Source of the DNA: Rhodanobacter sp. ANJX3
GTDB lineage: Bacteria; Pseudomonadota; Gammaproteobacteria; Xanthomonadales; Rhodanobacteraceae
Length of the DNA stretch: 64,000 nucleotides
Direction of reading: 5' to 3'
NCBI RefSeq assembly: GCF_014200755.1
Contig: NZ_JACHCM010000001.1
Span: 894,367 to 958,366 of the forward strand
Shown: positions 1 through 64,000 of the stretch, piece after piece
Numbering within the stretch: position 1 is the first letter of the stretch
Layout of the letters: each line of letters starts with the position of its first letter
The notes under the pieces: model-generated
What the model was told of the DNA's origin: nothing
The model's input: only the letters and a program-made list of their open reading frames with translations
Databases searched by the model: none
Translations under genes and position numbers: made by a program

Positions 1-887
1 AGCAACACGGCGCAAATGATGCCCATCAGAGCCGCCATGCCACGATCTGCTTCATATGATTTTGCGCGAACCTGCGCAAAGCTCCGCACACCGCGCTCGG
101 GGTCGATGATTCGCAATCGGCTTTGCGCGAACAACGCCTTGGGTGCCTCACGCATGGCGTCGGCCAACTCGCGTGGCCTGGCGCGCACCAGGTAGATGCT
201 GCGATCCTGAATCAGTCTGGCAGGCAGCAGCACCGCGTTGTATGCCCTGCTGTCCGGGCTCTGCGCGAAAGGGCCTTGCAGCGTATCGGTTACTCCAATA
301 ACCACACCAGGCTCGCCATGCATCGTCACATAGACCTTTTTGCCCAATGCAGACTGATTCCGGAAAACTTGTTCTGCCAGCGCCCTGGAAAGGATGACTT
401 CAGCCGGCGCGATCGCTCCGTTGTTGGTCATGTCGGTGATCTCGTCAGGATGGAAGTTCCGTCCCGCGATCAGCTTGACGCCAAGGGCTGCCAGCGTGTG
501 GTCATCCGCAAAGTAGCGAGCGATATCGGCGTTGCCCTGGCTCTGTTCTGCCGTCAGCGAAAAAGAACTCGTCCAGCCCTCTCCGCTGAGCGGGTAGCTA
601 TTGACCTGCGACGCGTCCTGCACACTCGGTAAGTGCCGCAAAGCGATCAGGTCCGCCTGAATTTGCGCATCGGTACGCTGCGTCGACGATTTGTCCACCC
701 ATTGGTTTTCAATTGCAAAAAGGTTGGTCTCTTCTATCCCACTTGGGCGATGCACGCGCTGTAGCCTTTGCTGAATGATGAAAAGGCCATTGCATACGAT
801 GGCCAGCGTCAGCGCGATCTGCATGGCAATCAGCACGGTTCCGGCCTTATGCCTGCGGAGTGCAACAAGTATGGGTTTGATTTGCAC
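1..887 (-). CDS. ABC transporter permease, FtsX/MacB type (3' end outside window)
   Basis: Reading the minus strand from a GTG at 887 gives an open frame to the window edge with no stop, about 295 residues. It begins MQIKPILVALRRHKAGTVL, the charged N-terminus and first membrane segment typical of MacB/FtsX permeases, followed by a long extracytoplasmic region. A Shine-Dalgarno-like AGCAGGGA lies 9-16 bases upstream. It starts 15 bases after the stop of the neighbouring permease, so the two should be co-transcribed and may form a heterodimer. The family forms the membrane part of mechanotransmission ABC exporters or efflux systems; the ATPase is not visible here. The substrate cannot be told from the sequence. 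The C-terminal FtsX domain lies beyond the window. Confidence 0.85.
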   Translation of the reverse strand, partial: MQIKPILVALRRHKAGTVLIAMQIALTLAIVCNGLFIIQQRLQRVHRPSGIEETNLFAIENQWVDKSSTQRTDAQIQADLIALRHLPSVQDASQVNSYPLSGEGWTSSFSLTAEQSQGNADIARYFADDHTLAALGVKLIAGRNFHPDEITDMTNNGAIAPAEVILSRALAEQVFRNQSALGKKVYVTMHGEPGVVIGVTDTLQGPFAQSPDSRAYNAVLLPARLIQDRSIYLVRARPRELADAMREAPKALFAQSRLRIIDPERGVRSFAQVRAKSYEADRGMAALMGIICAVL

Positions 888-902
888 GCGTCGATTCCCT
901 GC

Positions 903-2210
903 TTAGTTCGACTTCAGCTGCCATGCCGGCTGCACGCGGGACGCCCGCCAGGTTGGATAAAAGGCCGCCACTACAGTTGCCAAGACAGCGGTCCCAAGGG
1001 TTAACCCGATCAGCGCGAAATCCACGTGCGCCAACCGAGCAATCTCTGGTTTGAACAACAGCCCGAGGCCGAACATGCCTGCGTAAGTAAGGATCAGACC
1101 CAGCAAGCCACCCGCCAAACCTACCGTGCCAGCTTCAACCAGATACTGACAATAGATGGCGATACGCGAGGCGCCTAGCGCACGACGTACCGCGATTTCA
1201 GCCGAACGTCGCATGAATTTTGCCAAAAGCAGGCCAATCGTATTGACGATGCAGATAACGAAAAAGCTGACTGCCACCAGCAATGAGACGCTGGCCTCCG
1301 GGGGCACCACCTGGTTGACATCGAGGTATGCGTTCACATCGTACAAGCGCACGTTCGGTGTCCATTGAAAGCGCCCTTCGTGCTGCTGCAGAGCAGCGTA
1401 TGCGGTGAGAAACTGGCGATAGTCAGCCACTTGTTTTGGCCCAGCCAATTCGACCCACACCTTCAGCCACACGCACTCGCCGTGCAACCAACTGTTCCAA
1501 TCGGTACCGTCGTTAACGGACCCGCAGCTGTAACCGGTCGTCGCGGTTTGCAAATCGAGTGCGCGGTTATATGACACATACACCTGGGCCGGATCTGCAA
1601 ACGCCTTGCCTGAAAACAGGTCGTAGAATCGCGGGACTGGATTCCACTCCTGCGTGACGCCCACGATACGATAGGTGCGCGTATCGAGGACAATGTCGTG
1701 TCCGACACTGTTCGTGCCACCAAACAGCTTGTCATTCATGGCTTGGCTGATCACTGCCACGGCCGCATGATTGTCGTCGTCGCTGGCGCGCCATGCTCCG
1801 CCATAGAGGAAAGGCACTTCGAACATGCCAAAAAAGTCAGCACTAGTCGCGTAGCCCTGCGCGTCGAACGACAATGCTTGCACGTCTTGCGGCGACACGG
1901 AGACATCGATGCCATAGAGCAGAGTCTGATGTTCCGCCTTTCGTGCGTGCATTAAGGCTGTGGCATCGGTATAGGACAGCGCATTTTTTGGCTGCCCGTC
2001 CGTGTTGTATTGCGGCCCCCAGTTATCGATCAACGGGGTAAATAGCTGAGAAGATTTTTGCGGTATCGGGTCGCCGGATACCGCGCGGAATACCGCATAG
2101 GTCACCATCGAAGCCGCGATGCCGAAGCCGATCGCGATCACCATCAGTGCAGTAAGCGCAGCGTTGCGGCGCAGGCTTCGAAAGCCCAGCTCCAGGTAAT
2201 ACCCCAACAT
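903..2210 (-). CDS. ABC transporter permease, FtsX/MacB type
   Basis: A 435-residue membrane protein. An N-terminal segment (residues 1-40, RNAALTALMVIAIGFGIAA) is followed by a large periplasmic MacB_PCD-like domain and a C-terminal FtsX domain with three hydrophobic segments (about 305-425). The start chosen is the ATG at 2210, preceded by AAGGGAG; the frame is open a further 38 codons upstream but that part does not look like protein. Known role: permease of a MacB/LolC-type exporter in the inner membrane, which needs an ATPase partner that is not next to it. It is the first gene of a two-permease operon and sits 85 bases downstream of a sigma-54 promoter with activator sites, so expression is probably controlled by an NtrC-type activator. 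Substrate unknown. Confidence 0.88.
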   Translation of the reverse strand: MLGYYLELGFRSLRRNAALTALMVIAIGFGIAASMVTYAVFRAVSGDPIPQKSSQLFTPLIDNWGPQYNTDGQPKNALSYTDATALMHARKAEHQTLLYGIDVSVSPQDVQALSFDAQGYATSADFFGMFEVPFLYGGAWRASDDDNHAAVAVISQAMNDKLFGGTNSVGHDIVLDTRTYRIVGVTQEWNPVPRFYDLFSGKAFADPAQVYVSYNRALDLQTATTGYSCGSVNDGTDWNSWLHGECVWLKVWVELAGPKQVADYRQFLTAYAALQQHEGRFQWTPNVRLYDVNAYLDVNQVVPPEASVSLLVAVSFFVICIVNTIGLLLAKFMRRSAEIAVRRALGASRIAIYCQYLVEAGTVGLAGGLLGLILTYAGMFGLGLLFKPEIARLAHVDFALIGLTLGTAVLATVVAAFYPTWRASRVQPAWQLKSN

Positions 2211-2294
2211 CAATAACTCCCTTGATCGACAGATATGGCCGCCGATACCTACTGCCGTCAACCAAGGCGCGCGATTCGGTATCAAAGTGGAGTG

Positions 2295-2311
2295 AGCAAA
2301 CGCAATGCCAA
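2295..2311 (-). promoter_or_regulatory. Sigma-54 (-24/-12) promoter of the permease operon
   Basis: On the minus strand the sequence TTGGCATTGCGTTTGCT shows the -24 GG and -12 GC exactly ten bases apart, close to the consensus TGGCACGNNNNTTGC. It lies 85 bases before the ATG at 2210 and has activator-like palindromes at the right distance upstream. Confidence 0.75.
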
Positions 2312-2376
2312 CGAGGCAAAGCAAAAGTCCGCTTTAAGTTCATGCAGTTATCGCGGCCGCGCCAGGGTACCGCTGC

Positions 2377-2409
2377 GTCCGCGGACACTGACTGCGGACA
2401 CTGCGGACG
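2377..2409. promoter_or_regulatory. Putative enhancer site for a sigma-54 activator
   Basis: The block contains the perfect 10-base palindrome GTCCGCGGAC (2377-2386) and two further GCGGAC half sites (2394, 2403). It lies 68 bases upstream of the -24 GG of the promoter at 2295-2311. The same palindrome followed by ACT occurs at 24631, 67 bases from another sigma-54 promoter. Confidence 0.65.
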
Positions 2410-2685
2410 TACCGGCCGCCCGCTTCCGTGGAAGAAGGGAGCCTTATCTTGATGATGCTTTCAAACCATTTCGGACAAAGTATGCGTTGCGTGCCTCAAA
2501 CATCCATGCACGGCCCCAGCCTGCGCGGTAAAGACAAGAGATTCATCCCAGAGACCATAGCTAACATGCCTTTACCAGCCTCGCTTTGCCGTGCTGTCCT
2601 CACGCTGGCTTGCCACTGCCTAGCGCTGCGCGTCATCAGTGCAACTGTCTCTACCCCGATCAATACACCACGCGGTCACGCATGA

Positions 2686-2960
2686 CTGCTCAAAGCCGAT
2701 CGCGTGTTCGACGCCGTGCGCGATCAAGCCGGCGACGGCGCGGACTGGATCAAGCTGTACACCGACTGCCACTGCGGCAAAAGCTGACGGCACCGTATCC
2801 ACCGTCACTCAGGACGAGTTGATGTCGGCGTCGAGTCCGCGCACTCGCTTGATTTTCCGGTATCGGTGCAATCCACCATGCCCGTACGACCGAGCGGTTG
2901 GAACGAAAGGCTTCATCTCATTGGACGAAACCTTTTCGTCGCCAGCGATATGGCTCGGAT
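2686..2960 (+). pseudogene. Amidohydrolase gene remnant
   Basis: The plus strand encodes the string DRVFDAVRDQAGDGADWIKL followed by an in-frame stop. In a shifted frame come TVSTVTQDEL and VESAHSLDFPVSV. These resemble, in order, the stretch of metal-dependent amidohydrolases (imidazolonepropionase/prolidase-like group) that reads 'VR.QVAAGADWIK.Y', 'P.FS.EEL' and 'AH..G.PV..H'. No start, metal-binding N-terminus or C-terminus is present, so this is a short decayed fragment of a gene that once lay here. The assignment rests on pattern memory alone. The rest of 2410-3039 shows nothing convincing. Confidence 0.45.
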
Positions 2961-3039
2961 ACAAGTTATGCAGCTATCCAAAACCAAAGACGGCAAGTGC
3001 GGTCGCTTTCAGCACGAATTGCGAACCAGCCGGCTTCGT

Positions 3040-3873
3040 TCATCCGTCCGTCGACAGCGTCACGGCTTCCCAGGCATACATCTCCGCCGACAGCTGGGCG
3101 AGCTTGGCTCGCACCAACGCCAAGGCATCGCTACCCAGAAGCAGATGCGCTGGCGGCTTTTCGCTGTCGATCAGTTGCAGGATCGCCTTGGCGGCCTTTT
3201 GCGGATCGCCCAGCTGCTTTCCGCTCTTCTCCTGCCTGGCCTGGCGAATGGGATCGAATACCTTGTCATAGTCGGCAATGCGGCGCGGCGACCGCTGCAT
3301 CGACCGACCGGCCCAGTCGGTGCGGAACGAGCCCGGCGCCACCGCCGTCACGGCGATGCCGAAGGGTGCCAGCTCCTTCCCCATGACCTCGGACAAGCCT
3401 TCGAGCGCGAACTTGCTGCCGCAGTAATAGGCAATGCCCGGCATCGTAATGAAACCGCCCATCGAGGTGATGTTGATGATGTGTCCGCGGCGACGCTGCC
3501 GAAAATACGGCAGAAAGGCCTTGGTTACGGCCACCGCGCCGAAAACATTGACGTCGAACTGCTTGCGCATCTCCTCCAGCGGCGACTCCTCCAACACGCC
3601 CTCGTGACCGTAGCCGGCATTGTTCACCAGCACGTCGACCGGCCCGAACGTCGCTTCGACGTCGGCGACGAGCGTATCGATGGACGTCGTGTCGGTAACG
3701 TCAAGCACGTATGCATGCGCCTTGGCCGGATCGAGCGCCTCGAATTCGCGCGCTGCCGCCATGCTGCGCACCGTGCCGACTACGCGGTGTCCGGCAAGCA
3801 AGGCCTCGCGCGCCAGCGCCTGACCGAAACCACTGCTCACGCCGGTAATAAAAAGAGTTTTTGTGGTGCTCAT
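3040..3873 (-). CDS. Short-chain dehydrogenase/reductase
   Basis: A 277-residue classical SDR, probably an NADP(H)-dependent oxidoreductase of the cytoplasm. The Rossmann motif TGVSSGFG is at residues 10-17, NNAG at 84-87, and the catalytic triad is Ser137, Tyr150 and Lys154 (YCGSK context). The ATG at 3873 was chosen because the homologous N-terminus MSTTKTLFITG begins there; the longer open frame upstream is not SDR-like. It is divergently transcribed from an AraC-type regulator 164 bases away, a common pairing that suggests the regulator controls it. The arginine after the second beta strand (VRSM) would favour NADPH. Substrate unknown. Confidence 0.93.
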   Translation of the reverse strand: MSTTKTLFITGVSSGFGQALAREALLAGHRVVGTVRSMAAAREFEALDPAKAHAYVLDVTDTTSIDTLVADVEATFGPVDVLVNNAGYGHEGVLEESPLEEMRKQFDVNVFGAVAVTKAFLPYFRQRRRGHIINITSMGGFITMPGIAYYCGSKFALEGLSEVMGKELAPFGIAVTAVAPGSFRTDWAGRSMQRSPRRIADYDKVFDPIRQARQEKSGKQLGDPQKAAKAILQLIDSEKPPAHLLLGSDALALVRAKLAQLSAEMYAWEAVTLSTDG

Positions 3874-4037
3874 ATGTTTACATCCTGCCGCTGCTTCGAA
3901 TGCCTGACATGCTAGGCGTCGGCAACGCGCAGGCGAATACCGATAACTCTGGCATGCTTGCCTAAAGCTATGAGGCCGCTTGCCTTGTCCTGGCGAAACG
4001 CCGAAAGTTTTCATTCTTCCCTCGCATTGGAGGCTCC

Positions 4038-4979
4038 ATGAGTCGGCAACGAAACGGCGTCCAACGACAGATGATCGCGTTGCTGGACCGACTGACGCCG
4101 GTTGAGGGCTACAACCTCACGCCGCTCGACGATGTGCGGCTGTTACGCTCGAATCGCCGGATGAGCCGCACGCCCGTGCTGTACGACCCCGGCGTCGTCA
4201 TCGTGGTGCAGGGACGCAAGCGCGGCTATCTCGGCGACACCGTCTATCTGTACGACGCGCAGCACTATCTGGTTGTCTCGGTGCCTGTGCCGTTCACCAT
4301 GGAAACCGACGCCACGCTTGGCGAACCGATGCTGGCGATCTATTTGCGGCTGGATTTCCAGATGGCCGCCGACCTTCTGCTGGAACTGGACGAACATCAC
4401 GATGCGCCGCAGACCAGGCCGCGCAGCATGGTGTCCACTCCCATGGACGATGCCCTGGCCGATTCCGTGCTGCGGCTACTGCAAGTACTCGGCTCGCCGC
4501 TCGATACGAAAATTCTCGGCCCGGCGTTGCTGCGTGAAATCTATTTCCGCATCTTCGTGGGCCGACAGGGTGGAACGCTGCGCGCCGCGCTCGCCATGCA
4601 GGGCCCGTTCGGCAAGGTCGCCAAAGCGATACGGAAAATCCACGGCAGCTATGCAAAACGGCTGGCGGTGGAAGATCTCGCCAGCGAGGCGTCGATGAGC
4701 GTGCCCAGCTTTCACGCGCACTTTCGCACCGTTACCAACACCTCGCCGATGCAGTACCTGAAATCCACGCGCCTGCATCAGGCGCGCCTGCTGATGATGC
4801 GCAACGGACTGACCGCGGCTGCCGCGTGTGTCAAGGTCGGCTACGAAAGCAGCTCGCAGTTCAGTCGTGAATTCAAACGCCTTTTCGGCCGCACGCCGGT
4901 GGATGAGGTCGAGCGAATGAAACGCCGTTTCGCGCTGCCGCCCCCCGCCGCGCCATCGGCCTATGTTTCATCGCACTGA
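4038..4979 (+). CDS. AraC-family transcriptional regulator
   Basis: A 313-residue protein with an AraC_N-type N-terminal cupin-like sensor domain (about residues 20-175; GVVIVVQGRKRGYLGD is typical) and a C-terminal pair of helix-turn-helix motifs (about 205-300, ending in VGYESSSQFSREFKRLFGRTP). A strong ribosome site, GGAGG, lies seven bases before the ATG. It resembles the YqhC-like regulators that sit divergently next to oxidoreductase genes, so it likely activates the SDR at 3040-3873 and perhaps itself. The inducer is unknown; aldehydes are plausible by family analogy only. Confidence 0.92.
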   Translation: MSRQRNGVQRQMIALLDRLTPVEGYNLTPLDDVRLLRSNRRMSRTPVLYDPGVVIVVQGRKRGYLGDTVYLYDAQHYLVVSVPVPFTMETDATLGEPMLAIYLRLDFQMAADLLLELDEHHDAPQTRPRSMVSTPMDDALADSVLRLLQVLGSPLDTKILGPALLREIYFRIFVGRQGGTLRAALAMQGPFGKVAKAIRKIHGSYAKRLAVEDLASEASMSVPSFHAHFRTVTNTSPMQYLKSTRLHQARLLMMRNGLTAAAACVKVGYESSSQFSREFKRLFGRTPVDEVERMKRRFALPPPAAPSAYVSSH

Positions 4980-5187
4980 CCGCGCTATCGCGGACGATCG
5001 AGGATGCCGTGCCTAGCCAATAGCTTTGGCGGTAGGTTGTCTGATCGTCAAAGCTGAATGCCGATTGCAGCGTTGGCGCTTTTTCCGATTCTCGGCCCGT
5101 ATCCACAAAACTCATCGCGGGTAAACTTTTCATCGACCATCTGACGACCGGCATCGTGCAACTCAGCGAACAGCCGCTCACTGCAAG

Positions 5188-5667
5188 TCAACTGCTGTGA
5201 TCGAGGATAATCTTCCAGCCGCCTGGCGTCCTTTCCCACAGCAGCGAGAACACGCCGTCGTCCTTGGTCACTTCGCCGTGGGCGCTGCGATCGAGGTGGA
5301 AACGGCCGGTGACTACGGCGTAGCGCACCACGCCGTCGGCGCCGGGCAACAGCCGCACATCGATAGCCGAAAACGTAAGGCGCCCCATCTGCGCCCTGGT
5401 CGCATAGTGCTGGCGGTAGCTGGCGAGAATGTCGCGATAGCCCTTGCGGACGCTGGAACCGACAAAGGTCGTGTCGGGTGCGTCCTTATAGCCATGCATG
5501 AAGTCGTCGATATCGCCGCGATTCCACGCTGCCTGCTGTTGCGCCAGGACCTGCTCGATGGCGGTGACGTCAGGCGCCGCCATCAGCGGTCCCGCCGCCG
5601 TAATGCCAGCGAAACCACCCAGAGAAACCAGCATCCCCAGTCGGATAAAAAATGTTTTTGTCGCCAT
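5188..5667 (-). CDS. Secreted SnoaL/DUF4440-like protein
   Basis: A 159-residue protein with a signal peptide (MATKTFFIRLGMLVSLGGFA and on, cleavage expected after LMA) and a compact NTF2-like fold domain of the DUF4440/SgcJ type: the segment VLAQQQAAWNRGDIDDFMHG is the characteristic first helix and FSLLWERTPGGWKIILDHSS the closing strands. The start is the ATG at 5667, preceded by AAAGGAG. Family members are ketosteroid-isomerase-like but mostly of unknown function; the signal peptide puts this one in the periplasm. It is a single-gene unit between the AraC gene and a diguanylate cyclase. Confidence 0.85.
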   Translation of the reverse strand: MATKTFFIRLGMLVSLGGFAGITAAGPLMAAPDVTAIEQVLAQQQAAWNRGDIDDFMHGYKDAPDTTFVGSSVRKGYRDILASYRQHYATRAQMGRLTFSAIDVRLLPGADGVVRYAVVTGRFHLDRSAHGEVTKDDGVFSLLWERTPGGWKIILDHSS

Positions 5668-5870
5668 GCCCTGCTCCTTTAAAACCCCATCGTTGTCAGA
5701 GTTAAGCATTACTGCTCTGACTTGCGCCATGGGCCGGATTCCACGAACGGCTCCTGGCAATACCGACGGTAGGATGCAGAGCTCGAACGCCCGCCGTTAC
5801 GCAGCGCCTGAGCAGCTAAAAATGGCGAACAAGCTTCGCCGGCACACTGCTGCTGGGCTACAGTGCAGCC

Positions 5871-7385
5871 ATGGATGGACGTCCGCCCGGTAGCTCCACA
5901 ACCGCATCCCGCCGTGGCGGCAGCCGTCGGCTGGCGTGGTTGTTTCTGGGCCTGATTCTGGCTTTCGCCCTGCCGTACGCCTGGTGGCCTCTGAACGGAA
6001 ACCAGCGCTGGGGACTCTATTGTGTGCTTGCGGCCGTGGCGATCGCGCTGACCTGGGTATTTACCCTGCGCTATCGCCCTCCCGCCACCTGGTACTGGCT
6101 GCTGGCCGGCTTTACCTGCAACGCGATAGCCGACCTGCTGTATTACCGGGAGACGGTATTCATCGGCATGGGCGCGCAGGCCTCGTTTTCCGACGTCATG
6201 TATATGACAGCCTATGTGCCGCTGGCGGTGGGGCTGGTGACCATGGGCCGACGGGTCGGCCGTACGACCGGCGCACTGCTGGATGCGAGCATCTTTGCGA
6301 TCGGACTCGCCGTACCGGTGGTGGCGTTCTATATCGTGCCGACCGCGAGGCAAACGTCCATCAGCATCGACGGCATGCTGCTGGTGGGATGGTATGCGTT
6401 GGGCAGCATTCTTATTTTCGCGCTCTATATCCATCAGATCACCTCGCGGCGAACGCATAACCCCGCATTCCTGATACTCGGCGCGGCGATGCTGATGACC
6501 GCGATCGGCGATCCGCTATGGAACGTGCACATGATGGGCGGCAACGACAAACTCGGCGATCTGCCCAAGCTGCTGTGGTATCTCAACCGCAGCCTGCCGC
6601 TGGCGGTGATCGTGCATCCTTCGGTGTGGCGACTGTGGGAGTACGAAACCAGCGCGGCAGACACACCGCTGCCGCGGTTGCGCCTGGTCGCGCTGACGCT
6701 GGGCTCGCTGATGCCTGCCCTGACCCTGCTGCTGGCCCAGCTCGCTCCGTCCAACTTTCCGTACTGGATTGCCGTGGTCGGCGGCGGCCTGCTGCTGCCG
6801 GTGCTGGTACTGGTGCGCATGGACGGCCTATTGCAGCAGCTGCGCCGACAGGCCGCGCAGCTCGACAAGCAGTCCCACTACGACGAACTCACCGGCGCCC
6901 CCAACAGGCGCCACTGGAAGCGTGCACTGGCAGCTGCCGCGGCCCAGGCGCGCCAGAATGGGCAGCCACTGACGCTGGCGCTGATGGATCTGGATCATTT
7001 CAAGGCATTCAACGATGCACACGGCCACCACGCCGGCGATGACCTTCTGTGCGAGGCCTATACGGCATGGTCCGCACGCCTGCCGGCCGACTGCCTGATC
7101 GCACGGTACGGCGGCGAGGAATTTACCCTGCTGATGCCGCGCACCACCACGCAGCAGGCGCTGCATCTGCTGGAACGCATGCAGACAGCCACGCCCCGCG
7201 GAGAAACCTTTTCCGCCGGCGTGGCGTTGTGCGATCCACATGCCGATCTGGCCAACGCGCTCGACGCGGCGGATGCAGCGCTCTACGAAGCGAAACAGGC
7301 CGGCCGCCACCGCATCCATATCGGCGGCACGACACCCCCACTCGCTGCGCCGACGCCGATCACACCGATTCCAACCGTCCTCTGA
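5871..7385 (+). CDS. Membrane-bound diguanylate cyclase (GGDEF)
   Basis: A 504-residue protein. The N-terminal half (residues 20-315) contains about nine or ten hydrophobic segments forming an integral membrane sensor. A short linker leads to a GGDEF domain starting at DELTGAPNRRHW (338-349). The signature GGEEF is at 414-418 and the metal/substrate residues DLDHFKAFND are present, so it should make cyclic di-GMP from GTP. The product-inhibition RxxD site that normally lies five residues before GG(D/E)EF is absent (PADC there), so feedback inhibition is probably lost. The start lacks a strong ribosome site; ATG 5871 is the longest reasonable choice. Confidence 0.9.
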   Translation: MDGRPPGSSTTASRRGGSRRLAWLFLGLILAFALPYAWWPLNGNQRWGLYCVLAAVAIALTWVFTLRYRPPATWYWLLAGFTCNAIADLLYYRETVFIGMGAQASFSDVMYMTAYVPLAVGLVTMGRRVGRTTGALLDASIFAIGLAVPVVAFYIVPTARQTSISIDGMLLVGWYALGSILIFALYIHQITSRRTHNPAFLILGAAMLMTAIGDPLWNVHMMGGNDKLGDLPKLLWYLNRSLPLAVIVHPSVWRLWEYETSAADTPLPRLRLVALTLGSLMPALTLLLAQLAPSNFPYWIAVVGGGLLLPVLVLVRMDGLLQQLRRQAAQLDKQSHYDELTGAPNRRHWKRALAAAAAQARQNGQPLTLALMDLDHFKAFNDAHGHHAGDDLLCEAYTAWSARLPADCLIARYGGEEFTLLMPRTTTQQALHLLERMQTATPRGETFSAGVALCDPHADLANALDAADAALYEAKQAGRHRIHIGGTTPPLAAPTPITPIPTVL

Positions 7386-7453
7386 TCTTCTGCCCATGCG
7401 ATCGAACGACGGTTCGCCGCGGAAAACAGCATCGCGATCGGCGCGTTTTCAAC

Positions 7454-8335
7454 TCATCCCTTCGTCGCCAGAGCCGCTGCCACGGCGTCGGACAGGGTTG
7501 TCGTTGGTCGACCGATCAACGCACTCAAGGCACGGCCGTCATCGAACAGCGCGCCGCGCGATGCCTGCACCGACGAATCGGCCAATAGGCTCGCCAGCCC
7601 TTCGGGTAGACCCATGCCGATCAGCGCGGCCTTGAACGCCTCTTCGGACAGGTCCTTGTAGGTCACCGGCCGGCGCGACTGTTTGGCGATCTCATCGGCC
7701 AGCTCGGCCAACGTAAACGACGTATCGCCCGCCAGCTCGTAGATCTTGTCGCCCGGGGTATCGTTCGAGAGCAGCACCGCGACGGCCGCATCGGCGTAAT
7801 CGGCACGGGCCGCCGCGGCAATGCGGCCGTCTCCGGCGCTGCCCAGAATCACCCCATGCTCCACCGCGGCATGCGCGCTGCCGGTGTAGTTTTCGGTATA
7901 CCAGCCGTTGCGCAGCAGCGCGAAAGGCACGCCGGAGGCCTGCAGCAATTTTTCGGTGGCCAGATGCTCGGCGGCCAGACCGAGTGATGAGGTATCCGCA
8001 TGCAACACGCTGGTATAGGCGATCAACGATACGCCCGCCTGCCTGGCGGCGTCGATGACATGGCCGTGCTGCGAAACGCGCCGGCCCATGGCGTTCGACG
8101 AAATCAGCAAGAGACGATCGACTCCCGCAAACGCCGCTTTCAGCGATGCCGGAGCGTCGTAATCGGCGGTGCGAACCTCCACGCCAAGAGCGGCCAGATC
8201 TCGGGCGGTGTCGACGTCGCGCACGCCGGCGATCACCTGAGAGGCAGGAATGCGTTTGATCAAACGCTCGACGACCAGCCGGCCCAATTGGCCGTTGGCG
8301 CCGGTAACCAGAATGCGGGGTTGCGATAGGGACAT
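7454..8335 (-). CDS. NAD(P)H:quinone oxidoreductase, QorB/YtfG-like SDR
   Basis: A 293-residue atypical SDR of the NmrA-like group. The Rossmann motif GANGQLG lies at residues 12-18, and the N-terminus MSLSQPRILVTG is followed by VIAGVRD as in E. coli QorB (YtfG), an NADPH:quinone oxidoreductase. It lacks the YxxxK motif, as expected for that group. The ATG at 8335 is chosen for homology to QorB. It is divergent to an HxlR regulator exactly as qorB (ytfG) and qorR (ytfH) are in E. coli, which supports both assignments. Probable job: two-electron reduction of quinones under redox stress. Confidence 0.9.
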   Translation of the reverse strand: MSLSQPRILVTGANGQLGRLVVERLIKRIPASQVIAGVRDVDTARDLAALGVEVRTADYDAPASLKAAFAGVDRLLLISSNAMGRRVSQHGHVIDAARQAGVSLIAYTSVLHADTSSLGLAAEHLATEKLLQASGVPFALLRNGWYTENYTGSAHAAVEHGVILGSAGDGRIAAAARADYADAAVAVLLSNDTPGDKIYELAGDTSFTLAELADEIAKQSRRPVTYKDLSEEAFKAALIGMGLPEGLASLLADSSVQASRGALFDDGRALSALIGRPTTTLSDAVAAALATKG

Positions 8336-8363
8336 GGTAGTTGCCTTGTTGACCGGGGTAAGT

Positions 8364-8382
8364 AGGTCTACATTAGAGACCT
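8364..8382. promoter_or_regulatory. Palindromic operator between the QorB-like and HxlR genes
   Basis: A perfect inverted repeat AGGTCT-N7-AGACCT lies in the 77-base divergent intergenic space, where an HxlR dimer would be expected to bind. It lies 29 bases upstream of the QorB-like start. Confidence 0.55.
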
Positions 8383-8412
8383 GGTTAACAAAGCGAAAGG
8401 AGGCAGTTTCCT

Positions 8413-8844
8413 GTGACCAGGTTACGCAAAAGTAACCCGCTGCCCGCGGCTCGATCGATATTGAGTCGACGGTTCGAGGCATGGCGCGTGCAAACGCTTG
8501 ATGCAGAACACTGCCCGGTACGGGATGTGCTCAACGCCATCGGCGACAAATGGACCACGCTTATCGTTATGGTGCTGGCGGCCGAACCGCAGCGCTTCAG
8601 CGAAATCCAGCGCGCCATCCCAGACATTTCCAAACGCATGCTGACGCAAACGCTGCGCGACCTCGAGCGCGACGGCATGCTGACGCGCAAGGTGTTTCCC
8701 ACCAAACCGCCCAGCGTTCAATATCGCCTGACAGCGTTGGGGCAATCCCTGCTCGACCCGCTCGCCCACCTTGTGTTGTGGGCCGAGAGCACCCACGCCG
8801 AAATCAAGTCGGCACGCCGCAGCTACGACCGGTTGGCAAGTTAG
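8413..8844 (+). CDS. HxlR-family redox-responsive regulator (QorR-like)
   Basis: A 143-residue winged-helix regulator. The HxlR core starts at CPVRDVL with the conserved cysteine at residue 34; the motif [12 protein letters not shown] (44-55) and the recognition segment [19 protein letters not shown] (72-90) are classical. GTG 8413 is chosen because AAGGAGG ends ten bases before it. In this family the single cysteine senses reactive electrophiles or diamide, releasing the operator. The divergent QorB-like gene is the expected target. Confidence 0.92.
8420..8437. promoter_or_regulatory. Second inverted repeat, inside the HxlR start region
   Basis: GGTTAC-N6-GTAACC is a perfect palindrome covering codons 3-9 of the HxlR gene. 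It could be an autoregulatory operator or an mRNA hairpin over the start. Confidence 0.4.
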
Positions 8845-9071
8845 CCAAGGGACGTGACGAGGTTGTGCGCTTCACCGATCGATCCAACGGCCGGACTCGG
8901 GCGACTGCTTTTGTGAAAATGGCCTAGACATTTTTCACAGGCTTATTTCGCCGAACCCATCGACTTGTCGACATCACGCTCTTTCGACTTCCCAAACGCC
9001 ACCCTGCCTCACCGCAACGAAGGTGGGGCCGCAAGGCTCGCTGCGGTCCAACCACACGAGAGGGAGAAGTC

Positions 9072-9206
9072 ATGAACGAAACAAATCCATTGTCACCGCC
9101 GCCATCCTCCAAAGAAAAAGGCGGCATTGGTTACGTCCTACTCTGGCTGATGGGTGTGCCTATTCCCCTGCTGCTTCTCTTCGCGCTGTTGCGAGGTTGT
9201 GCGTAA
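9072..9206 (+). CDS. Small single-pass membrane protein (44 aa)
   Basis: An open frame of 44 codons too short for most gene callers. It has a charged, proline-rich N-terminus (MNETNPLSPPPSSKEKGG) followed by one strong transmembrane helix (residues 19-41, IGYVLLWLMGVPIPLLLLFA) and a short RGC tail. A good ribosome site (GGGAG, seven bases before the ATG) supports translation. It is followed 48 bases later by another membrane protein gene, with which it is probably co-transcribed. Function unknown; similar miniature proteins are common in Xanthomonadales genomes but uncharacterised. Confidence 0.7.
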   Translation: MNETNPLSPPPSSKEKGGIGYVLLWLMGVPIPLLLLFALLRGCA

Positions 9207-9254
9207 TGACCACATCGCACTCAACCCTCGCCTACTTATTCGCAGGAGAAACTC

Positions 9255-10076
9255 ATGTCTTATGTTGCTAACGACGGCCTGATCCAGGACGAACTCGCCC
9301 TCGCCCATCCGACCATGCGCTTCAGTGCGATCATTGCCGGATGGCTGGTCGCGACCGCGACGGCCGGCCTCCTCTACTGCGCGGGTCTGGCTTTGGGTTT
9401 TGCCGGCTTCGACGCATGGAATGCTGCAGGCAGTGCCAAGGGTGTCGGTATCGGTACCGCGGTCTGGATGATTATCACCTGGGCCGCCGCACTGTTCATC
9501 GGCGGCATGTTTGCCGCCTGGTTCGACGGGCGAAACGACGACACCAGCGGCGCGCTGCACGGCGTTACCGTGTGGGGTCTTTCATTGACGACCACCGCAC
9601 TCTGGTTGGCTCTGGGACTCGGTCATGCCATGTCGGGACATAACGAGCACATGGGCGGTCCCGGGTCGGATATGCACGGTGGCGCACCCGCCATGACGCC
9701 GGCCGTGTCGGTGCTCGATGCCAATATTGCGTATGCCTTGACCGGGCGGGAGCGCGGCGGTTCGGCACCGATCGTCGGCGCCATTCTCGCCGGTCAGGAC
9801 GATATCGCCACTGCACTCCTGGCCGCCGACACCGGTACCAGTCAGGATTCCGCTGCCGCCTCGCTGCAGAAGCTGACGCCGCAAATCGATGCCGCTCGCT
9901 CGGAGTCCAAGATGGCCGCGGACAAGGCGGCGCACTATCTGTCGCTGACGTTATGGATCGCGTTTATCAGCGGCTTCCTCGCCCTGCTCGCCTCTGCCGT
10001 TGGCGGCTGGCTCGGCGCCGGCCACATCCACCGCGTTTACCACCTGCGCAAATACCCGGTGCGTCGCGTGGCGTAG
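9255..10076 (+). CDS. Conserved multi-pass membrane protein
   Basis: A 273-residue protein with about four hydrophobic segments: residues 24-50, 68-92 and 105-125 in the N-terminal half and one near the C-terminus (about 232-258). Between the last two lies a His/Met/Gly-rich stretch (GHAMSGHNEHMGGPGSDMHG, about 124-143) and a soluble helical segment. The start has GCAGGAG eight bases upstream. The fold recalls YrzE/'PhnA-like' membrane proteins of unknown function. The His/Met cluster could bind a metal such as copper, but that is inference from composition. It ends just before a strong terminator. Confidence 0.8.
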   Translation: MSYVANDGLIQDELALAHPTMRFSAIIAGWLVATATAGLLYCAGLALGFAGFDAWNAAGSAKGVGIGTAVWMIITWAAALFIGGMFAAWFDGRNDDTSGALHGVTVWGLSLTTTALWLALGLGHAMSGHNEHMGGPGSDMHGGAPAMTPAVSVLDANIAYALTGRERGGSAPIVGAILAGQDDIATALLAADTGTSQDSAAASLQKLTPQIDAARSESKMAADKAAHYLSLTLWIAFISGFLALLASAVGGWLGAGHIHRVYHLRKYPVRRVA

Positions 10077-10102
10077 TTACCGCTAAGTCGAGAGAGCGCT
10101 AG

Positions 10103-10130
10103 AGGCCGGTCATTGCGACCGGCCTTTTTT
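10103..10130 (+). terminator. Rho-independent terminator
   Basis: A perfect nine-base stem, AGGCCGGTC / GACCGGCCT, with a five-base loop and a following run of six T residues, 26 bases after the stop of the membrane protein gene. Confidence 0.9.
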
Positions 10131-10201
10131 ATGGCGCTGTGGAAGTAAAGCAGAAGCTTTCCCGGCTTACGACTTGACCAAATAGTCCGGGCGCGCTCCG
10201 T

Positions 10202-13200
10202 CTACGGCGCGGGAGGCAACGACCCCGACCATCGGATGCCATCCACTCGAACAGCATCCATCGGCTGCGGCCTGCCAAGAAAATAACCCTGCACAAAATC
10301 GCAGCCGTGCAGACGCAGATAGTCCAGCTGCTCGATCGTTTCGACGCCTTCGGCGACCACCGTCATATCCAGGCTGTGCGCCAGCGCGATGATCGCCAGC
10401 GCCACCGCGGCATCGCTGGAACTGTCAGGCAACCGGTTGACAAAGACCCGATCGATCTTCAGCGTGCTGATCGGAAACTGGGTGATGTACGACAGGCTGG
10501 AAAAACCGACGCCGAAATCATCCACGGCAATCAGTACGCCCAGCTCGCGGAGTTTTTGAAGCCGGCCGATCGTCTCGGCCGAGTGATCCATCAGCACGCC
10601 TTCGGTGATCTCTAGCTCGAGACAGCCCGGCATCAGGCCGGTTTCCTCGACCACACGTTGCACCTGCTCCACTAGATCGTTTTGCAGAAACTGCCGCGGC
10701 GAGAGGTTCACCGCCACGCGCAGGCGCTGCCCCGTGCGCTGGTTGAGTGCCGCCATGTCGCGACACGCGTTGAGCAGTACCCAATCGCCGATCTCCACGA
10801 TGAGCGAACTCTGTTCGGCGATGAGAATGAAATCGTTGGGTGAGACCAGCCCGCGCTTTGGGCTGTACCAGCGCAGCAGCGCTTCCATGCCCTGCACCTG
10901 ATCATTCTTAAGACTGACCTGCGGCTGATAGTGCAGCTGGATTTCGCCTTGCGTGAGGGCAAGCTGCAGCTCGCTTTCCAACTCAAGCTTGGCCCTGGCC
11001 GCCAGCTCCATTTCGCGGCTGAACAGCCGATAGGTTTTCCGCCCCGCCAGCTTCGCCTCGTACATGGCGGTATCGGCATCGACCAGCAGGGCATGCAAAT
11101 CCTCTCCATCGACCGGGTACTGACTGACGCCGATACTGGGAGAGACGTGCAGTTCATGCCCGCCCACCTGCACGGGCTGGGAAACGCTGTAGATGATCTT
11201 TTCGGCGATCAGTTCGATATCCTGGTCGTTCTTGATATCGCTGAGCAGCACGGCGAACTCGTCGCCGCCCATGCGCGCCACCGTATCCGATCGGCGCACG
11301 CAAGCCAGGATCCGACCGGCGACGATCTTCAGAAGTTCATCGCCGATATGGTGGCCGAGCGAATCGTTGACGCGCTTGAAATGATCCAGATCGATCATCA
11401 TCGCGGCCACCTTGCAGCCGTCGCGCCGTGCGCGCTCAATCGCGATGTACAACCGGTCGTTGAGCAGCATGCGATTCGGCAGGCCGGTGAGAAAATCGTG
11501 GTGCGCCACATGGCGCGCGTATTCCTCCTGATGCTTGCGCTCGGTGATGTCGTAGGCAATGCAGAGAAAACCGGTGATCTGCTGGCGCTCATCGCGCAGA
11601 GCGGTGGTCGTCAGGTTGACCGGAAAACGCGAGCCGTCCTTGCGCACGTAAGTCCATTCGCGTTCGTCGGTTACGCCGAATCGCGATTTGTGCATGAACA
11701 CCTCGAAACCCGCTTCGACGCGCTTGCCTAGCATGCTGGACAGCTCTTCCGCTCGCGCGGCCACTTCCAGCGGATCGTGAATGACCAGCGGCGTCACCTT
11801 GTCGATCAACTCGTCCGCTTTGTACCAGAGCATGCGCTCGGTGCCTGGATTGACTGCCTTGATCAGTCCACGCTCATTCGTGGCGATGATCGAAAAAGGC
11901 GCCGCATCCAGAATCGCCTGGCGCAGCTGATTGGACCGCGCCAGTTGCTGTTCGGCAGAACGTCGCGCAGTGATATCGGAAAAAGAGGTGATGACGGTAC
12001 GCGCATCGTCCAAGCCGTCGCCACTGATCAATACCGTGTTGATGCTGACCCAAAGCAGCTCACCCTGCGGCCTCTGCACGCCCATGATCACGCCCATCTC
12101 CTGCTGGCCGGTGCGCAACGTGCGTGGCGCGGGATGGTCTACGCCAGGCCAGTCGGAGCCGTCCTCGTGCACGGTTTTCCACGCCGAATCGAGCGAGCTT
12201 CGGCCTCGCAATTCGCTTTCTTCCAGCCCCAGAATTCGTCTTGCGGCGGAATTGGACGCCAGGATTTTGGTATCGGCATCCTGCAGCAGCAGGCCGTCGT
12301 GCAGGGACTCGACTACGGCCTTATAGCGGCTTTCGGTGGTGACCAGGCGCGTGACCAGCGCGCGTATCCGCGCACGCAACCACGTCGCCGACACCACCAC
12401 CACAATCAAGACGATGCTCATTCCCCACAGCATGCCGCGCCGAATCGGCGCATAGATACTGGTGGCATCGAGCTGCACCAGCAGCGCAAGCCCGGTCGAC
12501 TCTACCGGGCCATAGGCAACGACGTCGGTGGGCACGCCCTCGCTGGCCTGCGCGCGGGCGACACCGCTGGAACCCGCGATCGCACTGTTCGCCAACGCCG
12601 CAAAATGATCGCCGAGTCGATCGCTTATCGGTGCGGTATCGCCGCTGCCGATGCGCATGCACGACACCTTCGCCGCGTTCGTGCGGTCGCAGAGCAGCGT
12701 CGTGACCGTTGCGTTCAAGTAGGTACCGGACTGCAGCCTCGACTGCATCAGATTCAACGGCTGGTCCATCAACAGCTCACCCTGGCCTGCGCCTTCATGA
12801 CCAAGCTTCACACGGGTGCGAAGTACCAGCCCGCCGCGCCAGACGAGCGCATGGTTGACTCCCGCTGTTGCCCCGATCGGCAGTGCGCCAATCGACGGTT
12901 CGATCACCGCACCAACCTTTGCCAGTACGATCCCGCCAGCCCCATTCACCTGTACGCCGCGCATGCCGCGTGCCAGCAAGGCACTGGCCGCAGCCTGCAG
13001 AGACTGTCGTGCATCCCCGCTATCCGGTGCGCGCAAGGCCGATATCATGGCCGACGCAAGCGGCGCCTGCTCGGCGGCGTCGATGGCACGCGCGGTCGCG
13101 CTCTCCAAGTCCAGCATCAGCAGATCCGCGCGGGCTTCGCGGGCTAGCTGAAGATTCGCCTGCAAGGCGGGCACACCTTGCGTGCGCAGCAGCCAAACGC

Positions 13201-13900
13201 CGCTGAATACCGCCACCAGCGCCACCACCAGCAGCGCTGTCGTACCCACTGCAATGATCTGGCGGTCTTCCGAATAGACGTGCAGCGCGCTGATATGCAG
13301 CAAGACGGGCCAGAGCGCCACGCTCAAAATCAGCATGCCCACGCCGGTGGGAAGCGCCATCTGATTCAGCGGATACCACGTGTAGAGCGACTCCAGATGC
13401 ATCATGTAACCAAGGATCACGGTCAGTCCGATGCCGAAGGGCACCGCACCGAAGCTCATGGCGACCACGGCCAGACCAGGGTGGCGCCCGACCGGCAACA
13501 GCAGCGCCAGCGCCGCGAACAGAAAACACAGCGTCGCGGCCAGCGACATCTGCCCCGGCCTGACACTATTGATCGGGTTCCATGCGTGTAACGTCGGCAG
13601 ATTGATGCCCAGCGACATGTCGCCAAAAACCTGCAACAGGTTGATCACGCTCAGCCCCAGTACCATGAGCGCGCACAGTCTAGCCACCGAACGCCGGGCG
13701 TTCGCGCTACCCAGAGACAGCAGAATCAAAGCCAGCCCCAAAAGAAAAAAGCACAGCCCGGTATTGAAGACCATCGGAACCCGGCCGGGAATGATCGTCG
13801 TGAGCCATGCCGTGTGTGTCGCCCAGCCGGCCATCACGGCCGCGCCCGCGACGAGAATGACGAGCGACAACCATCGTGCCGGCCATGCCATGAACTTCAT
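10202..13900 (-). CDS. Membrane PAS-GGDEF-EAL cyclic-di-GMP protein
   Basis: A 1232-residue sensor. Roughly residues 8-230 hold seven membrane helices, an extracytoplasmic domain follows (about 245-500), then another helix and two PAS domains (about 525-650 and 660-790; DITERK closes the second). The GGDEF domain (about 805-960) has an intact GGDEF signature and an RxxD inhibitory site (RRSD five residues before it). The EAL domain (about 985-1225) starts EALLRW and has DDFGVGFSSL and EGVET, the metal-binding residues of active phosphodiesterases. Both activities may therefore be present, with one regulating the other. Two adjacent ATG codons at 13900 and 13891 are possible starts. Ligand unknown. 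Confidence 0.93.
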   Translation of the reverse strand: MKFMAWPARWLSLVILVAGAAVMAGWATHTAWLTTIIPGRVPMVFNTGLCFFLLGLALILLSLGSANARRSVARLCALMVLGLSVINLLQVFGDMSLGINLPTLHAWNPINSVRPGQMSLAATLCFLFAALALLLPVGRHPGLAVVAMSFGAVPFGIGLTVILGYMMHLESLYTWYPLNQMALPTGVGMLILSVALWPVLLHISALHVYSEDRQIIAVGTTALLVVALVAVFSGVWLLRTQGVPALQANLQLAREARADLLMLDLESATARAIDAAEQAPLASAMISALRAPDSGDARQSLQAAASALLARGMRGVQVNGAGGIVLAKVGAVIEPSIGALPIGATAGVNHALVWRGGLVLRTRVKLGHEGAGQGELLMDQPLNLMQSRLQSGTYLNATVTTLLCDRTNAAKVSCMRIGSGDTAPISDRLGDHFAALANSAIAGSSGVARAQASEGVPTDVVAYGPVESTGLALLVQLDATSIYAPIRRGMLWGMSIVLIVVVVSATWLRARIRALVTRLVTTESRYKAVVESLHDGLLLQDADTKILASNSAARRILGLEESELRGRSSLDSAWKTVHEDGSDWPGVDHPAPRTLRTGQQEMGVIMGVQRPQGELLWVSINTVLISGDGLDDARTVITSFSDITARRSAEQQLARSNQLRQAILDAAPFSIIATNERGLIKAVNPGTERMLWYKADELIDKVTPLVIHDPLEVAARAEELSSMLGKRVEAGFEVFMHKSRFGVTDEREWTYVRKDGSRFPVNLTTTALRDERQQITGFLCIAYDITERKHQEEYARHVAHHDFLTGLPNRMLLNDRLYIAIERARRDGCKVAAMMIDLDHFKRVNDSLGHHIGDELLKIVAGRILACVRRSDTVARMGGDEFAVLLSDIKNDQDIELIAEKIIYSVSQPVQVGGHELHVSPSIGVSQYPVDGEDLHALLVDADTAMYEAKLAGRKTYRLFSREMELAARAKLELESELQLALTQGEIQLHYQPQVSLKNDQVQGMEALLRWYSPKRGLVSPNDFILIAEQSSLIVEIGDWVLLNACRDMAALNQRTGQRLRVAVNLSPRQFLQNDLVEQVQRVVEETGLMPGCLELEITEGVLMDHSAETIGRLQKLRELGVLIAVDDFGVGFSSLSYITQFPISTLKIDRVFVNRLPDSSSDAAVALAIIALAHSLDMTVVAEGVETIEQLDYLRLHGCDFVQGYFLGRPQPMDAVRVDGIRWSGSLPPAP

Positions 13901-14141
13901 CGCGATTTCCCCGGTTTGCAGAGCCGAAAGGCAGGCGGACTTGATGGCACAAAGCCGGCCATGGCGACAAACACCCCGGCAATATAACCCGAGAACGCCC
14001 GATAAACCGGACGTGCTCCTATGCGGGCGTGGGCGTCGTCAAAACCACGTGGAACGTGTGGTCCGATAGTGGAGCGACACGTTGCAATGCTTCGATACGC
14101 AGCGCACGCGCCTTGGCCTCAGGGCACGTTTCCATAAGCAG

Positions 14142-15140
14142 TCATCCGCGCACGGGAACTTGACCGATGAAGCCGATACGTTCGAGCCATGCCTGAAACA
14201 GGCGCGGCCACTGATCCTCGTCGGGGACCCCCTCGGACAGGCCGGAACCGTGCACACCATGCTTGAAAAGGTGCACCTCGGCCGGCACGCGGTTCGCATC
14301 CAAGGCCGCGGCGAACACGATGCTGTTCTCGGGGCTGATACGCTGATCGTCCTCGCTCTCGAAGAGGAATACCGGGGGCATATGTCGAGTGACATGGTGC
14401 TGGCCGGACAGGTTGTATTCGAGCTGTTGCAAGGTGCCCCCGTCGTAGCCGTACAACAGGTGCTTCAGCGAACTGGGTGAGGCGTATTCGGAAGGCAACA
14501 TCGAAATTACCGGATAGCCCAGGCCAAGGAACGCTGGCGTCGCGTGTGCGGCGTCGACGGCATCGTGGATGGGCAGATCGAAATCACTGTCCGGATGCAG
14601 CGCAAGCGTGCTGGCCAGATGGCCGCCCGCGGAGAAACCGAACAGGCCGATACGATTGCCATCCACGCCGAGTGCGCGCGCATTGCGGCCGATCAGATTC
14701 AGCGCGCGCCGTCCATCCCACATCGGCACGGGATAACGATAAAGCCCATCGTGCTGCACGAGGCGGTAATACAGCACGAACGCGACGACGTGCAGATGGC
14801 TCGCAAAATACTCCGCCACCGGTGCCTGCTCTTTCGCATCCGAGAGACGGTCGTAGCCGCCGCCGGGAATGATCACTATCGCCGGGCGGCTTTTGTCGCG
14901 TACGCCGTTGGGTGCATACATTTTCAGGTAAGGAATGTCGCGGCATGGGTCGTCACCCGCTGCACCGGGCGCAGCCCCCGGCCAGAGCCGAATTTCCGTA
15001 GCGTCCGACGCATCGAAACAGCTTCCGGAGCCGTCGCTCTGTCCGTCAGCCGCCGCTCGATCGCCATGCCTTGCCGACGCGGTGCCTGCAACCACCGATA
15101 TCAGTAGAAGTGTGACAACCACGAAAGCCTTACAGCGCAT
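14142..15140 (-). CDS. Secreted alpha/beta hydrolase (acetylxylan esterase/BD-FAE-like)
   Basis: A 332-residue protein with a signal peptide (MRCKAFVVVTLLLISVVAG, cleavage near TASA). The alpha/beta hydrolase core has an oxyanion-type loop VIIPGGGYDRL, the nucleophile elbow GFSAGG, the acid in ESEDDQ and the catalytic histidine in HGVHGSGL. The ending EDQWPRLFQAWLERIGF is typical of the dienelactone-hydrolase-like esterases that deacetylate plant polysaccharides. The ATG at 15140 was chosen because GGAG lies six bases upstream and the signal peptide starts there. Likely a periplasmic or secreted carbohydrate esterase; the true substrate is uncertain. Confidence 0.88.
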   Translation of the reverse strand: MRCKAFVVVTLLLISVVAGTASARHGDRAAADGQSDGSGSCFDASDATEIRLWPGAAPGAAGDDPCRDIPYLKMYAPNGVRDKSRPAIVIIPGGGYDRLSDAKEQAPVAEYFASHLHVVAFVLYYRLVQHDGLYRYPVPMWDGRRALNLIGRNARALGVDGNRIGLFGFSAGGHLASTLALHPDSDFDLPIHDAVDAAHATPAFLGLGYPVISMLPSEYASPSSLKHLLYGYDGGTLQQLEYNLSGQHHVTRHMPPVFLFESEDDQRISPENSIVFAAALDANRVPAEVHLFKHGVHGSGLSEGVPDEDQWPRLFQAWLERIGFIGQVPVRG

Positions 15141-15437
15141 ACAACGCTCCACGATGACGACCAAGAAAACTACCGGGCCTCGCCCTGCAGATGCCGCAAG
15201 ATTGGGGACGTATCCGTGAATGGTGGCGAACCGCATTAAATCACGCGGTATGAAGGTTGACGCCTGCACAGGCAACATCGCCGGAAAGACGCACAACTTC
15301 TCATCTTTGCGCTTCAGGTCAGCGAGCTAGCTCACGCGCATGTCTGCCGCTTATGCGCAAGCGGCATGGCTGGCGCCTGACATGGAATCGTCAGGACGTG
15401 ACGTTTTCGTATTGCCAATCGTGCGCGAGCGATGTAC

Positions 15438-15740
15438 ACAACGTCGAGGCTTCTTCTTTGGATCGCGACGCCTGCGATTCGCCTCCTGTCGGCAATCGAC
15501 GACGTGAGGGATGTAGCCGTGTTCTTTGATGACCCCTGCCCTATGCGGCTTCGGCATCCCGCGCCAGCGCACAGGTGCTTGCTGCGCCGATGCGGCGGTT
15601 GCGGCCGGGTCACGGCGATGGCTTCCAACACTGCGCTGAGCATGGTGATGTCACGCACGTTGGCTGCGGTCACGATGAACGACGTTTGGTCGCCGGCGAA
15701 TACTTCGACGCGGCTGACATTCGGCAGGATTCGTCGCGAC
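15438..15740 (-). mobile_element. IS5-family transposase remnant
   Basis: Two minus-strand frames carry consecutive pieces of an IS5-type DDE transposase: FIVTAANVRDITMLSAVLEA and RSKHLCAGAGC in one frame (15740-15554), then VIKEHGYIPHVVDCRQEANR and DPKKKPRR in another (15536-15438). Intact family members read 'VTAANVHD...', 'KHLCADAGY', 'Y.PHV..R..E', 'RRWVVE'. At least one frameshift, a changed DAGY motif and missing ends show it is dead. No terminal inverted repeats were found. This is the only recognisable content of the gap 15141-15900 apart from the hairpin at 15776. Confidence 0.7.
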
Positions 15741-15775
15741 TCCCGCGCACACGCAGCACCGGAACTGATGAAAGT

Positions 15776-15807
15776 AAAGGCTCCGCATGCATGAATGCGG
15801 AGCCTTT
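15776..15807. terminator. Strong hairpin, possible bidirectional terminator
   Basis: A perfect 13-base stem (AAAGGCTCCGCAT / ATGCGGAGCCTTT) with a six-base loop, with A and T ends on both strands. It lies at the edge of the transposase remnant and faces no obvious intact gene. Confidence 0.5.
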
Positions 15808-15900
15808 GCCTATCCTCAATTGAACGATTCGGCGTGGTGTTCGCCAGGAACACCTGGCATCGAAAGTTGGCGGACCGGTTTGCGCGAATCACAAGGAACA

Positions 15901-15934
15901 AAACGGGGCCAAGTCAAGACGGCCCCGTTTTTTT
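15901..15934. terminator. Bidirectional rho-independent terminator of the RNase gene
   Basis: A perfect ten-base stem AAACGGGGCC / GGCCCCGTTT with a ten-base loop; T-runs follow on both strands. It lies 11 bases beyond the stop of the barnase-like gene. Confidence 0.85.
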
Positions 15935-15944
15935 CCTGCGGTTT

Positions 15945-16334
15945 TCAGCGAATGCTGCAGAACGACTCGTAGTGATCCGCAGAGTAATAACGGCTCTCGA
16001 TGACGGACTTGGTCGTGCCGTCGGTGACGAGGTATACAAGCCGATACGTGCCTGCCGGGCCGCCCGGATTGCGTCGGGCTTTGCCCTCGTAATAGGTTTG
16101 ACCGCGACCTGCCCGCGGCAGTCGACCCTCGGCGTTGCCGAATACCTGCACATCAACCGCCGTAGGGCCGCATGCCGCAATGGGATTCGGCATGGTGATG
16201 CAATAGGCCATATCACGCGCCGCTTCGCGCACATAGTCGGGGAGCGTGCCGCACGCACCGGGATCTTTCGCCATAGCCTGAGCTGCCGAGAGCGTGAAGG
16301 CGACGATCGCGGCGGATCGGATGAATGAATGCAT
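15945..16334 (-). CDS. Secreted guanyl-specific ribonuclease, barnase/RNase Sa family
   Basis: A 129-residue protein with a signal peptide (MHSFIRSAAIVAFTLSAAQA, cleavage near AMA). The C-terminal half matches the microbial RNase (barnase/T1) fold: FGNAEGRLPRAGRGQTYYEG recalls barnase 'REGKLPG..GRTWREA', and SADHYESFCSIR recalls 'TTDHYQTFTKIR'. Glu83 and His121 correspond to the general base and acid, and Arg98 to the second arginine. The first active-site arginine (barnase Arg83, in a GFR loop) appears replaced by Ala94, so activity may be altered. Four cysteines suggest disulfides. No barstar-like inhibitor is adjacent, consistent with direct export. The start has AGGA six bases upstream. 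Confidence 0.75.
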   Translation of the reverse strand: MHSFIRSAAIVAFTLSAAQAMAKDPGACGTLPDYVREAARDMAYCITMPNPIAACGPTAVDVQVFGNAEGRLPRAGRGQTYYEGKARRNPGGPAGTYRLVYLVTDGTTKSVIESRYYSADHYESFCSIR

Positions 16335-16464
16335 TTGCTTTTCCTCTGAAGAGATAGGGATGGATGCCGGTTCCCGTCACAAGGAACAACCAGGCAGCGC
16401 CACTTTTGACCATTCGATGCATAAGTCCCATCGGTGAAACCCTGATTCCCACTCAGAAAAATGC

Positions 16465-16866
16465 CTACCCTTGGCCTCCATCGCATGCCGCATCATGGCT
16501 ATCGAGGAATGTCGATGACTTGATCAAATACAGAACGTCGAGGCGCTGGCGACGATCGACTTCGGTACTGAACAGCAAAAGCTGCATACAGGTAAGTACC
16601 CGATGGGCCTTACACCCTGGCGCAGCCGAGTGGCTCGGCGAGAGAACGAGTGAGTGTTTGCCAGAAACAGTGAACAGCGCATGCAGCGGAAGCATGCGAC
16701 CGTCGGCGAGTCGCACCGCCTCTAACCGCGATGCCGTGTCGGGCAGCCAGACGATGGGAGTGTGTTCGACCGTGACGCAGCGGCGCTTGAGCAACGCGGA
16801 CTCGTTCGTCGGCATCAGGAAGCATTCGCCCGGGATGAAGCAGGTGATCGGTTCTGAGTCGGACAC
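16465..16866 (-). CDS. Hypothetical protein
   Basis: A 133-codon frame beginning at GTG 16866 (MSDSEPITCFIPGECFLMPT). Codons 1 to about 75 strongly favour G or C in the third position, like the genes around it, which supports real coding. After about residue 78 the bias weakens, so the end may be altered by an indel and the natural C-terminus may be lost. No signal peptide, no known domain; two Cys residues near the N-terminus. No clear ribosome site precedes the GTG. It stands alone between the RNase gene and the lipoprotein operon. I do not recognise the family. Confidence 0.45.
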   Translation of the reverse strand: MSDSEPITCFIPGECFLMPTNESALLKRRCVTVEHTPIVWLPDTASRLEAVRLADGRMLPLHALFTVSGKHSLVLSPSHSAAPGCKAHRVLTCMQLLLFSTEVDRRQRLDVLYLIKSSTFLDSHDAACDGGQG

Positions 16867-17073
16867 GGGCGGACCGACATCGGACTTATCGCGAGTACGC
16901 CCTGCGGTTGGTCGGCTACTTCGTCGCCATGGCAGTTAACCGTTTACTGCGTATACGCAGACGCGGCTTATTTGAGGGTTCGATGAAATGGTCGAGATGT
17001 CACGCACGCATATTGCCGGTCGTGCATGGGCAAAGTACATTCGGTGCGTTGCAGCTCACGGCAGGAGAGCCAG

Positions 17074-17685
17074 ATGCTCAGCCCCTTCAACGTTCGCCTC
17101 GCCACGTTCTCGATCGCTGGTTCCGTTTTATTGATGACAGGATGTCAAACAGCTATCTCGGCCCAAACCTACGCAACAATCTCTCCTCCTGCGCAAACGC
17201 GGGCCGTGCCTTTGAAGTTCAAGCGACACAACTTTGAAGTTCATTGCTACAACACGTTGAATTGCAGCGTCATCTACAATAACAATAATTTTGCACGGCC
17301 CTATCTCAACACTCCCACGCCAGCGCCCAATTCAAGCGACTACCAGAAACACTGGGGAACCGCTTCCTATTTAGGCATCCAGAATTTCCCCGCCCCTGCG
17401 AAGGTTGACTGGAAATCGAAGGACGGGGCAACGCACGAAGCTACCGTGGACATCGGCGCTATCTTCAAAGAAGAGCTGATCTGGCACAACGTACCGATAT
17501 CGGATATGGCGAAATTTTACAGCGGCCCAGTTGCCGGAGAGCCCGATATTTTCCTTGAGGTGAACGATCGGACCATCAACGTCTACATGACAACATTGAT
17601 TCCAACGAAGACCGAACAAATTCCCGGAAACAAGAACAGCTTTGGTCGGGACGATATTTTCCTGGCGTGGAGCCATACCTACTAA
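17074..17685 (+). CDS. Lipoprotein, putative immunity protein 1 of the DUF2235 effector
   Basis: A 203-residue lipoprotein: N-terminal signal with lipobox LMTGC (Cys24), then a beta-rich periplasmic domain (HNFEVHCYNTLNCSVIYNN near the start, AWSHTY at the end). It is a close paralogue of the next gene, same length, with conserved flanks, so it is a recent tandem duplication. GGAG precedes the ATG at 17074. Both lie directly upstream of a Tle1-like DUF2235 hydrolase in one operon. In known type VI and type IV antibacterial lipase modules, periplasmic lipoproteins beside the lipase are its immunity factors, and duplicated immunity genes are common. The function is inferred from this context. 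Confidence 0.8.
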   Translation: MLSPFNVRLATFSIAGSVLLMTGCQTAISAQTYATISPPAQTRAVPLKFKRHNFEVHCYNTLNCSVIYNNNNFARPYLNTPTPAPNSSDYQKHWGTASYLGIQNFPAPAKVDWKSKDGATHEATVDIGAIFKEELIWHNVPISDMAKFYSGPVAGEPDIFLEVNDRTINVYMTTLIPTKTEQIPGNKNSFGRDDIFLAWSHTY

Positions 17686-17819
17686 GGAAGGCGCGACATC
17701 ATGATGTGAAATCCAGGCGTACGATGTGCTACGAGATCGATCTTTCGACACACGCATATTGCCGATCATGCGTCAGCGAAGTACATTCGAAGTGTTGTAG
17801 CTCAAGGCAGGAGAGCCAG

Positions 17820-18431
17820 ATGCTCAGCCCGTTCAACGTTCGTCGCGCCACGTTCTCGATCGCTGTTTCCGTTTTATTGATGACAGGATGCCATCCCGCC
17901 ATGTCAGCCCAGACCAATTCAAGAATCGCCCCCCCTTCGCAGACGCTTGCCGTGCCGTTGAAGTTCAAGCTGCATAACTTTGATGTTCATTGCTACAACA
18001 CGTTGAGTTGCAGCGTCGTTTACAACAACAACGATTTTGCCCGCCCCTATCTAAACACTCCCACGCCAGCGCCTAGCGCGAGCGACTATCAGAAGCATTG
18101 GGGGACGGCCTCTTATCTAGGTATTCAAAATTTCCCGCCGCCTGCGGAAGTACGCTGGAAGTCGAAAGATGGGCAATCGCACGAGGCTACCGTGGACATC
18201 GGCGCCATATTCAAAGACGAGTTGATTTGGCACGACGTACCCAAATCCGAGATGGCAGATTTCTATAAAGGCCCTGTCGCTGGCGACCCGGATATCTTTC
18301 TGGAAGTGAATGACCATACAGTCAATGTGTATATGGCCATGTTCATTCCCACCAAGAATGAACAGATACTCGGAAACAAAGACAGCGATTTCCGTAAAGA
18401 TGTGATTTTGGCCTGGAGCCACACCTACTAA
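17820..18431 (+). CDS. Lipoprotein, putative immunity protein 2 of the DUF2235 effector
   Basis: A 203-residue paralogue of the preceding gene with the same lipobox (LMTGC) and the same ending AWSHTY. Differences cluster in the linker after the lipid anchor and in scattered surface-type positions. The ATG at 17820 has GGAG seven bases upstream; even the leader before it (GGCAGGAGAGCCAG) matches the first copy, showing that the promoter-proximal region was duplicated too. The effector gene starts 15 bases after its stop, so this copy is the most tightly coupled to the toxin. Proposed role: periplasmic neutralisation of the lipase. Confidence 0.8.
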   Translation: MLSPFNVRRATFSIAVSVLLMTGCHPAMSAQTNSRIAPPSQTLAVPLKFKLHNFDVHCYNTLSCSVVYNNNDFARPYLNTPTPAPSASDYQKHWGTASYLGIQNFPPPAEVRWKSKDGQSHEATVDIGAIFKDELIWHDVPKSEMADFYKGPVAGDPDIFLEVNDHTVNVYMAMFIPTKNEQILGNKDSDFRKDVILAWSHTY

Positions 18432-18446
18432 GCACGGAGCATAGCC

Positions 18447-19874
18447 ATGGGCGGCGAGAAACAAAAACTTGATAAAGACGGCCAACCGAGTGACGGATCT
18501 TTCTACCCGGCTGATACTCAGAAGTTAGAAACGTATAAAAATGCAAGCCAACATTTGTCAAACTTTCAAACGCCTGTTCTGATCCATGCCGACAACCCGC
18601 ATGAAAGGCTATATGTCGCTTGCTTCGATGGAACTGGCAACGATAAATATAAAGATCCGGAACACGCAACCAATGTTGCTAAAGTCAGTGATCAAATAAA
18701 GAAATTAAGTAATGAGGCAAACAGCCGTATAGTGTCCGGATATGTGCCAGGCCCAGGTACGCAGGACAATTTCGTGCCTCGCACCTTGGATGGCATGACT
18801 GGTCGGACCTATGACCAGCGCACCGAAGAGATGTACAAACAGTTCATCACTCAAGCCAAGGTGTGGCGCCAGGAAGACCCCAAAGCGGAAATTCGCGTTG
18901 CTGAGACTGGTTTCAGTAGAGGCGCAGACCAAGTTCCAGGTTTCGCGCGCATCGTGCAAGAGCGAGGTATCCAGGATCCTTCAGGTGCGCAATATACCCG
19001 AGACTCTCAGGGTCAAATAACTCATGTGGAGTACACCAAGCCACCGCTTGTTACGCCTGGCCAGACAGCGCAAGCGGTCGGCTTGTTCGACCCCGTGGGA
19101 ACGGGCGATCCGGTGAAGTATCACGATCGGCGCCTGCCGCCTTCAGTGATTTCAGGCTTTCAAATCAACGCCGACGATGAGCGCCGTGGACTGTTCAAAT
19201 CCGACCGAATTATCAAACCCGGTGAAACGGCTGACGGTCGTTTTCTAGCGGTGAACGTAGCCGGTGCGCATTCCGATGTTGGCGGCAGCTATCTGCGTGA
19301 CGGTCTGGCCATCCGCAGCAACAACCTGATGACCGACTACTTGAACGGCTTGAGCGACAAACCGTATCTGCAAAAGCAGGCCGAACCGACCGATCCCCGG
19401 TTGAACGTAGTACATCGCTCCGAACAGAGCATGCTGCTCTACAAGTTTTATCCGAAGATCGATCGAACCGGCCCCGGTGGCTACAACGATCTATTGGTAC
19501 CCAAGAACCAGATCGGGCGCGTCGGCGACGCCTATCACGCAGAGCCGCGCAACGAGGCGCTCAGCAATCAGTTCGAACGACAGAAGGTGAAAATCGGTGC
19601 GTTGCCGGCACCGCAGCAGGCACCGGCCGCTGCGGCGAACGATCTCTCCTCGCGGCTCGACAACATGCTGGCGGCTGGGCAATCGGGCGACCGCGCGGCG
19701 TTTCGTACCGGTACCCAGGCGCTCGCCAATTCCGACGCGGCACGCGCCATGCAGACCGAGGCGGCAGCGACGATCAACCGACAGGCGCAGACGCAACAGC
19801 AGGCTCCATCGCAACCTTCCCAGCAGCCGACACAGCAACAGCCGCCCGCTGTCGGCAGTGGACCGCAGCGCTGA
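18447..19874 (+). CDS. DUF2235 (Tle1-like) hydrolase, putative antibacterial phospholipase effector
   Basis: A 475-residue protein without a signal peptide. The DUF2235 alpha/beta hydrolase domain spans about 50-380: CFDGTGND at 59-66, the nucleophile elbow GFSRGA with Ser157, an acid loop FDPVGTGDP (214-222), and AGAHSDVGGSY with the catalytic His275. Tle1-type members of this family are phospholipases delivered into rival bacteria. The C-terminal 90 residues are a helical segment (LSSRLDNMLAAGQSGDRAAF) and a Gln/Pro-rich tail (TQQQ, PSQQ repeats). Gln-rich tails are typical of Xanthomonadales type IV secretion effectors, but the canonical XVIPCD core is not visible. The first 300 bases are noticeably AT-richer than the surroundings, suggesting transfer. 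Confidence 0.85.
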   Translation: MGGEKQKLDKDGQPSDGSFYPADTQKLETYKNASQHLSNFQTPVLIHADNPHERLYVACFDGTGNDKYKDPEHATNVAKVSDQIKKLSNEANSRIVSGYVPGPGTQDNFVPRTLDGMTGRTYDQRTEEMYKQFITQAKVWRQEDPKAEIRVAETGFSRGADQVPGFARIVQERGIQDPSGAQYTRDSQGQITHVEYTKPPLVTPGQTAQAVGLFDPVGTGDPVKYHDRRLPPSVISGFQINADDERRGLFKSDRIIKPGETADGRFLAVNVAGAHSDVGGSYLRDGLAIRSNNLMTDYLNGLSDKPYLQKQAEPTDPRLNVVHRSEQSMLLYKFYPKIDRTGPGGYNDLLVPKNQIGRVGDAYHAEPRNEALSNQFERQKVKIGALPAPQQAPAAAANDLSSRLDNMLAAGQSGDRAAFRTGTQALANSDAARAMQTEAAATINRQAQTQQQAPSQPSQQPTQQQPPAVGSGPQR

Positions 19875-19916
19875 ATATCCTGTGGCAAACCGTGATCGAG
19901 CAAGGACCGCAGCGCA

Positions 19917-20489
19917 ATGCAAGAAGACGAATTGAGCGTACTGATCAGCAAGACCGCCGCTTTGATGGAACAATTCGAACGGCGCTGCGATGAAATCGAC
20001 CATCGCCTGCTCACATCGTCGGAAGAGCTGCAAAAACTGACGCAACAGCTGCCGGCCGTCGTGAAGCAATCGGCCAATGACTCGATGCAAGCGGTGCCCG
20101 GTCAAGTGTCGAGCCAGGTGCAACTCGGCCTGTCCCGCCCTGTAAACGACTTCCAGCAGCGGCTGGACAAGGCTGGCAACGACGTCGGCCAGGCCTCACA
20201 CGCGCTTGCGCAGCAGATCAAGCACATCGAAAACCTGCAGCGGCTGCTGATCTGGAAAGTCATCGGCGTCACGGCAGCCTGTTTTTTGCTGTTGCTTGCC
20301 GGCGGCATCTGGCTATCGATGCATTACACCAAGGTCATCGAGGAAAACCAGCTCACCGCCGATCTGATGAAAACCTACAACAACGCCGATCTGGTCCTGT
20401 GCGAAAAAGGCCAGCTCTGTGCGAATGTGGACACCAAGGGCAAGCATTACGGCGATCATCGGCAGTACGTGCCGGTGATGAGGCGATAG
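19917..20489 (+). CDS. Coiled-coil membrane protein linked to the effector
   Basis: A 190-residue protein: a long N-terminal coiled coil (about 1-115, QFERRCDEIDHRLLTSSEEL), one transmembrane helix (about 122-144, LLIWKVIGVTAACFLLLLAG) and a C-terminal exported domain with a conserved-looking end (LCEKGQLCANVD, YGDHRQYVPV) carrying two cysteines. Similar proteins follow DUF2235 genes in other Xanthomonadales and are sometimes labelled 'relaxation protein', which does not describe a proven function. It starts 42 bases after the effector stop, so probably belongs to the operon. It could assist delivery or add protection; unknown. Confidence 0.75.
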   Translation: MQEDELSVLISKTAALMEQFERRCDEIDHRLLTSSEELQKLTQQLPAVVKQSANDSMQAVPGQVSSQVQLGLSRPVNDFQQRLDKAGNDVGQASHALAQQIKHIENLQRLLIWKVIGVTAACFLLLLAGGIWLSMHYTKVIEENQLTADLMKTYNNADLVLCEKGQLCANVDTKGKHYGDHRQYVPVMRR

Positions 20490-20525
20490 CGCGTTCTCTT
20501 CCACGAGGAGACTTTGAACGGGCTC

Positions 20526-20981
20526 TCAGGCAGCCATCAGCTTTGCACGCATCTCCCGATAGTTTTTCCGGTACTTCTTTGCCAGCGAGGTCTTTTGCGT
20601 CTCGCTGAGGATCTTGCCGGATACCTGAAAGAAGATTTTTTCCTCTTCACGCAAATGATCGTGCAGTGCCTTGGAAAGCTTCTGCAACGTGCTTGTCCAG
20701 CCTCTACCCTTGTGATCCGTCGTCTGCAGCTTCTCGACCAGCTTATCCATCTTGTGGTGATCGCTCAGCGCGTCGCGTGCCGAATGGAGGCCGCGATCGT
20801 CCATCAGAATATCCACGTACAGATACCGCTCTTCCGCCGCTTCATGCGCGGCCAGCTCGATGCGCAGTTCGGTAAACATGTGCACGCGATGCTCGCCCGG
20901 ATCGGAAAGCATCAGACTGCGCATCAGTGAGCGCTGGATCTTATGGCTCTCGCGCAAGGCTTCGAAAATGGTTTCTGACAT
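20526..20981 (-). CDS. Hemerythrin-domain protein
   Basis: A 151-residue cytoplasmic four-helix protein. The di-iron ligands of the hemerythrin HHE fold can be placed at ESHKIQ (start of helix A), ELAAHEAAEERYLY (H and E pair), DHHKMD and HDHLREEEKIFF. The ATG at 20981 fits the start of helix A; the upstream extension does not look like protein. Members of this group bind oxygen or NO or store iron and are often stress-induced. It is a single-gene unit convergent with the effector operon. Confidence 0.9.
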   Translation of the reverse strand: MSETIFEALRESHKIQRSLMRSLMLSDPGEHRVHMFTELRIELAAHEAAEERYLYVDILMDDRGLHSARDALSDHHKMDKLVEKLQTTDHKGRGWTSTLQKLSKALHDHLREEEKIFFQVSGKILSETQKTSLAKKYRKNYREMRAKLMAA

Positions 20982-21168
20982 GTGGCGTATTCCCCGGCTC
21001 GTGACGAAAATGGAAGTCTCAATCGCTCTGGCGGCCAAATCTTGCGCTTCACTTCCGCCGAGCGTGAGTGTCGGCCAGGGAGGGTGACAAAAGCGTCAGC
21101 TAGCCGTTCCACATCGTCGCTGAAATGTTTCCGGTGTAAGGTGAGAGTCTTCGTACGGAGAAAACCGA

Positions 21169-21552
21169 ATGACACGCATCCTGTTTGTCGGCCAGAAGCC
21201 GGAAACCGTCGATTTTTCCGATCCGTCGCTTCCTCCGGGATTCGATGCCGCCAAGATCAACGCCGGTATCGACGTGGCCGTCAGCAAGATCGAGGAACGT
21301 GGCTGGCAGGGAGACACCTGCATGATCACGCCCGATGCGGCCGGCAGCGCCATGCTCGAGAAACAGCTGAAAAGCGCAACCTACGACTGCGTGGTGATCG
21401 GTGGCGGTCTGCGCATTCCACCGAAAAGCCTCGCCATGTTCGAGACAGTGGTCAACATCGTGCACAAGGCGGCGCCCGGTGCGGCCATCGCTTTCAATAC
21501 GCGTCCCGAAGATACGGCCGACGCAGCGGCTCGTCAGCTTCATCCCGATTGA
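21169..21552 (+). CDS. Conserved hypothetical Rossmann-like protein
   Basis: A 127-residue soluble protein beginning MTRILFVGQKPETVDFSDP. It alternates strands and helices like a receiver or Rossmann fold: ILFVGQ as strand 1, TCMITPD as strand 2, YDCVVIGGGL as strand 3, and AAIAFNTRPED near the end. The IGGGLR loop could bind a phosphate, but no phosphorylatable aspartate pattern of a response regulator is present. GGAG lies seven bases before the ATG. I recognise it as a conserved uncharacterised family of plant- and soil-associated proteobacteria. It is monocistronic. Confidence 0.8.
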   Translation: MTRILFVGQKPETVDFSDPSLPPGFDAAKINAGIDVAVSKIEERGWQGDTCMITPDAAGSAMLEKQLKSATYDCVVIGGGLRIPPKSLAMFETVVNIVHKAAPGAAIAFNTRPEDTADAAARQLHPD

Positions 21553-21602
21553 TAGGCCGCATGCCCTCAACACGACCGTCTCAGCCGATTTCGCTGTCGC
21601 GC

Positions 21603-22454
21603 TCACGCGGCGCCCTTCTCCGCCATCCGCATCAGCGAATCGAATGCGCGGTCGCTGAGTATTCGCCGTAGAAACAGGATGACGCGCGCACCGCCGCCGG
21701 TGGCGTAGCGCGTGCGGGGACGGTGCGTGCGCAGCGCACGCGCAATCGTGGCGGCGACCACATCCGGTTCCGAAACCATCGTTGATTTTTCGCTGGAGTC
21801 GAACAGGCGCGCGTGTGCCCTGGCCTGCTCGGCGTAGGCCGTATGGCCCGAGCGCTGCAGCAGGCTTTCCCTCGCGATGCCCGTCCACTCGGTGCGGATC
21901 GCGCCAGGCTCGATAATCACCACATCGATGCCGAACGGTGCCAGCTCCATCCGCAGACAATCGCTCAGCCCTTCGACCGCGAATTTGGTCGCGTGATACC
22001 AGGTACCCAGCGGTTCGTGCATCTTGCCGCCGATCGAGGTGATGTTGACGATGCGCCCGCCGCCCTGGGCGCGCATCATCGGCGTGCTCAGCTGGATCAG
22101 CCGAGCCAGCCCGAACACGTTGACCTCGAACTGTCGACGACCCTCGTCCAGCGGCACGTCCTCAAGGGCACCGTAGGAACCGTAGCCGGCGTTGTTGACC
22201 AGCACATCGAGACGTCCCTCCGACCGCTTGATGGCATCCACCGCTGCCACGATCGACGCATCGTCGGTCAGATCCAGCGACAGCAGATGGGCACCCGCCG
22301 CGCCCAGTGGCTGCATACGTTCAAGCCGTCGCGCAGCGGCATAAACCACGTAGCCGTCGGCCAGCAGGCGCTGCGCTGTCGCTTCGCCGATACCGGAGGA
22401 CGCGCCGGTAATCAGCGCGACCTTCTTCGTGGCGTGGGCAGTGTTTATCGTCAT
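21603..22454 (-). CDS. Short-chain dehydrogenase/reductase
   Basis: A 283-residue classical SDR: TGASSGIG at 16-23, NNAG at 87-90, Ser140, Tyr153 and Lys157 (YHATK). Arg42-Arg43 after the second strand favour NADP(H). It is related to, but clearly distinct from, the SDR at 3040-3873. It is transcribed divergently from a MerR-family regulator 73 bases away, with a MerR-type promoter between them, so its expression is probably induced by that regulator. Start ATG 22454. Substrate unknown. Confidence 0.92.
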   Translation of the reverse strand: MTINTAHATKKVALITGASSGIGEATAQRLLADGYVVYAAARRLERMQPLGAAGAHLLSLDLTDDASIVAAVDAIKRSEGRLDVLVNNAGYGSYGALEDVPLDEGRRQFEVNVFGLARLIQLSTPMMRAQGGGRIVNITSIGGKMHEPLGTWYHATKFAVEGLSDCLRMELAPFGIDVVIIEPGAIRTEWTGIARESLLQRSGHTAYAEQARAHARLFDSSEKSTMVSEPDVVAATIARALRTHRPRTRYATGGGARVILFLRRILSDRAFDSLMRMAEKGAA

Positions 22455-22487
22455 GACGTATGTCCTTGGGATTCGGTAGCCGGCAGT

Positions 22488-22516
22488 CTAAACTAGGGTC
22501 TATACACCCAAGTCAA
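22488..22516 (-). promoter_or_regulatory. MerR-type promoter of the SDR gene
   Basis: On the minus strand TTGACT (-35; plus-strand 22511-22516) is followed by a spacer carrying the dyad GGGT-N6-ACCC (22496-22509) and a weak -10 (TTTAGA). A dyad within an over-long spacer is the usual target of MerR activators. Confidence 0.55.
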
Positions 22517-22526
22517 GAGGCACCGC

Positions 22527-22919
22527 ATGCTGATCGCCGAATTCTGCCGTCGCGCCGAGCTGACGCGTGACGCCGTGCGCCTGTATGTAAAGCTTGGCCT
22601 GTTCGCTCCCCATGTGGGGCACAGCGCCAGCAATCGCTACCAGCAGTTCAACGAGGCCGATCTGGACCGCGCCGCCGTGATTCGCACCGCACAGCAGCTG
22701 GGTTTCACTCTCAAACAAATCGTCACGTTCAATCGCGAGTACGAGGCTGGAGCCATGGATCGCGAGCGCAAACTCGCCATCATGCGTGACCAGCTGGAAG
22801 CGGTCGACCTGAAGGCGGAACGCATTCGCGCGATGAGGAAATACCTGCGCGCCAAGATCGCATGGCTGGAAGCCGGCGAACGCGGTGACGAACCGGTGTT
22901 CTGCCGTATGCGACGTTAG
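22527..22919 (+). CDS. MerR-family transcriptional regulator
   Basis: A 130-residue regulator: winged helix at 2-70 (LIAEFCRRAELTRDAVRLYV and SASNRYQQFNEADL), followed by the dimerising coiled coil (about 80-115). The C-terminal effector part is very short, with a single cysteine in PVFCRMRR near the end, as in small redox or electrophile sensors. The ATG at 22527 follows AAGAGG. Its likely target is the divergent SDR gene. The inducer cannot be deduced. Confidence 0.9.
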   Translation: MLIAEFCRRAELTRDAVRLYVKLGLFAPHVGHSASNRYQQFNEADLDRAAVIRTAQQLGFTLKQIVTFNREYEAGAMDRERKLAIMRDQLEAVDLKAERIRAMRKYLRAKIAWLEAGERGDEPVFCRMRR

Positions 22920-22985
22920 CGAGGCCAACGGAGCCGGGTTCGCCATTCAAACGGCGCAGAGCCAACCCTATCCGGGCAAGCATTG

Positions 22986-23666
22986 CTAGTTTTCATGCTC
23001 CGCATGCATGCGCCGAATGCGTACCGTGCTGCCGCCCTCGTAAGTCACGACATACGTCGAGCCCTCATGCGTCTGCTGCGCGACGCGCACCGGGTCGGCC
23101 TGAATCGATTTCAGCACGGCATCCTGGTGAAATGCCGCCAGATCGCCGTCGGGAATCAGCATCAGCGGTGGGCTGATCTGCTGAAAGCTGGTGAAATGGC
23201 TGCCGCACTTGGTCGTTCTGGGCTCGAACATCAGCCAGCCCTGGCCGCAGCTCGCACCGGAGACTTCGGGCAAGCGCTTAAGCCAGATGAAATACTTGTT
23301 CTCGTGCGTGATCCAGACGCGATTGCGTCGAGCATCGTCACCGCCGATATCGTCCGATTTCCAGAAGCGCACCAGGGAGGCCTCGTGGCAGTCGGTGGAT
23401 GCGCATTCCTGCAGCACCAGATATTCGTTGTCCTGCAGATGGATCGGCTCGATGCTGAGAATGTCGTCCTTCATCAGCGCCTGCGCCGGGAATACTACCG
23501 ACGGCATACGCGGGTCGACCCTGAAGTCGCCGGAGATCAGATAGCCGCCGTGTTGCGAAGAGTACGCCGGCGAAGTGACCTTTACGGCCGGCAGATTCGT
23601 TTGCGCCGAGGCGACGAGGCTCACCAGAGCCAGACTGGTAAGCCACAGGATGCGTGCGGGTTTCAT
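22986..23666 (-). CDS. Secreted protein of unknown function
   Basis: A 226-residue protein with a clear signal peptide (MKPARILWLTSLALVSLVAS, cleavage after SAQ). The mature part is beta-rich with four cysteines (ECASTDC, GASCGQG, TKCGSH), probably disulfide bonded in the periplasm. GGGAG lies six bases before ATG 23666. I recognise no domain; the composition (FIWLKRLPEVSGAS, YVVTYEGG) suggests a Xanthomonadales-specific family. It is a single-gene unit. Confidence 0.75.
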   Translation of the reverse strand: MKPARILWLTSLALVSLVASAQTNLPAVKVTSPAYSSQHGGYLISGDFRVDPRMPSVVFPAQALMKDDILSIEPIHLQDNEYLVLQECASTDCHEASLVRFWKSDDIGGDDARRNRVWITHENKYFIWLKRLPEVSGASCGQGWLMFEPRTTKCGSHFTSFQQISPPLMLIPDGDLAAFHQDAVLKSIQADPVRVAQQTHEGSTYVVTYEGGSTVRIRRMHAEHEN

Positions 23667-23833
23667 CGGTACTCCCTACCGTGGACGAAACAGCTGCCAT
23701 GGTGCGCGGCGGCGCACGGCGGTGCAAGCGCAACAGAGCCCTTCCCTCGCGGCGTACTACTCATAAGCTCGCGCTCGCCGAGAACAGCGCGTCTTAAGCA
23801 AACAGCCGCATGTACTGCGCTCACACCGACCGT

Positions 23834-23859
23834 AAAAAACGCGGCGGGCTCCGCGCCGC
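23834..23859 (-). terminator. Rho-independent terminator (minus strand)
   Basis: Read on the minus strand, GCGGCG / CGCCGC forms a six-base GC stem with a seven-base loop and is followed by G then six T residues, 37 bases beyond the stop of the gene at 23896. Confidence 0.7.
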
Positions 23860-23895
23860 ACCGTCTTCACCAAGCGGACACCAGTGCGCCAAGGC

Positions 23896-24282
23896 TCACG
23901 GCATTTTTGCAACCTCGTCGCACCTGATCTCGCTGCAATTGAAATCCACTTCCACGCCGCGACCGGCGATCACCGGCACATTGAGATGCTTGGCGACATC
24001 CTGGCCGCTCTGCTTCAGCGTGACCGTGTAGGTACCCGTCGGTAGTGCGTGTGCCGAGTAACGACCGCTGGCATCCACCTTCACCGTTCGGCCCGCCCCG
24101 GTCGCATCGCTGCGCACAGCGACGCTGTAACCCAGGGGCGCTTTGCCGAACACTGCACCCGCCGTGTCCTGCGCACTGGCCGTGGAGATACTGGCCACGG
24201 TGCACGCGCCGATGACACCGGCTAGAGCCAGACGACGAGCGATGCGACGCACGGTGAAACGAGGCGAAAAAACAGGGTTCAT
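23896..24282 (-). CDS. Secreted carboxypeptidase-regulatory-like domain protein
   Basis: A 128-residue protein. A signal peptide with a twin-arginine-rich start (RRIARRLALAGVIGACTVAS) leads to a single beta-sandwich of the CarboxypepD_reg/SdrD-B type: AVFGKAPLGYSVAVRSDATG, GRYSAHALPTGTYTVTLK. The same domain forms the N-terminal extension of Oar-like TonB receptors, but here it stands alone. AAGGAAG precedes ATG 24282. It ends EIRCDEVAKMP with two cysteines. It lies downstream of a 31-codon gene that has its own sigma-54 promoter, so it may be part of that transcript. Role unknown. Confidence 0.75.
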   Translation of the reverse strand: MNPVFSPRFTVRRIARRLALAGVIGACTVASISTASAQDTAGAVFGKAPLGYSVAVRSDATGAGRTVKVDASGRYSAHALPTGTYTVTLKQSGQDVAKHLNVPVIAGRGVEVDFNCSEIRCDEVAKMP

Positions 24283-24407
24283 AAGTCACTTCCTTAGTTT
24301 GTGGGGTGAGGAAAAATAGGCACACCAACGGCTAGCTGCTGCGCGTAAAACCAAGTGGACGACGCCGTCAACATCGGTATCGCCAGCATGACTTCGCGCG
24401 CTGCCGC

Positions 24408-24503
24408 CTACACCAGCAGCATGTTGCCGACGGTCATCGCGCTGATCAGCACGCAGGCGCCGAACAGGCTGCGCAACAGCAGGGTTTCGATTTCGAATTT
24501 CAT
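24408..24503 (-). CDS. 31-aa hydrophobic peptide under sigma-54 control
   Basis: A 31-codon frame (MKFEIETLLLRSLFGACVLI, then SAMTVGNMLLV and a stop). GGAG lies seven bases before the ATG. A sigma-54 promoter lies 46 bases upstream, with activator sites beyond, which makes it very likely that this tiny frame is a real gene. It could be a small membrane protein or an exported peptide: after KFEIETLLLR comes a 20-residue hydrophobic stretch. The same activator palindrome fronts the FtsX-type permease operon at 2.2 kb, so the two may act together (inference). The next frame on the same strand, 24294-24389, could encode another 31 residues but lacks support. Confidence 0.6.
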   Translation of the reverse strand: MKFEIETLLLRSLFGACVLISAMTVGNMLLV

Positions 24504-24548
24504 GGTGGCTCTCCATAGAGTGAGGAAACGAAGCTTTCGAGAGGTATA

Positions 24549-24566
24549 TGGCAAGCACCATGCCAA
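24549..24566 (-). promoter_or_regulatory. Sigma-54 (-24/-12) promoter of the 31-aa gene
   Basis: On the minus strand TTGGCATGGTGCTTGC has the -24 GG and -12 GC ten bases apart and matches TGGCA...TTGC. It lies 46 bases before the small gene. Confidence 0.75.
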
Positions 24567-24630
24567 TGCCTCGCGCGCTGAAAACCGCGCTCCGATGCCG
24601 TTTTTCGTTGCTTATCGAAGGAGAAAATTC

Positions 24631-24670
24631 GTCCGCGGACACTTCACGCGGACATCGGACGCCGCGGACA
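24631..24670. promoter_or_regulatory. Putative enhancer site for a sigma-54 activator
   Basis: GTCCGCGGAC (24631-24640) plus GCGGACA half sites at 24648 and 24664. The palindrome begins 67 bases upstream of the -24 GG, the same geometry as at 2377-2409. The remaining sequence 24671-24897 shows no gene that I can support. Confidence 0.65.
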
Positions 24671-24897
24671 CACTGCTCACGCGACAACACGCGGCAGAAA
24701 TGCCGGCGCACTGTTGAACGATGAGATCAGTCAGTTCGCATTACCCGTGACATAGTGACGGTCGACGTCTTGCTGCGATGGAAAACGCCTCGCTATACCG
24801 ATAGGCGCACTCGTAAATTCGCTGACCCGCCATATCGATAAGCGAAAAACCGCGCCCACCGTCCGGCGTCAGTCGATACCGGATGGATGCAGGCAGG

Positions 24898-25272
24898 TGT
24901 GCTCGTGATGGAGAAGCCGCGAAAGCGTCCCGCAAATCATGGGGCAATACGGTTCCAGCACGGGATCGATGGGCGACAGGGCAACTGTCACGACATCGCC
25001 AATAGTTGCGCCAGCCGCCTAAATTTGCCGTCCGTTTCGAGCGTCGCTCAACATGGACGGCCGTTGATGGTGCCTTCCACCGACGTCCCGCCAGGCCTTG
25101 GCAGCACGTCGCTCGCTGCCTTTGGCAAAACCGGAAAGGCACATGAACCCTCTTTACCGGGTTTCATAGGGCGAAGGAGTTTTGCCTGAAACGTAAACGT
25201 GCCTGATGCGGTCATCTCGACGACCCCCAACACTCCGCTTGCATTGATGACGGCAGAATCGTTCGCCTTCAA
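24898..25272 (-). pseudogene. DUF1905-domain protein, broken
   Basis: The minus strand reads TFQAKLLRPMKPGKEGSCAF, VLPKAASDVLPRPGGTSVEG, TINGRPC and then an in-frame stop; the same frame continues ATLETDGKFRR. A shifted frame gives GDVVTVALSPIDPVLEP and a third gives DLRDAFAASP. Together these are the consecutive parts of a DUF1905 protein (usual order: FQA.LL..., LPK.AS..L..RG...VEGTINGHPF, ATLE.DG, GD.V.V.L.P, P.DLR.AL). One stop and at least two frameshifts show that it is dead; the YdeI-like C-terminus is missing. Confidence 0.75.
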
Positions 25273-25275
25273 AAC

Positions 25276-25518
25276 CTATACGTTTTTCTCCGCCTGCCGC
25301 ACGAGTTCCCTGATCTTGGTCGCACGCAGCTGTTCGCACTTTTTCAGACCCTCTCGCGCTTCCTTGATCACCTCGAAGGCCAGGTTCTGGCTGGTGTGAT
25401 GCCGCTTCGCATCGATGGCGGCATCCAGCCGCTGCTGCGCCGCGCGGATCGCTTTATCGACGCGATACAACGGCGCATGCGGATGGGTGGTCAGGGGCGG
25501 CTCGTAGTTTTTCGTCAT
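25276..25518 (-). CDS. Small helical protein of unknown function
   Basis: An 80-residue, strongly charged and helical protein (AIRAAQQRLDAAIDAKRHHT, KKCEQLRATKIRELVRQAEK). It has no signal or membrane segment. Codon third positions are GC-rich like its neighbours. GAAG lies nine bases before ATG 25518. It ends three bases before the open frame containing the broken DUF1905 gene, so the two may once have formed an operon. I do not recognise it. Confidence 0.55.
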   Translation of the reverse strand: MTKNYEPPLTTHPHAPLYRVDKAIRAAQQRLDAAIDAKRHHTSQNLAFEVIKEAREGLKKCEQLRATKIRELVRQAEKNV

Positions 25519-25699
25519 GGCATGTCTTCTTGATCAGATCGGCACGATAGCCGAGTTGGGCAAGCGGCGGTCGATAGGACAAGTGAAGCCCTACCCTGCC
25601 TTGCGTCATGCAAAAGACTTTAGGAGAACCTGACACGTCCATTCCAAGAGCGACGTTGCAGCGCCGAGCCTTCAAGCCCACACGCTCTGAGCCGCCGCC

Positions 25700-26134
25700 C
25701 TAGCCTGGGTCGCGCCCGCCTGCCGAGGCACGCAGCTTGGCCAGCGTCTTGCCGAATTCGGTGATGCGTTTGCTGTCGGTGTTGCCGAGCCAGCGCTGCA
25801 GTTCGTCGTCGAACACGGGGCCACCCATGGCGATGGTTTTTTTTCCGAGCGCGGTCAACTCGACAATGGACACGCGCCGGTCGGTAGCTTCGGCCTTTCG
25901 AGAGCACAGGCCCTTAGCCATGATACGGTCGACTGCCTGGCTGGCGCCGCCGACGGTCATGGGGAGCTTCTCGGCGATGTCCTTGACGTAGCAATCGGTA
26001 ACGGCGTCGATGATCAGCAGCACGCTGAAGGTACCCAGCGGCACACCGGCCTCTTTGCGCAGTCGAGCATCGATCGCGTTCCACATGTCCGTTTCCAGAC
26101 GGACCAGATCGCTGAACACATCGCGCAGGGACAT
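25700..26134 (-). CDS. MarR-family transcriptional regulator
   Basis: A 144-residue winged-helix regulator. The DNA-binding core is KDIAEKLPMTVGGASQAVDR (about 51-70) with the wing ATDRRVSIVELTALGKKTI. Helices at both ends form the dimer interface. The gene is divergent to a patatin-like phospholipase gene 69 bases away and a palindrome lies between them, so it probably represses itself and that gene. Two cysteines (CYVK and LCSRK) could serve redox sensing, but this is speculative. Confidence 0.9.
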   Translation of the reverse strand: MSLRDVFSDLVRLETDMWNAIDARLRKEAGVPLGTFSVLLIIDAVTDCYVKDIAEKLPMTVGGASQAVDRIMAKGLCSRKAEATDRRVSIVELTALGKKTIAMGGPVFDDELQRWLGNTDSKRITEFGKTLAKLRASAGGRDPG

Positions 26135-26150
26135 CTTGCCTCCATGAATA

Positions 26151-26164
26151 GATTAGCACTAATC
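26151..26164. promoter_or_regulatory. Putative MarR operator
   Basis: The perfect dyad GATTAG-CA-CTAATC lies 16 bases upstream of the marR-type start in the divergent intergenic region; AT-rich dyads of this size are typical MarR sites. Confidence 0.6.
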
Positions 26165-26203
26165 TAATTACCACTGATCCATTCTAGTCCAAGGAAATGC
26201 TCG

Positions 26204-27139
26204 ATGAACACGACCCCGAATTCACCGGACGCGGCGATGTCCAGAGCGCTCGTTCTTGGCGGCGGTGGCGCCGTCGGGCGCGCCTGGCAGACCGGTCTGG
26301 CGGCATCGTTGATCCGCGCGGGCGTTGACCTGCGCGCAGCCGACGCAATCATCGGTACGTCCGCGGGTGCCAGCGTGGGCGCGCGCATCGCCCTGGGCAT
26401 GGATCTTTCGACGGCGCCGTCGTCTGTCATGCCCGGCCCCGAGCCGACCCAGGCGCCACCGACCATGGACGGAATGGCCGAACTCATGGCAGCCGTCGCT
26501 CGGGCGTCGACATCCACGACACCCGAGCACGAGTGGGCCAAGGCCGGTGCCATGGCGCTGGCGGCCGATACGGTGAGCGAAGCGCGGTCGCTGAGCCGCG
26601 AGCCGTTTACTGGCCTTGTCGACAGGACATGGCCTGCGAACTTTTTCACCACGGCGCTGGACGCAGCGACCGGGGCATTCCACGTGTGGAGCGCGGCATC
26701 CGGCGCGCCGCTGCATTTGGCCGTCGCTTCCAGTTGCGCACTGCCCGGCGTATGGCCGCCGATCACCATCGGTACGGCGCGCTATATCGACGGCGGTGTC
26801 AAAAGTATGCTCAACGCGGACCTTGCCGTGGGGTACAGCCGCGTCGTCGTGGTTTCCTGTTTCACCATGGCGACAGTGCAGGACGGGCCGCGCGATGTTG
26901 CGCAAACGCTCAACGCCGCGCTCCACGCCGAGCTGCAGAGCATCCGCGGCAAAGGCGGCACGCTCGCGCTGATCGAACCGGGCATCGAACTCCAGACGCT
27001 CACGCGTGGCGGCCAGGACATGCTTGACAACAGCCTGGTGCCGGCAGCGTATGAAATCGGTTTGACGCAAGGTCAAGCAGAGGCGGAGCGGATAAGGCGC
27101 GTATGGCAGCAAGATGCGACGCAGGGTACGCGCGACTGA
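26204..27139 (+). CDS. Patatin-like phospholipase
   Basis: A 311-residue cytoplasmic protein of the patatin family (lipid acyl hydrolase). The oxyanion loop GGGGAVGRAW is at 19-28, the nucleophile motif GTSAGA with Ser53 at 51-56, and the catalytic aspartate in YIDGGVKS near 195. It has no signal peptide. The divergent MarR regulator and the operator between them suggest that it is inducible. Start ATG 26204; an in-frame ATG 11 codons later (MSRALVLGGG) is an alternative. It probably hydrolyses membrane phospholipids or fatty acyl esters. Confidence 0.92.
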   Translation: MNTTPNSPDAAMSRALVLGGGGAVGRAWQTGLAASLIRAGVDLRAADAIIGTSAGASVGARIALGMDLSTAPSSVMPGPEPTQAPPTMDGMAELMAAVARASTSTTPEHEWAKAGAMALAADTVSEARSLSREPFTGLVDRTWPANFFTTALDAATGAFHVWSAASGAPLHLAVASSCALPGVWPPITIGTARYIDGGVKSMLNADLAVGYSRVVVVSCFTMATVQDGPRDVAQTLNAALHAELQSIRGKGGTLALIEPGIELQTLTRGGQDMLDNSLVPAAYEIGLTQGQAEAERIRRVWQQDATQGTRD

Positions 27140-27247
27140 GCCTTGAGCCCACAGGACTAATGAATATGCCCCTGTCTTGTGAGAGCAGCCCATGGAAAGC
27201 AACTGCCTCAAGAAATGTGCACACGGACCTTTCGGTTCGACGGCTTG

Positions 27248-27649
27248 CTACTGTGCCGGCGTGGCGCTTATATGCAGCACGCCCCAACCGTGCCCGTCCG
27301 GGTCGACAAAGCTGTGCGTATACATGAAGCCGAAATCTTCCGGCTCGTCGTAGGTGGTGCCACCGGCAGCGAGGGCTTTGCCGACAAGGCTGTCGACCTC
27401 TTCACGGCTTTCGCAACCGATGGAAAGCAATACCTCGACGGCCTTGCTGGTGTCGCAGATATCTTTGGGCGTGAACTCGCGAAACTTGGCGTGCGTCGTC
27501 AGCATGAGACTGATCGCGTCGCTGATGACGAAGCCCGCGCCGGCATCGCTGGTGAACTCTGGATTGAGCGTGAAGCCGAGTGCCGTGAAGAACGCGATGG
27601 ACCTCGGCAGGTCGGCGACTGGAAGGTTGATGAACAACTGTTTGCTCAT
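27248..27649 (-). CDS. VOC-family (glyoxalase-like) protein
   Basis: A 133-residue protein with the paired beta-alpha-beta-beta-beta modules of the vicinal oxygen chelate superfamily: LFINLPVADLPRSIAFFTAL at the start and FVDPDGHGWGVLHI at the end, where DPDGH is the usual metal-side motif. AAGGGG precedes ATG 27649. Most stand-alone members of this subgroup are of unknown reaction; some give resistance to antibiotics. Cytoplasmic and monocistronic. Confidence 0.9.
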   Translation of the reverse strand: MSKQLFINLPVADLPRSIAFFTALGFTLNPEFTSDAGAGFVISDAISLMLTTHAKFREFTPKDICDTSKAVEVLLSIGCESREEVDSLVGKALAAGGTTYDEPEDFGFMYTHSFVDPDGHGWGVLHISATPAQ

Positions 27650-27685
27650 GAATTTCCCCTTGCGTAGCTAGCGTGGTCAAAAGAC

Positions 27686-27742
27686 GGGTGTCAGGGCTTA
27701 TTTGAACACTCCAGAGGCTGTCCCAGAAATGTCTCCGACACC
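27686..27742. repeat. Dispersed repeat family 3, copy 1
   Basis: A 57-base element beginning GGGTGTCAGGGCTTATTTGA and ending GTCTCCGACACC, with short inverted ends (GGTGTC/GACACC). A diverged second copy lies at 53707-53769. It has the size and form of REP-like palindromic repeats. Confidence 0.6.
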
Positions 27743-27777
27743 TTTTCGCTCAAGTCGATCGATTTCGACGTCGAGCG

Positions 27778-29025
27778 TTATCCGGCCTTTACCGCCACAG
27801 GCGCATCGTCGGATTGGTGTCGTAGCGTCCACGGATCTTCGGCGAGAACGCTCGGGTCGGCAATGAGCGTGTCTTGCGTGGGCCCGAAGAGTGCATAGGG
27901 CAGATAGCCGTATCCGCCATCGCCGAAGTGGGGTCCCCAGGAGTTCTGGATTTCAAGCAGACCGGTTGCGTCGTCGTAACCCACGGCCAGGACAAAGTGA
28001 TAGCCGTCGGCGGGGTCGGCGGCGGGTGGATGAAAGAGATTGGCGTCGTTCACCGGGCCGCCCGCGAAGCCTGCCGCGGCACCGGATGAGCCCGCTGAAC
28101 CGCCACTGGAGCCGGCCCCAGTGCCCGATGAGCCCACCGCTCCACCACCCGAGCCGGCGGATCCACCCGAGGCACCGCCAGTACCACCGGAAGAGCCGCC
28201 CGTACCGCCAGAGGAGCCGGCCGCGCCACCCGAGGCACCGGCGGAGCCGCCGGTGGAACCCGCTGCGCTGCCTTCGCGACCGGCTGGCACGTCACCAGGG
28301 GCAGACGTCGGTACCGGAAAAATTCCCGTGCGCCATGTCGGGGAAGGCACGGCATCGCTGCCGTAGCCCACGGACTGCGCCACGGGAAAGGCCACCGGCA
28401 CCGGGTAGCCACCGGCTATCGATAGCTTGATCGCACGCAGCGTCGTTACCCGGTAAGCCTTGGTCAACTTGCGCTTGGCCGCATCGTCGAAAGCGGTAGT
28501 CGGTGGCGCGATCGAAAATTTCTGGGGGTCGTAGGGCCACGCGCTCTCGATGCACACGCCGTAGTTTTCCAGTGCTTCGACCACCGCATCGGCCTTGCAT
28601 CCCGAGTCGTCGCTGGTTTGCTCGGCTTCGACCAAGACACGCGTCGCGTAGTAACAGAACAGCGGCGACAACGGTTCATCCAGCCCCTCGGCCAGATGAA
28701 GAAAACGCAGCGCGCCGGTAAACGCAAAGGCCGCACACGACTGGATCGGATCCTGGTCGAGTACCGGTGGACACTTCGATCGCAAGCTCGCCGACGACGG
28801 TGGCTGGGGCAGCGCTTTGCCAGGCGGTGCGATTTCGAGCACCGGGCGAGAGAGCTGCTTGGCCCCTCGCGCCGACGGGGCGAGCTTGCGATCGACACCG
28901 TTGACTGTCACAACGGGGGCGGCCGCCACGACCGGTTTTTCACTGTCCGGTTTACCGCCATGGCCACCACTCTGGCCGCCCGTCTGGCCGCTTCGCCCTT
29001 GTCCGCTGTCCGCTTTGTTTTGCAT
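27778..29025 (-). CDS. Papain-like (C1) peptidase with a Gly/Ser/Ala-rich insertion
   Basis: A 415-residue protein without a signal peptide. After a disordered N-terminus (1-80) the C1 peptidase motifs appear: Gln91 (oxyanion) and nucleophile Cys97 in DQDPIQSCAAFAF, the histidine in GYHFVLAVGYDD (His343) and Asn361 in QNSWGPHFGDGGYGYLPY. Between Cys and His, residues 251-323 are an almost pure Gly/Ser/Ala/Thr stretch (SAGASGGAAGSSGGTGG repeated), an unusual insertion that would form a flexible loop near the active site. The ATG at 29025 has GGGA seven bases upstream; a longer frame upstream is not protein-like. Target unknown; export would need a non-Sec route. Confidence 0.85.
   Translation of the reverse strand: MQNKADSGQGRSGQTGGQSGGHGGKPDSEKPVVAAAPVVTVNGVDRKLAPSARGAKQLSRPVLEIAPPGKALPQPPSSASLRSKCPPVLDQDPIQSCAAFAFTGALRFLHLAEGLDEPLSPLFCYYATRVLVEAEQTSDDSGCKADAVVEALENYGVCIESAWPYDPQKFSIAPPTTAFDDAAKRKLTKAYRVTTLRAIKLSIAGGYPVPVAFPVAQSVGYGSDAVPSPTWRTGIFPVPTSAPGDVPAGREGSAAGSTGGSAGASGGAAGSSGGTGGSSGGTGGASGGSAGSGGGAVGSSGTGAGSSGGSAGSSGAAAGFAGGPVNDANLFHPPAADPADGYHFVLAVGYDDATGLLEIQNSWGPHFGDGGYGYLPYALFGPTQDTLIADPSVLAEDPWTLRHQSDDAPVAVKAG
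28057..28275 (-). repeat. Low-complexity repeat inside the peptidase gene
   Basis: A GC-rich imperfect tandem array of GGC/GGT, TCC/TCG and GCC-type codons encodes residues 251-323. It is coding in frame, and slippage here would change the loop length in steps of three bases. Confidence 0.8.
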
Positions 29026-29402
29026 GTCGTTCCCTTTTATCCGTGATGGTTTCCCATGACATTGCCGTCGGCATGGTTTAAAGCGGCGCTGCTCGATCGA
29101 TGTTTCTGCTCCCTCTGCTTGTCCGTGCTGGGTGAACCATCCCATTTTTAGGCACGAAACCGGCGGGATGTATGCAAAAAAGCGGATGCGGCTTTCGCCG
29201 TATCCAGCGATACGCGATGTTGCGCATGATCCCCCTAAATTCGCTCGTTGCCCAGCAGACCTCGTGCTACCGCGACGTGCGAGTGCAGATACGAACCTGG
29301 AAATATTCCTACGCCTGCGTCGCTTTAATAGCGCAAGATTTAATCGAACTGACATGCCGCATGCTTATGGTCGAAGGACCTTCCTTTTCGCGGTGAACCG
29401 GT
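29026..29402. other. Intergenic region without a gene
   Basis: The 377 bases between the divergent peptidase and endonuclease genes hold no convincing frame. The last 80 bases are AT-richer (TTTAATAGCGCAAGATTTAA near 29323) and probably carry the endonuclease promoter; no clear motif. Confidence 0.5.
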
Positions 29403-30167
29403 ATGTCTTTCATTCAACGCGGCCTGATCCTGGGCCTGTTTTTACTTTCAGGATCGTCCTTTGCCTCTACGGCGTGCTCCAACTTCTTTCTGGCCGGCAC
29501 GCCTCCCACTGTCGAGGCATCGATGACCAGCCGCACAACCGAGGTGTGCCACACCGAATACGTCATCTTGGACTCCGGTGTGACCAAGGGGCCGCTGTAC
29601 TCGGCACAAGATCTGACCGCAGCTCAGGTGGCCGGATCGGAAACCATCAGCCGTACGGGATCGTTCCACCAGGAGACGGGCATTCCTGCCGCCGATCGCT
29701 CCCAGGATTCCGACTACACCAACAGCGGCTATGACCGCGGCCACATGACGCCGGCTGGCGACGAATCGACGATCGCCAGCGAGAAAGAATCGTTCTCGAT
29801 GGGCAACGTCGTTCCGCAAGACCACAAGCTCAATACGGGTGAATGGGAAAAAATCGAACAACAGGTTCGACAACTGGCAACGAATCTCGGCTCGGTCTAC
29901 GTGGTGACCGGACCGGCATTCAGCGACAGCTCGATTCCGACGATCGGAAAAGATGGTGTGGCGGTGCCAGACTACACATGGAAAGCCGTGTACGAACCGG
30001 GCATCGGTGCAGCCGCCTATGTCTGCACTAACGACGACAACGAAACCTGCATGGTCGTTTCGATCGATGCGATCACGACTTTATCGGGTATCGATCCTTT
30101 TCCGGCGCTGAGCAGCACTTTAAAAGCGAACCCCATCAGTCTTCCTTTGCCCGCCACGGCCAAGTGA
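29403..30167 (+). CDS. Secreted DNA/RNA non-specific endonuclease
   Basis: A 254-residue protein with a signal peptide (MSFIQRGLILGLFLLSGSSF, cleavage after FAS). It belongs to the beta-beta-alpha-metal nuclease family (Serratia nuclease/NucA): catalytic DRGHM with His114 (111-115), Mg-binding Asn144 in HKLNTGEWEKIE, and the preceding MGNVVPQD. Cysteines suggest a disulfide-stabilised extracellular enzyme. It should degrade double- and single-stranded nucleic acids for nutrition, biofilm remodelling or competition. No dedicated inhibitor is next to it, as expected for an enzyme exported before folding. Confidence 0.93.
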   Translation: MSFIQRGLILGLFLLSGSSFASTACSNFFLAGTPPTVEASMTSRTTEVCHTEYVILDSGVTKGPLYSAQDLTAAQVAGSETISRTGSFHQETGIPAADRSQDSDYTNSGYDRGHMTPAGDESTIASEKESFSMGNVVPQDHKLNTGEWEKIEQQVRQLATNLGSVYVVTGPAFSDSSIPTIGKDGVAVPDYTWKAVYEPGIGAAAYVCTNDDNETCMVVSIDAITTLSGIDPFPALSSTLKANPISLPLPATAK

Positions 30168-30222
30168 GCGCTGGGTGGGATCGACACCCGCCGCCGATGC
30201 GAAACCGTTGAAGTCATCCCAA

Positions 30223-30252
30223 ACGTTCCCCGCCGCTCGATGCGGGGGACGT
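30223..30252. terminator. Hairpin between convergent genes
   Basis: ACGTTCCCCGC and GCGGGGGACGT form an 11-base stem with one G-T pair and an eight-base loop. There is no T-run, so termination is uncertain. Confidence 0.4.
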
Positions 30253-30286
30253 CGGTCCGGTAGCTAGGTTTTTCAAACAGCGTTTT

Positions 30287-31540
30287 TCAGCCAGCCAACA
30301 TTCTGGCCCCGATCGCCAGAAGCAGCGCGGGCAGCATCACGACGCATCCCACCTTGAAAAAAGCCATGAAAGTCACCTCCTCCCCCTCGCGCCGGATAGC
30401 CGTGAGCCACAGGATCGTCGCGAGCGAACCGGTGATCGACAAATTGGGCCCCAGGTCGACACCGATAAGCAGCGCATCGACGACGCTTTGCGGCGCATGA
30501 GCAACCGCTGCGGTGGAACTCGCGATCAATCCGGCAGGCAGGTTGTTGATGAGGTTGCTGGCGAAAGCGATCGTGAGGCCCGACGCACCGGCCGTGCTCG
30601 CCGGTGCGCTCCTCGCCCCCTGCTCGAGCAGCGTCGCGAGTGCGCGAATGACGCCCGTTCGATTCAGCGTTTCCACCAAAATAAACAGTCCGGCGACCAG
30701 CGGCAGCACGCCCCAGGAAATGTCTTTCAGCAGCGGCCATGGCAACGCACGCCGTCGAAGCTGAAGCACGGTCGCCGTGAGCACGCCGAGCGCAGCCGTG
30801 GGCAAACCCAGCGGTTGATCTAACGCCGACACCAGCAGCAGTGTCACTGCCGTGAGTCCGATTCCGGCCATGGCCACGCGGCCGTTGATGCTCAACGGCT
30901 CTACTGCCAGATCCGCCGCGATCGTGCCCTCCAGCGGACGGCGCTGCGTCCATCGCAATACCAGATAGGTAGCGACAATCGATAGCGCCGATGGCAGCAA
31001 GAATCGTTGCAGCCAGGCGCCGAGCGAAGGCATGTGGTTACCGTACAGCACCAGGTTTGCCGGGTTGGAAATCGGCAAGACGAAGCTCGCCGCATTGGCG
31101 ATGAACGCGCAGACAAAAAGGAACGGCAGCGGATTCGCCTTGGCCTTTCGGGCCGCTGCAAAAACCGCCGGCGTGAGGACGACGGCCGTCGCATCATTCG
31201 ACAAGAAAATCGTCACCACCGTGCCGGCCCCATAGATCAGCAGGAACAGCCGCTTCGGCGAAGCCTGCGCGTGATTGACGGCCATGGCGGCCACCCAATC
31301 GAACAGCCCCTCACGCCGGGCGACTTCCGACAGCAGCATCATGCCGATGAGAAACAGATAGACGTCCGCGCCTTTGCCTATGGCCCGCAACGCATCGCCG
31401 ACGGGCAACAGGCCGAGCGCGACGATCAGCACGGCGCCACTCACCGCCCAAATCGCTTCGGGCCACTTGAAAGGACGAGTGATGACGGCGGCAGTGGTGA
31501 CGGCACAGATGATCCATGCAAGGAGGTTATGACTTGCCAA
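30287..31540 (-). CDS. ArsB-type arsenite/anion transporter
   Basis: A 417-residue inner-membrane protein with about 11 helices of the ion transporter superfamily. The motifs FLSNDATAVVLTPAVF, PISNPANLVLYG and IGVDLGPNLSITGSLATILW are the conserved loops of ArsB, which extrudes arsenite and antimonite using the proton motive force. The start is a TTG at 31540 with AAGGA nine bases upstream; no in-frame ATG is well placed. No arsR, arsC or other arsenic gene is nearby, so substrate and control are less certain than the family. Confidence 0.85.
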   Translation of the reverse strand: MASHNLLAWIICAVTTAAVITRPFKWPEAIWAVSGAVLIVALGLLPVGDALRAIGKGADVYLFLIGMMLLSEVARREGLFDWVAAMAVNHAQASPKRLFLLIYGAGTVVTIFLSNDATAVVLTPAVFAAARKAKANPLPFLFVCAFIANAASFVLPISNPANLVLYGNHMPSLGAWLQRFLLPSALSIVATYLVLRWTQRRPLEGTIAADLAVEPLSINGRVAMAGIGLTAVTLLLVSALDQPLGLPTAALGVLTATVLQLRRRALPWPLLKDISWGVLPLVAGLFILVETLNRTGVIRALATLLEQGARSAPASTAGASGLTIAFASNLINNLPAGLIASSTAAVAHAPQSVVDALLIGVDLGPNLSITGSLATILWLTAIRREGEEVTFMAFFKVGCVVMLPALLLAIGARMLAG

Positions 31541-31726
31541 AAGTTGTGATCCTTCTTTCTGAGAGCTTGTTTATGCTCTCCCCGTGCCGCGCGCCGGGAG
31601 AGGTTTGCGCGCAGACCAAGGAAGAGCAAAAAAGTGGACGTCGGTCCACGACGCAGTGATGACGCCGGGATGCGGGCAAGCCCCGGCCCGGAGGGTTGCG
31701 AGGTACGGAGAGATGGTGAACACGCT

Positions 31727-32983
31727 CTAAGCCATGGGGCTCTCGGCGCGCGCATCGCTCGCGCTACCGCAGGCCGGCTTCAATTGATTGGCAAAACCGA
31801 GCCAGAGCACGAGCGAGCCCAAGGCGATGCTGCCCAGCATCAAAAACGCGGTGCGGTAACCCAGTGCCTGCGCGATCATGCCGCCTAGCGCGGGACTGAG
31901 CGACGCGCCAAGGCCTTGTACCGTCATCACGGCGCCCTGCCCTACGTTGACGTGACCGGTGCCCTTGAGCAGTCGTGCGACCAGCGCGGGCACGGCGACG
32001 CTTTGCAGACCCGCACCAACGCCATCGAGCGCTTGCACGGGCCACACCCCCCATTGCTTGATCACAAACGCTGCGATCAGGCCGCGCAGCGGCAGCGCCA
32101 GAAAGGTCAACAGAATGACCCACCAGTGTCCGCGTGTGCGCAGCAAGCGCATCGCCACCAGCGATGCGCCGACCATGACGAGTTGCGCGACCACGATGGT
32201 CGTTGCCGTAAACAGTGCCGGATTGCCCTGATGCGCCGCGACGACGGCGAGTCCGTAGAGCGGCAGCATGGCGGCGTTGCCCAGATGGAACAGCGCAAGC
32301 GCACCGGCGAGGATCAGCAGCGGACGGCAAGTGAACAACACCCGGAAGGCGGATGTCTTTTCATCCTTGCCATCGTCGTCGCTCTCCAGTCCACGGGCGG
32401 CACGATCGTCGATCGCCTGTTTAGGAATCAGCAGCACGCTGACGATCGACAATACCCCAAAGACCACGGCAAGCACGAAGACGGCGGCAAAACCGAATTT
32501 CCAGCCCAGCACGCCCGACAGCGCCGCGCCGATGACGTTGCCCGCGTGGTTCGCCACCTGGTTGCGACCGAACTGACGATCGAAACCCGCCTGGCGCACC
32601 ATGCCTAGCGTGATGCCCGCCAGCGCCGGACCCAAGGCGGCACCGGCAATGGCCGTGGCGATCTGCGATGTCGCCACCATGGCAAACGATGGCGACACCC
32701 ATAGCAGCGCCGAGGCCAGCAGCGTAAAGATGCTGGCGATGACGACCAGCGCGCGCTTGTTGCGCGACGCGTCGATCAACGCGCCGGCCGGTCCAGTCAC
32801 CACCATGCCCGCCAGGCCGCCGATGGTCATGACCGACCCGATAGAACCGGCGCCCCATCCCTTGGCTTGCAGAAACACGCCAAGAAACGGTCCGATCCCG
32901 GCCTGCACGTCGGCCATGAAAAAATTCAGGGCCTCCAGCGCGCGCAGCCCGGGCTTGGTCGATGTCGAGCGCGCGTTCACCAC
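31727..32983 (-). CDS. MFS transporter
   Basis: A 418-residue, 12-helix major facilitator. The loop 2-3 signature is GALIDASRNKRALV; the central cytoplasmic loop (about 200-225) is acidic (ESDDDGKDEK). It begins at a GTG at 32983 that overlaps the stop of the upstream metallophosphoesterase gene (GTGGTGA), so it is probably translationally coupled. No strong ribosome site precedes it. The substrate is unknown; sequence is closest to drug/sugar efflux type MFS proteins by eye. Confidence 0.88.
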   Translation of the reverse strand: MVNARSTSTKPGLRALEALNFFMADVQAGIGPFLGVFLQAKGWGAGSIGSVMTIGGLAGMVVTGPAGALIDASRNKRALVVIASIFTLLASALLWVSPSFAMVATSQIATAIAGAALGPALAGITLGMVRQAGFDRQFGRNQVANHAGNVIGAALSGVLGWKFGFAAVFVLAVVFGVLSIVSVLLIPKQAIDDRAARGLESDDDGKDEKTSAFRVLFTCRPLLILAGALALFHLGNAAMLPLYGLAVVAAHQGNPALFTATTIVVAQLVMVGASLVAMRLLRTRGHWWVILLTFLALPLRGLIAAFVIKQWGVWPVQALDGVGAGLQSVAVPALVARLLKGTGHVNVGQGAVMTVQGLGASLSPALGGMIAQALGYRTAFLMLGSIALGSLVLWLGFANQLKPACGSASDARAESPMA

Positions 32984-34110
32984 TTTTTACCGTATTTGTT
33001 CGGACCCAGCTGCGTGCCCAGCACGCCGTGCTCGGGCCACGGCCTGACCGCATGCGCATCGGTATCCGGCTGTGCGTCGGAGCGGTCTTTGCCATCCGGA
33101 TCGGCCATCCGAGGATCGACCGTCACCTGATCCTTGGCAGCGTTTCCGTCGGTATCTCGCGCATCCACATGGATACGAAAAGGCGTCGTCGTTTCCGGGG
33201 CGGCCAGAATGGCCGACCAGACACCCGGTTCGCCGTGGACGGGCGACATGGCTACCGGCAGGTCGTCGTCGATCCGTGCCGTGACCCGCTGCACATGCTC
33301 TCCGAACACCTTGGCGCGAACCCGCAACGGCTCCGCCGGTGTGTGGGGTGCAGAGCCCTTCTCCGTCGCCAGCCGCTGATCGGCCGGGCTGGTAATCATC
33401 ACGAACGGCCATGCCGAACCGAGCGGTTTGAAGTGCCAGCTGACGGCATCGCCATCCAGGCAGGCGATGGAATATCCGGCCTGACCGGCGTCTTCCTCGA
33501 CCTGGGCCGTCGATCGCGTGGAGGCATAGATCACCGCACCGTCGTTCAGCAGCTCGTTGTAATGCGTGTGACCGGTGTCCACCATGGCCACACCGGCATC
33601 GGCGAAGAGACGCCCGACGGCATGACTATCCTGACGCAGGTCGCCCGGATAGCCGTGCATAAACACGACCGGCTTTTGCGCGTCCTGCTGAGCTGCCTTC
33701 AGCTGATCGACGAGCCATCGGTTTTGCTCCGCGCCGAGCCGAAAATCGGGACCACCCGATCCGGCCGATACGATATCCAGAAACAGGCACCGGCGCCCGT
33801 CGATCATCCTGACCATCGGCAGCGGCGTTGCGCCATGCATCGTATAAAAGTCGGCCAAGGATCCCGGCTCGAAATCGTGATCGCCCGGAATCGCATAAAC
33901 GGGCAACGTCAGGCCCGACAGCGTGTCGTTGATCTTGTCGTATTGCAGCGGCGTTCCGTTATTGGCGTTGTCGCCCGGCAGAAAAACAAAATCGACGGCA
34001 TCGGCAAAGAACCGATTGGCCTCGGCGACGATTTCGCGCAGACGTTCGATACCCTGGTAATGGTCTTCGTGCGATACATGCAGATCGCCGATATGCAGCC
34101 AGGTCAACAT
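32977..34110 (-). CDS. Calcineurin-like metallophosphoesterase
   Basis: A 377-residue soluble protein. Metal-binding motifs in order are GDLH (8-11), GDNANN, GDHD (in place of GNHD), FMHGYPG and GHTHYNE, so the dinuclear centre looks complete. A C-terminal beta domain (about 255-345) resembles an immunoglobulin-like fold, followed by an acidic tail. AAGGAG precedes ATG 34110. It shares an operon and a seven-base overlap with the MFS gene downstream. Possible substrates are phosphodiesters such as cyclic nucleotides or glycerophosphodiesters; not resolved. Confidence 0.9.
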   Translation of the reverse strand: MLTWLHIGDLHVSHEDHYQGIERLREIVAEANRFFADAVDFVFLPGDNANNGTPLQYDKINDTLSGLTLPVYAIPGDHDFEPGSLADFYTMHGATPLPMVRMIDGRRCLFLDIVSAGSGGPDFRLGAEQNRWLVDQLKAAQQDAQKPVVFMHGYPGDLRQDSHAVGRLFADAGVAMVDTGHTHYNELLNDGAVIYASTRSTAQVEEDAGQAGYSIACLDGDAVSWHFKPLGSAWPFVMITSPADQRLATEKGSAPHTPAEPLRVRAKVFGEHVQRVTARIDDDLPVAMSPVHGEPGVWSAILAAPETTTPFRIHVDARDTDGNAAKDQVTVDPRMADPDGKDRSDAQPDTDAHAVRPWPEHGVLGTQLGPNKYGKKW

Positions 34111-34235
34111 GGTGAACTCCTTCGTCTTTCGTGACAGTCGTTTTCATCGAGACGCGGCAAAGCGTTGGATCGAGGTGACATCGCACAGCGGCCGACCGCC
34201 ACCGTGCGATGTCACTGCGCCGACGCATGACGCGC

Positions 34236-34874
34236 TCAGGCGTGATGGGCGTGCTCTTTGGGGCAGGGCTTCTTCGGCGGCTTTTTCGGACCGTGCTTGA
34301 GGTCTTTCGGCACATCCAGCAGCGACGAAGCGTCGACACCCAAGGCAGTGGCGTCCACGACCGCGCCGCTGGGCGTGGTTATGCTGGCGCCGCGGCTGCT
34401 CAACGACGCGCCGACTTTCAGTACATCCGCGAAGGTCGCCGCACCGTGTGGCGGAAAGCGCACGATCGTGCCGTCATCCAACAGCGCGCCGTGGGCGTCG
34501 CCCTTCGGACCATGCAGAAGACGTTCGATAATGCCTTGGTGGATGAGACCGTGATATTTGCCCGCACCGCCGGGCTTTTCATGCGGATGCGGCTTGAGGT
34601 GCTTTTTATGCTTTGGACCTTCGTCCGCAATACGTCCGCCTTTGCGGGTATCGATGGCGACCGCCACGATCACCCCGCCGTGCCGTGTTTCGCGCACGGA
34701 AAGCTTTTCGCCCGGGGCCAGCGCATCCAGCAACTGAGCCGACAAATGCGGCGGGGTGTGGATCTCCGTGCCGTCGGTCAACAGCAGTCCGTCGATATCG
34801 GCATGGGTATTGAAGAGGAAGCGGTCCAGTGTGCCTTCGGTCGCAGGCAGGAAATCGGGGTCAAGCCAATGCAT
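34236..34874 (-). CDS. Protein with two LLxDGTxxxxPP modules (paralogue A)
   Basis: A 212-residue protein with two copies of a module: IDGLLLTDGTEIHTPPH (about 26-42) and AHGALLDDGTIVRFPPH (about 120-136), each followed by a small beta domain ending in a G-x-x-[IV] strand. The C-terminus is Lys/His/Pro-rich (HGPKKPPKKPCPKEHAHHA) and could bind metal. No signal peptide was seen. ATG 34874 is preceded by GGAG. It follows paralogue B by 65 bases, so both are likely transcribed from the sigma-54 promoter at 35672. The fold is probably an OB- or SH3-like barrel, but I know no function. Confidence 0.75.
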   Translation of the reverse strand: MHWLDPDFLPATEGTLDRFLFNTHADIDGLLLTDGTEIHTPPHLSAQLLDALAPGEKLSVRETRHGGVIVAVAIDTRKGGRIADEGPKHKKHLKPHPHEKPGGAGKYHGLIHQGIIERLLHGPKGDAHGALLDDGTIVRFPPHGAATFADVLKVGASLSSRGASITTPSGAVVDATALGVDASSLLDVPKDLKHGPKKPPKKPCPKEHAHHA

Positions 34875-34939
34875 GAGATGTGCTCCAGAAAAAGGGTAAA
34901 GGTGAAAAAAATCGGACGCCCAGGACCTACTCTCCTGGA

Positions 34940-35629
34940 TCAGTCCGGAGGGCCGGCGGGCGATGACGCGCGAGGTTCGGGTGGAGAAACAAGGGTTTGT
35001 TCCGACGCGCGATCCGGCCCGATCGCCGTCACCTGAATCGCGCGGCCCCACGGTGTGACGACACCGAAACCCTGCGCACTGACGCGTTGCCCGTCGACCA
35101 GCAAATGGGGGATTCGACCGGCGGCAGGCGGCGGCAGGCGCAATGACGTTCCGTCGTCGAGGAGGACGCCGACGACGTCTGCGCGCGGTCCGAAGATCAC
35201 GCAGCTCACCTGTCCGATCGCCTGCATGGGTTGAAGAGCCGGTGGCGCGGTTGCAAAGCGATTGGCCGGCGTGTCCTCGGATATCGACGTGCGTCCCGAC
35301 GCGTCCGTGATCCTTTGTGCATTCAGAAGCTCGGTGGCGCCGACCCGATAACCCGTGACATGGATGACGTCGCCGATATGAAACGATGCCGTCAACGCCC
35401 GCGACACCCTCGGCGGAACGTTCACCTGGGTTCGGTCGGCCAGAAGCAGGCCGTCGACGTCACCGTTAGGATTCAGCAGAAAATGCGCAATGACGCCCGA
35501 TATCTGCGTGGCATCCGTCTGGTCCGCCATCACGACCGGGCCGAGCGGCGCCGGCGGCGCGTCGGTGGCCTGCGGAAAGGCAGGCGCCGTCACCGTAAGC
35601 AGCAGCGTGAGTAAGGTTCGACGAATCAT
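34940..35629 (-). CDS. Exported protein with two LLxDGTxxxxPP modules (paralogue B)
   Basis: A 229-residue protein with a signal peptide (MIRRTLLTLLLTVTAPAFPQ) and two modules: VDGLLLADRTQVNVPPR and VVGVLLDDGTSLRLPPP, each followed by a strand of the type DVIHVTGYRV or QRVSAQGFGV. It is clearly homologous to paralogue A over both modules, but only this one has a signal peptide. A near-perfect sigma-54 promoter and two palindromic activator sites lie directly upstream, next to the end of a sigma-54 response regulator gene. It is therefore probably the main target of that two-component system. Role unknown; a periplasmic or cell-envelope sensor or binding protein is plausible. Confidence 0.8.
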   Translation of the reverse strand: MIRRTLLTLLLTVTAPAFPQATDAPPAPLGPVVMADQTDATQISGVIAHFLLNPNGDVDGLLLADRTQVNVPPRVSRALTASFHIGDVIHVTGYRVGATELLNAQRITDASGRTSISEDTPANRFATAPPALQPMQAIGQVSCVIFGPRADVVGVLLDDGTSLRLPPPAAGRIPHLLVDGQRVSAQGFGVVTPWGRAIQVTAIGPDRASEQTLVSPPEPRASSPAGPPD

Positions 35630-35671
35630 GCGTGACCGACCGTGCGCGGTGGAAGTACCGCCACACAGACA

Positions 35672-35690
35672 TCGCAAGCGGCGTGCCAAC
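35672..35690 (-). promoter_or_regulatory. Sigma-54 promoter, near-perfect consensus
   Basis: The minus strand reads TTGGCACGCCGCTTGCG: TGGCACG-N4-TTGC exactly, with GG and GC ten bases apart. It drives the two LLxDGT genes. Confidence 0.88.
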
Positions 35691-35739
35691 GCCTAAGTCG
35701 TTGTTGCACATGGGAACGAACGCACGCGAATCGCCGCAC

Positions 35740-35782
35740 CTGTCCGCATTCCCGACAGTGTGGTGTCTTCGATCAGGACACC
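35740..35782. promoter_or_regulatory. Two enhancer palindromes upstream of the sigma-54 promoter
   Basis: CTGTC-N9-GACAG (35740-35758) and GGTGTC-N9-GACACC (35762-35782) are both perfect and share TGTC-N9-GACA. They lie about 54-95 bases upstream of the -24 element, the usual place for an NtrC-type activator, probably the one encoded at 35797-37137. Confidence 0.7.
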
Positions 35783-35796
35783 GATACCGCTCCGGC

Positions 35797-37137
35797 CTAG
35801 CTCAGACCGAACTCGTCGAGCTTGCGATAGAGCAGCTGACGGTGGATACCCAATCGACGTGCGGCCTCCGCGCGGTTACCGTTCGCGGCAAGGAGCGCGC
35901 GTTCGATCATGGCTTTTTCCAGGCGTGCAATGGCCTCAGGCAGTTCGCCGTCGAGCCAGTCGTTGACCGATCCGGCATCGGCACCGGAGGCATCGACCAG
36001 GCCGTCGAGATCCGACGCCTGAATTGTTTCGCCGCGCACAAGGACACGGCAGCGATCCATCGCATTCTTCAGCTCGCGGACGTTTCCCGGCCACGCATAA
36101 GCCAGCAACCGACGCACCGCGCCCGGCGACAGCTGCTTGATCGGCCCTTTGGCCGCCGCCAGAAAATGTTCCGCCAGAAGGATGATGTCTGCCGTACGCT
36201 CGCGCAGCGGCAGCAGGGCAATCGGCACCACATTCAGGCGATAAAGCAGGTCGCGCCGAAAGGCGCCCTCTTCGACCATGCGCTCGAGATCGCGGTGGGT
36301 CGCCGCGATCAGGCGCACATCCACTTTCTCGGGGATGCTGGCGCCCAGCGGCGTGACCTCGCCCTCCTGCAGCACGCGCAACAGTTTTGCCTGCATGGAT
36401 AACGGCATATCGCCGATTTCGTCGAGAAAGAGCGAGCCGCCATCGGCTTCCCGTATATGCCCCTTGCGATCGGACGTTGCGCCGGAGAAAGCGCCCTTGC
36501 GATGACCAAACAGCTCGCTCTCCATCAACTCCGCCGGGAGCGCGGCGCAATTGACGGCGATAAACGAATGCCTGCCCCGCGCACTCGCCTGATGCAGCGC
36601 GCGCGCCACCAGCTCTTTACCCGTGCCCGTTTCGCCGGTGATCAGCACAGGGACATCGCTGGCGGCAGCCATACCGATGCGCTTCTGCATCGCGCGCATC
36701 GCCTGGCTTTGACCCACGAGCGACTCATGACGATCGCCGGCAACCTCGTTCCTCGGCGCCGGCGGTTCGTCGTGTGCGGCCAGCACGCGCTCGATCACAT
36801 CCGCCACGTCCTGGCGACCGATGGGCTTGGTCAGGTGGTCGAACGCACCGAGCTTCATCGCTTCGATCGTGTTGTGGCTGGACGCATACGCGGTAAGCAT
36901 CACGACCGGTACGTTCATCGCCTTCGCATCGTCATGGCGCGAGCGCAAGAGCGCCAAGCCATCCATGTCGGGCATGCGGTAGTCGACGATGGCCATGTCC
37001 GGCGACGCGCCGATCATCACCTGCAGGCCTTCCCTACCGGTGGCGGCAAGTAGCACCTCATGCCCCAGCCCTTCGACGGTCTTGGCCAGCGTCTGGCGAA
37101 ACGCCATATCGTCATCGACAATCAGGATGCGCGCCAT
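35797..37137 (-). CDS. Sigma-54-dependent response regulator (NtrC family)
   Basis: A 446-residue three-domain activator. The receiver (1-120) has the phosphorylation site Asp52 in IVDYRMPD and Thr82/Lys104. The AAA+ domain (about 138-370) has Walker A GETGTGKE (168-175), the sigma-54 contact loop GAFSGA (215-220; usually GAFTGA) and Walker B GGSLFLDEIGD. A Fis-type helix-turn-helix ends the protein (NRAEAARRLGIHRQLLYRKL). It overlaps the upstream histidine kinase gene by 16 bases. Likely target: the promoter at 35672 just beyond its own end. Confidence 0.95.
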   Translation of the reverse strand: MARILIVDDDMAFRQTLAKTVEGLGHEVLLAATGREGLQVMIGASPDMAIVDYRMPDMDGLALLRSRHDDAKAMNVPVVMLTAYASSHNTIEAMKLGAFDHLTKPIGRQDVADVIERVLAAHDEPPAPRNEVAGDRHESLVGQSQAMRAMQKRIGMAAASDVPVLITGETGTGKELVARALHQASARGRHSFIAVNCAALPAELMESELFGHRKGAFSGATSDRKGHIREADGGSLFLDEIGDMPLSMQAKLLRVLQEGEVTPLGASIPEKVDVRLIAATHRDLERMVEEGAFRRDLLYRLNVVPIALLPLRERTADIILLAEHFLAAAKGPIKQLSPGAVRRLLAYAWPGNVRELKNAMDRCRVLVRGETIQASDLDGLVDASGADAGSVNDWLDGELPEAIARLEKAMIERALLAANGNRAEAARRLGIHRQLLYRKLDEFGLS

Positions 37138-38555
37138 GGCAACTCCAGCGTGAAGTGCGTCATGCCGTCCCTGTGGCTGTAGCGCGCCACGCCATGGTGG
37201 GCGTGAGCGATCTCACGAACCAGGGCCAGCCCGAGGCCGTTGCCATCCACGCGTCCGCTGACGAAAGGCTCGAACAGCTGCCCGCTCAGTGCCGGCGGAA
37301 TGTCCGCCCCCTGATTGACGACGTCGATCGTCATAGCACCTGACGACACATTTACTTCCAGGTAAACGGTCGTATCGGGCGTGCGGTGCTGTATCGCGTT
37401 GCGAAGCAGGTTTTCGACCGCGCGCCCGAGCTGATCCGGATCCAGCCGCCAGGACACGTTCGCATCGTGCAGCGGACGCAGCTCAATGTCGCGATAGCCC
37501 ATGGTGTCGATGAGTTCTTGTAACCATGGCCCGATGGCGACCGCTCGGGTCTTGAGATGGATCGGTTGCACCATGGTCAACAAACTTTCGACAACACCCT
37601 CCAACCGCTGGACTTGGGTGAGAAAAAGCTGCAGATGGTCCGAATCGTCCACCCTGCCCTCGGCCAACGCGTTCTCTGCCGCCAGTCGCATGGTGGCAAT
37701 CGGATTGCGGATTTCGTGGGCCACGGTCGCCACCATGCGCCCCAGCGTGACCAGGCGCTCATGCCGAGTCAGTTCCGTCGTCAGCCGTGCCTGTGCCTGC
37801 CGGGATTCCGCCAGACGCGTCGCGTAGCGTGTCACGGCCGCACCGAGGCGATCGAGTTCCTTCGATCCGGTCGGCACAATCGTGGGAATTGTCGAAGTGT
37901 CGGCCGCGGCAAGCGCGTCCTCCACCTGAGAAAGCTTGCGATCCCAGTGTCGGAATGCCCAACCCGCGCCCACCGCCGAGATGACCACCAGGACCAACAA
38001 CAGCGTCATGCCCACCAACAGGCTATGGTAAAAGCTGGCGCCGACCGTGGGCATGCGCGTCATCGTCCACGCACTCGTGCCGGCATCCAGGGGACACGCC
38101 GCCAGAAACAACACTTCTCGATTGCTCGATCGCATATACAGCGTGGCCCGGCCTTCGGCGAGCGCGCGAAGTGCCGTGACCTCGATATTGCCGCGCTCCG
38201 CCGCCGGAAGGTCCGACTTGATGCCGCTGCCCTGATAGGTGGGATAGGCGTAGCCCACCGGCCCCTGCTGGCGGCTCCAGATACCGCCCTCGATGCCGTT
38301 GAAATCCGCCAGGACGAGCTGCAATACCACGTCGCGCAGTCCACTGGCATTGCCCGACGAACGTGCCGCTTCACTGGCGCCCTGGTAACGCTGGGCAATC
38401 CGGCTGCAGGCGCTTTCAACCTGCTGCTGAAACTGCGCGCGTTTCACGCCCTCGGTCTGTCCGTACAGCTCATAGAGCAGCACGCTCAACGAACAGCAGA
38501 TCACCACCATCAACATCCACACCAGCAGCAACTGATGGCGAAGTGAACTGAGCAT
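37122..38555 (-). CDS. Membrane sensor histidine kinase
   Basis: A 477-residue kinase with two membrane helices (about 9-30 and 178-200) enclosing a periplasmic sensor domain of some 145 residues, a HAMP-like linker, the phosphoacceptor His280 in VAHEIRNPIATMR, and a HATPase domain with ENLLRNAIQH, VNQGADIPP and GNGLGLALVREIAHAHHG. It should phosphorylate the overlapping NtrC-type regulator. ATG 38555 is preferred because the first helix starts right after it; a GTG at 38624 would add 23 residues. The stimulus is not evident from the sensor domain. Confidence 0.93.
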   Translation of the reverse strand: MLSSLRHQLLLVWMLMVVICCSLSVLLYELYGQTEGVKRAQFQQQVESACSRIAQRYQGASEAARSSGNASGLRDVVLQLVLADFNGIEGGIWSRQQGPVGYAYPTYQGSGIKSDLPAAERGNIEVTALRALAEGRATLYMRSSNREVLFLAACPLDAGTSAWTMTRMPTVGASFYHSLLVGMTLLLVLVVISAVGAGWAFRHWDRKLSQVEDALAAADTSTIPTIVPTGSKELDRLGAAVTRYATRLAESRQAQARLTTELTRHERLVTLGRMVATVAHEIRNPIATMRLAAENALAEGRVDDSDHLQLFLTQVQRLEGVVESLLTMVQPIHLKTRAVAIGPWLQELIDTMGYRDIELRPLHDANVSWRLDPDQLGRAVENLLRNAIQHRTPDTTVYLEVNVSSGAMTIDVVNQGADIPPALSGQLFEPFVSGRVDGNGLGLALVREIAHAHHGVARYSHRDGMTHFTLELPWRAS

Positions 38556-39236
38556 GTGCGTAAGTGCCTTATTCCAGTGAATGACGCGCAGGAGTCCAGC
38601 GAGAAGCACGCAGAATAAGCCCACCTTGCTTCAACAGTGGGTTCTCTCCGAGCGAACAGCGTTACCTGCCCCAAACGCGGCCGAGCGATCCCCTGAGGGT
38701 GTCTCTCAGCGCCCGGCCCCGGATTAACGCACAACCGGCGGTATAGGAGGCGTCACGAAGAGCGCAAACGACATCCCGGATGTTGACAGCATGCCTGGCC
38801 AGAAACGGCAGCCATGACACCTCCTGAAACGACGCAGGCTCGCTCTGCACCAGACAGCTATATTTTTCGTACGGCTGTTTCTAGTATCCGCCATCCCCTA
38901 CGTGGCGTGCATCGCCGCACAAAGAAACAACCCAAAGAACAGTCCCCAACGCGTTCAACTCCGTGACATACCGCATCATTGATGCGTTAGTGCACCTAAT
39001 CCATTCGTGGTCATCGACCGCGAACAACCATAGGCGCAGCGATCAACCCGAATCGATCATCGAGCGGCCTGCCATTCGTTTGCCCTAGCCCCTGAGGTCG
39101 CATGTTGCCATGGCGCTGCGGATCTCGGTGGAATGCCTAAAACTAACAGCCCTACCCGGAACCGCAAGCACGCATTGACTGTGTTGGCCGGTCTCTTGCT
39201 TCACTCACCTCAGACTGAAACATCAAGGGGATCGTC
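38556..39236. other. Intergenic region without a supported gene
   Basis: The 681 bases hold no frame with convincing coding bias. A 20-codon frame at 38753-38815 has an AGGAGG four bases before its ATG, but nothing else supports it. The kinase promoter and that of the small secreted protein at 39237 must lie here. Confidence 0.5.
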
Positions 39237-39551
39237 ATGCTGAAGCACATCTACCTCTCGCTCTCCTTTTGCCTGCTGGCTCTAGGGCTCAACAGCGCGC
39301 TCATCACACCCAGCGACGCGCAGCAGCAACCGCAGCAGAGCGCGCAGAACGTCACACATGGCTCGACCACGCTCGTCGAGCAAGGCAGCTATATCAATCG
39401 CGAGGGCCATTCGGTGCATCGTCCGGCGCACACGGTGTCGGGAGCCGTGCCGGCGGGTGCTACCGCCCAATGCCGTGATGCCAGCTATAGCTTCAGCCAG
39501 AACCACCGAGGGACATGCTCGCATCATGGTGGTGTGGCGAAATGGCTTTGA
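39237..39551 (+). CDS. Small secreted DUF3761-type protein
   Basis: A 104-residue protein with a signal peptide (MLKHIYLSLSFCLLALGLNS, cleavage near SDA). After a Gln-rich linker comes the DUF3761 signature: GSYINREGHSVHRPAHT, PAGATAQCRDASYSFSQNHR, GTCSHHGGVAKWL. The two cysteines probably form a disulfide. GGGG lies six bases before the ATG. The family is widespread in soil proteobacteria and of unknown function. Confidence 0.85.
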   Translation: MLKHIYLSLSFCLLALGLNSALITPSDAQQQPQQSAQNVTHGSTTLVEQGSYINREGHSVHRPAHTVSGAVPAGATAQCRDASYSFSQNHRGTCSHHGGVAKWL

Positions 39552-39816
39552 TGCGTTTCCCTCAGGCACCCGATAGGCGATCGTTGGTTGTGCACCGGCA
39601 CAGCGACCGACTCGTCGTCGGTCGCGTCGATCACGGCTCCTGGGATTGCGCTTGAGCTCGCTGGAATGGGGGCCGCTCCAATAAGTGGATCGCTCCCGTT
39701 CTTGCTCTATATCGCACCACTACCTCATGGCAGGGCAACCGTATCACCGCGCCTGATGGCAAAATGGTGCCCACTGTCGGCGCGCACCCGCGCTGCCATT
39801 GACCACCGGAATTGCC

Positions 39817-40266
39817 ATGTCGCTGCAGATTCGCCTTGCCCAGCTCGCCGACCTCGATCTACTGGTGCCGCTGTTCGACGGCTATCGTCAGTTCTACCGC
39901 CAGCCGAGCAACCCGGCCCTAGCTCGCGACTTCTTGAGCGAACGTATGGCCCGGCACGAATCGGAAATCCTGCTCGCCCTCGACGACACCGGCAGCAGCC
40001 TCGGCTTCACCCAGCTTTACCCATTGTTCTCGTCGGCACGCGCCGTACGCATCTACCTGCTCAATGACCTGTTCGTCGCCAACAGCGCACGCCGCCAGGG
40101 CGTAGGACAGGCGCTGCTGATCGCCGCCGCCGATCACGCCCGCCACCTCGGCGCCGCCAGCCTCTCGCTCAGCACCGCCCACGACAACCTGCCCGCGCAG
40201 GCCCTTTACGAGTCGCTGGGATGGAAGCGCGATACGGAATTTCGGGAGTATGGGTTGGTGCTTTAG
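39817..40266 (+). CDS. GNAT-family N-acetyltransferase
   Basis: A 149-residue single-domain GNAT. LNDLFVANSARRQGVGQALL contains the acetyl-CoA pyrophosphate loop (R-x-x-G-x-G/A, here RRQGVG), and AQALYESLGWKRDTEF is the usual motif B. ATG 39817 with GGAA upstream is preferred over an in-frame TTG at 39799. Substrate unknown; this length suits amine or peptide acetylation or antibiotic modification. Confidence 0.9.
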   Translation: MSLQIRLAQLADLDLLVPLFDGYRQFYRQPSNPALARDFLSERMARHESEILLALDDTGSSLGFTQLYPLFSSARAVRIYLLNDLFVANSARRQGVGQALLIAAADHARHLGAASLSLSTAHDNLPAQALYESLGWKRDTEFREYGLVL

Positions 40267-40293
40267 GGCGGCGTAGCTCGAACGGAGCCGGGT

Positions 40294-40452
40294 TCACTTG
40301 CCAACTTTCTGCAAGTGAGCCTGACTCGCTTTCGCATCACTCGTGGGTTTCTGTCCCGAAAGCGCGGCACGGATCGTCGACAACGTCTCTGCGAGCCGGG
40401 GATCACTGCGGTACCGTTCGTCGAGCTGGCGATAGGTGTCGGCAAGGCCAGC
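40294..40452 (-). pseudogene. Coding remnant downstream of the serine protease
   Basis: In a frame different from the protease, and directly after an in-frame stop, the minus strand encodes LADTYRQLDERYRSDPRLAE and TLSTIRAALSGQKPTSDAKA up to a stop at 40294. It has good coding bias but no start. It could be the original C-terminus of the protease, cut off by small indels between 40452 and 40491, or the end of another lost gene. A short hairpin (TCACTTGC/GCAAGTGA, 40294-40318) overlaps its end. Confidence 0.4.
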
Positions 40453-40490
40453 TCACCCCGACAACTTTCTCCCTGTTCTGCCCTGCCTTG

Positions 40491-41345
40491 TCAGCTTTTG
40501 CCATGCACAGCGCTACCGTCACCGTGTGCTTTGTCGGTAAGCATGACGTTATCGATCCAATGCGCGTAGTGGCTCAGGCGGACGTTGTAGTTGGTTTGAC
40601 CGTAAAAACCCGGGTGCAGAAGAATGGCGTTGTCTGTCCCGCGTTTCCAAGAAACCAATCCCGCCACTTGCCATTGGCCGTTGACCTGGATGAGCACGGG
40701 GCCGCCGCTGTCGCCATCGCCCGATATGCCTTCCAGCGGCAACGCGGACGGTGGCTTATGGAAGGTGTAGCAGAGCCATGGACCTTGAACACGGGTGATC
40801 GTGTTGAACGCGCGGCGCAGAACCGTGCGGTGGGCACCGTTGGCATCCTGCCCGCGCGCCCCCGTGCCGGTCGCCCCCTTGCCCACGATCTCGACGATCT
40901 TTCCCAGTTCGTCGTTGCTTCTGTAGATGGCGATGGGGGCCACATCGGTGACCGGCTCGCTCAACTTCAACAAAGCGACGTCGTTCGATGCCGAGAGAAA
41001 CGCGATGATCTGCGTGGCGTCATGAGTTTTCAGTGCCTCGTCGATAAGCGGTTGAGGCAGTTTCCGGTACCCCGGATACAGCACAAGACGTTCCACATGC
41101 CGGGGAACATGATTGATCGTCACCTCATTGACGCCACCGGATTGCCAGGTCACCGCATGGGCGGCAGTGACGACCCATCGTGGATCGATCAATACGCCGT
41201 GGCCTTCCATCGGTAAATCGACCAGCGCAGGCAGTTCGGCATCCGGTACCCGATACTTCGCATCATCCACATCGTCACGAATGACGACCGCACTGGCGGA
41301 GAACGAAAGAGCCAGCAACACCAGGCAAAGCGACTTCGACAACAT
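40491..41345 (-). CDS. Secreted trypsin-like serine protease
   Basis: A 284-residue S1-type protease with a signal peptide (MLSKSLCLVLLALSFSASA). The catalytic triad is His63 (VTAAHAV), Asp122 (SNDVALLKL) and Ser213 (GDGDSGGP). It lacks the usual pairs of cysteines. ATG 41345 was chosen for the signal peptide; the longer frame is not protein-like. It acts in the periplasm or outside the cell. The frame may have been shortened at its end (see 40294-40452), although the catalytic domain is complete. Confidence 0.9.
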   Translation of the reverse strand: MLSKSLCLVLLALSFSASAVVIRDDVDDAKYRVPDAELPALVDLPMEGHGVLIDPRWVVTAAHAVTWQSGGVNEVTINHVPRHVERLVLYPGYRKLPQPLIDEALKTHDATQIIAFLSASNDVALLKLSEPVTDVAPIAIYRSNDELGKIVEIVGKGATGTGARGQDANGAHRTVLRRAFNTITRVQGPWLCYTFHKPPSALPLEGISGDGDSGGPVLIQVNGQWQVAGLVSWKRGTDNAILLHPGFYGQTNYNVRLSHYAHWIDNVMLTDKAHGDGSAVHGKS

Positions 41346-41432
41346 GCGTATTCTCAAGCGGAAGGGAATGGCGAATTCTCTGGTTTCGATACGCGCCGCG
41401 ACGGACGCAAAGCCGACGAATCCGGCCACACG

Positions 41433-42407
41433 TCAGGCGGAAAAACGTTCGCGGTAATCGTTCGGCGTCACGCCGTAGCGGGCACGGAACGCACGGCGAA
41501 ACGCATCCGCGCTGTTGAAACCCACGCCCGCTGCGATGCGCCCGATCGGTGCCCTGCCCTGCGTCAATCGTAGGCACGCCTGCTCCAGCCGCAGCTTCTC
41601 GACGAAACGCGCGGGCGTCATGCCAAACGTCTCGGCGAACACGCGGCGGAAATGCCGGGCACTCATCGCCACCTGTTCGGCCATGCGCTCCACGCCGATG
41701 TTTTCGTCCAGATGCGCCAGCAACCACTCCACCAGGGCACCCATGCGGCCGCTACCCTGCACCTGCGCGGCGAGCGGCATGGAAAACTGCGTCTGGTTGC
41801 CGGGCCGCTTCATGTACATCACCATCTGCCGCGCGACGTCGAGGGCAACCGACGCGCCGAGGTCTTGCTCCACCAGCGCCAGCGCCAGGTCCATCCCCGC
41901 GGTCAGCCCGCCGGACGTGGCGAAGCGGCCGTCGCGCAGAAACAGCCGATCCGTCTCGACACGCAAGGCGGGGTAGCGGCACGCGAGGTCGTCGGCAAAA
42001 CGCCAGTGCGTCGTAACGCGGCGCCCATCGAGCAAGCCGGCCGCCGCCAGCACGTACGCACCGGTGCATACCGAAACGATGCGCCGCGTACCCTTTGCGC
42101 GTTCGCGCAACCAGTCGAGCAGGCGCGCATCGCCAGGGAGAACCAGGCGCGCCGCGACGCCGCCCGGTATCAACAACGTGTCCAGCGGCGGCGCATCGGC
42201 CAGCGTGCGCGCAGGCACGACCGACAACCCGTTCTCCGTACGCACGGCGCCAGCCTGCAGGCCGATGACGCAAAGCTCATAGGGCGGCGCGCCGTGCGCC
42301 AACGAGTTCGCGCCGCCGAACACGTCCAGCGGGCCGGCGAGGTCCAGTATCTGCATATCGTCGTAGGCGAAGAGACCGATGGTTCTGATGGAAGATGGCG
42401 CGCTCAT
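41433..42407 (-). CDS. GlxA-type regulator (DJ-1/PfpI domain plus AraC HTH)
   Basis: A 324-residue regulator. The N-terminal DJ-1/PfpI-like domain (about 8-180) has SVCTGAYVLAAAGLLDGRR around the nucleophile-elbow cysteine and HWRFADDL, and the C-terminal AraC helix-turn-helix pair spans about 225-322 (MAEQVAMSARHFRRVFAETF, DAFRRAFRARYGVTPNDYR). The family senses small metabolites, for example in arginine, choline or carnitine use. Its start overlaps the stop of the DUF2784 gene by four bases (ATGA), so the two are translationally coupled. Confidence 0.92.
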   Translation of the reverse strand: MSAPSSIRTIGLFAYDDMQILDLAGPLDVFGGANSLAHGAPPYELCVIGLQAGAVRTENGLSVVPARTLADAPPLDTLLIPGGVAARLVLPGDARLLDWLRERAKGTRRIVSVCTGAYVLAAAGLLDGRRVTTHWRFADDLACRYPALRVETDRLFLRDGRFATSGGLTAGMDLALALVEQDLGASVALDVARQMVMYMKRPGNQTQFSMPLAAQVQGSGRMGALVEWLLAHLDENIGVERMAEQVAMSARHFRRVFAETFGMTPARFVEKLRLEQACLRLTQGRAPIGRIAAGVGFNSADAFRRAFRARYGVTPNDYRERFSA

Positions 42408-42796
42408 CGCGTTGGCTTACCCTTTCCGGCACGGGGTTGGATTCTTGGCCGAACCCATAGCCACAACGCAATCACATACACAAACACCGCGACGTACGCG
42501 GCGGCAAATACCCACAGCGGCAATGGCCAGTAGATCAGTCCGTTCATCCATTGCTCGATCAACGGCTGCACATGCGTGGTACCGGAAAGCTCGTCCTGCC
42601 AGATGGTCAGAAAACAGGCGCGCCCCAGCATGGCTTGAACCGCGACGACAGCGAGGCTGAGCAGGTGCGCCAGCCGCCACCCAAACCCGCGCACCCAATG
42701 CCAGCCGCGCCATGCGCCCATCGGAATCAACACGCAACCCGCGAGGTTGAACGCGATGATGGCGAGGTGGAGCGCCAACACGATGATCGCGGCCAT
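42404..42796 (-). CDS. DUF2784 membrane protein
   Basis: A 130-residue protein with four hydrophobic helices. The order of motifs (LHLAIIAFNLAGCVLI, RLAHLLSLAVV, LGRACFLTIWQDEL, YWPLPLWVFAAAYV) matches DUF2784. It lies upstream of and overlaps the GlxA-type regulator, so both form an operon. Function unknown; the regulator suggests a link to a small-molecule response. Confidence 0.82.
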   Translation of the reverse strand: MAAIIVLALHLAIIAFNLAGCVLIPMGAWRGWHWVRGFGWRLAHLLSLAVVAVQAMLGRACFLTIWQDELSGTTHVQPLIEQWMNGLIYWPLPLWVFAAAYVAVFVYVIALWLWVRPRIQPRAGKGKPTR

Positions 42797-43097
42797 AAAA
42801 ATCCTGGAATGTCGTTAGAACACAACGGTCGAACAAGAACAAAGGGAACGTACCTAGGCTGACCCTGCTCGTTCCAGAATCCATAGTAATCGTCTTCGCG
42901 TGGGTACCGCACCGCCAAGCACAGTCACTGTTTTGCCGCCATCGATGTCGAACAGCCCACATCGCCCGATGTGCCGAAGGCAATGACCAACTCGCGCAGA
43001 AGGTGTTGTCAGGCGTGGCCTTTCGGCCACTGAAGGGTGACGTACTCAACAAGCCAAAGCAGTAGCGGATGGCGGCCAGTGCTCGCTCAGCCGGGCA
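42797..43097. other. Intergenic region without a supported gene
   Basis: About 300 bases upstream of the DUF2784 gene, ending at a palindromic repeat. A minus-strand frame (42918-42727, YYGFWNEQGQPRYVPFV) reads like protein for a short stretch but runs into the DUF2784 gene in another frame; I could not support it as a gene. Confidence 0.45.
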
Positions 43098-43153
43098 CGA
43101 AAAAAGGGACGGAGGGAATCAACCCCAATGAATTGCCTGCGTCCACTTTTTCG
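43098..43153. repeat. Dispersed palindromic repeat family 1, copy A
   Basis: CGAAAAAAGGGACGGAGGG... pairs with ...CCTGCGTCCACTTTTTCG; the centre reads AATCAACCCCAATGAATTG. Four copies occur in this window (43098, 44404, 47431, 61384). Confidence 0.75.
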
Positions 43154-43356
43154 CACAGCGGTTTCGCAACGGCCCGATAGGAAAAAGCCAGCGGGGGAAT
43201 CAGATATTTCCCGATGGGAGTGTTGCCACGTGATGGACATAGTGCGTGCCAAGGAACAGACCCATCGCCCAAGGACGCGGGCCGCTATCGACACCCCTAC
43301 GAGGCGCCTTACGTCGCCTTGCCTCTTACGACGAATCAATCAAAGGATACGCTGCC

Positions 43357-44343
43357 ATGACCACCAGGGTGAAAAGGCTCATCATTTTCGGAGACAGTCT
43401 TTCCGATGTCGGCGTCAAGCGCAAAACCGTTGCGGGGCAATTCGCCGCGCTGTTCGGATTGATGCGCACCAATCAGGTCAATCGATTCAGCGACAACCGC
43501 AACTGGACCGACTTTATCTGGGAATGGGCCGGTGGCCAGCCGCTGATCCGCATCGACAAATCGACGTCTGAAGCCGCCACGGCTTTCCATTTGAAGTGGA
43601 GCCAGGCCAGCAACAACGGCTCGTTGCCTACCGACCCGCTCTATTACGCCAATTACGCCGAAGGTGGCGCGATGGGTGGATCCGATCGCTGGGGCGCTGG
43701 CCTGGGGACCTTCCAGGAACAATTCGCACGCTATCGCGAGGATCTGAAGGCATACGGCCCCGCGCCGGGCGTCGGGCTTTATTTGATCTGGTTTGGCTTG
43801 AACGACCTGGTCACGAACGGTCGCGATCCGACGGACATGCAAGCGGTCGCACTGCAGATGAGCAATATCTGCCAGCAGATCATCGCGCTCGATCCCAACG
43901 CGTCCTTCCTGTTCGGCAACCTGCCCAATCCGCAGACGGCCGTGCGCTACATGGGCCAGGAAGCGACGGATAAAGTGCTAGGTTTTTCGGAAGGCGCCCT
44001 GAATTTCGGCCACGAACTGGCCAAGGAGATCAACGCGCACTTCACGCACAACCCTGCCGCCATCGTCGACGTGTACACACCGATGGACCATGTCTGCCGC
44101 AATCTGAATTCCTATGGCTTCACCCAGGGAAAACAACCGACAGGCATCGAAGTCCGGTACGGCGCGCCGCCGAAGAACCAATTGGCCGCGTTCTGCACCA
44201 CGACCAGCGACGGCGCGCATCCAACGGAAGAGGTCTACAAAGTGATCGCTCAGATCTGGGCCGATGCGATCAAAGAGCATTTCGAGTTGGCGGCGCTTCG
44301 CCAGCAGCCGGATGCGCATTTCGTGGTGAAGGGATCGCAGTGA
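43357..44343 (+). CDS. SGNH/GDSL hydrolase
   Basis: A 328-residue hydrolase without a signal peptide. Block I is IIFGDSLSDVG with the nucleophile Ser14, block III is FGLNDLV, and block V is SDGAHPTEE with the Asp/His pair. The arrangement resembles the GDSL phospholipase/thermolabile-haemolysin branch. AAGGAT precedes ATG 43357. The gene is neatly bracketed by repeat copies A and B, and lies next to an effector cassette. It lacks the C-terminal export domain seen in the neighbouring lipase effector. Likely an esterase or lipase; location uncertain. Confidence 0.88.
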   Translation: MTTRVKRLIIFGDSLSDVGVKRKTVAGQFAALFGLMRTNQVNRFSDNRNWTDFIWEWAGGQPLIRIDKSTSEAATAFHLKWSQASNNGSLPTDPLYYANYAEGGAMGGSDRWGAGLGTFQEQFARYREDLKAYGPAPGVGLYLIWFGLNDLVTNGRDPTDMQAVALQMSNICQQIIALDPNASFLFGNLPNPQTAVRYMGQEATDKVLGFSEGALNFGHELAKEINAHFTHNPAAIVDVYTPMDHVCRNLNSYGFTQGKQPTGIEVRYGAPPKNQLAAFCTTTSDGAHPTEEVYKVIAQIWADAIKEHFELAALRQQPDAHFVVKGSQ

Positions 44344-44403
44344 CCGGCAAGCATCCGGACAGCTTCCACGCGCGATGGCGCTTATAGCTGACCATCCTGA
44401 AGC

Positions 44404-44457
44404 CGAAAAAGGGACGGAGGGAATGAACCCAAATGCATGGCCTCCGTCCCCTTTTCG
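44404..44457. repeat. Dispersed palindromic repeat family 1, copy B
   Basis: Arms CGAAAAAGGGACGGAGG (44404-44420) and CCTCCGTCCCCTTTTCG (44441-44457) pair with one mismatch around a 20-base centre. Located between convergent genes, it could also act as a terminator. Confidence 0.8.
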
Positions 44458-44483
44458 TCCACTCTGCTCATGGCTTCCCCATG

Positions 44484-44885
44484 TCAGCCCTGACCTTCCG
44501 AACGTTTCGAAAGGAACAGATGGGCGCATGTCAGCAGCGCCATCACCACGCACATGAGCGCTGCACGTGTGCCCAGCACGGAAAACGCCTGATGCCAGTA
44601 CATCGCCAGACCACCGGCGACCATCAGCAAGATGGGGTAGATGTTCAAGTACCAGAAAAGCCGCCCGCGCACCGAGATCAGGGCGATGATGGCAGGAAGC
44701 ACGCATGCGGCCATCAACATGCCAGCACCCAGGAAGAGCAGACTTGTCTGAAAGCACTTCTGCAACGGACCGCTGTCGCAAAACACATTGGCAATCACGA
44801 ACAAGCCTAGCCCGAAAAGCGCAGCCTGCCCCATCGCTACGATGCTCAGCACCAGCAGGCTTATCCGCACAATCCTTGTCCACAT
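44484..44885 (-). CDS. Small four-helix membrane protein
   Basis: A 133-residue protein with four transmembrane helices (about 8-32, 45-68, 77-95, 103-122) and two cysteines in FCDSGPLQKCF between the first two. GGAG precedes ATG 44885. It is 125 bases downstream of the effector gene on the same strand, so it could be co-transcribed with it, or be a separate gene trapped between repeats B and C. I do not recognise the family. Confidence 0.65.
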   Translation of the reverse strand: MWTRIVRISLLVLSIVAMGQAALFGLGLFVIANVFCDSGPLQKCFQTSLLFLGAGMLMAACVLPAIIALISVRGRLFWYLNIYPILLMVAGGLAMYWHQAFSVLGTRAALMCVVMALLTCAHLFLSKRSEGQG

Positions 44886-45010
44886 GGTTTCAACTCCGTC
44901 GGCAAAGTGGAAAGCCGGGCTCGGCCTTCTGAGGCGGCGGCATCAAAGACGTGAACTCTGACCCATGCCTCCCCTGTTTTCTTGTTTCGCGTCTTTTCGG
45001 CGATGAACCA

Positions 45011-46519
45011 TCAGCGGCCGGGACCGCCCATCTGCGGTCCCGGGGCCGCTTGCGCGGCTTGGTTCTGTACCTGCATTTGAGCTTGGACCTGCGCGTGTAC
45101 TTGTGCCTGTTGCTGATTGACCTGAGCCATCTGCTGCGTGCTGTGTTCGATAGGCGTGTTGACGGCCTGTGTTGTATTGACGTGAACCACGTTGGGAAAG
45201 CCAAGCCTGGCTTCTTTTTGAGCGGCAAATGCATTCGAGCCATTATGGCTCAAAGCCACGACATCAATCTGCTTCAGGCCAGCTGCCTTACCCTCGACCG
45301 CCAAGACACCGGCCAGGTTCACGCTACGGTGGTCCGACGCGCGGCCGTGCTCGGCATCGATCTTCTTTACGCCGTCGTAGGCTTGCTGAAACAGTCCGTG
45401 GTCGGGGTGCGCGGGATCGTTGAGCAATGGCGACGACCAGCCAGCGGGGTGTCTCTGAGAATACGCTTCACCGGCTGCTGCACCTATGGCGTGCGTGCCG
45501 CGAGAGACTTCCTTCGCAACCTCGTCCGCCGCATGCACCGTGGCGTCGATGCCTCGTGACGCAGCATCGACGGTCGCGTGGTAACCCTTGGCCGCTTCAT
45601 GTTCGACATATTGCGCCGCTCGTTCCGTGGTACGCAGGCCTTCGGTCGCCTTCTCACCGACAAAACGCGCTGTAGCCGCTCCCAGCTCAACGCCCGCCTT
45701 TTGCTCCTCCCAGGGAAGAGACACGACCGTCCGCGCGGCGAGAACGTCGTGACGGTATTGGTCGATCATCCCTTTGTGGGATGCGTATAGCGCCTCGTTT
45801 TCCTTGGAAATAATCGAGTGACCGAGGCGAGGATTATCCGGAAGAAAATTGGTCACGCTGTGCGCGTCCAAGTCCACGCCCTCGATCGGAAGGCGCGGGC
45901 TCAGCGGGCCGTTGGTGTCGTGGTAGCCGGCCTTTTGCAGCCGGTCGATGTCCTGCGGCGACGCATAGATGCGCGTCTCGCCAAAGTGCTGGCTCGCGGC
46001 GCTGACCACGTCGGTAGCGCGCACATAGTTGATGACTTGGTGACCGCCCTCGGGAACGCCCTGGAAAAGACCGGCCGCTCCATACGCGTTAAAGGTTTCT
46101 CCATGCAAGTTGTATTTGTACGCCGTGATTTCGGCCAGCGTGCCGCCGAGAGAGTGCCCGGTGACGGTGGCATGGAAGGGCAAGTGATTCTGCTCGTCGT
46201 AGTTCTTTCCTTGTTCCAGAGCTTTTTTTGTAAACGCCATCGCGTCGGCCGTCTGCACATTGACACCCGCAGTGACCATGCCGATATCGGTCGCGATGTC
46301 CTGGTACTTCATCCTGGCCGCATCGGTTCCACAGTGCGCAATAACGACATCGCCGGTGTCCTCACGAACATAGGCCGTGCCCTGATACCCGGTCAATCGA
46401 TCGTGAGCTTCGTCTAAAACCTTGTAGCGAATCCCGGCCAGGGTAACCTCCTGACCCAGTGAGTGAGTGTTGTAGGCGTCGGCCGCCAACATCGCATGGT
46501 CTTCAGTGCTTAGGGTCAT
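45011..46519 (-). CDS. Antibacterial lipase effector with XVIPCD-like secretion domain
   Basis: A 502-residue protein without a signal peptide. The N-terminal part is a class 3-type lipase: VVIAHCGTD (57-65), nucleophile elbow GHSLGG with Ser123, and an Asp/His pair further on (RATD 167-170; LDAH 217-220 and GHSI candidates). Residues 280-355 are a helical linker. Residues 368-460 match the XVIPCD of Xanthomonadales type IV effectors: HPDHGLFQQAYDGVKKID, NLAGVLAVEGKAAGLKQID, NAFAAQ, VNTTQAVNTPIEHS, followed by a Gln-rich tail (QMAQVNQQQAQVHAQVQAQM). Such proteins are injected into rival bacteria. It overlaps the upstream lipoprotein gene by four bases (ATGA), the typical immunity/effector coupling. 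Confidence 0.9.
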   Translation of the reverse strand: MTLSTEDHAMLAADAYNTHSLGQEVTLAGIRYKVLDEAHDRLTGYQGTAYVREDTGDVVIAHCGTDAARMKYQDIATDIGMVTAGVNVQTADAMAFTKKALEQGKNYDEQNHLPFHATVTGHSLGGTLAEITAYKYNLHGETFNAYGAAGLFQGVPEGGHQVINYVRATDVVSAASQHFGETRIYASPQDIDRLQKAGYHDTNGPLSPRLPIEGVDLDAHSVTNFLPDNPRLGHSIISKENEALYASHKGMIDQYRHDVLAARTVVSLPWEEQKAGVELGAATARFVGEKATEGLRTTERAAQYVEHEAAKGYHATVDAASRGIDATVHAADEVAKEVSRGTHAIGAAAGEAYSQRHPAGWSSPLLNDPAHPDHGLFQQAYDGVKKIDAEHGRASDHRSVNLAGVLAVEGKAAGLKQIDVVALSHNGSNAFAAQKEARLGFPNVVHVNTTQAVNTPIEHSTQQMAQVNQQQAQVHAQVQAQMQVQNQAAQAAPGPQMGGPGR

Positions 46520-47121
46520 TGACTGACTTCCTTGGCAGAAAGTGTGATGACGAAGAAGTCACTTCGATACTTTTTGACTGTCTCGGACAACTCCTGCCCG
46601 CCATCGCCGTAAGTTTGGTCGCTGCCGTTCGAAAGAGCTTTAATCGGCAAATAAAGATCCACCGACTTTTGACTTTGCAAATCACTCAGACGGTAACTCG
46701 GAGTAAACGTTGTGCCGTTGCCCTTGATCTTGAAAGAGGCCATAGCCGACGACATGATCCAGTGGCACACGCCCATGCCGTCATAATCGGCATCCAGAAA
46801 ATAATCCGTGACCACCGTTCCCTTGTAAGTGTGGTCGTCCACCTTTTTGAGCTCGAACGGGATGAACTGCGCCAGGTTGCTTTGATGCCCGCTGAAAGCA
46901 TCGGGGCGCACACATGTGCTGCTGTTTTGCACCTCGTAGATCATCGTTCCCCCGGCTGTATCGAACCCCCTGGGCGCGCCATGAACCGTGATGGTGATCT
47001 CGTAGCGCTGTTTGGCGTTGGGGTTGGGTTTGATGTCGGGAGTCTTCATGGTCGAGGCGCCACATCCGGAAGTGATCAGGGTCAGAGAGAAAAGCAGCAC
47101 GGCGGTCACGCGGCTAAGCAT
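46516..47121 (-). CDS. Lipoprotein, putative immunity protein A of the lipase effector
   Basis: A 201-residue lipoprotein (signal MLSRVTAVLLFSLTLITSGC, lipobox around Cys20). The mature domain begins KTPDIKPNPNAKQRYEITIT. AGGA precedes ATG 47121. It overlaps the effector start, which strongly suggests that this copy is the matching immunity protein, acting in the periplasm where the injected lipase works. The first 135 residues are almost identical to copy B (47500-48105), whereas the last 65 differ widely. Confidence 0.85.
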   Translation of the reverse strand: MLSRVTAVLLFSLTLITSGCGASTMKTPDIKPNPNAKQRYEITITVHGAPRGFDTAGGTMIYEVQNSSTCVRPDAFSGHQSNLAQFIPFELKKVDDHTYKGTVVTDYFLDADYDGMGVCHWIMSSAMASFKIKGNGTTFTPSYRLSDLQSQKSVDLYLPIKALSNGSDQTYGDGGQELSETVKKYRSDFFVITLSAKEVSQ

Positions 47122-47320
47122 GGAATTCCTGCCTCGATGGAGAGTCTTGGTGAAGGGTGCGACCAGCGGGCGCCCGGAAACAGCTGGATAGTTCACAGCT
47201 CGGCGACGTGTTAGCCATGCTTCGATCATGCATCGGCGGTGCTCCATGCTCCGTTCGGTTTGAGTGTAGCGCCAAATACAGCAAACTGCCTTTCCCGAGG
47301 ACCGGGTTTATTTACAAACG
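47122..47320. repeat. Duplicated leader of the immunity genes
   Basis: The leader of copy A (47122-47320) is repeated upstream of copy B at 48106-48310, about 984 bases away, including GGAATTCCTGCCTCGATGGA and CCGTTCGGTTTGAGT. It marks the extent of the tandem duplication and probably carries the promoter. Confidence 0.8.
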
Positions 47321-47324
47321 GGTC

Positions 47325-47429
47325 GATGATTTCACCTACGGCTCGGGCGTCGGTGAAGATGGCGTGGCCCAGCGGCGACAGCGTGTGGTCTGCTAGTTCG
47401 GTGGCGTGGCTGGCGGTGACGATGTCCAA
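47325..47429 (-). pseudogene. 3' fragment of an XAC0095-like gene
   Basis: The minus strand encodes DIVTASHATELADHTLSPLG and HAIFTDARAVGEIID. It is homologous to residues near 140-175 of the intact protein at 53786-54391 (DVITTAPATELADHTLSLLG). It is cut on its upstream side exactly where repeat copy C begins and on the other side by the duplicated immunity leader, so it is debris between two rearrangements. Confidence 0.7.
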
Positions 47430-47430
47430 A

Positions 47431-47483
47431 CGAAAAAGGAAAGGAGGGAATTAACCCAAATTCATTGCGTCCGTCCCTTTTTG
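47431..47483. repeat. Dispersed palindromic repeat family 1, copy C
   Basis: CGAAAAAGGAAAGGAGGGAA at one end and GTCCGTCCCTTTTTGC at the other. It abuts the truncated XAC0095-like fragment and lies between the two immunity genes. Confidence 0.75.
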
Positions 47484-47499
47484 CCCTCAGTGCCTACCG

Positions 47500-48105
47500 T
47501 CATGGCATCACCTTTCGGGAAGACAGCGTCATGTAGAAAACCGCGTTGCGTATCTTCGGCGATACATCCGCCAAGGATTGGCCTCCGTCGCCATATTTCT
47601 GATGGTCGTCGCTTGAGAGTTCGGCCAGAGGAAAGTAGACATCGACCGATCTCTCTGCCACCACATCCTCATGTAGGATGCTCGGGCCAAAATCCACGCC
47701 GTTGCCATTGATCTTGAACGAGCTCAAGGCCGACGACATGATCCAATGGCACACGCCCATGCCGTCATAATCGGCATCCAGAAAATAATCCGTGACCACC
47801 GTTCCCTTGTAAGTGTGGTCGTCCACCCTTTTGAGCTCGAACGGGATGAACTTCGCCAGATTGCTTTGATGCCCGCTGAAAGCATCGGGGCGCACACAGG
47901 TGCTGCTGTTTTGCACCTCGTAGATCATCGTTCCCTCGGCTGTATCGAACCCCCTGGGCGCGCCATGAACCGTGATGGTGATCTCGTAGCGCTGTTTGGC
48001 GTTGGGGTTGGGTTTGATGTCGGGAGTCTTCATGGTCGAGGCGCCACATCCAGAGGTGATCAGGACCAGAGAAAAAAGCAGCACGGCGGTCACGCGGCTA
48101 AGCAT
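47500..48105 (-). CDS. Lipoprotein, putative immunity protein B
   Basis: A 201-residue paralogue of immunity protein A with the same signal peptide and lipobox (LITSGC). Residues 1-135 are nearly identical, then the sequences diverge abruptly (SSFKINGNGVDFGPSILHED here against ASFKIKGNGTTFTPSYRLSD). The duplication includes the leader upstream. It probably protects against a different effector variant, as seen with arrays of 'orphan' immunity genes. It is separated from copy A by a repeat and a gene fragment, so it may be transcribed on its own. Confidence 0.82.
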   Translation of the reverse strand: MLSRVTAVLLFSLVLITSGCGASTMKTPDIKPNPNAKQRYEITITVHGAPRGFDTAEGTMIYEVQNSSTCVRPDAFSGHQSNLAKFIPFELKRVDDHTYKGTVVTDYFLDADYDGMGVCHWIMSSALSSFKINGNGVDFGPSILHEDVVAERSVDVYFPLAELSSDDHQKYGDGGQSLADVSPKIRNAVFYMTLSSRKVMP

Positions 48106-48351
48106 GGAATTCCTGCCTCGATGGAGAGTCTTGATGACGGGCGCGGCTAGAGCGCGCGCCTGGAAACAGCTGGATAGTTCACAGCTCGGGGAAGTGTTAA
48201 CCATGCTCAGGTCATGCATCGGCGGTGCTCAATGCTCCGTTCGGTTTGAGTCTAACGCCAACTCCAGCGATCCACCTTTCCCAAGGGACCGGTTTTATTT
48301 ACAAAAACGAAATGAAGTAAACCGGCCTCCTTTTTCGCCACCGTTATTTTT

Positions 48352-49728
48352 TTATCGCTGGTATGACTCAGGGTGATCAGCCAACCACTTCGCTACTTGC
48401 GGCATATCGCGCGACACAGTCTGTTGTGCCAATGTCTTGCCGTCATGGTAGTGCCCGACTGGGCTTGCGCCCGCTAGCAACAAACGTAAGACGATCGTAT
48501 CGGTCCAACTCCCAAAGATCACGCTTTCCCCATCGTTGGATTTGATAGTGGCATCGGCTCCCTTTGCCAACAAAAAATTGAGCAGCTGTAGATTCTCAAT
48601 TCCGTATAGCGGGGTACGGCCCAAGCTATCGCGATGATTGGGGTTCGCGCCGTGCGCCAACAAACGCTTGGCGGTTTGAAGTTGCGCGTCTTCGTTCCCG
48701 TTGCAGCTATATGTAGCGACAAGTTCGCTAAGCGCTGTACGACTTTGCCCTTCACCGGCATAAGCTCTAGGCCTCGGATGCTGTGAGGCGTCGACATCGA
48801 CACCCGCAGCGGCTACCGCATCGACCAATTCCGGCGAGCAGCCTGCTGCGTTCATGGCAAACGATTCAGCCGCATTATTTTTACCCCAACGGACAATCCA
48901 GCCGGCCTTAGCCAGATAACGAAACACCTCTGCATGTCCGCGAAAAATTGCCGCCTGCGCCATTAAGATGCCGCCCGGCTCAAGGTCGGGCGTGCCGTCT
49001 ATTGGCGATGGATCGCCGGAGACGAGAAGATTCAGCGGTGCGCCGTGATCGATCAGTGCCAGCACAGTGGCTTGGTCAGCCGCCCCCCTTTCGGCAGCGA
49101 CAGCAAGTTCGGCCGCCTGCATTGAATGGAAATCGAACTTCTGGTCGACCAACCACGGAATAAGCGCGGTCGTGCCGTTTACCCAGCGTGCCGTGCCCGC
49201 CACGCGGTCGATCGAGTCTTCCAGGTCTCGTACCGACTGCGGCATGCCCGCCTCGGTCCCCACGTAGTCGACGACCTTCTTTTGACGGCCACCTATTTCC
49301 AGCGTGATGATTTGCGTGGGATTGTCTGTCACGCGCGCCTCATAGCGATCTTGCAAGCCCCAGAACCCAACACGCTGGAATTGTGCGAGCAAGTCTGCAA
49401 CTGATTGCGGAAGCACGCGGTCCTGATGTGTCCCAGGTACGAGCACACCCTTGGACTGAGCGAATTGGCGATGTATCGCATCGACATCGCTGACTGGCGA
49501 TATGTCCGTGGTGAAGCGAACCTGTCCGTCGCCGTGAATGACTACGGTGTAGTTTGGGCAATCGCCGAAGCAAGCCGAGCGGGTCAAACTAATTATCGTG
49601 TTGACTGGTTCGCTTTGCTGAGCATCAAAAGCATGGGTGGCGGTCGAGAACACGGCGCAGAGGGCAATGGTCAGCATCATCGGACCTGACCGACCATACG
49701 GAACTTCCTTGTTCTGAATCGCATGCAT
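48352..49728 (-). CDS. Exported DUF6438/ankyrin-repeat protein
   Basis: A 458-residue protein with a signal peptide beginning at an internal hydrophobic stretch (MMLTIALCAVFSTATHAF). Residues about 45-165 resemble DUF6438 (SACFGDCPNYTVVIHGDGQV and the trailing WGLQDRYEARVTDN). From about 205 to the end are ankyrin repeats (ERGAADQATVLALIDHGAPL, LLAHGANPNHRDSLGRTPLY, LLAKGADATIKSNDG). GGGA precedes ATG 49728. The ankyrin part suggests protein binding in the periplasm. Its place just upstream of the immunity/effector genes on the same strand may be coincidence. Confidence 0.8.
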   Translation of the reverse strand: MHAIQNKEVPYGRSGPMMLTIALCAVFSTATHAFDAQQSEPVNTIISLTRSACFGDCPNYTVVIHGDGQVRFTTDISPVSDVDAIHRQFAQSKGVLVPGTHQDRVLPQSVADLLAQFQRVGFWGLQDRYEARVTDNPTQIITLEIGGRQKKVVDYVGTEAGMPQSVRDLEDSIDRVAGTARWVNGTTALIPWLVDQKFDFHSMQAAELAVAAERGAADQATVLALIDHGAPLNLLVSGDPSPIDGTPDLEPGGILMAQAAIFRGHAEVFRYLAKAGWIVRWGKNNAAESFAMNAAGCSPELVDAVAAAGVDVDASQHPRPRAYAGEGQSRTALSELVATYSCNGNEDAQLQTAKRLLAHGANPNHRDSLGRTPLYGIENLQLLNFLLAKGADATIKSNDGESVIFGSWTDTIVLRLLLAGASPVGHYHDGKTLAQQTVSRDMPQVAKWLADHPESYQR

Positions 49729-49732
49729 ACAT

Positions 49733-50048
49733 GTTTCCCTTCAAAGGCCCAACTCACCTAAAAAATCGGATGCCCGCTATGGGTAGCCGGCGGAAGCGGT
49801 CTTGCGGCATCAGTCAATCGAACGGACGTGCAAATCACAAATCCAAATCAACTGAGATCTAAATCAACTGGGTCAGAGCCCGTTCGCACGTCTCAGAGAA
49901 TTCTTGCAGAAGTCGAGTAAGTGGCTCTGACCACTTAGCTGTAGGATGGAGGAACTCTAACTCAGCGATTTGCGCCATGGGCACGTTCCTGTTTTTATGC
50001 TTTGAATAGATGTACCCGAATATTCGCGACGGCACACTGCGGGCTCGC
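49733..50048. other. Intergenic region with repeat hairpin
   Basis: About 315 bases with no convincing gene: a direct repeat AAATCAACTG (near 49845 and 49861), the hairpin at 49871-49932 and the end of a toxin fragment. A frame from TTG 50101 runs through it but is not supported. Confidence 0.5.
49871..49932. repeat. Palindromic repeat with GGTCAGAGCC arms
   Basis: GGTCAGAGCC (49871-49880) and GGCTCTGACC (49923-49932) are perfect inverted arms around a 42-base centre; the form resembles a REP/BIME-type element. Only this copy was noticed. Confidence 0.45.
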
Positions 50049-50162
50049 TCAGCGGCGCTTCTTCGCCGCGAGGTAAACGAGCCCCTTGTCGCGTTTGCCA
50101 ACCGCGATCACGGTCACCACGATGACTTTGTCGTCGACCTGATAGATCAACCGATATCGCCC
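50049..50162 (-). pseudogene. RelE/ParE-type toxin, C-terminal fragment
   Basis: The minus strand encodes GRYRLIYQVDDKVIVVTVIA, VGKRDKGLVYLAAKKRR and a stop, the last strands of RelE-type mRNA interferases. A stop codon precedes it directly, no start and no antitoxin gene are present, so it is a decayed toxin gene. Confidence 0.7.
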
Positions 50163-50268
50163 TCAAAGAACCCCACTCTGCCCTGTTCTCTCGGCGTGCG
50201 AACCACTCACAGGCGCTAGTCTCGGCAACTTTAAACAGCAGCTGATCGTGCGCCTGTTTGCGCGCGCA

Positions 50269-52503
50269 TCAGAAAAGCCATTGCGCGGCTTGTTTGCGTT
50301 GGCGCTCGCTTAAATGGGGGTTTGGCGGCGTGGGGCCGTAGCCAAGCAGGTAATCGATGGCGCGGTAGCCTTTGGTGTCGGCCTGGTACGGGTCGGCGCC
50401 GGCAGCTAGCAATGCTTTGATCAGTTTCAGCGAGCCGTTGGCCGCCGCGTACATCAGGGCGGTGCGTGCGTCATTGCCAAGTGGTGGCTCGGGCCCGTCT
50501 TGGTTACCCCAAGTCGTTGCGTTCACCGAGGCATGGTGCTCGAGCAGCAAACCCACAATGCCGGGCTGATCGAACTGGGCAGCTTCCATCAGCGCCGTCT
50601 TGCCGATGGCGTTACGCTTGTTGATGTCTGGCTCATGCTGCATGACCAGCGAAAATGCCGGAGGGTCGGCGACCGCAACCAGCAGCAATGGGTCGAGTCC
50701 GGCGTACTGTGAGCAGGCAGCTAATTCCGAAGCACCTGCGTCGTCGCCAGTGCTCAGTTGCTGATTGATATCCTGAAGCGATGCGTGCTCCAGCAACATC
50801 CTTCTCAGCGACTTTGCAGGAACATCACCACCGCAGTTTCCACCGAACGTGGCCTGAAAAAGAGCGGCCTTGGCGGCGCTCTTGCTATCGGCTCGATTGA
50901 GCTGCATGTGCTTTCGATAATACGTGGCGAGCTGATCGCGCGCGGCAAGGTACAGCTTGCGCATGCGCAGACTGACGACGTAATTGTTGAGGCTGGTGTA
51001 ACCCCAGACTTGGTACGGATAGTCGAAGCTTGTGGACGGGTATTCCTTTGTCAAAGACAGGATTCCCCGCGGATTAAGCCTTATCGACGTATTGACGGCG
51101 TTTTGGGCCGTTTCAAGCCCGTAAACCATCGTGCCTTGGAAGGTGCCGATAAAGTTTCCGTCCGCCTGGGTGGAAGCAGCTTCAAAGGCGATCACAGCCT
51201 TGGCGGGGAAACCCATGCGGGCGTAGTCGCGATCGCTGCAGTCAGAACGCGGCATGAAATTGTCACGAGTACTGCCATAGGTAGCTTGGGTTGCAGCGAT
51301 AAGCCGGGGGTGTGCGGTCAGGATCGGGCAAGGGACGCTGTAGTTCCCGCTATTCGTTAGGCCGGCTTCGGAGGCCAACCTGATAATGTTCAACAACGAA
51401 TCGTCAGAGCCGTCGTAAGGCGTGAGCGGAAAGTCAAAAATTTTGTCTGGCCTGGCCATTGCCTTCTTGTACAAGTCACTTTGCATGGCACGGATGGTTG
51501 CATCGCGTGTGGGCGTCTCCGGCTCAAAGGTGTGCAAAAACAGTACGTAATCGAGTTTGCCCTGTGCATCCACGTTGGAACGATGTTTGAGGATGCGTGC
51601 AGCCTGCCGCGGATGCGTACGCATCTCAGCGAGCGCCGCATCGCGACTGCCTGGCGGCGGCGATTCAGATCCCCGAGGCAAGCGCGCAATTGGGGGAGTG
51701 GCGGGCGGTATTAAGACATGCGGACGAAAACGATCGGGATGAAGAGCCAACGATTCGTCTTTTGCGTAATCGACCGCGCCATCGACGGAGCAGTCCAGTA
51801 CGGGTCCACCCAGCGATTTGAGAGCGGTAGCTGCGGTGTCAAATTGCAGCGAGCGCCCAACGACTGTACGGCAAGGTAGGCGCAGCCATGTTCCGTTCAA
51901 TGGGGATGACGTCACGTACATCTGTGGGCCGGTGCGATCGAACGGATTGCCAAGCGTCGTGAACAAGCTCCCGTCTACGTCGCGTAGTGCGGCGTAAAGA
52001 CGGACTAGTGGCAACGAGCTGTGCGTGGCATACATAAAGCTTGCATGGAATTCGGCGTTCTGGGCCTTCCAGTCGTGAGCAGGCTGTCCGGATGAATTCG
52101 GGCGAAACCCTTCGGCGACCTGCTCGGCATTCGCAATCGCTGCATCCATGCCAACGAAATCATCGTGTAGAAAATCGGTATAGGCATCGACGATCTGCAG
52201 GCGTCCATCGGGTACCACGCCTTTGGGTGTCGACCAAACGGGTTCGCCCGCGGACACGCGATTGAGGTTCGACTGGATAAGCAGCATCAGACCTCGGGGA
52301 TCGCCTGCATGCTTCCATTCGTCCGCATCAACGACAACCTGGACCTTGGCGGTGCATTTCGCCTGCCCGGTGGCACATTCCGAACCTGCCGCCAATACGT
52401 TGGCGCATACGGTCAACCACAGCGAGAGCAGCGCCAGCACGGCAAGCATGCGTAAGGCGCCCGCGATTCCATACGGAGAAACGGGTGGCGTGGCTACGTC
52501 CAT
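50269..52503 (-). CDS. Large exported protein with C-terminal ankyrin repeats
   Basis: A 744-residue protein. A hydrophobic N-terminal segment (about 14-38, GALRMLAVLALLSLWLTVCA) acts as a signal peptide or anchor. The central 550 residues show no domain that I recognise; cysteines are scattered. From about 620 to 744 there are ankyrin repeats (NKRNAIGKTALMEAAQFDQP, NDARTALMYAAANGSLKLIK, LLAAGADPYQADTKGYRAID). ATG 52503 is chosen for the signal. It shares the ankyrin ending with the gene at 48352 but the rest differs. Possibly a periplasmic binding protein or protective factor; unknown. Confidence 0.75.
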   Translation of the reverse strand: MDVATPPVSPYGIAGALRMLAVLALLSLWLTVCANVLAAGSECATGQAKCTAKVQVVVDADEWKHAGDPRGLMLLIQSNLNRVSAGEPVWSTPKGVVPDGRLQIVDAYTDFLHDDFVGMDAAIANAEQVAEGFRPNSSGQPAHDWKAQNAEFHASFMYATHSSLPLVRLYAALRDVDGSLFTTLGNPFDRTGPQMYVTSSPLNGTWLRLPCRTVVGRSLQFDTAATALKSLGGPVLDCSVDGAVDYAKDESLALHPDRFRPHVLIPPATPPIARLPRGSESPPPGSRDAALAEMRTHPRQAARILKHRSNVDAQGKLDYVLFLHTFEPETPTRDATIRAMQSDLYKKAMARPDKIFDFPLTPYDGSDDSLLNIIRLASEAGLTNSGNYSVPCPILTAHPRLIAATQATYGSTRDNFMPRSDCSDRDYARMGFPAKAVIAFEAASTQADGNFIGTFQGTMVYGLETAQNAVNTSIRLNPRGILSLTKEYPSTSFDYPYQVWGYTSLNNYVVSLRMRKLYLAARDQLATYYRKHMQLNRADSKSAAKAALFQATFGGNCGGDVPAKSLRRMLLEHASLQDINQQLSTGDDAGASELAACSQYAGLDPLLLVAVADPPAFSLVMQHEPDINKRNAIGKTALMEAAQFDQPGIVGLLLEHHASVNATTWGNQDGPEPPLGNDARTALMYAAANGSLKLIKALLAAGADPYQADTKGYRAIDYLLGYGPTPPNPHLSERQRKQAAQWLF

Positions 52504-52841
52504 GTAAAGGCCTAAGTAGGTATGAATGGAAACCGGGTCTGGATGACGGAGTCGAACTCGACTTACCAGGGTGTCGCTCTCAAAAAGATGGCTTTCTGAC
52601 ATCCGTTTGGGAAACCCAAGCAATCTGGCAGACATTTATGGCGAATCCATGGCGCATCGCTGTTCTAGGCCGTATTCCCTTCGCTCGGCGAGCGCATCTT
52701 CCGTGAACCGAACCTTGAAGCTCACGCCGAGGTTATCGTTGCCTAGGCCAGCCGCGCTTTCAGCATGTTCTGCGCGGCAGCCGATGAAAAGTAGGCTCTG
52801 GCAACCGGAGGTAGCTTGCATCGATGCGAGACAGTGCCATT

Positions 52842-53636
52842 TTATTTTGCGTTGCGTCGCCCCGGTATATCCGCAACACGCGGATCATTTGGATTGCGTA
52901 ATTTGATCCATAGGGCTTTTAGAGCAAGTAACGGAAGTTGCCCGAGGAAGTTGATGTTCGCCATGACGCTGCCCTCGCGGCGCTTGAGGTGCAGTAACCG
53001 TATACGGCTTAACAGATATCCTTTTTTTGCACTCTCTTGATAGTGACTAATCGCTGCCTTTTTATCCTCAACCCCGCCAACGCCGAAGGCATACATCTCG
53101 CCTAGAAGCTGATGCGCACGGGCATTGCCTGCAATTGCTGCCCGCTTCAAAAAATCTCTAGCGAGATGCGGCTTACCGTCAGACAGGTAAAGGTTGCCGA
53201 CATAGAAGAGATCATCCGCTCCGCCATGCGCCGCGATCTTCAGGCTCCAGCTGAGCAAGCCTTCCGCATCACCTTGCGCAAAACATGCCTTCGCAAGGTA
53301 CCGCTGACAGTTCAAATAGTCAGACAACGGCACAGCACTGCACAGCTCGATGGCTTTTTCTTTTTCTCCCTTAGCGTCGATCATGAGGACGCATTGCCAG
53401 CATTCCTCGATCGCCTCCGAGTCACCCTGCATAGCCGCTTTTAAATACCACTCGACAGACTTTTCGAGCTTCCCTTGGCTGGCATAAACCCAACCAAGGT
53501 ATCGCTGGCAATGCACATCTAAAGAGCACGGGGCGGTTTCGCATAACTCGATTGCGAGGGTCGTCTCTCCTCGCTCATCCAGGTCAGTCAAGCGCCTCCA
53601 ACAGTCGACCTCATTAGTTGGGATTTCAGGTCGCAT
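52842..53636 (-). CDS. Sel1/TPR-repeat protein
   Basis: A 264-residue cytoplasmic protein made of helical hairpin repeats: GWVYASQGKLEKSVEWYLKA, AKACFAQGDAEGLLSWSLKI, GNLYLSDGKPHLARDFLKRA and GEMYAFGVGGVEDKKAAISH are Sel1-like units of about 36 residues. It ends with a basic, partly hydrophobic tail. Start ATG 53636 has AAGGA upstream; a GTG at 53681 would add 15 residues. Such proteins are adaptors in signalling or secretion. No partner is evident. Confidence 0.78.
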   Translation of the reverse strand: MRPEIPTNEVDCWRRLTDLDERGETTLAIELCETAPCSLDVHCQRYLGWVYASQGKLEKSVEWYLKAAMQGDSEAIEECWQCVLMIDAKGEKEKAIELCSAVPLSDYLNCQRYLAKACFAQGDAEGLLSWSLKIAAHGGADDLFYVGNLYLSDGKPHLARDFLKRAAIAGNARAHQLLGEMYAFGVGGVEDKKAAISHYQESAKKGYLLSRIRLLHLKRREGSVMANINFLGQLPLLALKALWIKLRNPNDPRVADIPGRRNAK

Positions 53637-53706
53637 AAGGGGCTTTTTCCTTTTTTCACCGCTCTCCGAGCTGACTTTCACTCGTAAAGCGGTGTCACTA
53701 GAAGAA

Positions 53707-53769
53707 GGATGTCAGAGCTTATTTGAACAGAACACTCCCGCGGCCGCGCCGGAACTGTCCCCGATACCC
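53707..53769. repeat. Dispersed repeat family 3, copy 2
   Basis: GGATGTCAGAGCTTATTTGA at one end and CTGTCCCCGATACCC at the other; homologous to 27686-27742 with an internal insertion of a few GC-rich bases. Confidence 0.55.
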
Positions 53770-53785
53770 TTGTGCGGCTCCCTAC

Positions 53786-54391
53786 TCAGTGAACCCGAGA
53801 GCTTTCTCGCTCGATACGGTAGACGGCCTGCGCTTCGCCTACGCCGGTGGGCGGATGGCGTGGTGGGGTGAGGCGCTGGGATTCGATCTGGTCGATGAGG
53901 TCGCGTACGGCGCGGGCGTCGGTGAAGATGGCTTGGCCTAGCAGGGACAGGGTGTGGTCGGCGAGTTCGGTGGCGGGGGCGGTGGTGATGACGTCGCCGT
54001 GGGCGGTGATCATGTCGATCAGGCGGTTGAGGGTGTCGACCTGGTCGAGGGTGATGCCGAAGCGGTAGCGCTCGCCAACGTCGTCGGGCGTTGCCTCTGC
54101 GGCATAAGGCGTTTCGTCGGCGGCAGGCGCCGCGTCGCTTTCGGCGCGGTAGGCTGGAAACGAGAGATCGCTCAGCACCAGGCCCATCTGCTCCACCAGA
54201 AATTCCAGGCAGATGGCTACCTGCTCCGCATTGATCTTGGGAATGCCTTCCTGCTCGGCGTCCGGCGTGCGCGGTTGCGCGATATGCGAGAGAAACTCGG
54301 CGTAGTCGCGCAGTTTCTGCAGCCGGCGCTGGCTGGTCTCCGGCAGAAAATAACCCATCGTGTCCCGATCATCCGTATCGAACGTTGACAT
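53786..54391 (-). CDS. XAC0095-like protein
   Basis: A 201-residue soluble, acidic protein of a family restricted to Xanthomonadales. An N-terminal unit (MGYFLPETSQRRLQKLRDYA) is followed by a linker and a second similar unit (YRFGITLDQVDTLNRLIDMI, ATELADHTLSLLGQAIFTDA). A very strong ribosome site AGGAGG precedes ATG 54391, and a leader of about 170 bases with a terminator-like hairpin lies upstream. A fragment of a sister gene is at 47325. Function unknown. Confidence 0.8.
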   Translation of the reverse strand: MSTFDTDDRDTMGYFLPETSQRRLQKLRDYAEFLSHIAQPRTPDAEQEGIPKINAEQVAICLEFLVEQMGLVLSDLSFPAYRAESDAAPAADETPYAAEATPDDVGERYRFGITLDQVDTLNRLIDMITAHGDVITTAPATELADHTLSLLGQAIFTDARAVRDLIDQIESQRLTPPRHPPTGVGEAQAVYRIERESSRVH

Positions 54392-54562
54392 GGCCGCCTC
54401 CTGATTCCATCCAAGTGCCCGTCCACGGCATGACGACGGACGGGAAGTCGGGAGGCTAGAAACCGCAGACAGCCGGCGGGCGTATTCCCCTTGCGGGTGT
54501 TGTATTAGCCGCCCTCCCGACGCAGGCATCGCGTCGGTTGCACCTACAAAAAGCGTAGGCAC

Positions 54563-54591
54563 AAAAAACCCACCGGTTTGTCGGAGGTGGG
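54563..54591 (-). terminator. Terminator or attenuator upstream of the XAC0095-like gene
   Basis: On the minus strand CCCACC and GGTGGG form a stem with an 11-base loop followed by TTTTTTG. It lies 118 bases past the end of the kinase operon and 172 bases before the XAC0095-like start, so it may end the first or attenuate the second. Confidence 0.7.
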
Positions 54592-54709
54592 TACCGCTGT
54601 CTGGGGGAGTTTCTAGGCTCCTTGGGATGGAGTCTGCTATTGCAGCTGGGCGGTGTCAACCGCCGCGTATAAACAGCGCAACGGATCAAAAATATCTCCA
54701 ACACTCAAA

Positions 54710-55834
54710 TTATTTGGTGTTGAGGACAGGTGCAGCACGAGCATGTGGATATCCCGCATGAACGCTGAAATTCACTCTCTGTCCCACAGCCGGCTTCTGA
54801 TTCCCAAAGTATTCGCTTCGATGGTAAAACCAAGAGTCTGCCTGAACGTCGTCCTTGATGTAACCGGTCTGGCTAGCCGCGCCACTTGAATAGCGAACAC
54901 CGTAACTAGTAATGGTCCCTCGGCGTCTTTCACTAAAGGCGTAGCACCACTCGCCGCAAATCCGCGCAACTTCCGCCGCACTCGGTCGAGCTGCAGGAGC
55001 GACTTGAATACAGGACTGAATAAGGGACCAAATTTGATCTTCGAGCGGGCCCGTCGACGCATGCACTCCAAAGATTGCCGGCTTTGTAAGATTCGCTTGA
55101 CCGAGATTTTCTGCGCGCACGACCGCCGCAATAGCCGCTCGACCGGTGCCAAAGGGGGGAGTCCCACTTACAAGTTGGTAAGCGATGCACCCTAATGCCC
55201 ATACATCCATCGGCTGTCCTGCTGTCTTCCAATTTGCCCAGCACTCTGGGGCCATATATGGAACGGCACCCAGCAACGTATTTGATGAGGTGAGTGTTGA
55301 TTCATCCTGCTCGAATTCTTCAATTTCAGCCGCAATCTGGTGTTCTGCAAGTTTGGCAATGCCGAAATCAGTAAGCTTGATCGAAGTAATGCCTGCGTCG
55401 CGCGAAGTCATAATGTTGCTTGGCTTCAGATCCCTATGACAAATTCCAACCCGGTGAGCCTCCATTAGTGCACGCGCAATGTTATGGATCACGTGCGCCG
55501 CTAAGCACGGGTCTAGAAATTCGAATTCATCCCGAAGACGCTTCGCGAGATCGAGGCCTTCAACATACTCTTCGATCAGAAACGTTAATTTTTCATCTTC
55601 ATAGTAGTCAAGTGTCGCGGCTACGTTATGGTGACTGATACGTGCACCCATTTCAGCACCGCGTCGAAACCGGCGATCTTTCACTCCACCTTTTGGAGTT
55701 TTGAGAACGACCGCTCGATCAAGTGCATTGTCAAAGCATGCGTAGACTTCCTGCATGCCCCCCGCATTTAGATACCCGTTGATTGCATAGCGACCAACCA
55801 AAAGAGTCCCGTCTTTGAGCATAGGGTTGTTCAC
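54710..55834 (-). CDS. Ser/Thr protein kinase 2 of a PP2C-kinase-kinase operon
   Basis: A 374-residue Hanks-type kinase. Lys45 in AVVLKTP, the catalytic loop CHRDLKPSN (132-140), TDFGIAK (155-161) and the MAPECW motif are all present, so it should be active; the Gly-loop is degenerate (NAGGMQEVYACFD). About 100 residues follow the kinase core. The start is a GTG at 55834: GGAG lies eight bases before it and it overlaps the stop of kinase 1 by four bases (GTGA). No membrane helix, so cytoplasmic. It is the last gene of the operon. GC content is visibly lower than in flanking chromosomal genes. Confidence 0.9.
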   Translation of the reverse strand: MNNPMLKDGTLLVGRYAINGYLNAGGMQEVYACFDNALDRAVVLKTPKGGVKDRRFRRGAEMGARISHHNVAATLDYYEDEKLTFLIEEYVEGLDLAKRLRDEFEFLDPCLAAHVIHNIARALMEAHRVGICHRDLKPSNIMTSRDAGITSIKLTDFGIAKLAEHQIAAEIEEFEQDESTLTSSNTLLGAVPYMAPECWANWKTAGQPMDVWALGCIAYQLVSGTPPFGTGRAAIAAVVRAENLGQANLTKPAIFGVHASTGPLEDQIWSLIQSCIQVAPAARPSAAEVARICGEWCYAFSERRRGTITSYGVRYSSGAASQTGYIKDDVQADSWFYHRSEYFGNQKPAVGQRVNFSVHAGYPHARAAPVLNTK

Positions 55835-56910
55835 AGCACTAACTCCGGGTAGGACGACTGGAATGTAACCCACTCTCTGCTTGAGCCAGCAGTCATAGCT
55901 CCGAACGTGAGCACACAAGATTCAGGTAACGTGGCACCTGGCTGTGCGACAACATTGTTGACGAAAACGTTACCCGTAACGAAACCTATTAGGAAATAAA
56001 GTCCATCATAGAAGACTTTAATTTCACCCATCTGTGGAATCGCGATGCTGACTTGCGGACTGGACGAAGAGAGTTCGTAGATGGAGGTTCTTCCCTGAAC
56101 AAATATTCCCCTGTGAAGGTTGCGGAGCAAATATCTTTCTAGCTTTGAGCTGATGTCTTGTGCTGATGGTCTGTTCTGCGGGGAACGGCTTAAGCAGTCA
56201 TCAATTAACTTAACGATTTCGCCAGGAAAAGCCCCCTTAAAAATCGAATCAATAGATGGAGCGCAACCAGACTGCTGTGGCGGCCGCTCCAGCAGCACCT
56301 GGGGAAATTGATTGGCAGCAAGCGCCCAGCAACAGATCCCCAACGCGTAAATGTCCATGCTGTAATTTATCTTTACACCAGGTTGATATAGCTCCGGCGC
56401 TGCATAGACAATGGAGCCTCGATTTTCGCGCGTGTGATATCCAGTTCCTGCGCAAGAGATTCCAAAGTCGAAAAGCTTTAATATTCCTGATCCCGACTCG
56501 CGAATATTTTCGAGTTTAATATCTCGATGGACTATGCCTACTTCGTGTAAATCCCGCAGAGCCGTTGCGATCTGGTAGATGAGCCGCAGGTACATCTGTG
56601 GATCCGAGAGAGCTTCCAGGTGAAAATGCCGGTAATCGCGACCGTTCAACTTCTCAATCACTACGCCGCAAACTTGGCCATTTGCGTCACAAACAATGTC
56701 ATATATCTCTACGACGTGACGAGACCGGGCTTTCGACAGTCCACGGATCTCGTTGGTCAGCTGCAAATTGTTCGCAGGGTCGTGCATCGTTTTGAAGAGA
56801 ACGGCACGATCTAAGTAGGTATCGTGGACCGGGATGACGCTTCCGTATCCGCCGACTATAGAAGGAGCGGCTAGGTCGGTCCTATACCTGTCCGGTAGTT
56901 GCATCGTCAT
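55831..56910 (-). CDS. Ser/Thr protein kinase 1 with FHA-like C-terminal domain
   Basis: A 359-residue Hanks-type kinase (about 15-265): Lys40 in RAVLFKTM, Glu54, catalytic loop VHRDIKLEN (127-135), LFDFGIS (146-152) and YAAPELY. Residues 270-359 form a beta-rich domain (EIKVFYDGLYFLIGFVTGNV, FVNNVVAQPGATLPESCVLT) similar in layout to an FHA phosphothreonine-binding domain, which would let it dock onto phosphorylated partners. It overlaps the phosphatase gene upstream (ATGA) and kinase 2 downstream (GTGA). Cytoplasmic, AT-richer than the chromosomal average. Confidence 0.9.
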   Translation of the reverse strand: MTMQLPDRYRTDLAAPSIVGGYGSVIPVHDTYLDRAVLFKTMHDPANNLQLTNEIRGLSKARSRHVVEIYDIVCDANGQVCGVVIEKLNGRDYRHFHLEALSDPQMYLRLIYQIATALRDLHEVGIVHRDIKLENIRESGSGILKLFDFGISCAGTGYHTRENRGSIVYAAPELYQPGVKINYSMDIYALGICCWALAANQFPQVLLERPPQQSGCAPSIDSIFKGAFPGEIVKLIDDCLSRSPQNRPSAQDISSKLERYLLRNLHRGIFVQGRTSIYELSSSSPQVSIAIPQMGEIKVFYDGLYFLIGFVTGNVFVNNVVAQPGATLPESCVLTFGAMTAGSSREWVTFQSSYPELVL

Positions 56911-58073
56911 TCCTTAGATGGACCATCATCTTCCGACAAGCCTTTCACGACAGCTCTGACTCTGCCTTTTGGCGCGCTTGCTACTGGAGTGAGCTTTAGT
57001 TGCCTTTCATTGTCTTCTTTTGCCGCTCGGCTTCGCGCAACTCGCTTCGGTCCTTTTTTTCCAGGCGCTACGTCGGGAACTCTATCTTTCGAATTCGAAC
57101 TTTGATCCAAACGCTGATGCAATACGACCTTGGTGTCACAGATCCATGCAGAAATAACATTGCGCGCGGAAGTCTCGATTCGGACGGAATTGTTGAGCTT
57201 GCCTAACTCGTGAATATTCCGGATCGCAATGATAGAGGCGTTGTCGAGATCGCCGGACCACGATGCTAGCGCGAGAGTCCGACGTACTAGTTCCGCGGGA
57301 GATCCTGTGTTCTTTGCGATCGCGTTAAATCCACTCTTCGAGCCTCTCCAAGATCCATCGCTTGCAAGTACCGCTCCGCCGTCAGGAAATTGTTTTTCAC
57401 CTAGCACCGATATTCGTAGGTCCTGAGAACTCCTTCCCGACTCACCCAACGCCTGCGAAAGACTGCCACGGAGACCTCTAGCATCTAAGACTCCAACATC
57501 TTTCATTTCTAAGTCACGTAGTTCATTTTCCAAAGTGTCATCAACGCTGACTTGGACGTAACCAAAGCCCTGGCGCCAGCTGAAAATTCGGCTATCACCG
57601 ACGTTAGCTGCCGCTATCTCTCCTGCTGAAGAGGCCAGCATGACGCTTGCTGTTGTGGTGCCAGACCCTCGCAAGGCCTGTCGTATCGCTTCGTCCATAT
57701 CGCGAAGTAACCTAGTCACCAATGCGGGGAGTGGGGTTCGAGCATTTAGAAGGCCAAGCTGCTCGACTAATTTCACTATCGCAATCGTCGCCGCCTCATC
57801 GCCGCGTTCAGATCCGCCGACTCCGTCACATACAGCAGCTACAGTTAAAACATCTCCGTAAGCGCACGAGATCTGTGCGAAGATAGCTCTATCCTCGTTT
57901 CTAGATCTCTTCTGCCCTGCATGGATGCCTATTGCGGTACGGAATTGGTCAATTGCCTTCACGGCAGATACATTCCAAGACACGGCGGACACTTCTGCGA
58001 GCAGTTGCATCCCTAGCTCGCTGGCGAATAGATTCGGGGTCATATGTGGTTTTTCCATTTCAGGCATCAGCAT
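56907..58073 (-). CDS. PP2C-family protein phosphatase
   Basis: A 388-residue phosphatase, first gene of the operon. The metal-binding motifs are RSRNEDRAIF (57-66), VCDGVGG (81-87), NVGDSR (157-162), LASDGSW (236-242) and DLDNAS (275-280), all intact. A C-terminal extension of about 100 residues ends in a Lys/Arg-rich tail (GKKGPKRVARSRAAKEDNER). It should dephosphorylate Ser/Thr residues placed by the two kinases. Start codons at 58073 and 58067 are both possible (GGTGG just upstream). Cytoplasmic. Confidence 0.9.
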   Translation of the reverse strand: MLMPEMEKPHMTPNLFASELGMQLLAEVSAVSWNVSAVKAIDQFRTAIGIHAGQKRSRNEDRAIFAQISCAYGDVLTVAAVCDGVGGSERGDEAATIAIVKLVEQLGLLNARTPLPALVTRLLRDMDEAIRQALRGSGTTTASVMLASSAGEIAAANVGDSRIFSWRQGFGYVQVSVDDTLENELRDLEMKDVGVLDARGLRGSLSQALGESGRSSQDLRISVLGEKQFPDGGAVLASDGSWRGSKSGFNAIAKNTGSPAELVRRTLALASWSGDLDNASIIAIRNIHELGKLNNSVRIETSARNVISAWICDTKVVLHQRLDQSSNSKDRVPDVAPGKKGPKRVARSRAAKEDNERQLKLTPVASAPKGRVRAVVKGLSEDDGPSKE

Positions 58074-58165
58074 AGTCCACCATCCGTCGTTGCTGCATGG
58101 AAAACATCTGGAAAGAACTTCGCATCCACGGGGGCGCTAGACCACTACAACCTGACCCGAAACTA

Positions 58166-58214
58166 ACAGGCTCAGGTTCACTTCCGTACTAGGGATAAGT
58201 GAACCTGAGCCTGT
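58166..58214. repeat. Dispersed hairpin repeat family 2, copy 1
   Basis: A perfect 18-base inverted repeat (arms ACAGGCTCAGGTTCACTT and AAGTGAACCTGAGCCTGT) around a 13-base loop ending AGGGAT. A sister copy is at 58575-58625. Confidence 0.8.
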
Positions 58215-58279
58215 AATGTCTTTCTCAAGCCAGTGCTCTCCGAATCGGCCGCCACGCAAACCACCCCAAACCCTTCAGC

Positions 58280-58514
58280 CTAACTCTCGATCAAGGCAAT
58301 TTGCGCATTGCTCTCACCGAAGCCTGCCAACCTATGCTTGCCTTTTGCGTAGCCAATCTTGACCCGTTTGCCTGTCATACCCCTTTCGATCTGGTCCTGC
58401 CAAACACGCAGGTAAACCTTGTTGCAGAAAAAAGTATCCGCGGATCCCCAGTACCCGCGTGGGTTCTTCTAAGTGTGCGCCCAGCATATGAGTTAAGAAG
58501 TCATTGATGTTCAT
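58280..58514 (-). pseudogene. Frameshifted gene fragment between two hairpin repeats
   Basis: From ATG 58514 the minus strand reads MNINDFLTHMLGAHLEEPTR, then a frameshift near 58440, then NKVYLRVWQDQIERGMTGKR and a stop at 58280. The pattern 'M..DFLTH..G..L..P......RVFLRVW.DQIE' belongs to a conserved protein family often found near mobile or restriction-type genes in proteobacteria; I cannot name it with certainty. Internal deletion and early stop show that it is inactive. Confidence 0.4.
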
Positions 58515-58574
58515 CCAGTACCAGTGAAATCAGAAGCAGGAGGCGCACGGTTTTGGCAGGCAATTCCACAACCG

Positions 58575-58625
58575 AACGGGGTCAGGTTCACTTCTGCGCT
58601 AGGGATAAGTGAACCCGATCCCGTT
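58575..58625. repeat. Dispersed hairpin repeat family 2, copy 2
   Basis: Arms AACGGGGTCAGGTTCACTT and AAGTGAACCCGATCCCGTT, two mismatches in 19, loop CTGCGCTAGGGAT. With copy 1 it brackets a broken gene. Confidence 0.78.
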
Positions 58626-58638
58626 TTCGTTATTATTT

Positions 58639-60195
58639 TCATTCCAATTTTGAGACGATGACAGTTCGAAGATCATCAAAATCATTTGAGAATGCTTTAC
58701 TAACGACCTCGGATAGCTTTTGAAGGCACTGATCTTTAGTAAGTCCGACGTGCATCGCTATTTCGTGGAACTCGTTATGTTTTCCGGCCTGCAGACCGTA
58801 TTCGATAACATCCGCCACTTCGTCAATTTCAATCAATAGTGATTCCGCAATTAAATTTGGCACGCCCTTGCATTTCTGCAAAATCCAGGCCTCTGGCCAA
58901 GTATCACCCGGAAGGTACGTTGAACTGCTAGAAAACCAATTAGCAAAAGTTGGCGTTGGATTTTCAGCCATCTTTTTAGCGTGGTCTAAATTAGCCGCCT
59001 CGTTCACTCTCTGATCCCCATCATAAACAGCTAGGATCTGCGTAACAGCGCCTCTCACATGGAACGCAGCCAACTGCCTAGAAATCGCCGACGAAGAACC
59101 TATGATCGTAATATCAGTTCTCGATCTAATCGAAGCCGGCAAAATGGCCTGCAAGACAGATTTTGCAACATCATCTTCAACAAATATGTCTAGCTCTTTC
59201 TGCCCTGAAGCCCCCATCTTATTAAACGCAAACTCGGGAGAAATCCCCGCTGTTATCTTTGTCTTCCCTCCGACAGCCTCAACAAAAAATCGAGCCTCAT
59301 CGGGCAAACATTCAAATATTTCCTTCGAATGAGTTGTGCAAATAACTTGAGTACTCATTTCCTTACAAACTTCTTTTAGCTTTTTCATAAACAGCTTTTG
59401 AGCCTTGGCATGAAGACCCAACTCAATTTCATCCATGACAAGAAGCGCACCCTTTCCGGCGGAATATAACGTAGAAAATATTTCGAATAATGCATTTTCG
59501 CCGGCACCCATGTTAAATCCAGAGTAAATCACAGTGCCACACTGGACTAAAGGAAGGCTATATCTCGCATGCTCTAGGTATCTGAAGTTGTCATATTGTT
59601 TTCCTAATATAAATCCAACGATATCTTTTACCTTAGACTCCCATCCTTTCGCAGGAACAGCCGAAAACGACCTTGAGTACGACTTCGACTGACTTCTTTC
59701 GATATGAGGAACAATTCTTTCAATGCCAAGAAAGACAACATTTCTATCTATCCTTTCGTCATAATCATTCCATTTTCCGCCTTTCTTCTTTCGTCTTGCC
59801 TGAAATCCAATACCTTTTCCGTTTGGCAAATTTTTGGATTCTTTCCAACCATCATGCGCGATTGAATAAAATATCTCTATGCCTTGAGGCGTAACTTCGT
59901 TTGTGTGCTGAATAAAGAAATCAGAAAAAGTGTAGTAACTATTCTTTCTTTTTGGAAGTTTATATCCATCTAATTTATTATGGAAAGCACAGCATGCCAT
60001 TGCAAGAATGGTAGATTTTCCAGCACCATTTACACCTGAGAACGCCACTATTGGATAGTCAAAACTAAGCGATAGTGAATTTATTCCCCTAAGAGCACCC
60101 TTAGTAAGCTTAATACTTCTGAGCAGCGCCTTTGATAAGTCATTCATGAACCAAGATCTTAAATCCTTGTCTATTTGACTTTCCCTATACTTCAT
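58639..60195 (-). CDS. OLD-like ATPase with TOPRIM nuclease domain
   Basis: A 518-residue protein that is strikingly AT-rich for this window. The ABC/SMC-like ATPase has Walker A GVNGAGKST (54-62), a signature-like segment GFNMGAGENALFEIF (226-240), Walker B LLVMDEIELGLH (251-262) and the switch His289 in TTHSKE. It is followed by a TOPRIM domain: Glu340 in IFVEDD and Asp392-x-Asp394 in VYDGDQ. This order is that of OLD (overcoming lysogenisation defect) nucleases, which act in phage defence. No UvrD-type partner (as in Gabija) is adjacent, so it would be a single-gene member. GGAGG precedes ATG 60195. Confidence 0.9.
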   Translation of the reverse strand: MKYRESQIDKDLRSWFMNDLSKALLRSIKLTKGALRGINSLSLSFDYPIVAFSGVNGAGKSTILAMACCAFHNKLDGYKLPKRKNSYYTFSDFFIQHTNEVTPQGIEIFYSIAHDGWKESKNLPNGKGIGFQARRKKKGGKWNDYDERIDRNVVFLGIERIVPHIERSQSKSYSRSFSAVPAKGWESKVKDIVGFILGKQYDNFRYLEHARYSLPLVQCGTVIYSGFNMGAGENALFEIFSTLYSAGKGALLVMDEIELGLHAKAQKLFMKKLKEVCKEMSTQVICTTHSKEIFECLPDEARFFVEAVGGKTKITAGISPEFAFNKMGASGQKELDIFVEDDVAKSVLQAILPASIRSRTDITIIGSSSAISRQLAAFHVRGAVTQILAVYDGDQRVNEAANLDHAKKMAENPTPTFANWFSSSSTYLPGDTWPEAWILQKCKGVPNLIAESLLIEIDEVADVIEYGLQAGKHNEFHEIAMHVGLTKDQCLQKLSEVVSKAFSNDFDDLRTVIVSKLE

Positions 60196-60301
60196 CGCTC
60201 CCCCTCCATAGATATTTAGAAGTCACACAAATTTGCGGATTGACTCTTGAGGCATAAACAGTCACTCACATTCCTGATGACCTCCACTAGGAGTTTCCTA
60301 A

Positions 60302-60520
60302 TCAAAACATCAGCAACTTCAGCCCCTGCTCCTTCGCAAACTCGATAGCGTCTTCATACCCCGCGTCCGCTTGCCGCATCACGCTGTACCCGAATCGTTC
60401 CACAACACGCGCGCAATGCGCTTGTCGGCTTCTTGCGTGCCATCGCAGACGATGCCGCTGTGCTGCGATTAGCCTATACCGATAACGCCGTGATGCAGGC
60501 TAACCCGCGCCGCTTCGCCC
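60302..60520 (-). pseudogene. hutU: Displaced, decayed hutU 3' end (copy 1)
   Basis: The minus strand reads VSLHHG, a stop, [25 protein letters not shown], and after a frameshift ADAGYEDAIEFAKEQGLKLL. These align with the last 72 codons of the intact hutU at 62863 but differ at many codons, and a premature stop, a two-codon deletion and a frameshift are present. It abuts the stop of the gene at 60523. Confidence 0.85.
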
Positions 60521-60522
60521 GC

Positions 60523-61221
60523 CTACCCAGCACAACTCGGATAAGGCATCCGCTCCCCAGGAACAATCGGACACAGCTTGATGGGCTGCAGGTGTTGCAA
60601 CCGCGCTCGCCAGGCCGCCTCGTCCAACGCGATAGGCTGCGCCGAGGCCGGGCTGCGTACCGCCCACTGCACGCTGTAATCGTCGTTGCTTCCTCTGATT
60701 TCTAAAATCAGCGTGGACTCGCTGTGCATGGAACCGTCGGCCGTGACAGATCCGCAGCTCGCTACCATGGCGTAGCCGTTGGCGCCGCCGAGCTGGACCT
60801 CGCCTAGATTGAGGTCGCTAAAGGATGTAGGACAGGCTGAGTGGAAGCGCTTGGCCAGATCGGCCGCCAGAAACTGCGGCGTGATGTTGAGCCGGGAGGC
60901 TAGGCCCTTGGCACCGGTGACGGTGATCATCTGCGTCCACTGCGCCGTGCTTTCGCCCCCGGGCACTGACTCATGGATGTAGGACTGGCCGCCGTCGTCG
61001 AGGTGTTCGAATACCGGCCGAAAATTGCTCGGCGGGCTGATAAGCACCAGCTGGCTGAAGATTGGCGCGATCTGTTTCAGCGAACCGTGAGTTTGAGCGT
61101 ATTTATTCAGTTGATCCGACGACGCCGGCCGCCATGGCGACGACTGCGCCAATACCAAACCACCCCCCGTGAACGACCCGATAGACAGCATTCCCGCTGC
61201 AAGCCACGCCATGGTCCTCAT
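60523..61221 (-). CDS. Secreted protein of unknown function (hutU-tail cassette 1)
   Basis: A 232-residue protein with a signal peptide (MRTMAWLAAGMLSIGSFTGG, cleavage near LAQ). The mature part is mixed alpha/beta with three paired cysteines (SACPTSF, ASCGSV, KLCPIVP, PSCAG) and a Ser/Gly-rich middle. GGGGAG precedes ATG 61221. It is enclosed between two decayed hutU ends, so it appears to have been inserted behind hutU as a single-gene unit. I recognise no family. Confidence 0.75.
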   Translation of the reverse strand: MRTMAWLAAGMLSIGSFTGGGLVLAQSSPWRPASSDQLNKYAQTHGSLKQIAPIFSQLVLISPPSNFRPVFEHLDDGGQSYIHESVPGGESTAQWTQMITVTGAKGLASRLNITPQFLAADLAKRFHSACPTSFSDLNLGEVQLGGANGYAMVASCGSVTADGSMHSESTLILEIRGSNDDYSVQWAVRSPASAQPIALDEAAWRARLQHLQPIKLCPIVPGERMPYPSCAG

Positions 61222-61312
61222 GTGCTCTCCCCTGTGTTTGATGCTCCGATATCATCTTAGTTACACCCACCCCGCAGCGTAACCGCGTGTCCGTTCTATG
61301 GTCGAGCGTGGC

Positions 61313-61384
61313 TCAGACCATCGGCAACTTCAACCCCTGCTCCTTCGCGCACTTGATCGCCTGGCCATAGGCTGCGTCCGCATC
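61313..61384 (-). pseudogene. hutU: Displaced hutU 3' end (copy 2)
   Basis: Twenty-four codons on the minus strand, DADAAYGQAIKCAKEQGLKL and PMV plus stop, align with the last codons of intact hutU ([21 protein letters not shown]) and with copy 1. It is cut at its upstream side exactly at palindromic repeat copy D. Confidence 0.85.
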
Positions 61385-61438
61385 CAAAAAGGGAGCGGAG
61401 GAAATGAACCCAAATTAATTACGTCGTCCCCAATTTCG
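61384..61438. repeat. Dispersed palindromic repeat family 1, copy D
   Basis: CCAAAAAGGGAGCGGAGGAA at one end and CGTCGTCCCCAATTTCG at the other; the centre AATGAACCCAAATTAATT matches copies B and C. It joins directly to the hutU tail fragment. Confidence 0.75.
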
Positions 61439-61508
61439 CCCATTTTCGGAGCGGTCCGCACGTAACCGATGGTTTGTACCACCCGACGTTGAGTATACGG
61501 CCGTCTCG

Positions 61509-62798
61509 TCACACCACCAGCAGGTCATCGGAGGTTGACGGGTTCTTTGCGCTGATGGTCAAACCGGGAAGGACGATATGCTCACGGATGCCGCTTGCCG
61601 GAGATGCCAGTGACATGGGGGAGTTCCAGCTCGACTGTGGGTACGCACGGAAGATATCGCCTTGCTGGAAGATATACGTATTCGGCGGCAACGTGCAGGC
61701 ATGCGCGCCGTCCGCCGTGACTTCAATGGTTGCGGCAGAGAAGGAACAGCTACCAACCGGTGGTGTGAACCGAAACGGGATTGCGGGCTTTCTCGATGTT
61801 ATGTAGCCAGGACTGAAGACGACTCGAAAAGCGTGATTTAGGAGCGACGCGTTCGCGCTGTCTCGGACGTATGCCGGCTGATGGAAGATGATGCCATCCA
61901 CCAGCGCATCCGAACGGGAGAGGGTCTGCTCTGCTAGCGTCCTGAGATAATCGATATCCGCCAAAACATGGACGCGCATAAATAAGAGGTTCCATATTCC
62001 CGCACTGCGACCCAGTGGACGGAACTTATCAGCTGCCGCGCGCAGGTTTCTCTGGAACCGATCCTGTTCCCGCGGTGAAGCGGGTGCGACTACCGAAACG
62101 GTATCCGAGGTCTCAGTCGGCGCTAGTGTTACAGGGTCGGTGAGGGACGCCACCTTCAAGTACAAGGACGGCTTCAGAGAGATTGGCTCGCCGACGACCG
62201 TGCTGCGTTCACTCTTGATGTGCAGGAGCGCCAGCTCGAAATCATCTGGCGACATCGGCAGATCTGACCAAAGATACAGGGCAAGATTCTTGCGTTCGCG
62301 GGCCAACCGCTCGCGCCACAGCTTGCGTAAATGCGCCGACTGACGTGCGAAGGCCTTCGCTTCGTCGGTGATGTCATGATTCTTGACCGAAAGGTAGTAG
62401 ATATCGCCCTCCGACGAAGATGCGCTGAAATCGTAGGCCGGTGTTTTTGGTGGCGCCGGGATTAGCCGCTGGGAGCCAAGGCCGACAGTGGGGTAAACGA
62501 TGATCTCGGTGACCAGTCCGTGGCTCGTGGGTGACTTGCGAATGGTTCGAACCTTGTCCTTGAGCCAGGCATCGTGACCATCCTCACGCAGCAACAGGAT
62601 GGCCGCACCCAATGTGTACAACTCCAGATTGGCCAGATGATCAAAGCGCCGCCAGATTTTTTGCAGGCGTGCATTACCGTTTGGCTGTGACAGCCAAATC
62701 ACCCCGAATGTGTCTTCCACTGCTTGGAAGGCGCTGGCGGCAAGGGCGGGCGTTGAGACGCCATCGAGGATGCGGGCTGGCTTTTTGGAGCGGGGCAT
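61509..62798 (-). CDS. Hypothetical protein, possible PD-(D/E)xK-like nuclease (hutU-tail cassette 2)
   Basis: A 429-residue soluble protein. Residues about 25-130 are helical and end in a strand pair; AYDFSASSSEGDIYYLSVKN (about 128-147) looks like the D...(x)xK core of the PD-(D/E)xK fold, with Ser-Val-Lys where E-x-K is usual, followed by a long helix (RKLWRERLARERKNLALYLW). The C-terminal half is beta-rich and unrecognised. ATG 62798 is preferred to 62804 because AGG lies nine bases upstream. It sits between intact hutU and the displaced hutU tail 2, apparently as a single inserted gene. A nuclease or restriction-like role is only a hypothesis. Confidence 0.65.
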   Translation of the reverse strand: MPRSKKPARILDGVSTPALAASAFQAVEDTFGVIWLSQPNGNARLQKIWRRFDHLANLELYTLGAAILLLREDGHDAWLKDKVRTIRKSPTSHGLVTEIIVYPTVGLGSQRLIPAPPKTPAYDFSASSSEGDIYYLSVKNHDITDEAKAFARQSAHLRKLWRERLARERKNLALYLWSDLPMSPDDFELALLHIKSERSTVVGEPISLKPSLYLKVASLTDPVTLAPTETSDTVSVVAPASPREQDRFQRNLRAAADKFRPLGRSAGIWNLLFMRVHVLADIDYLRTLAEQTLSRSDALVDGIIFHQPAYVRDSANASLLNHAFRVVFSPGYITSRKPAIPFRFTPPVGSCSFSAATIEVTADGAHACTLPPNTYIFQQGDIFRAYPQSSWNSPMSLASPASGIREHIVLPGLTISAKNPSTSDDLLVV

Positions 62799-62862
62799 GT
62801 TCATCGACCTGCTTACGTAATAGAGCGGTGCGGGAAAACGAAAGAGGCTATCCCCCACCATA

Positions 62863-64000
62863 TCAAGCCATCGGCAACCTCAACCCCTGCTCCCTTGCAC
62901 ATTCGATCGCCTCCTCATACCCCGCATCCGCATGCCGCATCACGCCGGTGCCCGGATCGTTCCACAGCACCCGCGCAATCCGCTTGTCCGCCTCGGCCGT
63001 CCCATCGCACACGATGACAATGCCGCTGTGCTGCGAATACCCCATTCCCACCCCACCGCCATGATGCAACGACACCCACGTCGCGCCACCTGCAACATTC
63101 AACATCGCATTGAGCAGCGGCCAGTCGGACACGGCATCGCTGCCATCCTTCATCGCCTCGGTCTCGCGGTTCGGTGAAGCCACCGACCCCGAGTCCAGAT
63201 GATCGCGGCCAATAACTACCGGCGCCTTCAGCTCCCCGTTGCGCACCATCTCGTTAAACGCCAACCCAAGCTTATCCCGCAGCCCTAACCCGACCCAGCA
63301 GATGCGTGCGGGCAACCCCTGAAAGCTGATGCGCTCTTTGGCCATGTCGAGCCAGTTGTGCAAGGCCTTGTCGTCGGGGATGAGTTCCTTGACCTTGGCG
63401 TCGGTCTTGTAGATGTCTTCGGGGTCGCCGCTGAGCGCGACCCAGCGGAACGGGCCGATACCGCGGCAGAACAGCGGGCGCACATAAGCGGGCACGAAAC
63501 CGGGGAAGGCGAAGGCGTTGTCGCAGCCGATGTCCTTGGCCATCTGGCGGATGTTGTTGCCGTAGTCGAAGGTGGGGATGCCCTGCGCGTGAAAGGCGAG
63601 CATGGCTTCGACGTGGGTGCGCATGGACTGCTTGGCCGCGTCGCGCGTGCCTTCGGGGTCGGCCTTGCGGCGCTCCAGCCACTGCTCCACCGTCCAGCCC
63701 TGCGGCAGGTAGCCGTTGACCGGATCGTGCGCGCTGGTCTGGTCGGTGACGGCATCGGGGCGCACGCCGCGCTTGATCAGCTCGGGCAGGATGTCGGCGG
63801 CGTTGCCGAGCAGCGCGATGGATTTGGCTTCGCCGGCCTCGGTGTATGTTTTGATGCGCGCCAGCGCGTCGTCCAGGTCGCTGGCCTGCTCGTCGACGTA
63901 GCGCGTCTTGAGGCGGAAATCGATGCGGCTCTGTTGGCATTCGATATTGAGGCTGCACGCGCCGGCGAGCGAAGCGGCCAGCGGCTGCGCCGCGCCCATG
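62863..64000 (-). CDS. hutU: Urocanate hydratase (5' part outside window)
   Basis: The C-terminal 378 residues of urocanase, running off the right edge; the full enzyme is about 555 residues. It converts urocanate to imidazolonepropionate in histidine degradation in the cytoplasm. Visible conserved segments include [62 protein letters not shown] and [15 protein letters not shown] at the NAD-binding region. The coding sequence is intact to its stop at 62863. Two diverged copies of its 3' end lie downstream. Confidence 0.97.

Follow-up and report, generated by a model that had tools for sequence, protein, structure and literature searches.

The window, the whole stretch of 64,000 nucleotides analysed from the chromosome of Rhodanobacter sp. 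ANJX3, contains at positions 54710–58073 three overlapping genes for a PP2C phosphatase and two Ser/Thr kinases, and the question raised by this locus was whether the arrangement is a new module or a system that has already been named. The preliminary description had regarded it as a candidate new defence or signalling module with an arrangement that carried no name. This was mistaken on the second point, as the order, sizes and domain layout of the genes are those of the kinase-kinase-phosphatase (KKP) system, which has three components and combines toxin-antitoxin with antiphage functions (Guo et al., 2024; PMC11341870). The operon is very probably a divergent KKP member located in a chromosomal defence locus, a known system and not a new module; the assignment to defence or signalling was retained, given the antiphage activity of homologues and the prophage, plasmid and defence-gene settings described below. 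The features of the operon are:

56907–58073, minus strand: pfpC, PP2C-type Ser/Thr phosphatase of 388 amino acids (Pfam PP2C_2, E 1e-7), putative antitoxin and phage sensor
55831–56910, minus strand: pfkB, Ser/Thr kinase with an all-beta FHA-like C-terminal domain, 359 amino acids (Pkinase, 2.4e-29), putative toxin half
55834–56118, minus strand: FHA-like beta domain of PfkB (alignment, AlphaFold2 model, hhalign E 7.5e-4 against 30 FHA domains)
54710–55834, minus strand: pfkA, Ser/Thr kinase with a C-terminal cold-shock domain, 374 amino acids, GTG start (Pkinase, 1.2e-40), putative other toxin half
54713–54931, minus strand: cold-shock domain of PfkA, about residues 302–374, with GYI in place of GFI/A (alignments, PDB profile search, motif table)

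The genes lie on one strand in the order pfpC-pfkB-pfkA with lengths of 1167, 1080 and 1125 bp, and reading of the minus strand confirmed the two 4-bp overlaps that had been reported. The pfpC/pfkB overlap is ATGA, with an AAGGA just 5′ of the pfkB start at 56910, and the pfkB/pfkA overlap is GTGA, with the GTG start of pfkA at 55834. A longer pfkA frame from a TTG at 55918, taken from the ORF listing, is unlikely because the relatives begin at the same place as the GTG, which was preferred. Alignments revealed that the catalytic residues HRD, DFG and APE are all kept in both PfkB and PfkA and that the PP2C metal-binding aspartates of PfpC are invariant when compared with seven relatives, consistent with the intact motifs described previously. 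PfpC ends in a basic C-terminal tail that is probably disordered. A Kyte-Doolittle scan of the three proteins gave no hydrophobic 19-mer above 1.6, indicating that PfpC, PfkB and PfkA have no membrane helix, and the GC content of the operon genes was 0.49–0.52 compared to 0.59 for the window and 0.65 for hutU; both properties had been noticed in the preliminary description, the latter as an AT-richer block.

The KKP system is defined as a PP2C, Pkinase, Pkinase triplet in which each gene is 900–1300 bp long (PMC11341870, methods), and the three window genes fall within this range on the same strand. The published components are PfpC, a PP2C phosphatase, PfkB, a kinase with an FHA domain, and PfkA, a kinase with a cold-shock domain containing a GFI/A motif (PMC11341870); the window operon shares the gene order, the PP2C and two Pkinase genes, the catalytic motifs, the cold-shock domain on PfkA and an all-beta, possibly FHA-like tail on PfkB. 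More than 1,200 KKP clusters have been reported, about 90% of them in prophages, with three published clades and described modules that include KKP_MP (MPAO1 Pf6) and KKP_EC039 (E. coli 15EC039) (PMC11341870). The window copy is likewise associated with mobile DNA and defence genes, however it is chromosomal and apparently outside a prophage, unlike about 90% of the published systems. Further differences are the cold-shock motif, which is GYI compared to the published functional GFI/A, and the glycine loop of PfkB, which is GGYGSV compared to GGM.

When the three proteins were searched with PADLOC the kinases matched generic kinase models, the best for PfkA being the PD-T4-6 kinase model; the phosphatase gave no match and no KKP-named model matched for the operon. 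The PD-T4-6 match spans the generic kinase domain only, and although PfkA has the Pkinase domain in common with the defence kinases PD-T4-6 and Stk2, these are single genes that lack a cold-shock domain and are accompanied by neither a phosphatase nor a second kinase.

The feature that proved decisive for the KKP identity is the C-terminal tail of PfkA, which is a cold-shock domain and was absent from the preliminary description. When a profile of 19 PfkA tail sequences was searched against the PDB almost all of the matches were cold-shock proteins, with a best E-value of 2.2e-10, and the AlphaFold2 model of PfkA (pLDDT 84.5) contained five C-terminal strands. Pfam PF00313 matched seven of the 14 PfkA members, and the window PfkA alone gave an E-value of 0.057. 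The motif table gave GYI for the window, GLI for Massilia and either GFI or GFA for the remaining 19 sequences, including GFI for Pantoea; the motif position is thus kept in the window, with a conservative swap of the aromatic residue, and the window and Massilia proteins both have a longer loop before the motif. In tested homologues the cold-shock motif of PfkA is required (PMC11341870).

The tail of PfkB was modelled by AlphaFold2 (mean pLDDT 88.6) as all-beta, with C-terminal strands at residues 268–352. The FHA family PF00498 matched none of the 13 PfkB members, and a PDB sequence-profile search with the PfkB tail gave no FHA match. Alignment of the tail with 30 FHA domains using hhalign gave a weak match with the C-terminal half in register (E 7.5e-4, probability 25%), compared to 0.097 for the negative control. 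It is plausible that the tail is an FHA domain, and the FHA-like C-terminus that had been proposed for the first kinase is weakly supported. Foldseek searches with the full PfkA and PfkB models were swamped by kinases and were uninformative on the tails.

A gene-neighbourhood search for orthologues of all three genes recovered the triplet, with its order unchanged, from about 20 independent elements, so that the arrangement is more than chance. Among the tblastn matches the triplet was carried by Pantoea, Rhizobium, Agrobacterium and Xanthobacter plasmids, by a P2-like phage of Klebsiella and by a P2-like element of E. coli, and a Planktothrix phage contained the phosphatase and one kinase. 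The module was present in 14 of 5,426 complete E. coli genomes, and at the two chromosomal loci inspected it had the P2 replication gene on one side and the portal gene on the other. Searching viral contigs (IMG/VR) with PfkA gave 14 loci, 13 of which had the order PfpC-PfkB-PfkA; at locus L158 only the phosphatase was missed and both kinases were picked up. This order was shared by the Massilia locus, by two additional complete loci in genomes and by essentially every complete locus with a full-length PfkA relative. As read from the sequence, the module of Massilia eburnea is satellite-like, lying between a phage-type integrase and replication-type genes, and that of genome G771 is directly upstream of a phage-type integrase. 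The plasmid copies adjoin an ABC-three-component system, Shedu, SbcCD and a toxin-antitoxin pair.

The module is uncommon. Searching 35 genomes of the genus gave no close relative of PfkB, and among 398 genomes of the order full-length PfkA was present only in the window genome and one other. A draw of 369 genomes from the class gave no other full-length PfkA match, and a draw of 398 from the phylum gave two. A scan of genome contigs recovered mostly unrelated HRDLKPSN kinases, with clear KKP loci only in Massilia eburnea and a Pseudomonas MAG. This rare and patchy distribution fits a mobile module.

The window PfkA was 59% identical to that of Pantoea and 54% to that of Massilia, compared to 33–44% for most other copies, and the corresponding values for PfkB were 50%, 53–54% and 31–38%. 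PfpC was 37% identical to the Pantoea and 43% to the Massilia protein, and its overall identity to the seven other copies in the alignment was 17–36%. In the midpoint-rooted concatenated tree the window copy grouped with the Pantoea plasmid, Massilia and G771, with support of 80 and 100 on the two branches above the window. It is conceivable, though unlikely, that in the group made up by the window, Massilia and Pantoea copies the cold-shock domain, with GYI or GLI in two of three members and a longer loop preceding the motif in the window and Massilia, and the fast-diverging PfpC respond to a different phage trigger or use a different nucleic-acid cue than in the P2- and Pf6-type modules, and that the group acts in defence only.

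The operon lies between hutU (62863–63999) and a conserved hypothetical 'MSTFD' gene (53786 to about 54388). In four relatives the block around the 'MSTFD' gene follows hutU at a distance of about 4 to 11 kb, and the content in between differs. The features between hutU and pfpC are:

58639–60195, minus strand: intact ABC-ATPase and TOPRIM gene, HEC-04/IbfA-like (PADLOC HEC-04, E 3.6e-44, residues 4–492 of 518)
58570–58624, unstranded: palindrome copy 2, direct repeat, folding z −4.1
58160–58214, unstranded: palindrome copy 1, direct repeat, folding z −7.6, between the ATPase gene and pfpC

The neighbouring OLD-type gene and the repeat hairpins of the preliminary description are both real. Antiphage activity has been reported for HEC-04 and IbfA, HEC-04 being an ABC ATPase fused to TOPRIM (PMC12111858), and the neighbour resembles these in both domains over its full length. 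Its GC content of 0.41 is below that of its surroundings and differs from that of the KKP genes, and it is probably a separate defence gene that is outside the KKP. The two 55-bp palindromes are 82% identical, have the same orientation and flank about 355 bp between this gene and pfpC. That they are genome-wide repeats was ruled out, as the genome contains two copies only, and the spacer between them gave no match in plasmids.

Over the few kb that immediately follow hutU, PADLOC families were detected in five of 11 relatives (a truncated ATPase-TOPRIM, type I restriction-modification, a dGTPase, Old and a PDC-M61 pair) and in one of 10 distal control ORFs (a Zorya gene), a comparison of hand-picked ORFs that is a rough count made with no statistical test. 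A lack of enrichment near other defence genes and a constant association of orthologues with T6SS clusters had been named beforehand as counting against a defence role; the position of the window copy in a defence-rich locus, and that of the orthologues away from T6SS, favour it. The Zorya gene, which is ZorA3-like, is from a related genome (L065:5170-8433) and lies downstream of hutU at a distance of about 10–13 kb. The 3′ end of hutU (62862–63063) is repeated downstream of the gene as two diverged pieces (61312–61395 and 60301–60495), and partial second copies of hutU are present in the related genomes G018, G006 and G003, which suggests that cassettes may enter the locus by recombination at the hutU end.

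Published work on homologues provides a model for how the operon could act. PfkA and PfkB are toxic only together, and their toxicity is relieved by the antitoxin PfpC; E. coli is protected against T4 and T-odd phages by KKP modules from four other prophages, and in an E. coli homologue PfpC is bound and inhibited by Gp59, the helicase loader of T4 (PMC11341870). By analogy the window operon is most likely a phosphorylation-based toxin-antitoxin defence in which PfpC would be the brake that is inhibited by phage. PfkB and PfkA would form a joint toxic Ser/Thr kinase pair, capable of phosphorylating many host proteins and stopping growth, with PfpC holding the pair and its substrates dephosphorylated. 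Inhibition of PfpC by an infecting phage, as by Gp59 in the E. coli homologue, would unleash the kinases, causing the infected cell to arrest and so blocking phage production. We infer that the window copy may be expressed and work like its homologues. A defence role is supported by the antiphage activity of homologues (PMC11341870), the P2-prophage and plasmid defence-gene settings of the relatives and the defence-rich window locus.

A KKP-derived module could instead be mainly regulatory, for example silencing resident mobile elements through phosphorylation of an H-NS-like protein, with no real phage defence. In MPAO1 the H-NS-like MvaU is a phosphorylation target of the KKP, which also controls Pf prophages (PMC11341870), and there are three H-NS-family genes in the window genome. 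The genome has no inovirus Zot gene and no PF04860 phage portal gene, however, which leaves the module without an evident prophage of either type to control, and the locus is rich in defence genes, making this reading very unlikely. The surroundings of the operon showed no phage genes, so that its principal role is more likely defence than the regulation of a prophage resident in the genome.

It is also highly improbable that the operon is a decayed, non-functional KKP remnant on the chromosome. The change of GFI to GYI would be consistent with decay, as would the duplicated hutU pieces and palindromes nearby, which indicate a rearranging locus, but the three open frames, the catalytic residues and the 4-bp translational overlaps are all kept, and the sister copies have GLI in Massilia and GFI in Pantoea, showing that variation of the motif is tolerated within the group. 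Threonine phosphorylation pathways of type VI secretion systems (T6SS) also join a kinase, a PP2C phosphatase and an FHA protein, but descent from a PpkA/PppA-like pair that has lost its neighbours was rejected as having a negligible probability, since the genome contains no VipB sheath gene, in line with the absence of T6SS genes described previously, the operon has two soluble kinases and a cold-shock domain on PfkA, and the relatives are in phages and plasmids, away from T6SS clusters.

The reading of the operon as a divergent KKP thus places this system on a gammaproteobacterial chromosome, apparently outside prophages, at a locus where relatives carry other defence genes, and agrees with a published proposal that certain KKPs are dedicated to defence. 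What is new here is the divergent copy in a chromosomal defence hotspot, the system itself having been described in 2024 (PMC11341870), and the divergent cold-shock motif is a natural variant for probing the role of that domain.

Two further observations were made in the window. A copy of sRNA-Xcc1 (RF02221) at 54439–54521 on the minus strand (78.7 bits, gathering threshold 53) lies a short way past the 3′ end of pfkA and precedes the 'MSTFD' gene; the block of about 500 bp that contains it is 82–85% conserved in three relatives. The gene at 45011–46519 on the minus strand encodes a lipase-like protein with a Q-rich tail that, judged from its sequence, resembles antibacterial X-T4SS effectors; it is followed by duplicated lipoproteins at 46516–47247 and 47500–48219 on the same strand, with repeats that are 86–96% identical, which could be its immunity proteins.

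Follow-up and report, generated by a model that had tools for sequence, protein, structure and literature searches.

The 3' end of hutU as a probable integrase-free accretion hotspot for small gene cassettes in Rhodanobacter and its relatives

The site immediately behind hutU, the urocanase gene, is occupied by different small groups of genes in different Rhodanobacter genomes, and displaced copies of the hutU 3' end (tails) lie among these genes in several of them. We consider it fairly probable that the hutU 3' end serves, in Rhodanobacter and its relatives, as a hotspot at which small cassettes accrete without an integrase, and that the cassettes are gained by recombination anchored in hutU. 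The analysis started from a stretch of 64,000 nucleotides of Rhodanobacter sp. ANJX3 (hereafter the window), for which a preliminary description had proposed that incoming DNA repeatedly replaced the end of hutU and pushed the old end outward.

The window contains the 3' two thirds of the resident hutU (62863..63999, minus strand; Pfam Urocanase and Urocanase_C), which runs past the window edge; the frame is intact, with 565 aa in the assembly and its stop end at 62863. Outward from hutU follow a 429-aa gene, a second hutU 3' end (T2), a 232-aa gene, a third hutU 3' end (T3) and a gene for an OLD-type ATPase, and the three hutU ends (60301, 61312 and 62862) form direct repeats (D1). T2 (61313..61385, minus strand) consists of 24 codons in intact frame (DADAAYGQAIKCAKEQGLKLPMV), and T3 (60302..60522, minus strand) of about 72 codons decayed by gaps, a frameshift and stops. 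Both were identified by BLAST: with hutU as query against its own genome, T3 was matched at E=5e-41 and T2 at E=7e-10, far above chance, and the next best match genome-wide was at 0.026. Two extra hutU ends behind an intact hutU, one of 24 codons and one with a stop and a frameshift, had been claimed beforehand, and the claim was right in each of these details and in its coordinates.

The first cassette gene (61509..62798, minus strand; 429 aa) has a single relative among 234 family genomes, 46% identical and not at hutU; since this relative has equal length, the gene most likely starts at 62798. Full-length relatives with 24-29% identity are found on plasmids of Burkholderia and enterobacteria, and the predicted structure of the protein (mean pLDDT 34) is too low in confidence for use. 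The second cassette gene (60523..61221, minus strand; 232 aa), which has a probable signal peptide, is matched in 11 of the 234 genomes, and a degenerate REP-like palindrome, recognised from its sequence (61386..61436), abuts the 5' edge of T2. The next gene outward of T3 (58639..60195, minus strand) encodes an OLD/AAA_15-type ATPase (Pfam AAA_15, 1.3e-15) and is a candidate defence gene, with HEC-04 as the nearest PADLOC model (3.6e-44). Farther out lie accessory genes of the zone for two protein kinases and a PP2C phosphatase (54710..58073, minus strand), which are consecutive and possibly constitute a single signalling or defence module, and a 258-aa gene (53786..54562, minus strand), a common outer marker whose family occurs 3' of hutU in nine other genomes. 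Tandem paralogues are present at 46516-47247 and 47500-48219, with 95% identity over 200 nt in long near-identical stretches. Gene order varies upstream of hutU as well (L084:5134-8262; loci L167-L202), and a segment with a TonB-type receptor located there is common to the window, G041 and G026. No tRNA occurs in the 64,000-nt window, and tRNA-linked integration was rejected on this ground.

Of 45 Rhodanobacter genomes, 41 yielded hutU, and comparison of the DNA 3' of it (38 loci) revealed a constant core flank with content that differs between genomes. Nothing is shared in the first 500 nt past the hutU stop in 25 of the 38 loci, and the situation in which all relatives would have the same order with the tails is thereby absent; seven loci share one toxin-antitoxin-like module (122 aa plus a 103-aa HTH_3 protein), and four share another. 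The first gene after hutU is co-oriented with it in 34/38 loci (p=6e-7), a bias that has faded by the fifth gene. Genes beside hutU match PADLOC models of a retron RT-TIR, OLD, a fused type I restriction enzyme, PDC-M61AB, PDC-S49/KAP, NsnB/AriA-like ATPases, a dGTPase and TIR, and Pfam families found among them include NACHT, NB-ARC and RES. Non-defence occupants are present too, such as an MvdD-like ATP-grasp gene (G016) and an Asp/Arg hydroxylase (Dokdonella), and several hutU-adjacent genes are without a family match. Counted at the hutU loci alone, defence or toxin-antitoxin genes are common behind hutU, and the repeated occupation of the site by different defence systems is what characterises a core defence hotspot. 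In addition, there are shared cassettes with 97-98% DNA identity in genomes that have 86-92% identity between their hutU ends. For example, two Rhodanobacter species with hutU ends only 92% alike have in common an OLD-type ATPase cassette (L054, 1021-2805, and L056, 1111-2895, counted from the hutU stop) that is 97.9% identical, suggesting recent transfer. The hotspot that the preliminary description had postulated is thus shared across the family, with content different by genome, and had if anything been understated; the defence content and the co-orientation are additions to that description, as are two features treated below, the mosaicism of the hutU 3' end and the presence at the joints of palindromes linked to Y1 transposases.

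A search with a profile built from the 3'-terminal 420 nt of hutU detected displaced hutU ends downstream, in hutU orientation in every case, in seven Rhodanobacter genomes: G000 (two), G016, G040, G015, G007, G004 and G019. The matches are short in G004 (E=2e-4) and G019 (E=0.008), and the G019 tail is secured by its flanking DNA, which is a known post-hutU module. A family survey added displaced ends in Dokdonella, Dyella lipolytica and one further genus; most genomes have no recognisable tail. G005, considered as a further tail genome, was rejected, its two contigs being one overlapping hutU end, and G014 is undecidable for tails because a contig break lies inside hutU. The control consisted of 586 genes of these loci, the 3' 400 nt of each being used as a query within its own locus; repeated co-oriented displaced ends were found for hutU only. 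The control gave one other clear single case, in G003, where a 62-nt displaced copy of a gene's 3' end (L071, 3178-3239) lies 0.6 kb downstream of the gene itself (3864-4478; both counted from the start of the compared hutU stretch).

Conserved gene 3' ends are the usual att sites of integrative elements, and elements that used the hutU 3' end as an att site and later lost their integrases might have made the tails; the tail of about 30 nt in G019 is as long as an att core. However, the tails start at about 30, 71, 75, 220 and 514 nt before the hutU stop, and the conserved crossover point that the preliminary description had suggested looking for was not found; there is no constant direct repeat, unlike the situation at integrase att sites. 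Moreover, no Phage_integrase was seen near hutU in the 45 genomes among the matches listed, no integrase among the listed families of 115 downstream proteins, and none in the window cassettes by Pfam, in agreement with the earlier claim that integrase is lacking; a rare integrase may nevertheless be present at hutU loci outside the matches listed, and IS and Y1 transposases do occur in some of the loci. As the cassettes comprise only one to three genes and the hutU 3' end has been replaced over hundreds of nucleotides, we regard former integrative elements as a quite improbable source of the tails.

The origin of the tails is best read from genomes in which the displaced DNA can be followed. 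In G021, G035 and G037, a toxin-antitoxin module is located directly 3' of hutU. The same module starts 910 bp out in G019, preceded by a hutU end of about 30 nt (GCAGGGGTTGAAGTTGCCGATGGTGTGA), and lies 16.6 kb out in G015, behind a longer hutU end. Such pushed-out modules are predicted by insertion at the hutU end with the old end retained, and together with the tails in seven genomes they bear out the repeated accretion and outward displacement that had been proposed. In the window, T3 is 78% identical to the resident hutU end and 84% to that of the sister species G041, and T2, which is only about 71 nt long, is 80% and 87% identical, respectively; the tails do differ in sequence and are not simple recent duplicates, as previously stated. 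If hutU had simply been duplicated locally, with later insertions and decay, this would account for the tail of G016, whose best match is the hutU of that genome itself (92.8% over 514 nt), and in this case such an origin could still hold. It is contradicted for the window, where both tails are nearer another species than the resident end and a single tandem duplication of the resident hutU is therefore absent, and it is at odds with the post-hutU DNA that trails the displaced tail in G019 and G015 and with gene-plus-tail units on a contig without hutU and in another genus (see below). As a general explanation, local duplication appears highly improbable.

The 3' end of hutU is itself a mosaic. 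In a comparison beginning 450 nt upstream of the window edge, the window and its sister G041 are 95-99% identical up to about 400 nt before the hutU stop and 81-87% identical thereafter (95.7%, then 86.4%), and the last ~400 nt of the window hutU are, judging from this alignment, a recombinant segment. Similarly, G043 and G012 are 98.3% identical and then 84-88%, with the drop about 540 nt before the hutU stop. Third-position identity over all hutU pairs declines from 84% to 68-70% toward the 3' end; in this comparison, which was confined to hutU, recombination is seen along the whole length of the gene, so that the 3' diversity gradient is partly regression to the mean.

Units of gene and tail also occur away from the site, and parts of one window unit (palindrome-T2-spacer-232aa-T3; 60302..61420, minus strand) recur in other genomes. 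The 232-aa gene with T3 (60302-61252) has a homologous unit on contig C3 of G026, a contig without hutU, in which the similarity extends from about 30 nt before the start codon of the 232-aa gene to the tail end; the neighbours of this copy are accessory themselves, being found in only three other genomes, where the left flank is missing. An overlapping part (60508-61420, palindrome-T2-spacer-232aa) recurs on contig C25 of G199, a genome of the genus (g18) that includes Dyella lipolytica, with the gene internally deleted and the unit bordered by an Rhs-like gene on one side and a Thoeris-type TIR gene on the other. The joint between palindrome and T2 is kept in this Dyella-group genome, and its T2 has its best match in hutU of Rhodanobacter (88-89%) rather than in that of Dyella. 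Tails therefore also travel as parts of cassettes, sometimes into other species, and T2 in the window need not have arisen when the 429-aa gene arrived there; T2, the 232-aa gene and T3 look like one cassette. Of the interpretation given in the preliminary description, accretion, displacement and the hotspot hold, whereas one tail left by each gene at this site, and a fixed crossover, are not supported.

Related palindromes (GGGGTCAGAGTGCACTTTC..., GGGGTCAGGTTCACTTA..., GGGGACGGAGGTAATTA...) are concentrated behind hutU, with a density of 0.44 per kb at 2-4 kb after the gene versus 0.01 upstream. Across 20 genomes, 18/144 and 28/143 whole-genome matches, counted by hand, fall in the 20 kb after hutU, which make up about 0.5% of the sequence. 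They lie within 1.5 kb of 19 of 41 Y1_Tnp genes, often at about -160/+665, and fold into strong hairpins; because they bracket Y1_Tnp genes, the arrangement of REP/RAYT elements, we take them as REP-like elements of Y1 transposases, and a GTTRRRY core was not seen in them by eye. With its A-rich and T-rich ends, the palindrome superfamily would also fold as two-way terminators. Sites were noted at L040-L076 downstream of hutU and at 44451, 58578 and 61386-61436 in the window, with few clusters per genome. A larger role of Y1 (IS200-like, RAYT) transposases is the main rival to hutU-anchored recombination: the palindromes would bound the cassettes and carry them in single-stranded form, and the hutU tails would be bystanders trapped between palindromes. 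Palindromes do abut or interrupt the tails in the window, G016, G040 and G007 and adjoin the edges of cassettes shared at 97-98%, and, sitting at several joints, they could be the real agents. Nevertheless, T3 and the tails of G015 and G004 have no palindrome at the joint, the start of the zone at the hutU stop and the mosaicism of hutU are left unexplained, and other palindrome clusters lie far from hutU, all of which makes Y1 transposases unlikely as the agents of the whole pattern. Dense second clusters off hutU, in G038 (C1:3079599-3095589, with four Y1_Tnp genes) and G009 (C1:2358923-2364227), are probably further cassette hotspots.

Taken together, the variable tail lengths, the lack of a listed integrase, the mosaic ends and the retained junctions fit hutU-anchored recombination. 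According to this model, donor DNA consisting of a hutU 3' end and the genes following it would undergo homologous recombination inside the resident hutU, which would stay functional and gain the donor 3' end. The outer joint would be made via microhomology or a repeat somewhere in the old hutU 3' end, either by homology-facilitated illegitimate recombination or by a single crossover of a recircularised fragment, and the old end would remain on the outer side as a tail whose length varies, followed by the former downstream DNA. A gene between two hutU ends could then be passed on as a homology-flanked unit, sometimes landing elsewhere. The recombination would presumably depend on RecA, a point that we infer, as we do the way in which the DNA enters and how exactly the outer joint is made. 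Between the two routes to the outer joint, homology-facilitated illegitimate recombination is favoured, since the replaced hutU segment of the window (~400 nt) exceeds both T2 and T3 in length; however, a palindrome cuts T2, and no clear answer comes from the tail of G016. This process involves one homologous end and one illegitimate end with 3-10 bp microhomology, and in conjugation experiments partial duplication of a gene end (lacZ) by single crossover was the usual product (PMC3240628). Possible signs of it at hutU are the mosaic gene on one side and one clear 8-nt microhomology (GGTTGAAG), at which a cassette edge meets a hutU tail in G007/G009; the other joints are too old or beside palindromes. 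Those experiments concerned laboratory constructs, whereas repeated natural events at one locus across genera are seen here.

Integrons line up small cassettes, mostly in one orientation, behind a single fixed point, and in the minimal mobile elements of Neisseria variable genes are swapped between conserved flanks by transformation. The hutU site resembles the former in its stack of small cassettes with mostly shared orientation and the latter in its variable genes exchanged between conserved flanks, but differs from both in that the recurring element is a piece of hutU itself; neither an integron integrase nor an attC motif was noted at it. We tentatively raise the possibility that hutU 3' ends are portable recombination sites, so that a gene followed or bordered by a hutU end would be a cassette moving by homology from one hutU locus to another, and now and then to other places. 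This would form an array like that of an integron, with the recombination of the cell itself and a housekeeping gene in place of an integrase; if so, the tails would record the order of acquisition, and Y1-transposase palindromes would cut and join the cassette edges. With REP/RAYT elements the site has in common palindromes bracketing Y1_Tnp genes in Rhodanobacter, and differs in that these are interspersed in a cassette hotspot as well and adjoin several hutU tails.

Hotspots in which a core gene borders a zone of fast turnover with no recognisable integrase have been described, with an excess of recombination and diversity in that gene, and double recombination at the flanking core genes was proposed for them (PMC5635113, 2017). 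hutU is likewise a core gene bordering fast gene turnover, with no integrase among the matches listed, but it leaves duplicate ends, so that the insertion steps and their order are readable, and its gene-plus-tail units also leave the site. In Pseudomonas aeruginosa, cDHS1 and cDHS2 have a constant core flank and many defence systems, are not obviously part of mobile elements and were proposed to arise by recombination at the flanks (Johnson et al., 2023, PMC10250203). The hutU site shares with them the constant core flank and the different defence systems; the flanking genes and the genus differ, and displaced ends of the flanking gene are unmentioned in the part of that account drawn on here. 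No hutU or urocanase hotspot was found in the literature with the terms used, and hutU is unnamed in the papers searched.

The finding bears on how defence genes come to accumulate at fixed places in the chromosome without the help of mobile elements. With the ordered scars of hutU, single acquisition steps can be read, donors can be traced and the recombination model is directly testable. In addition, the site is practical for finding new defence genes, as the gene adjacent to hutU differs in almost every species.
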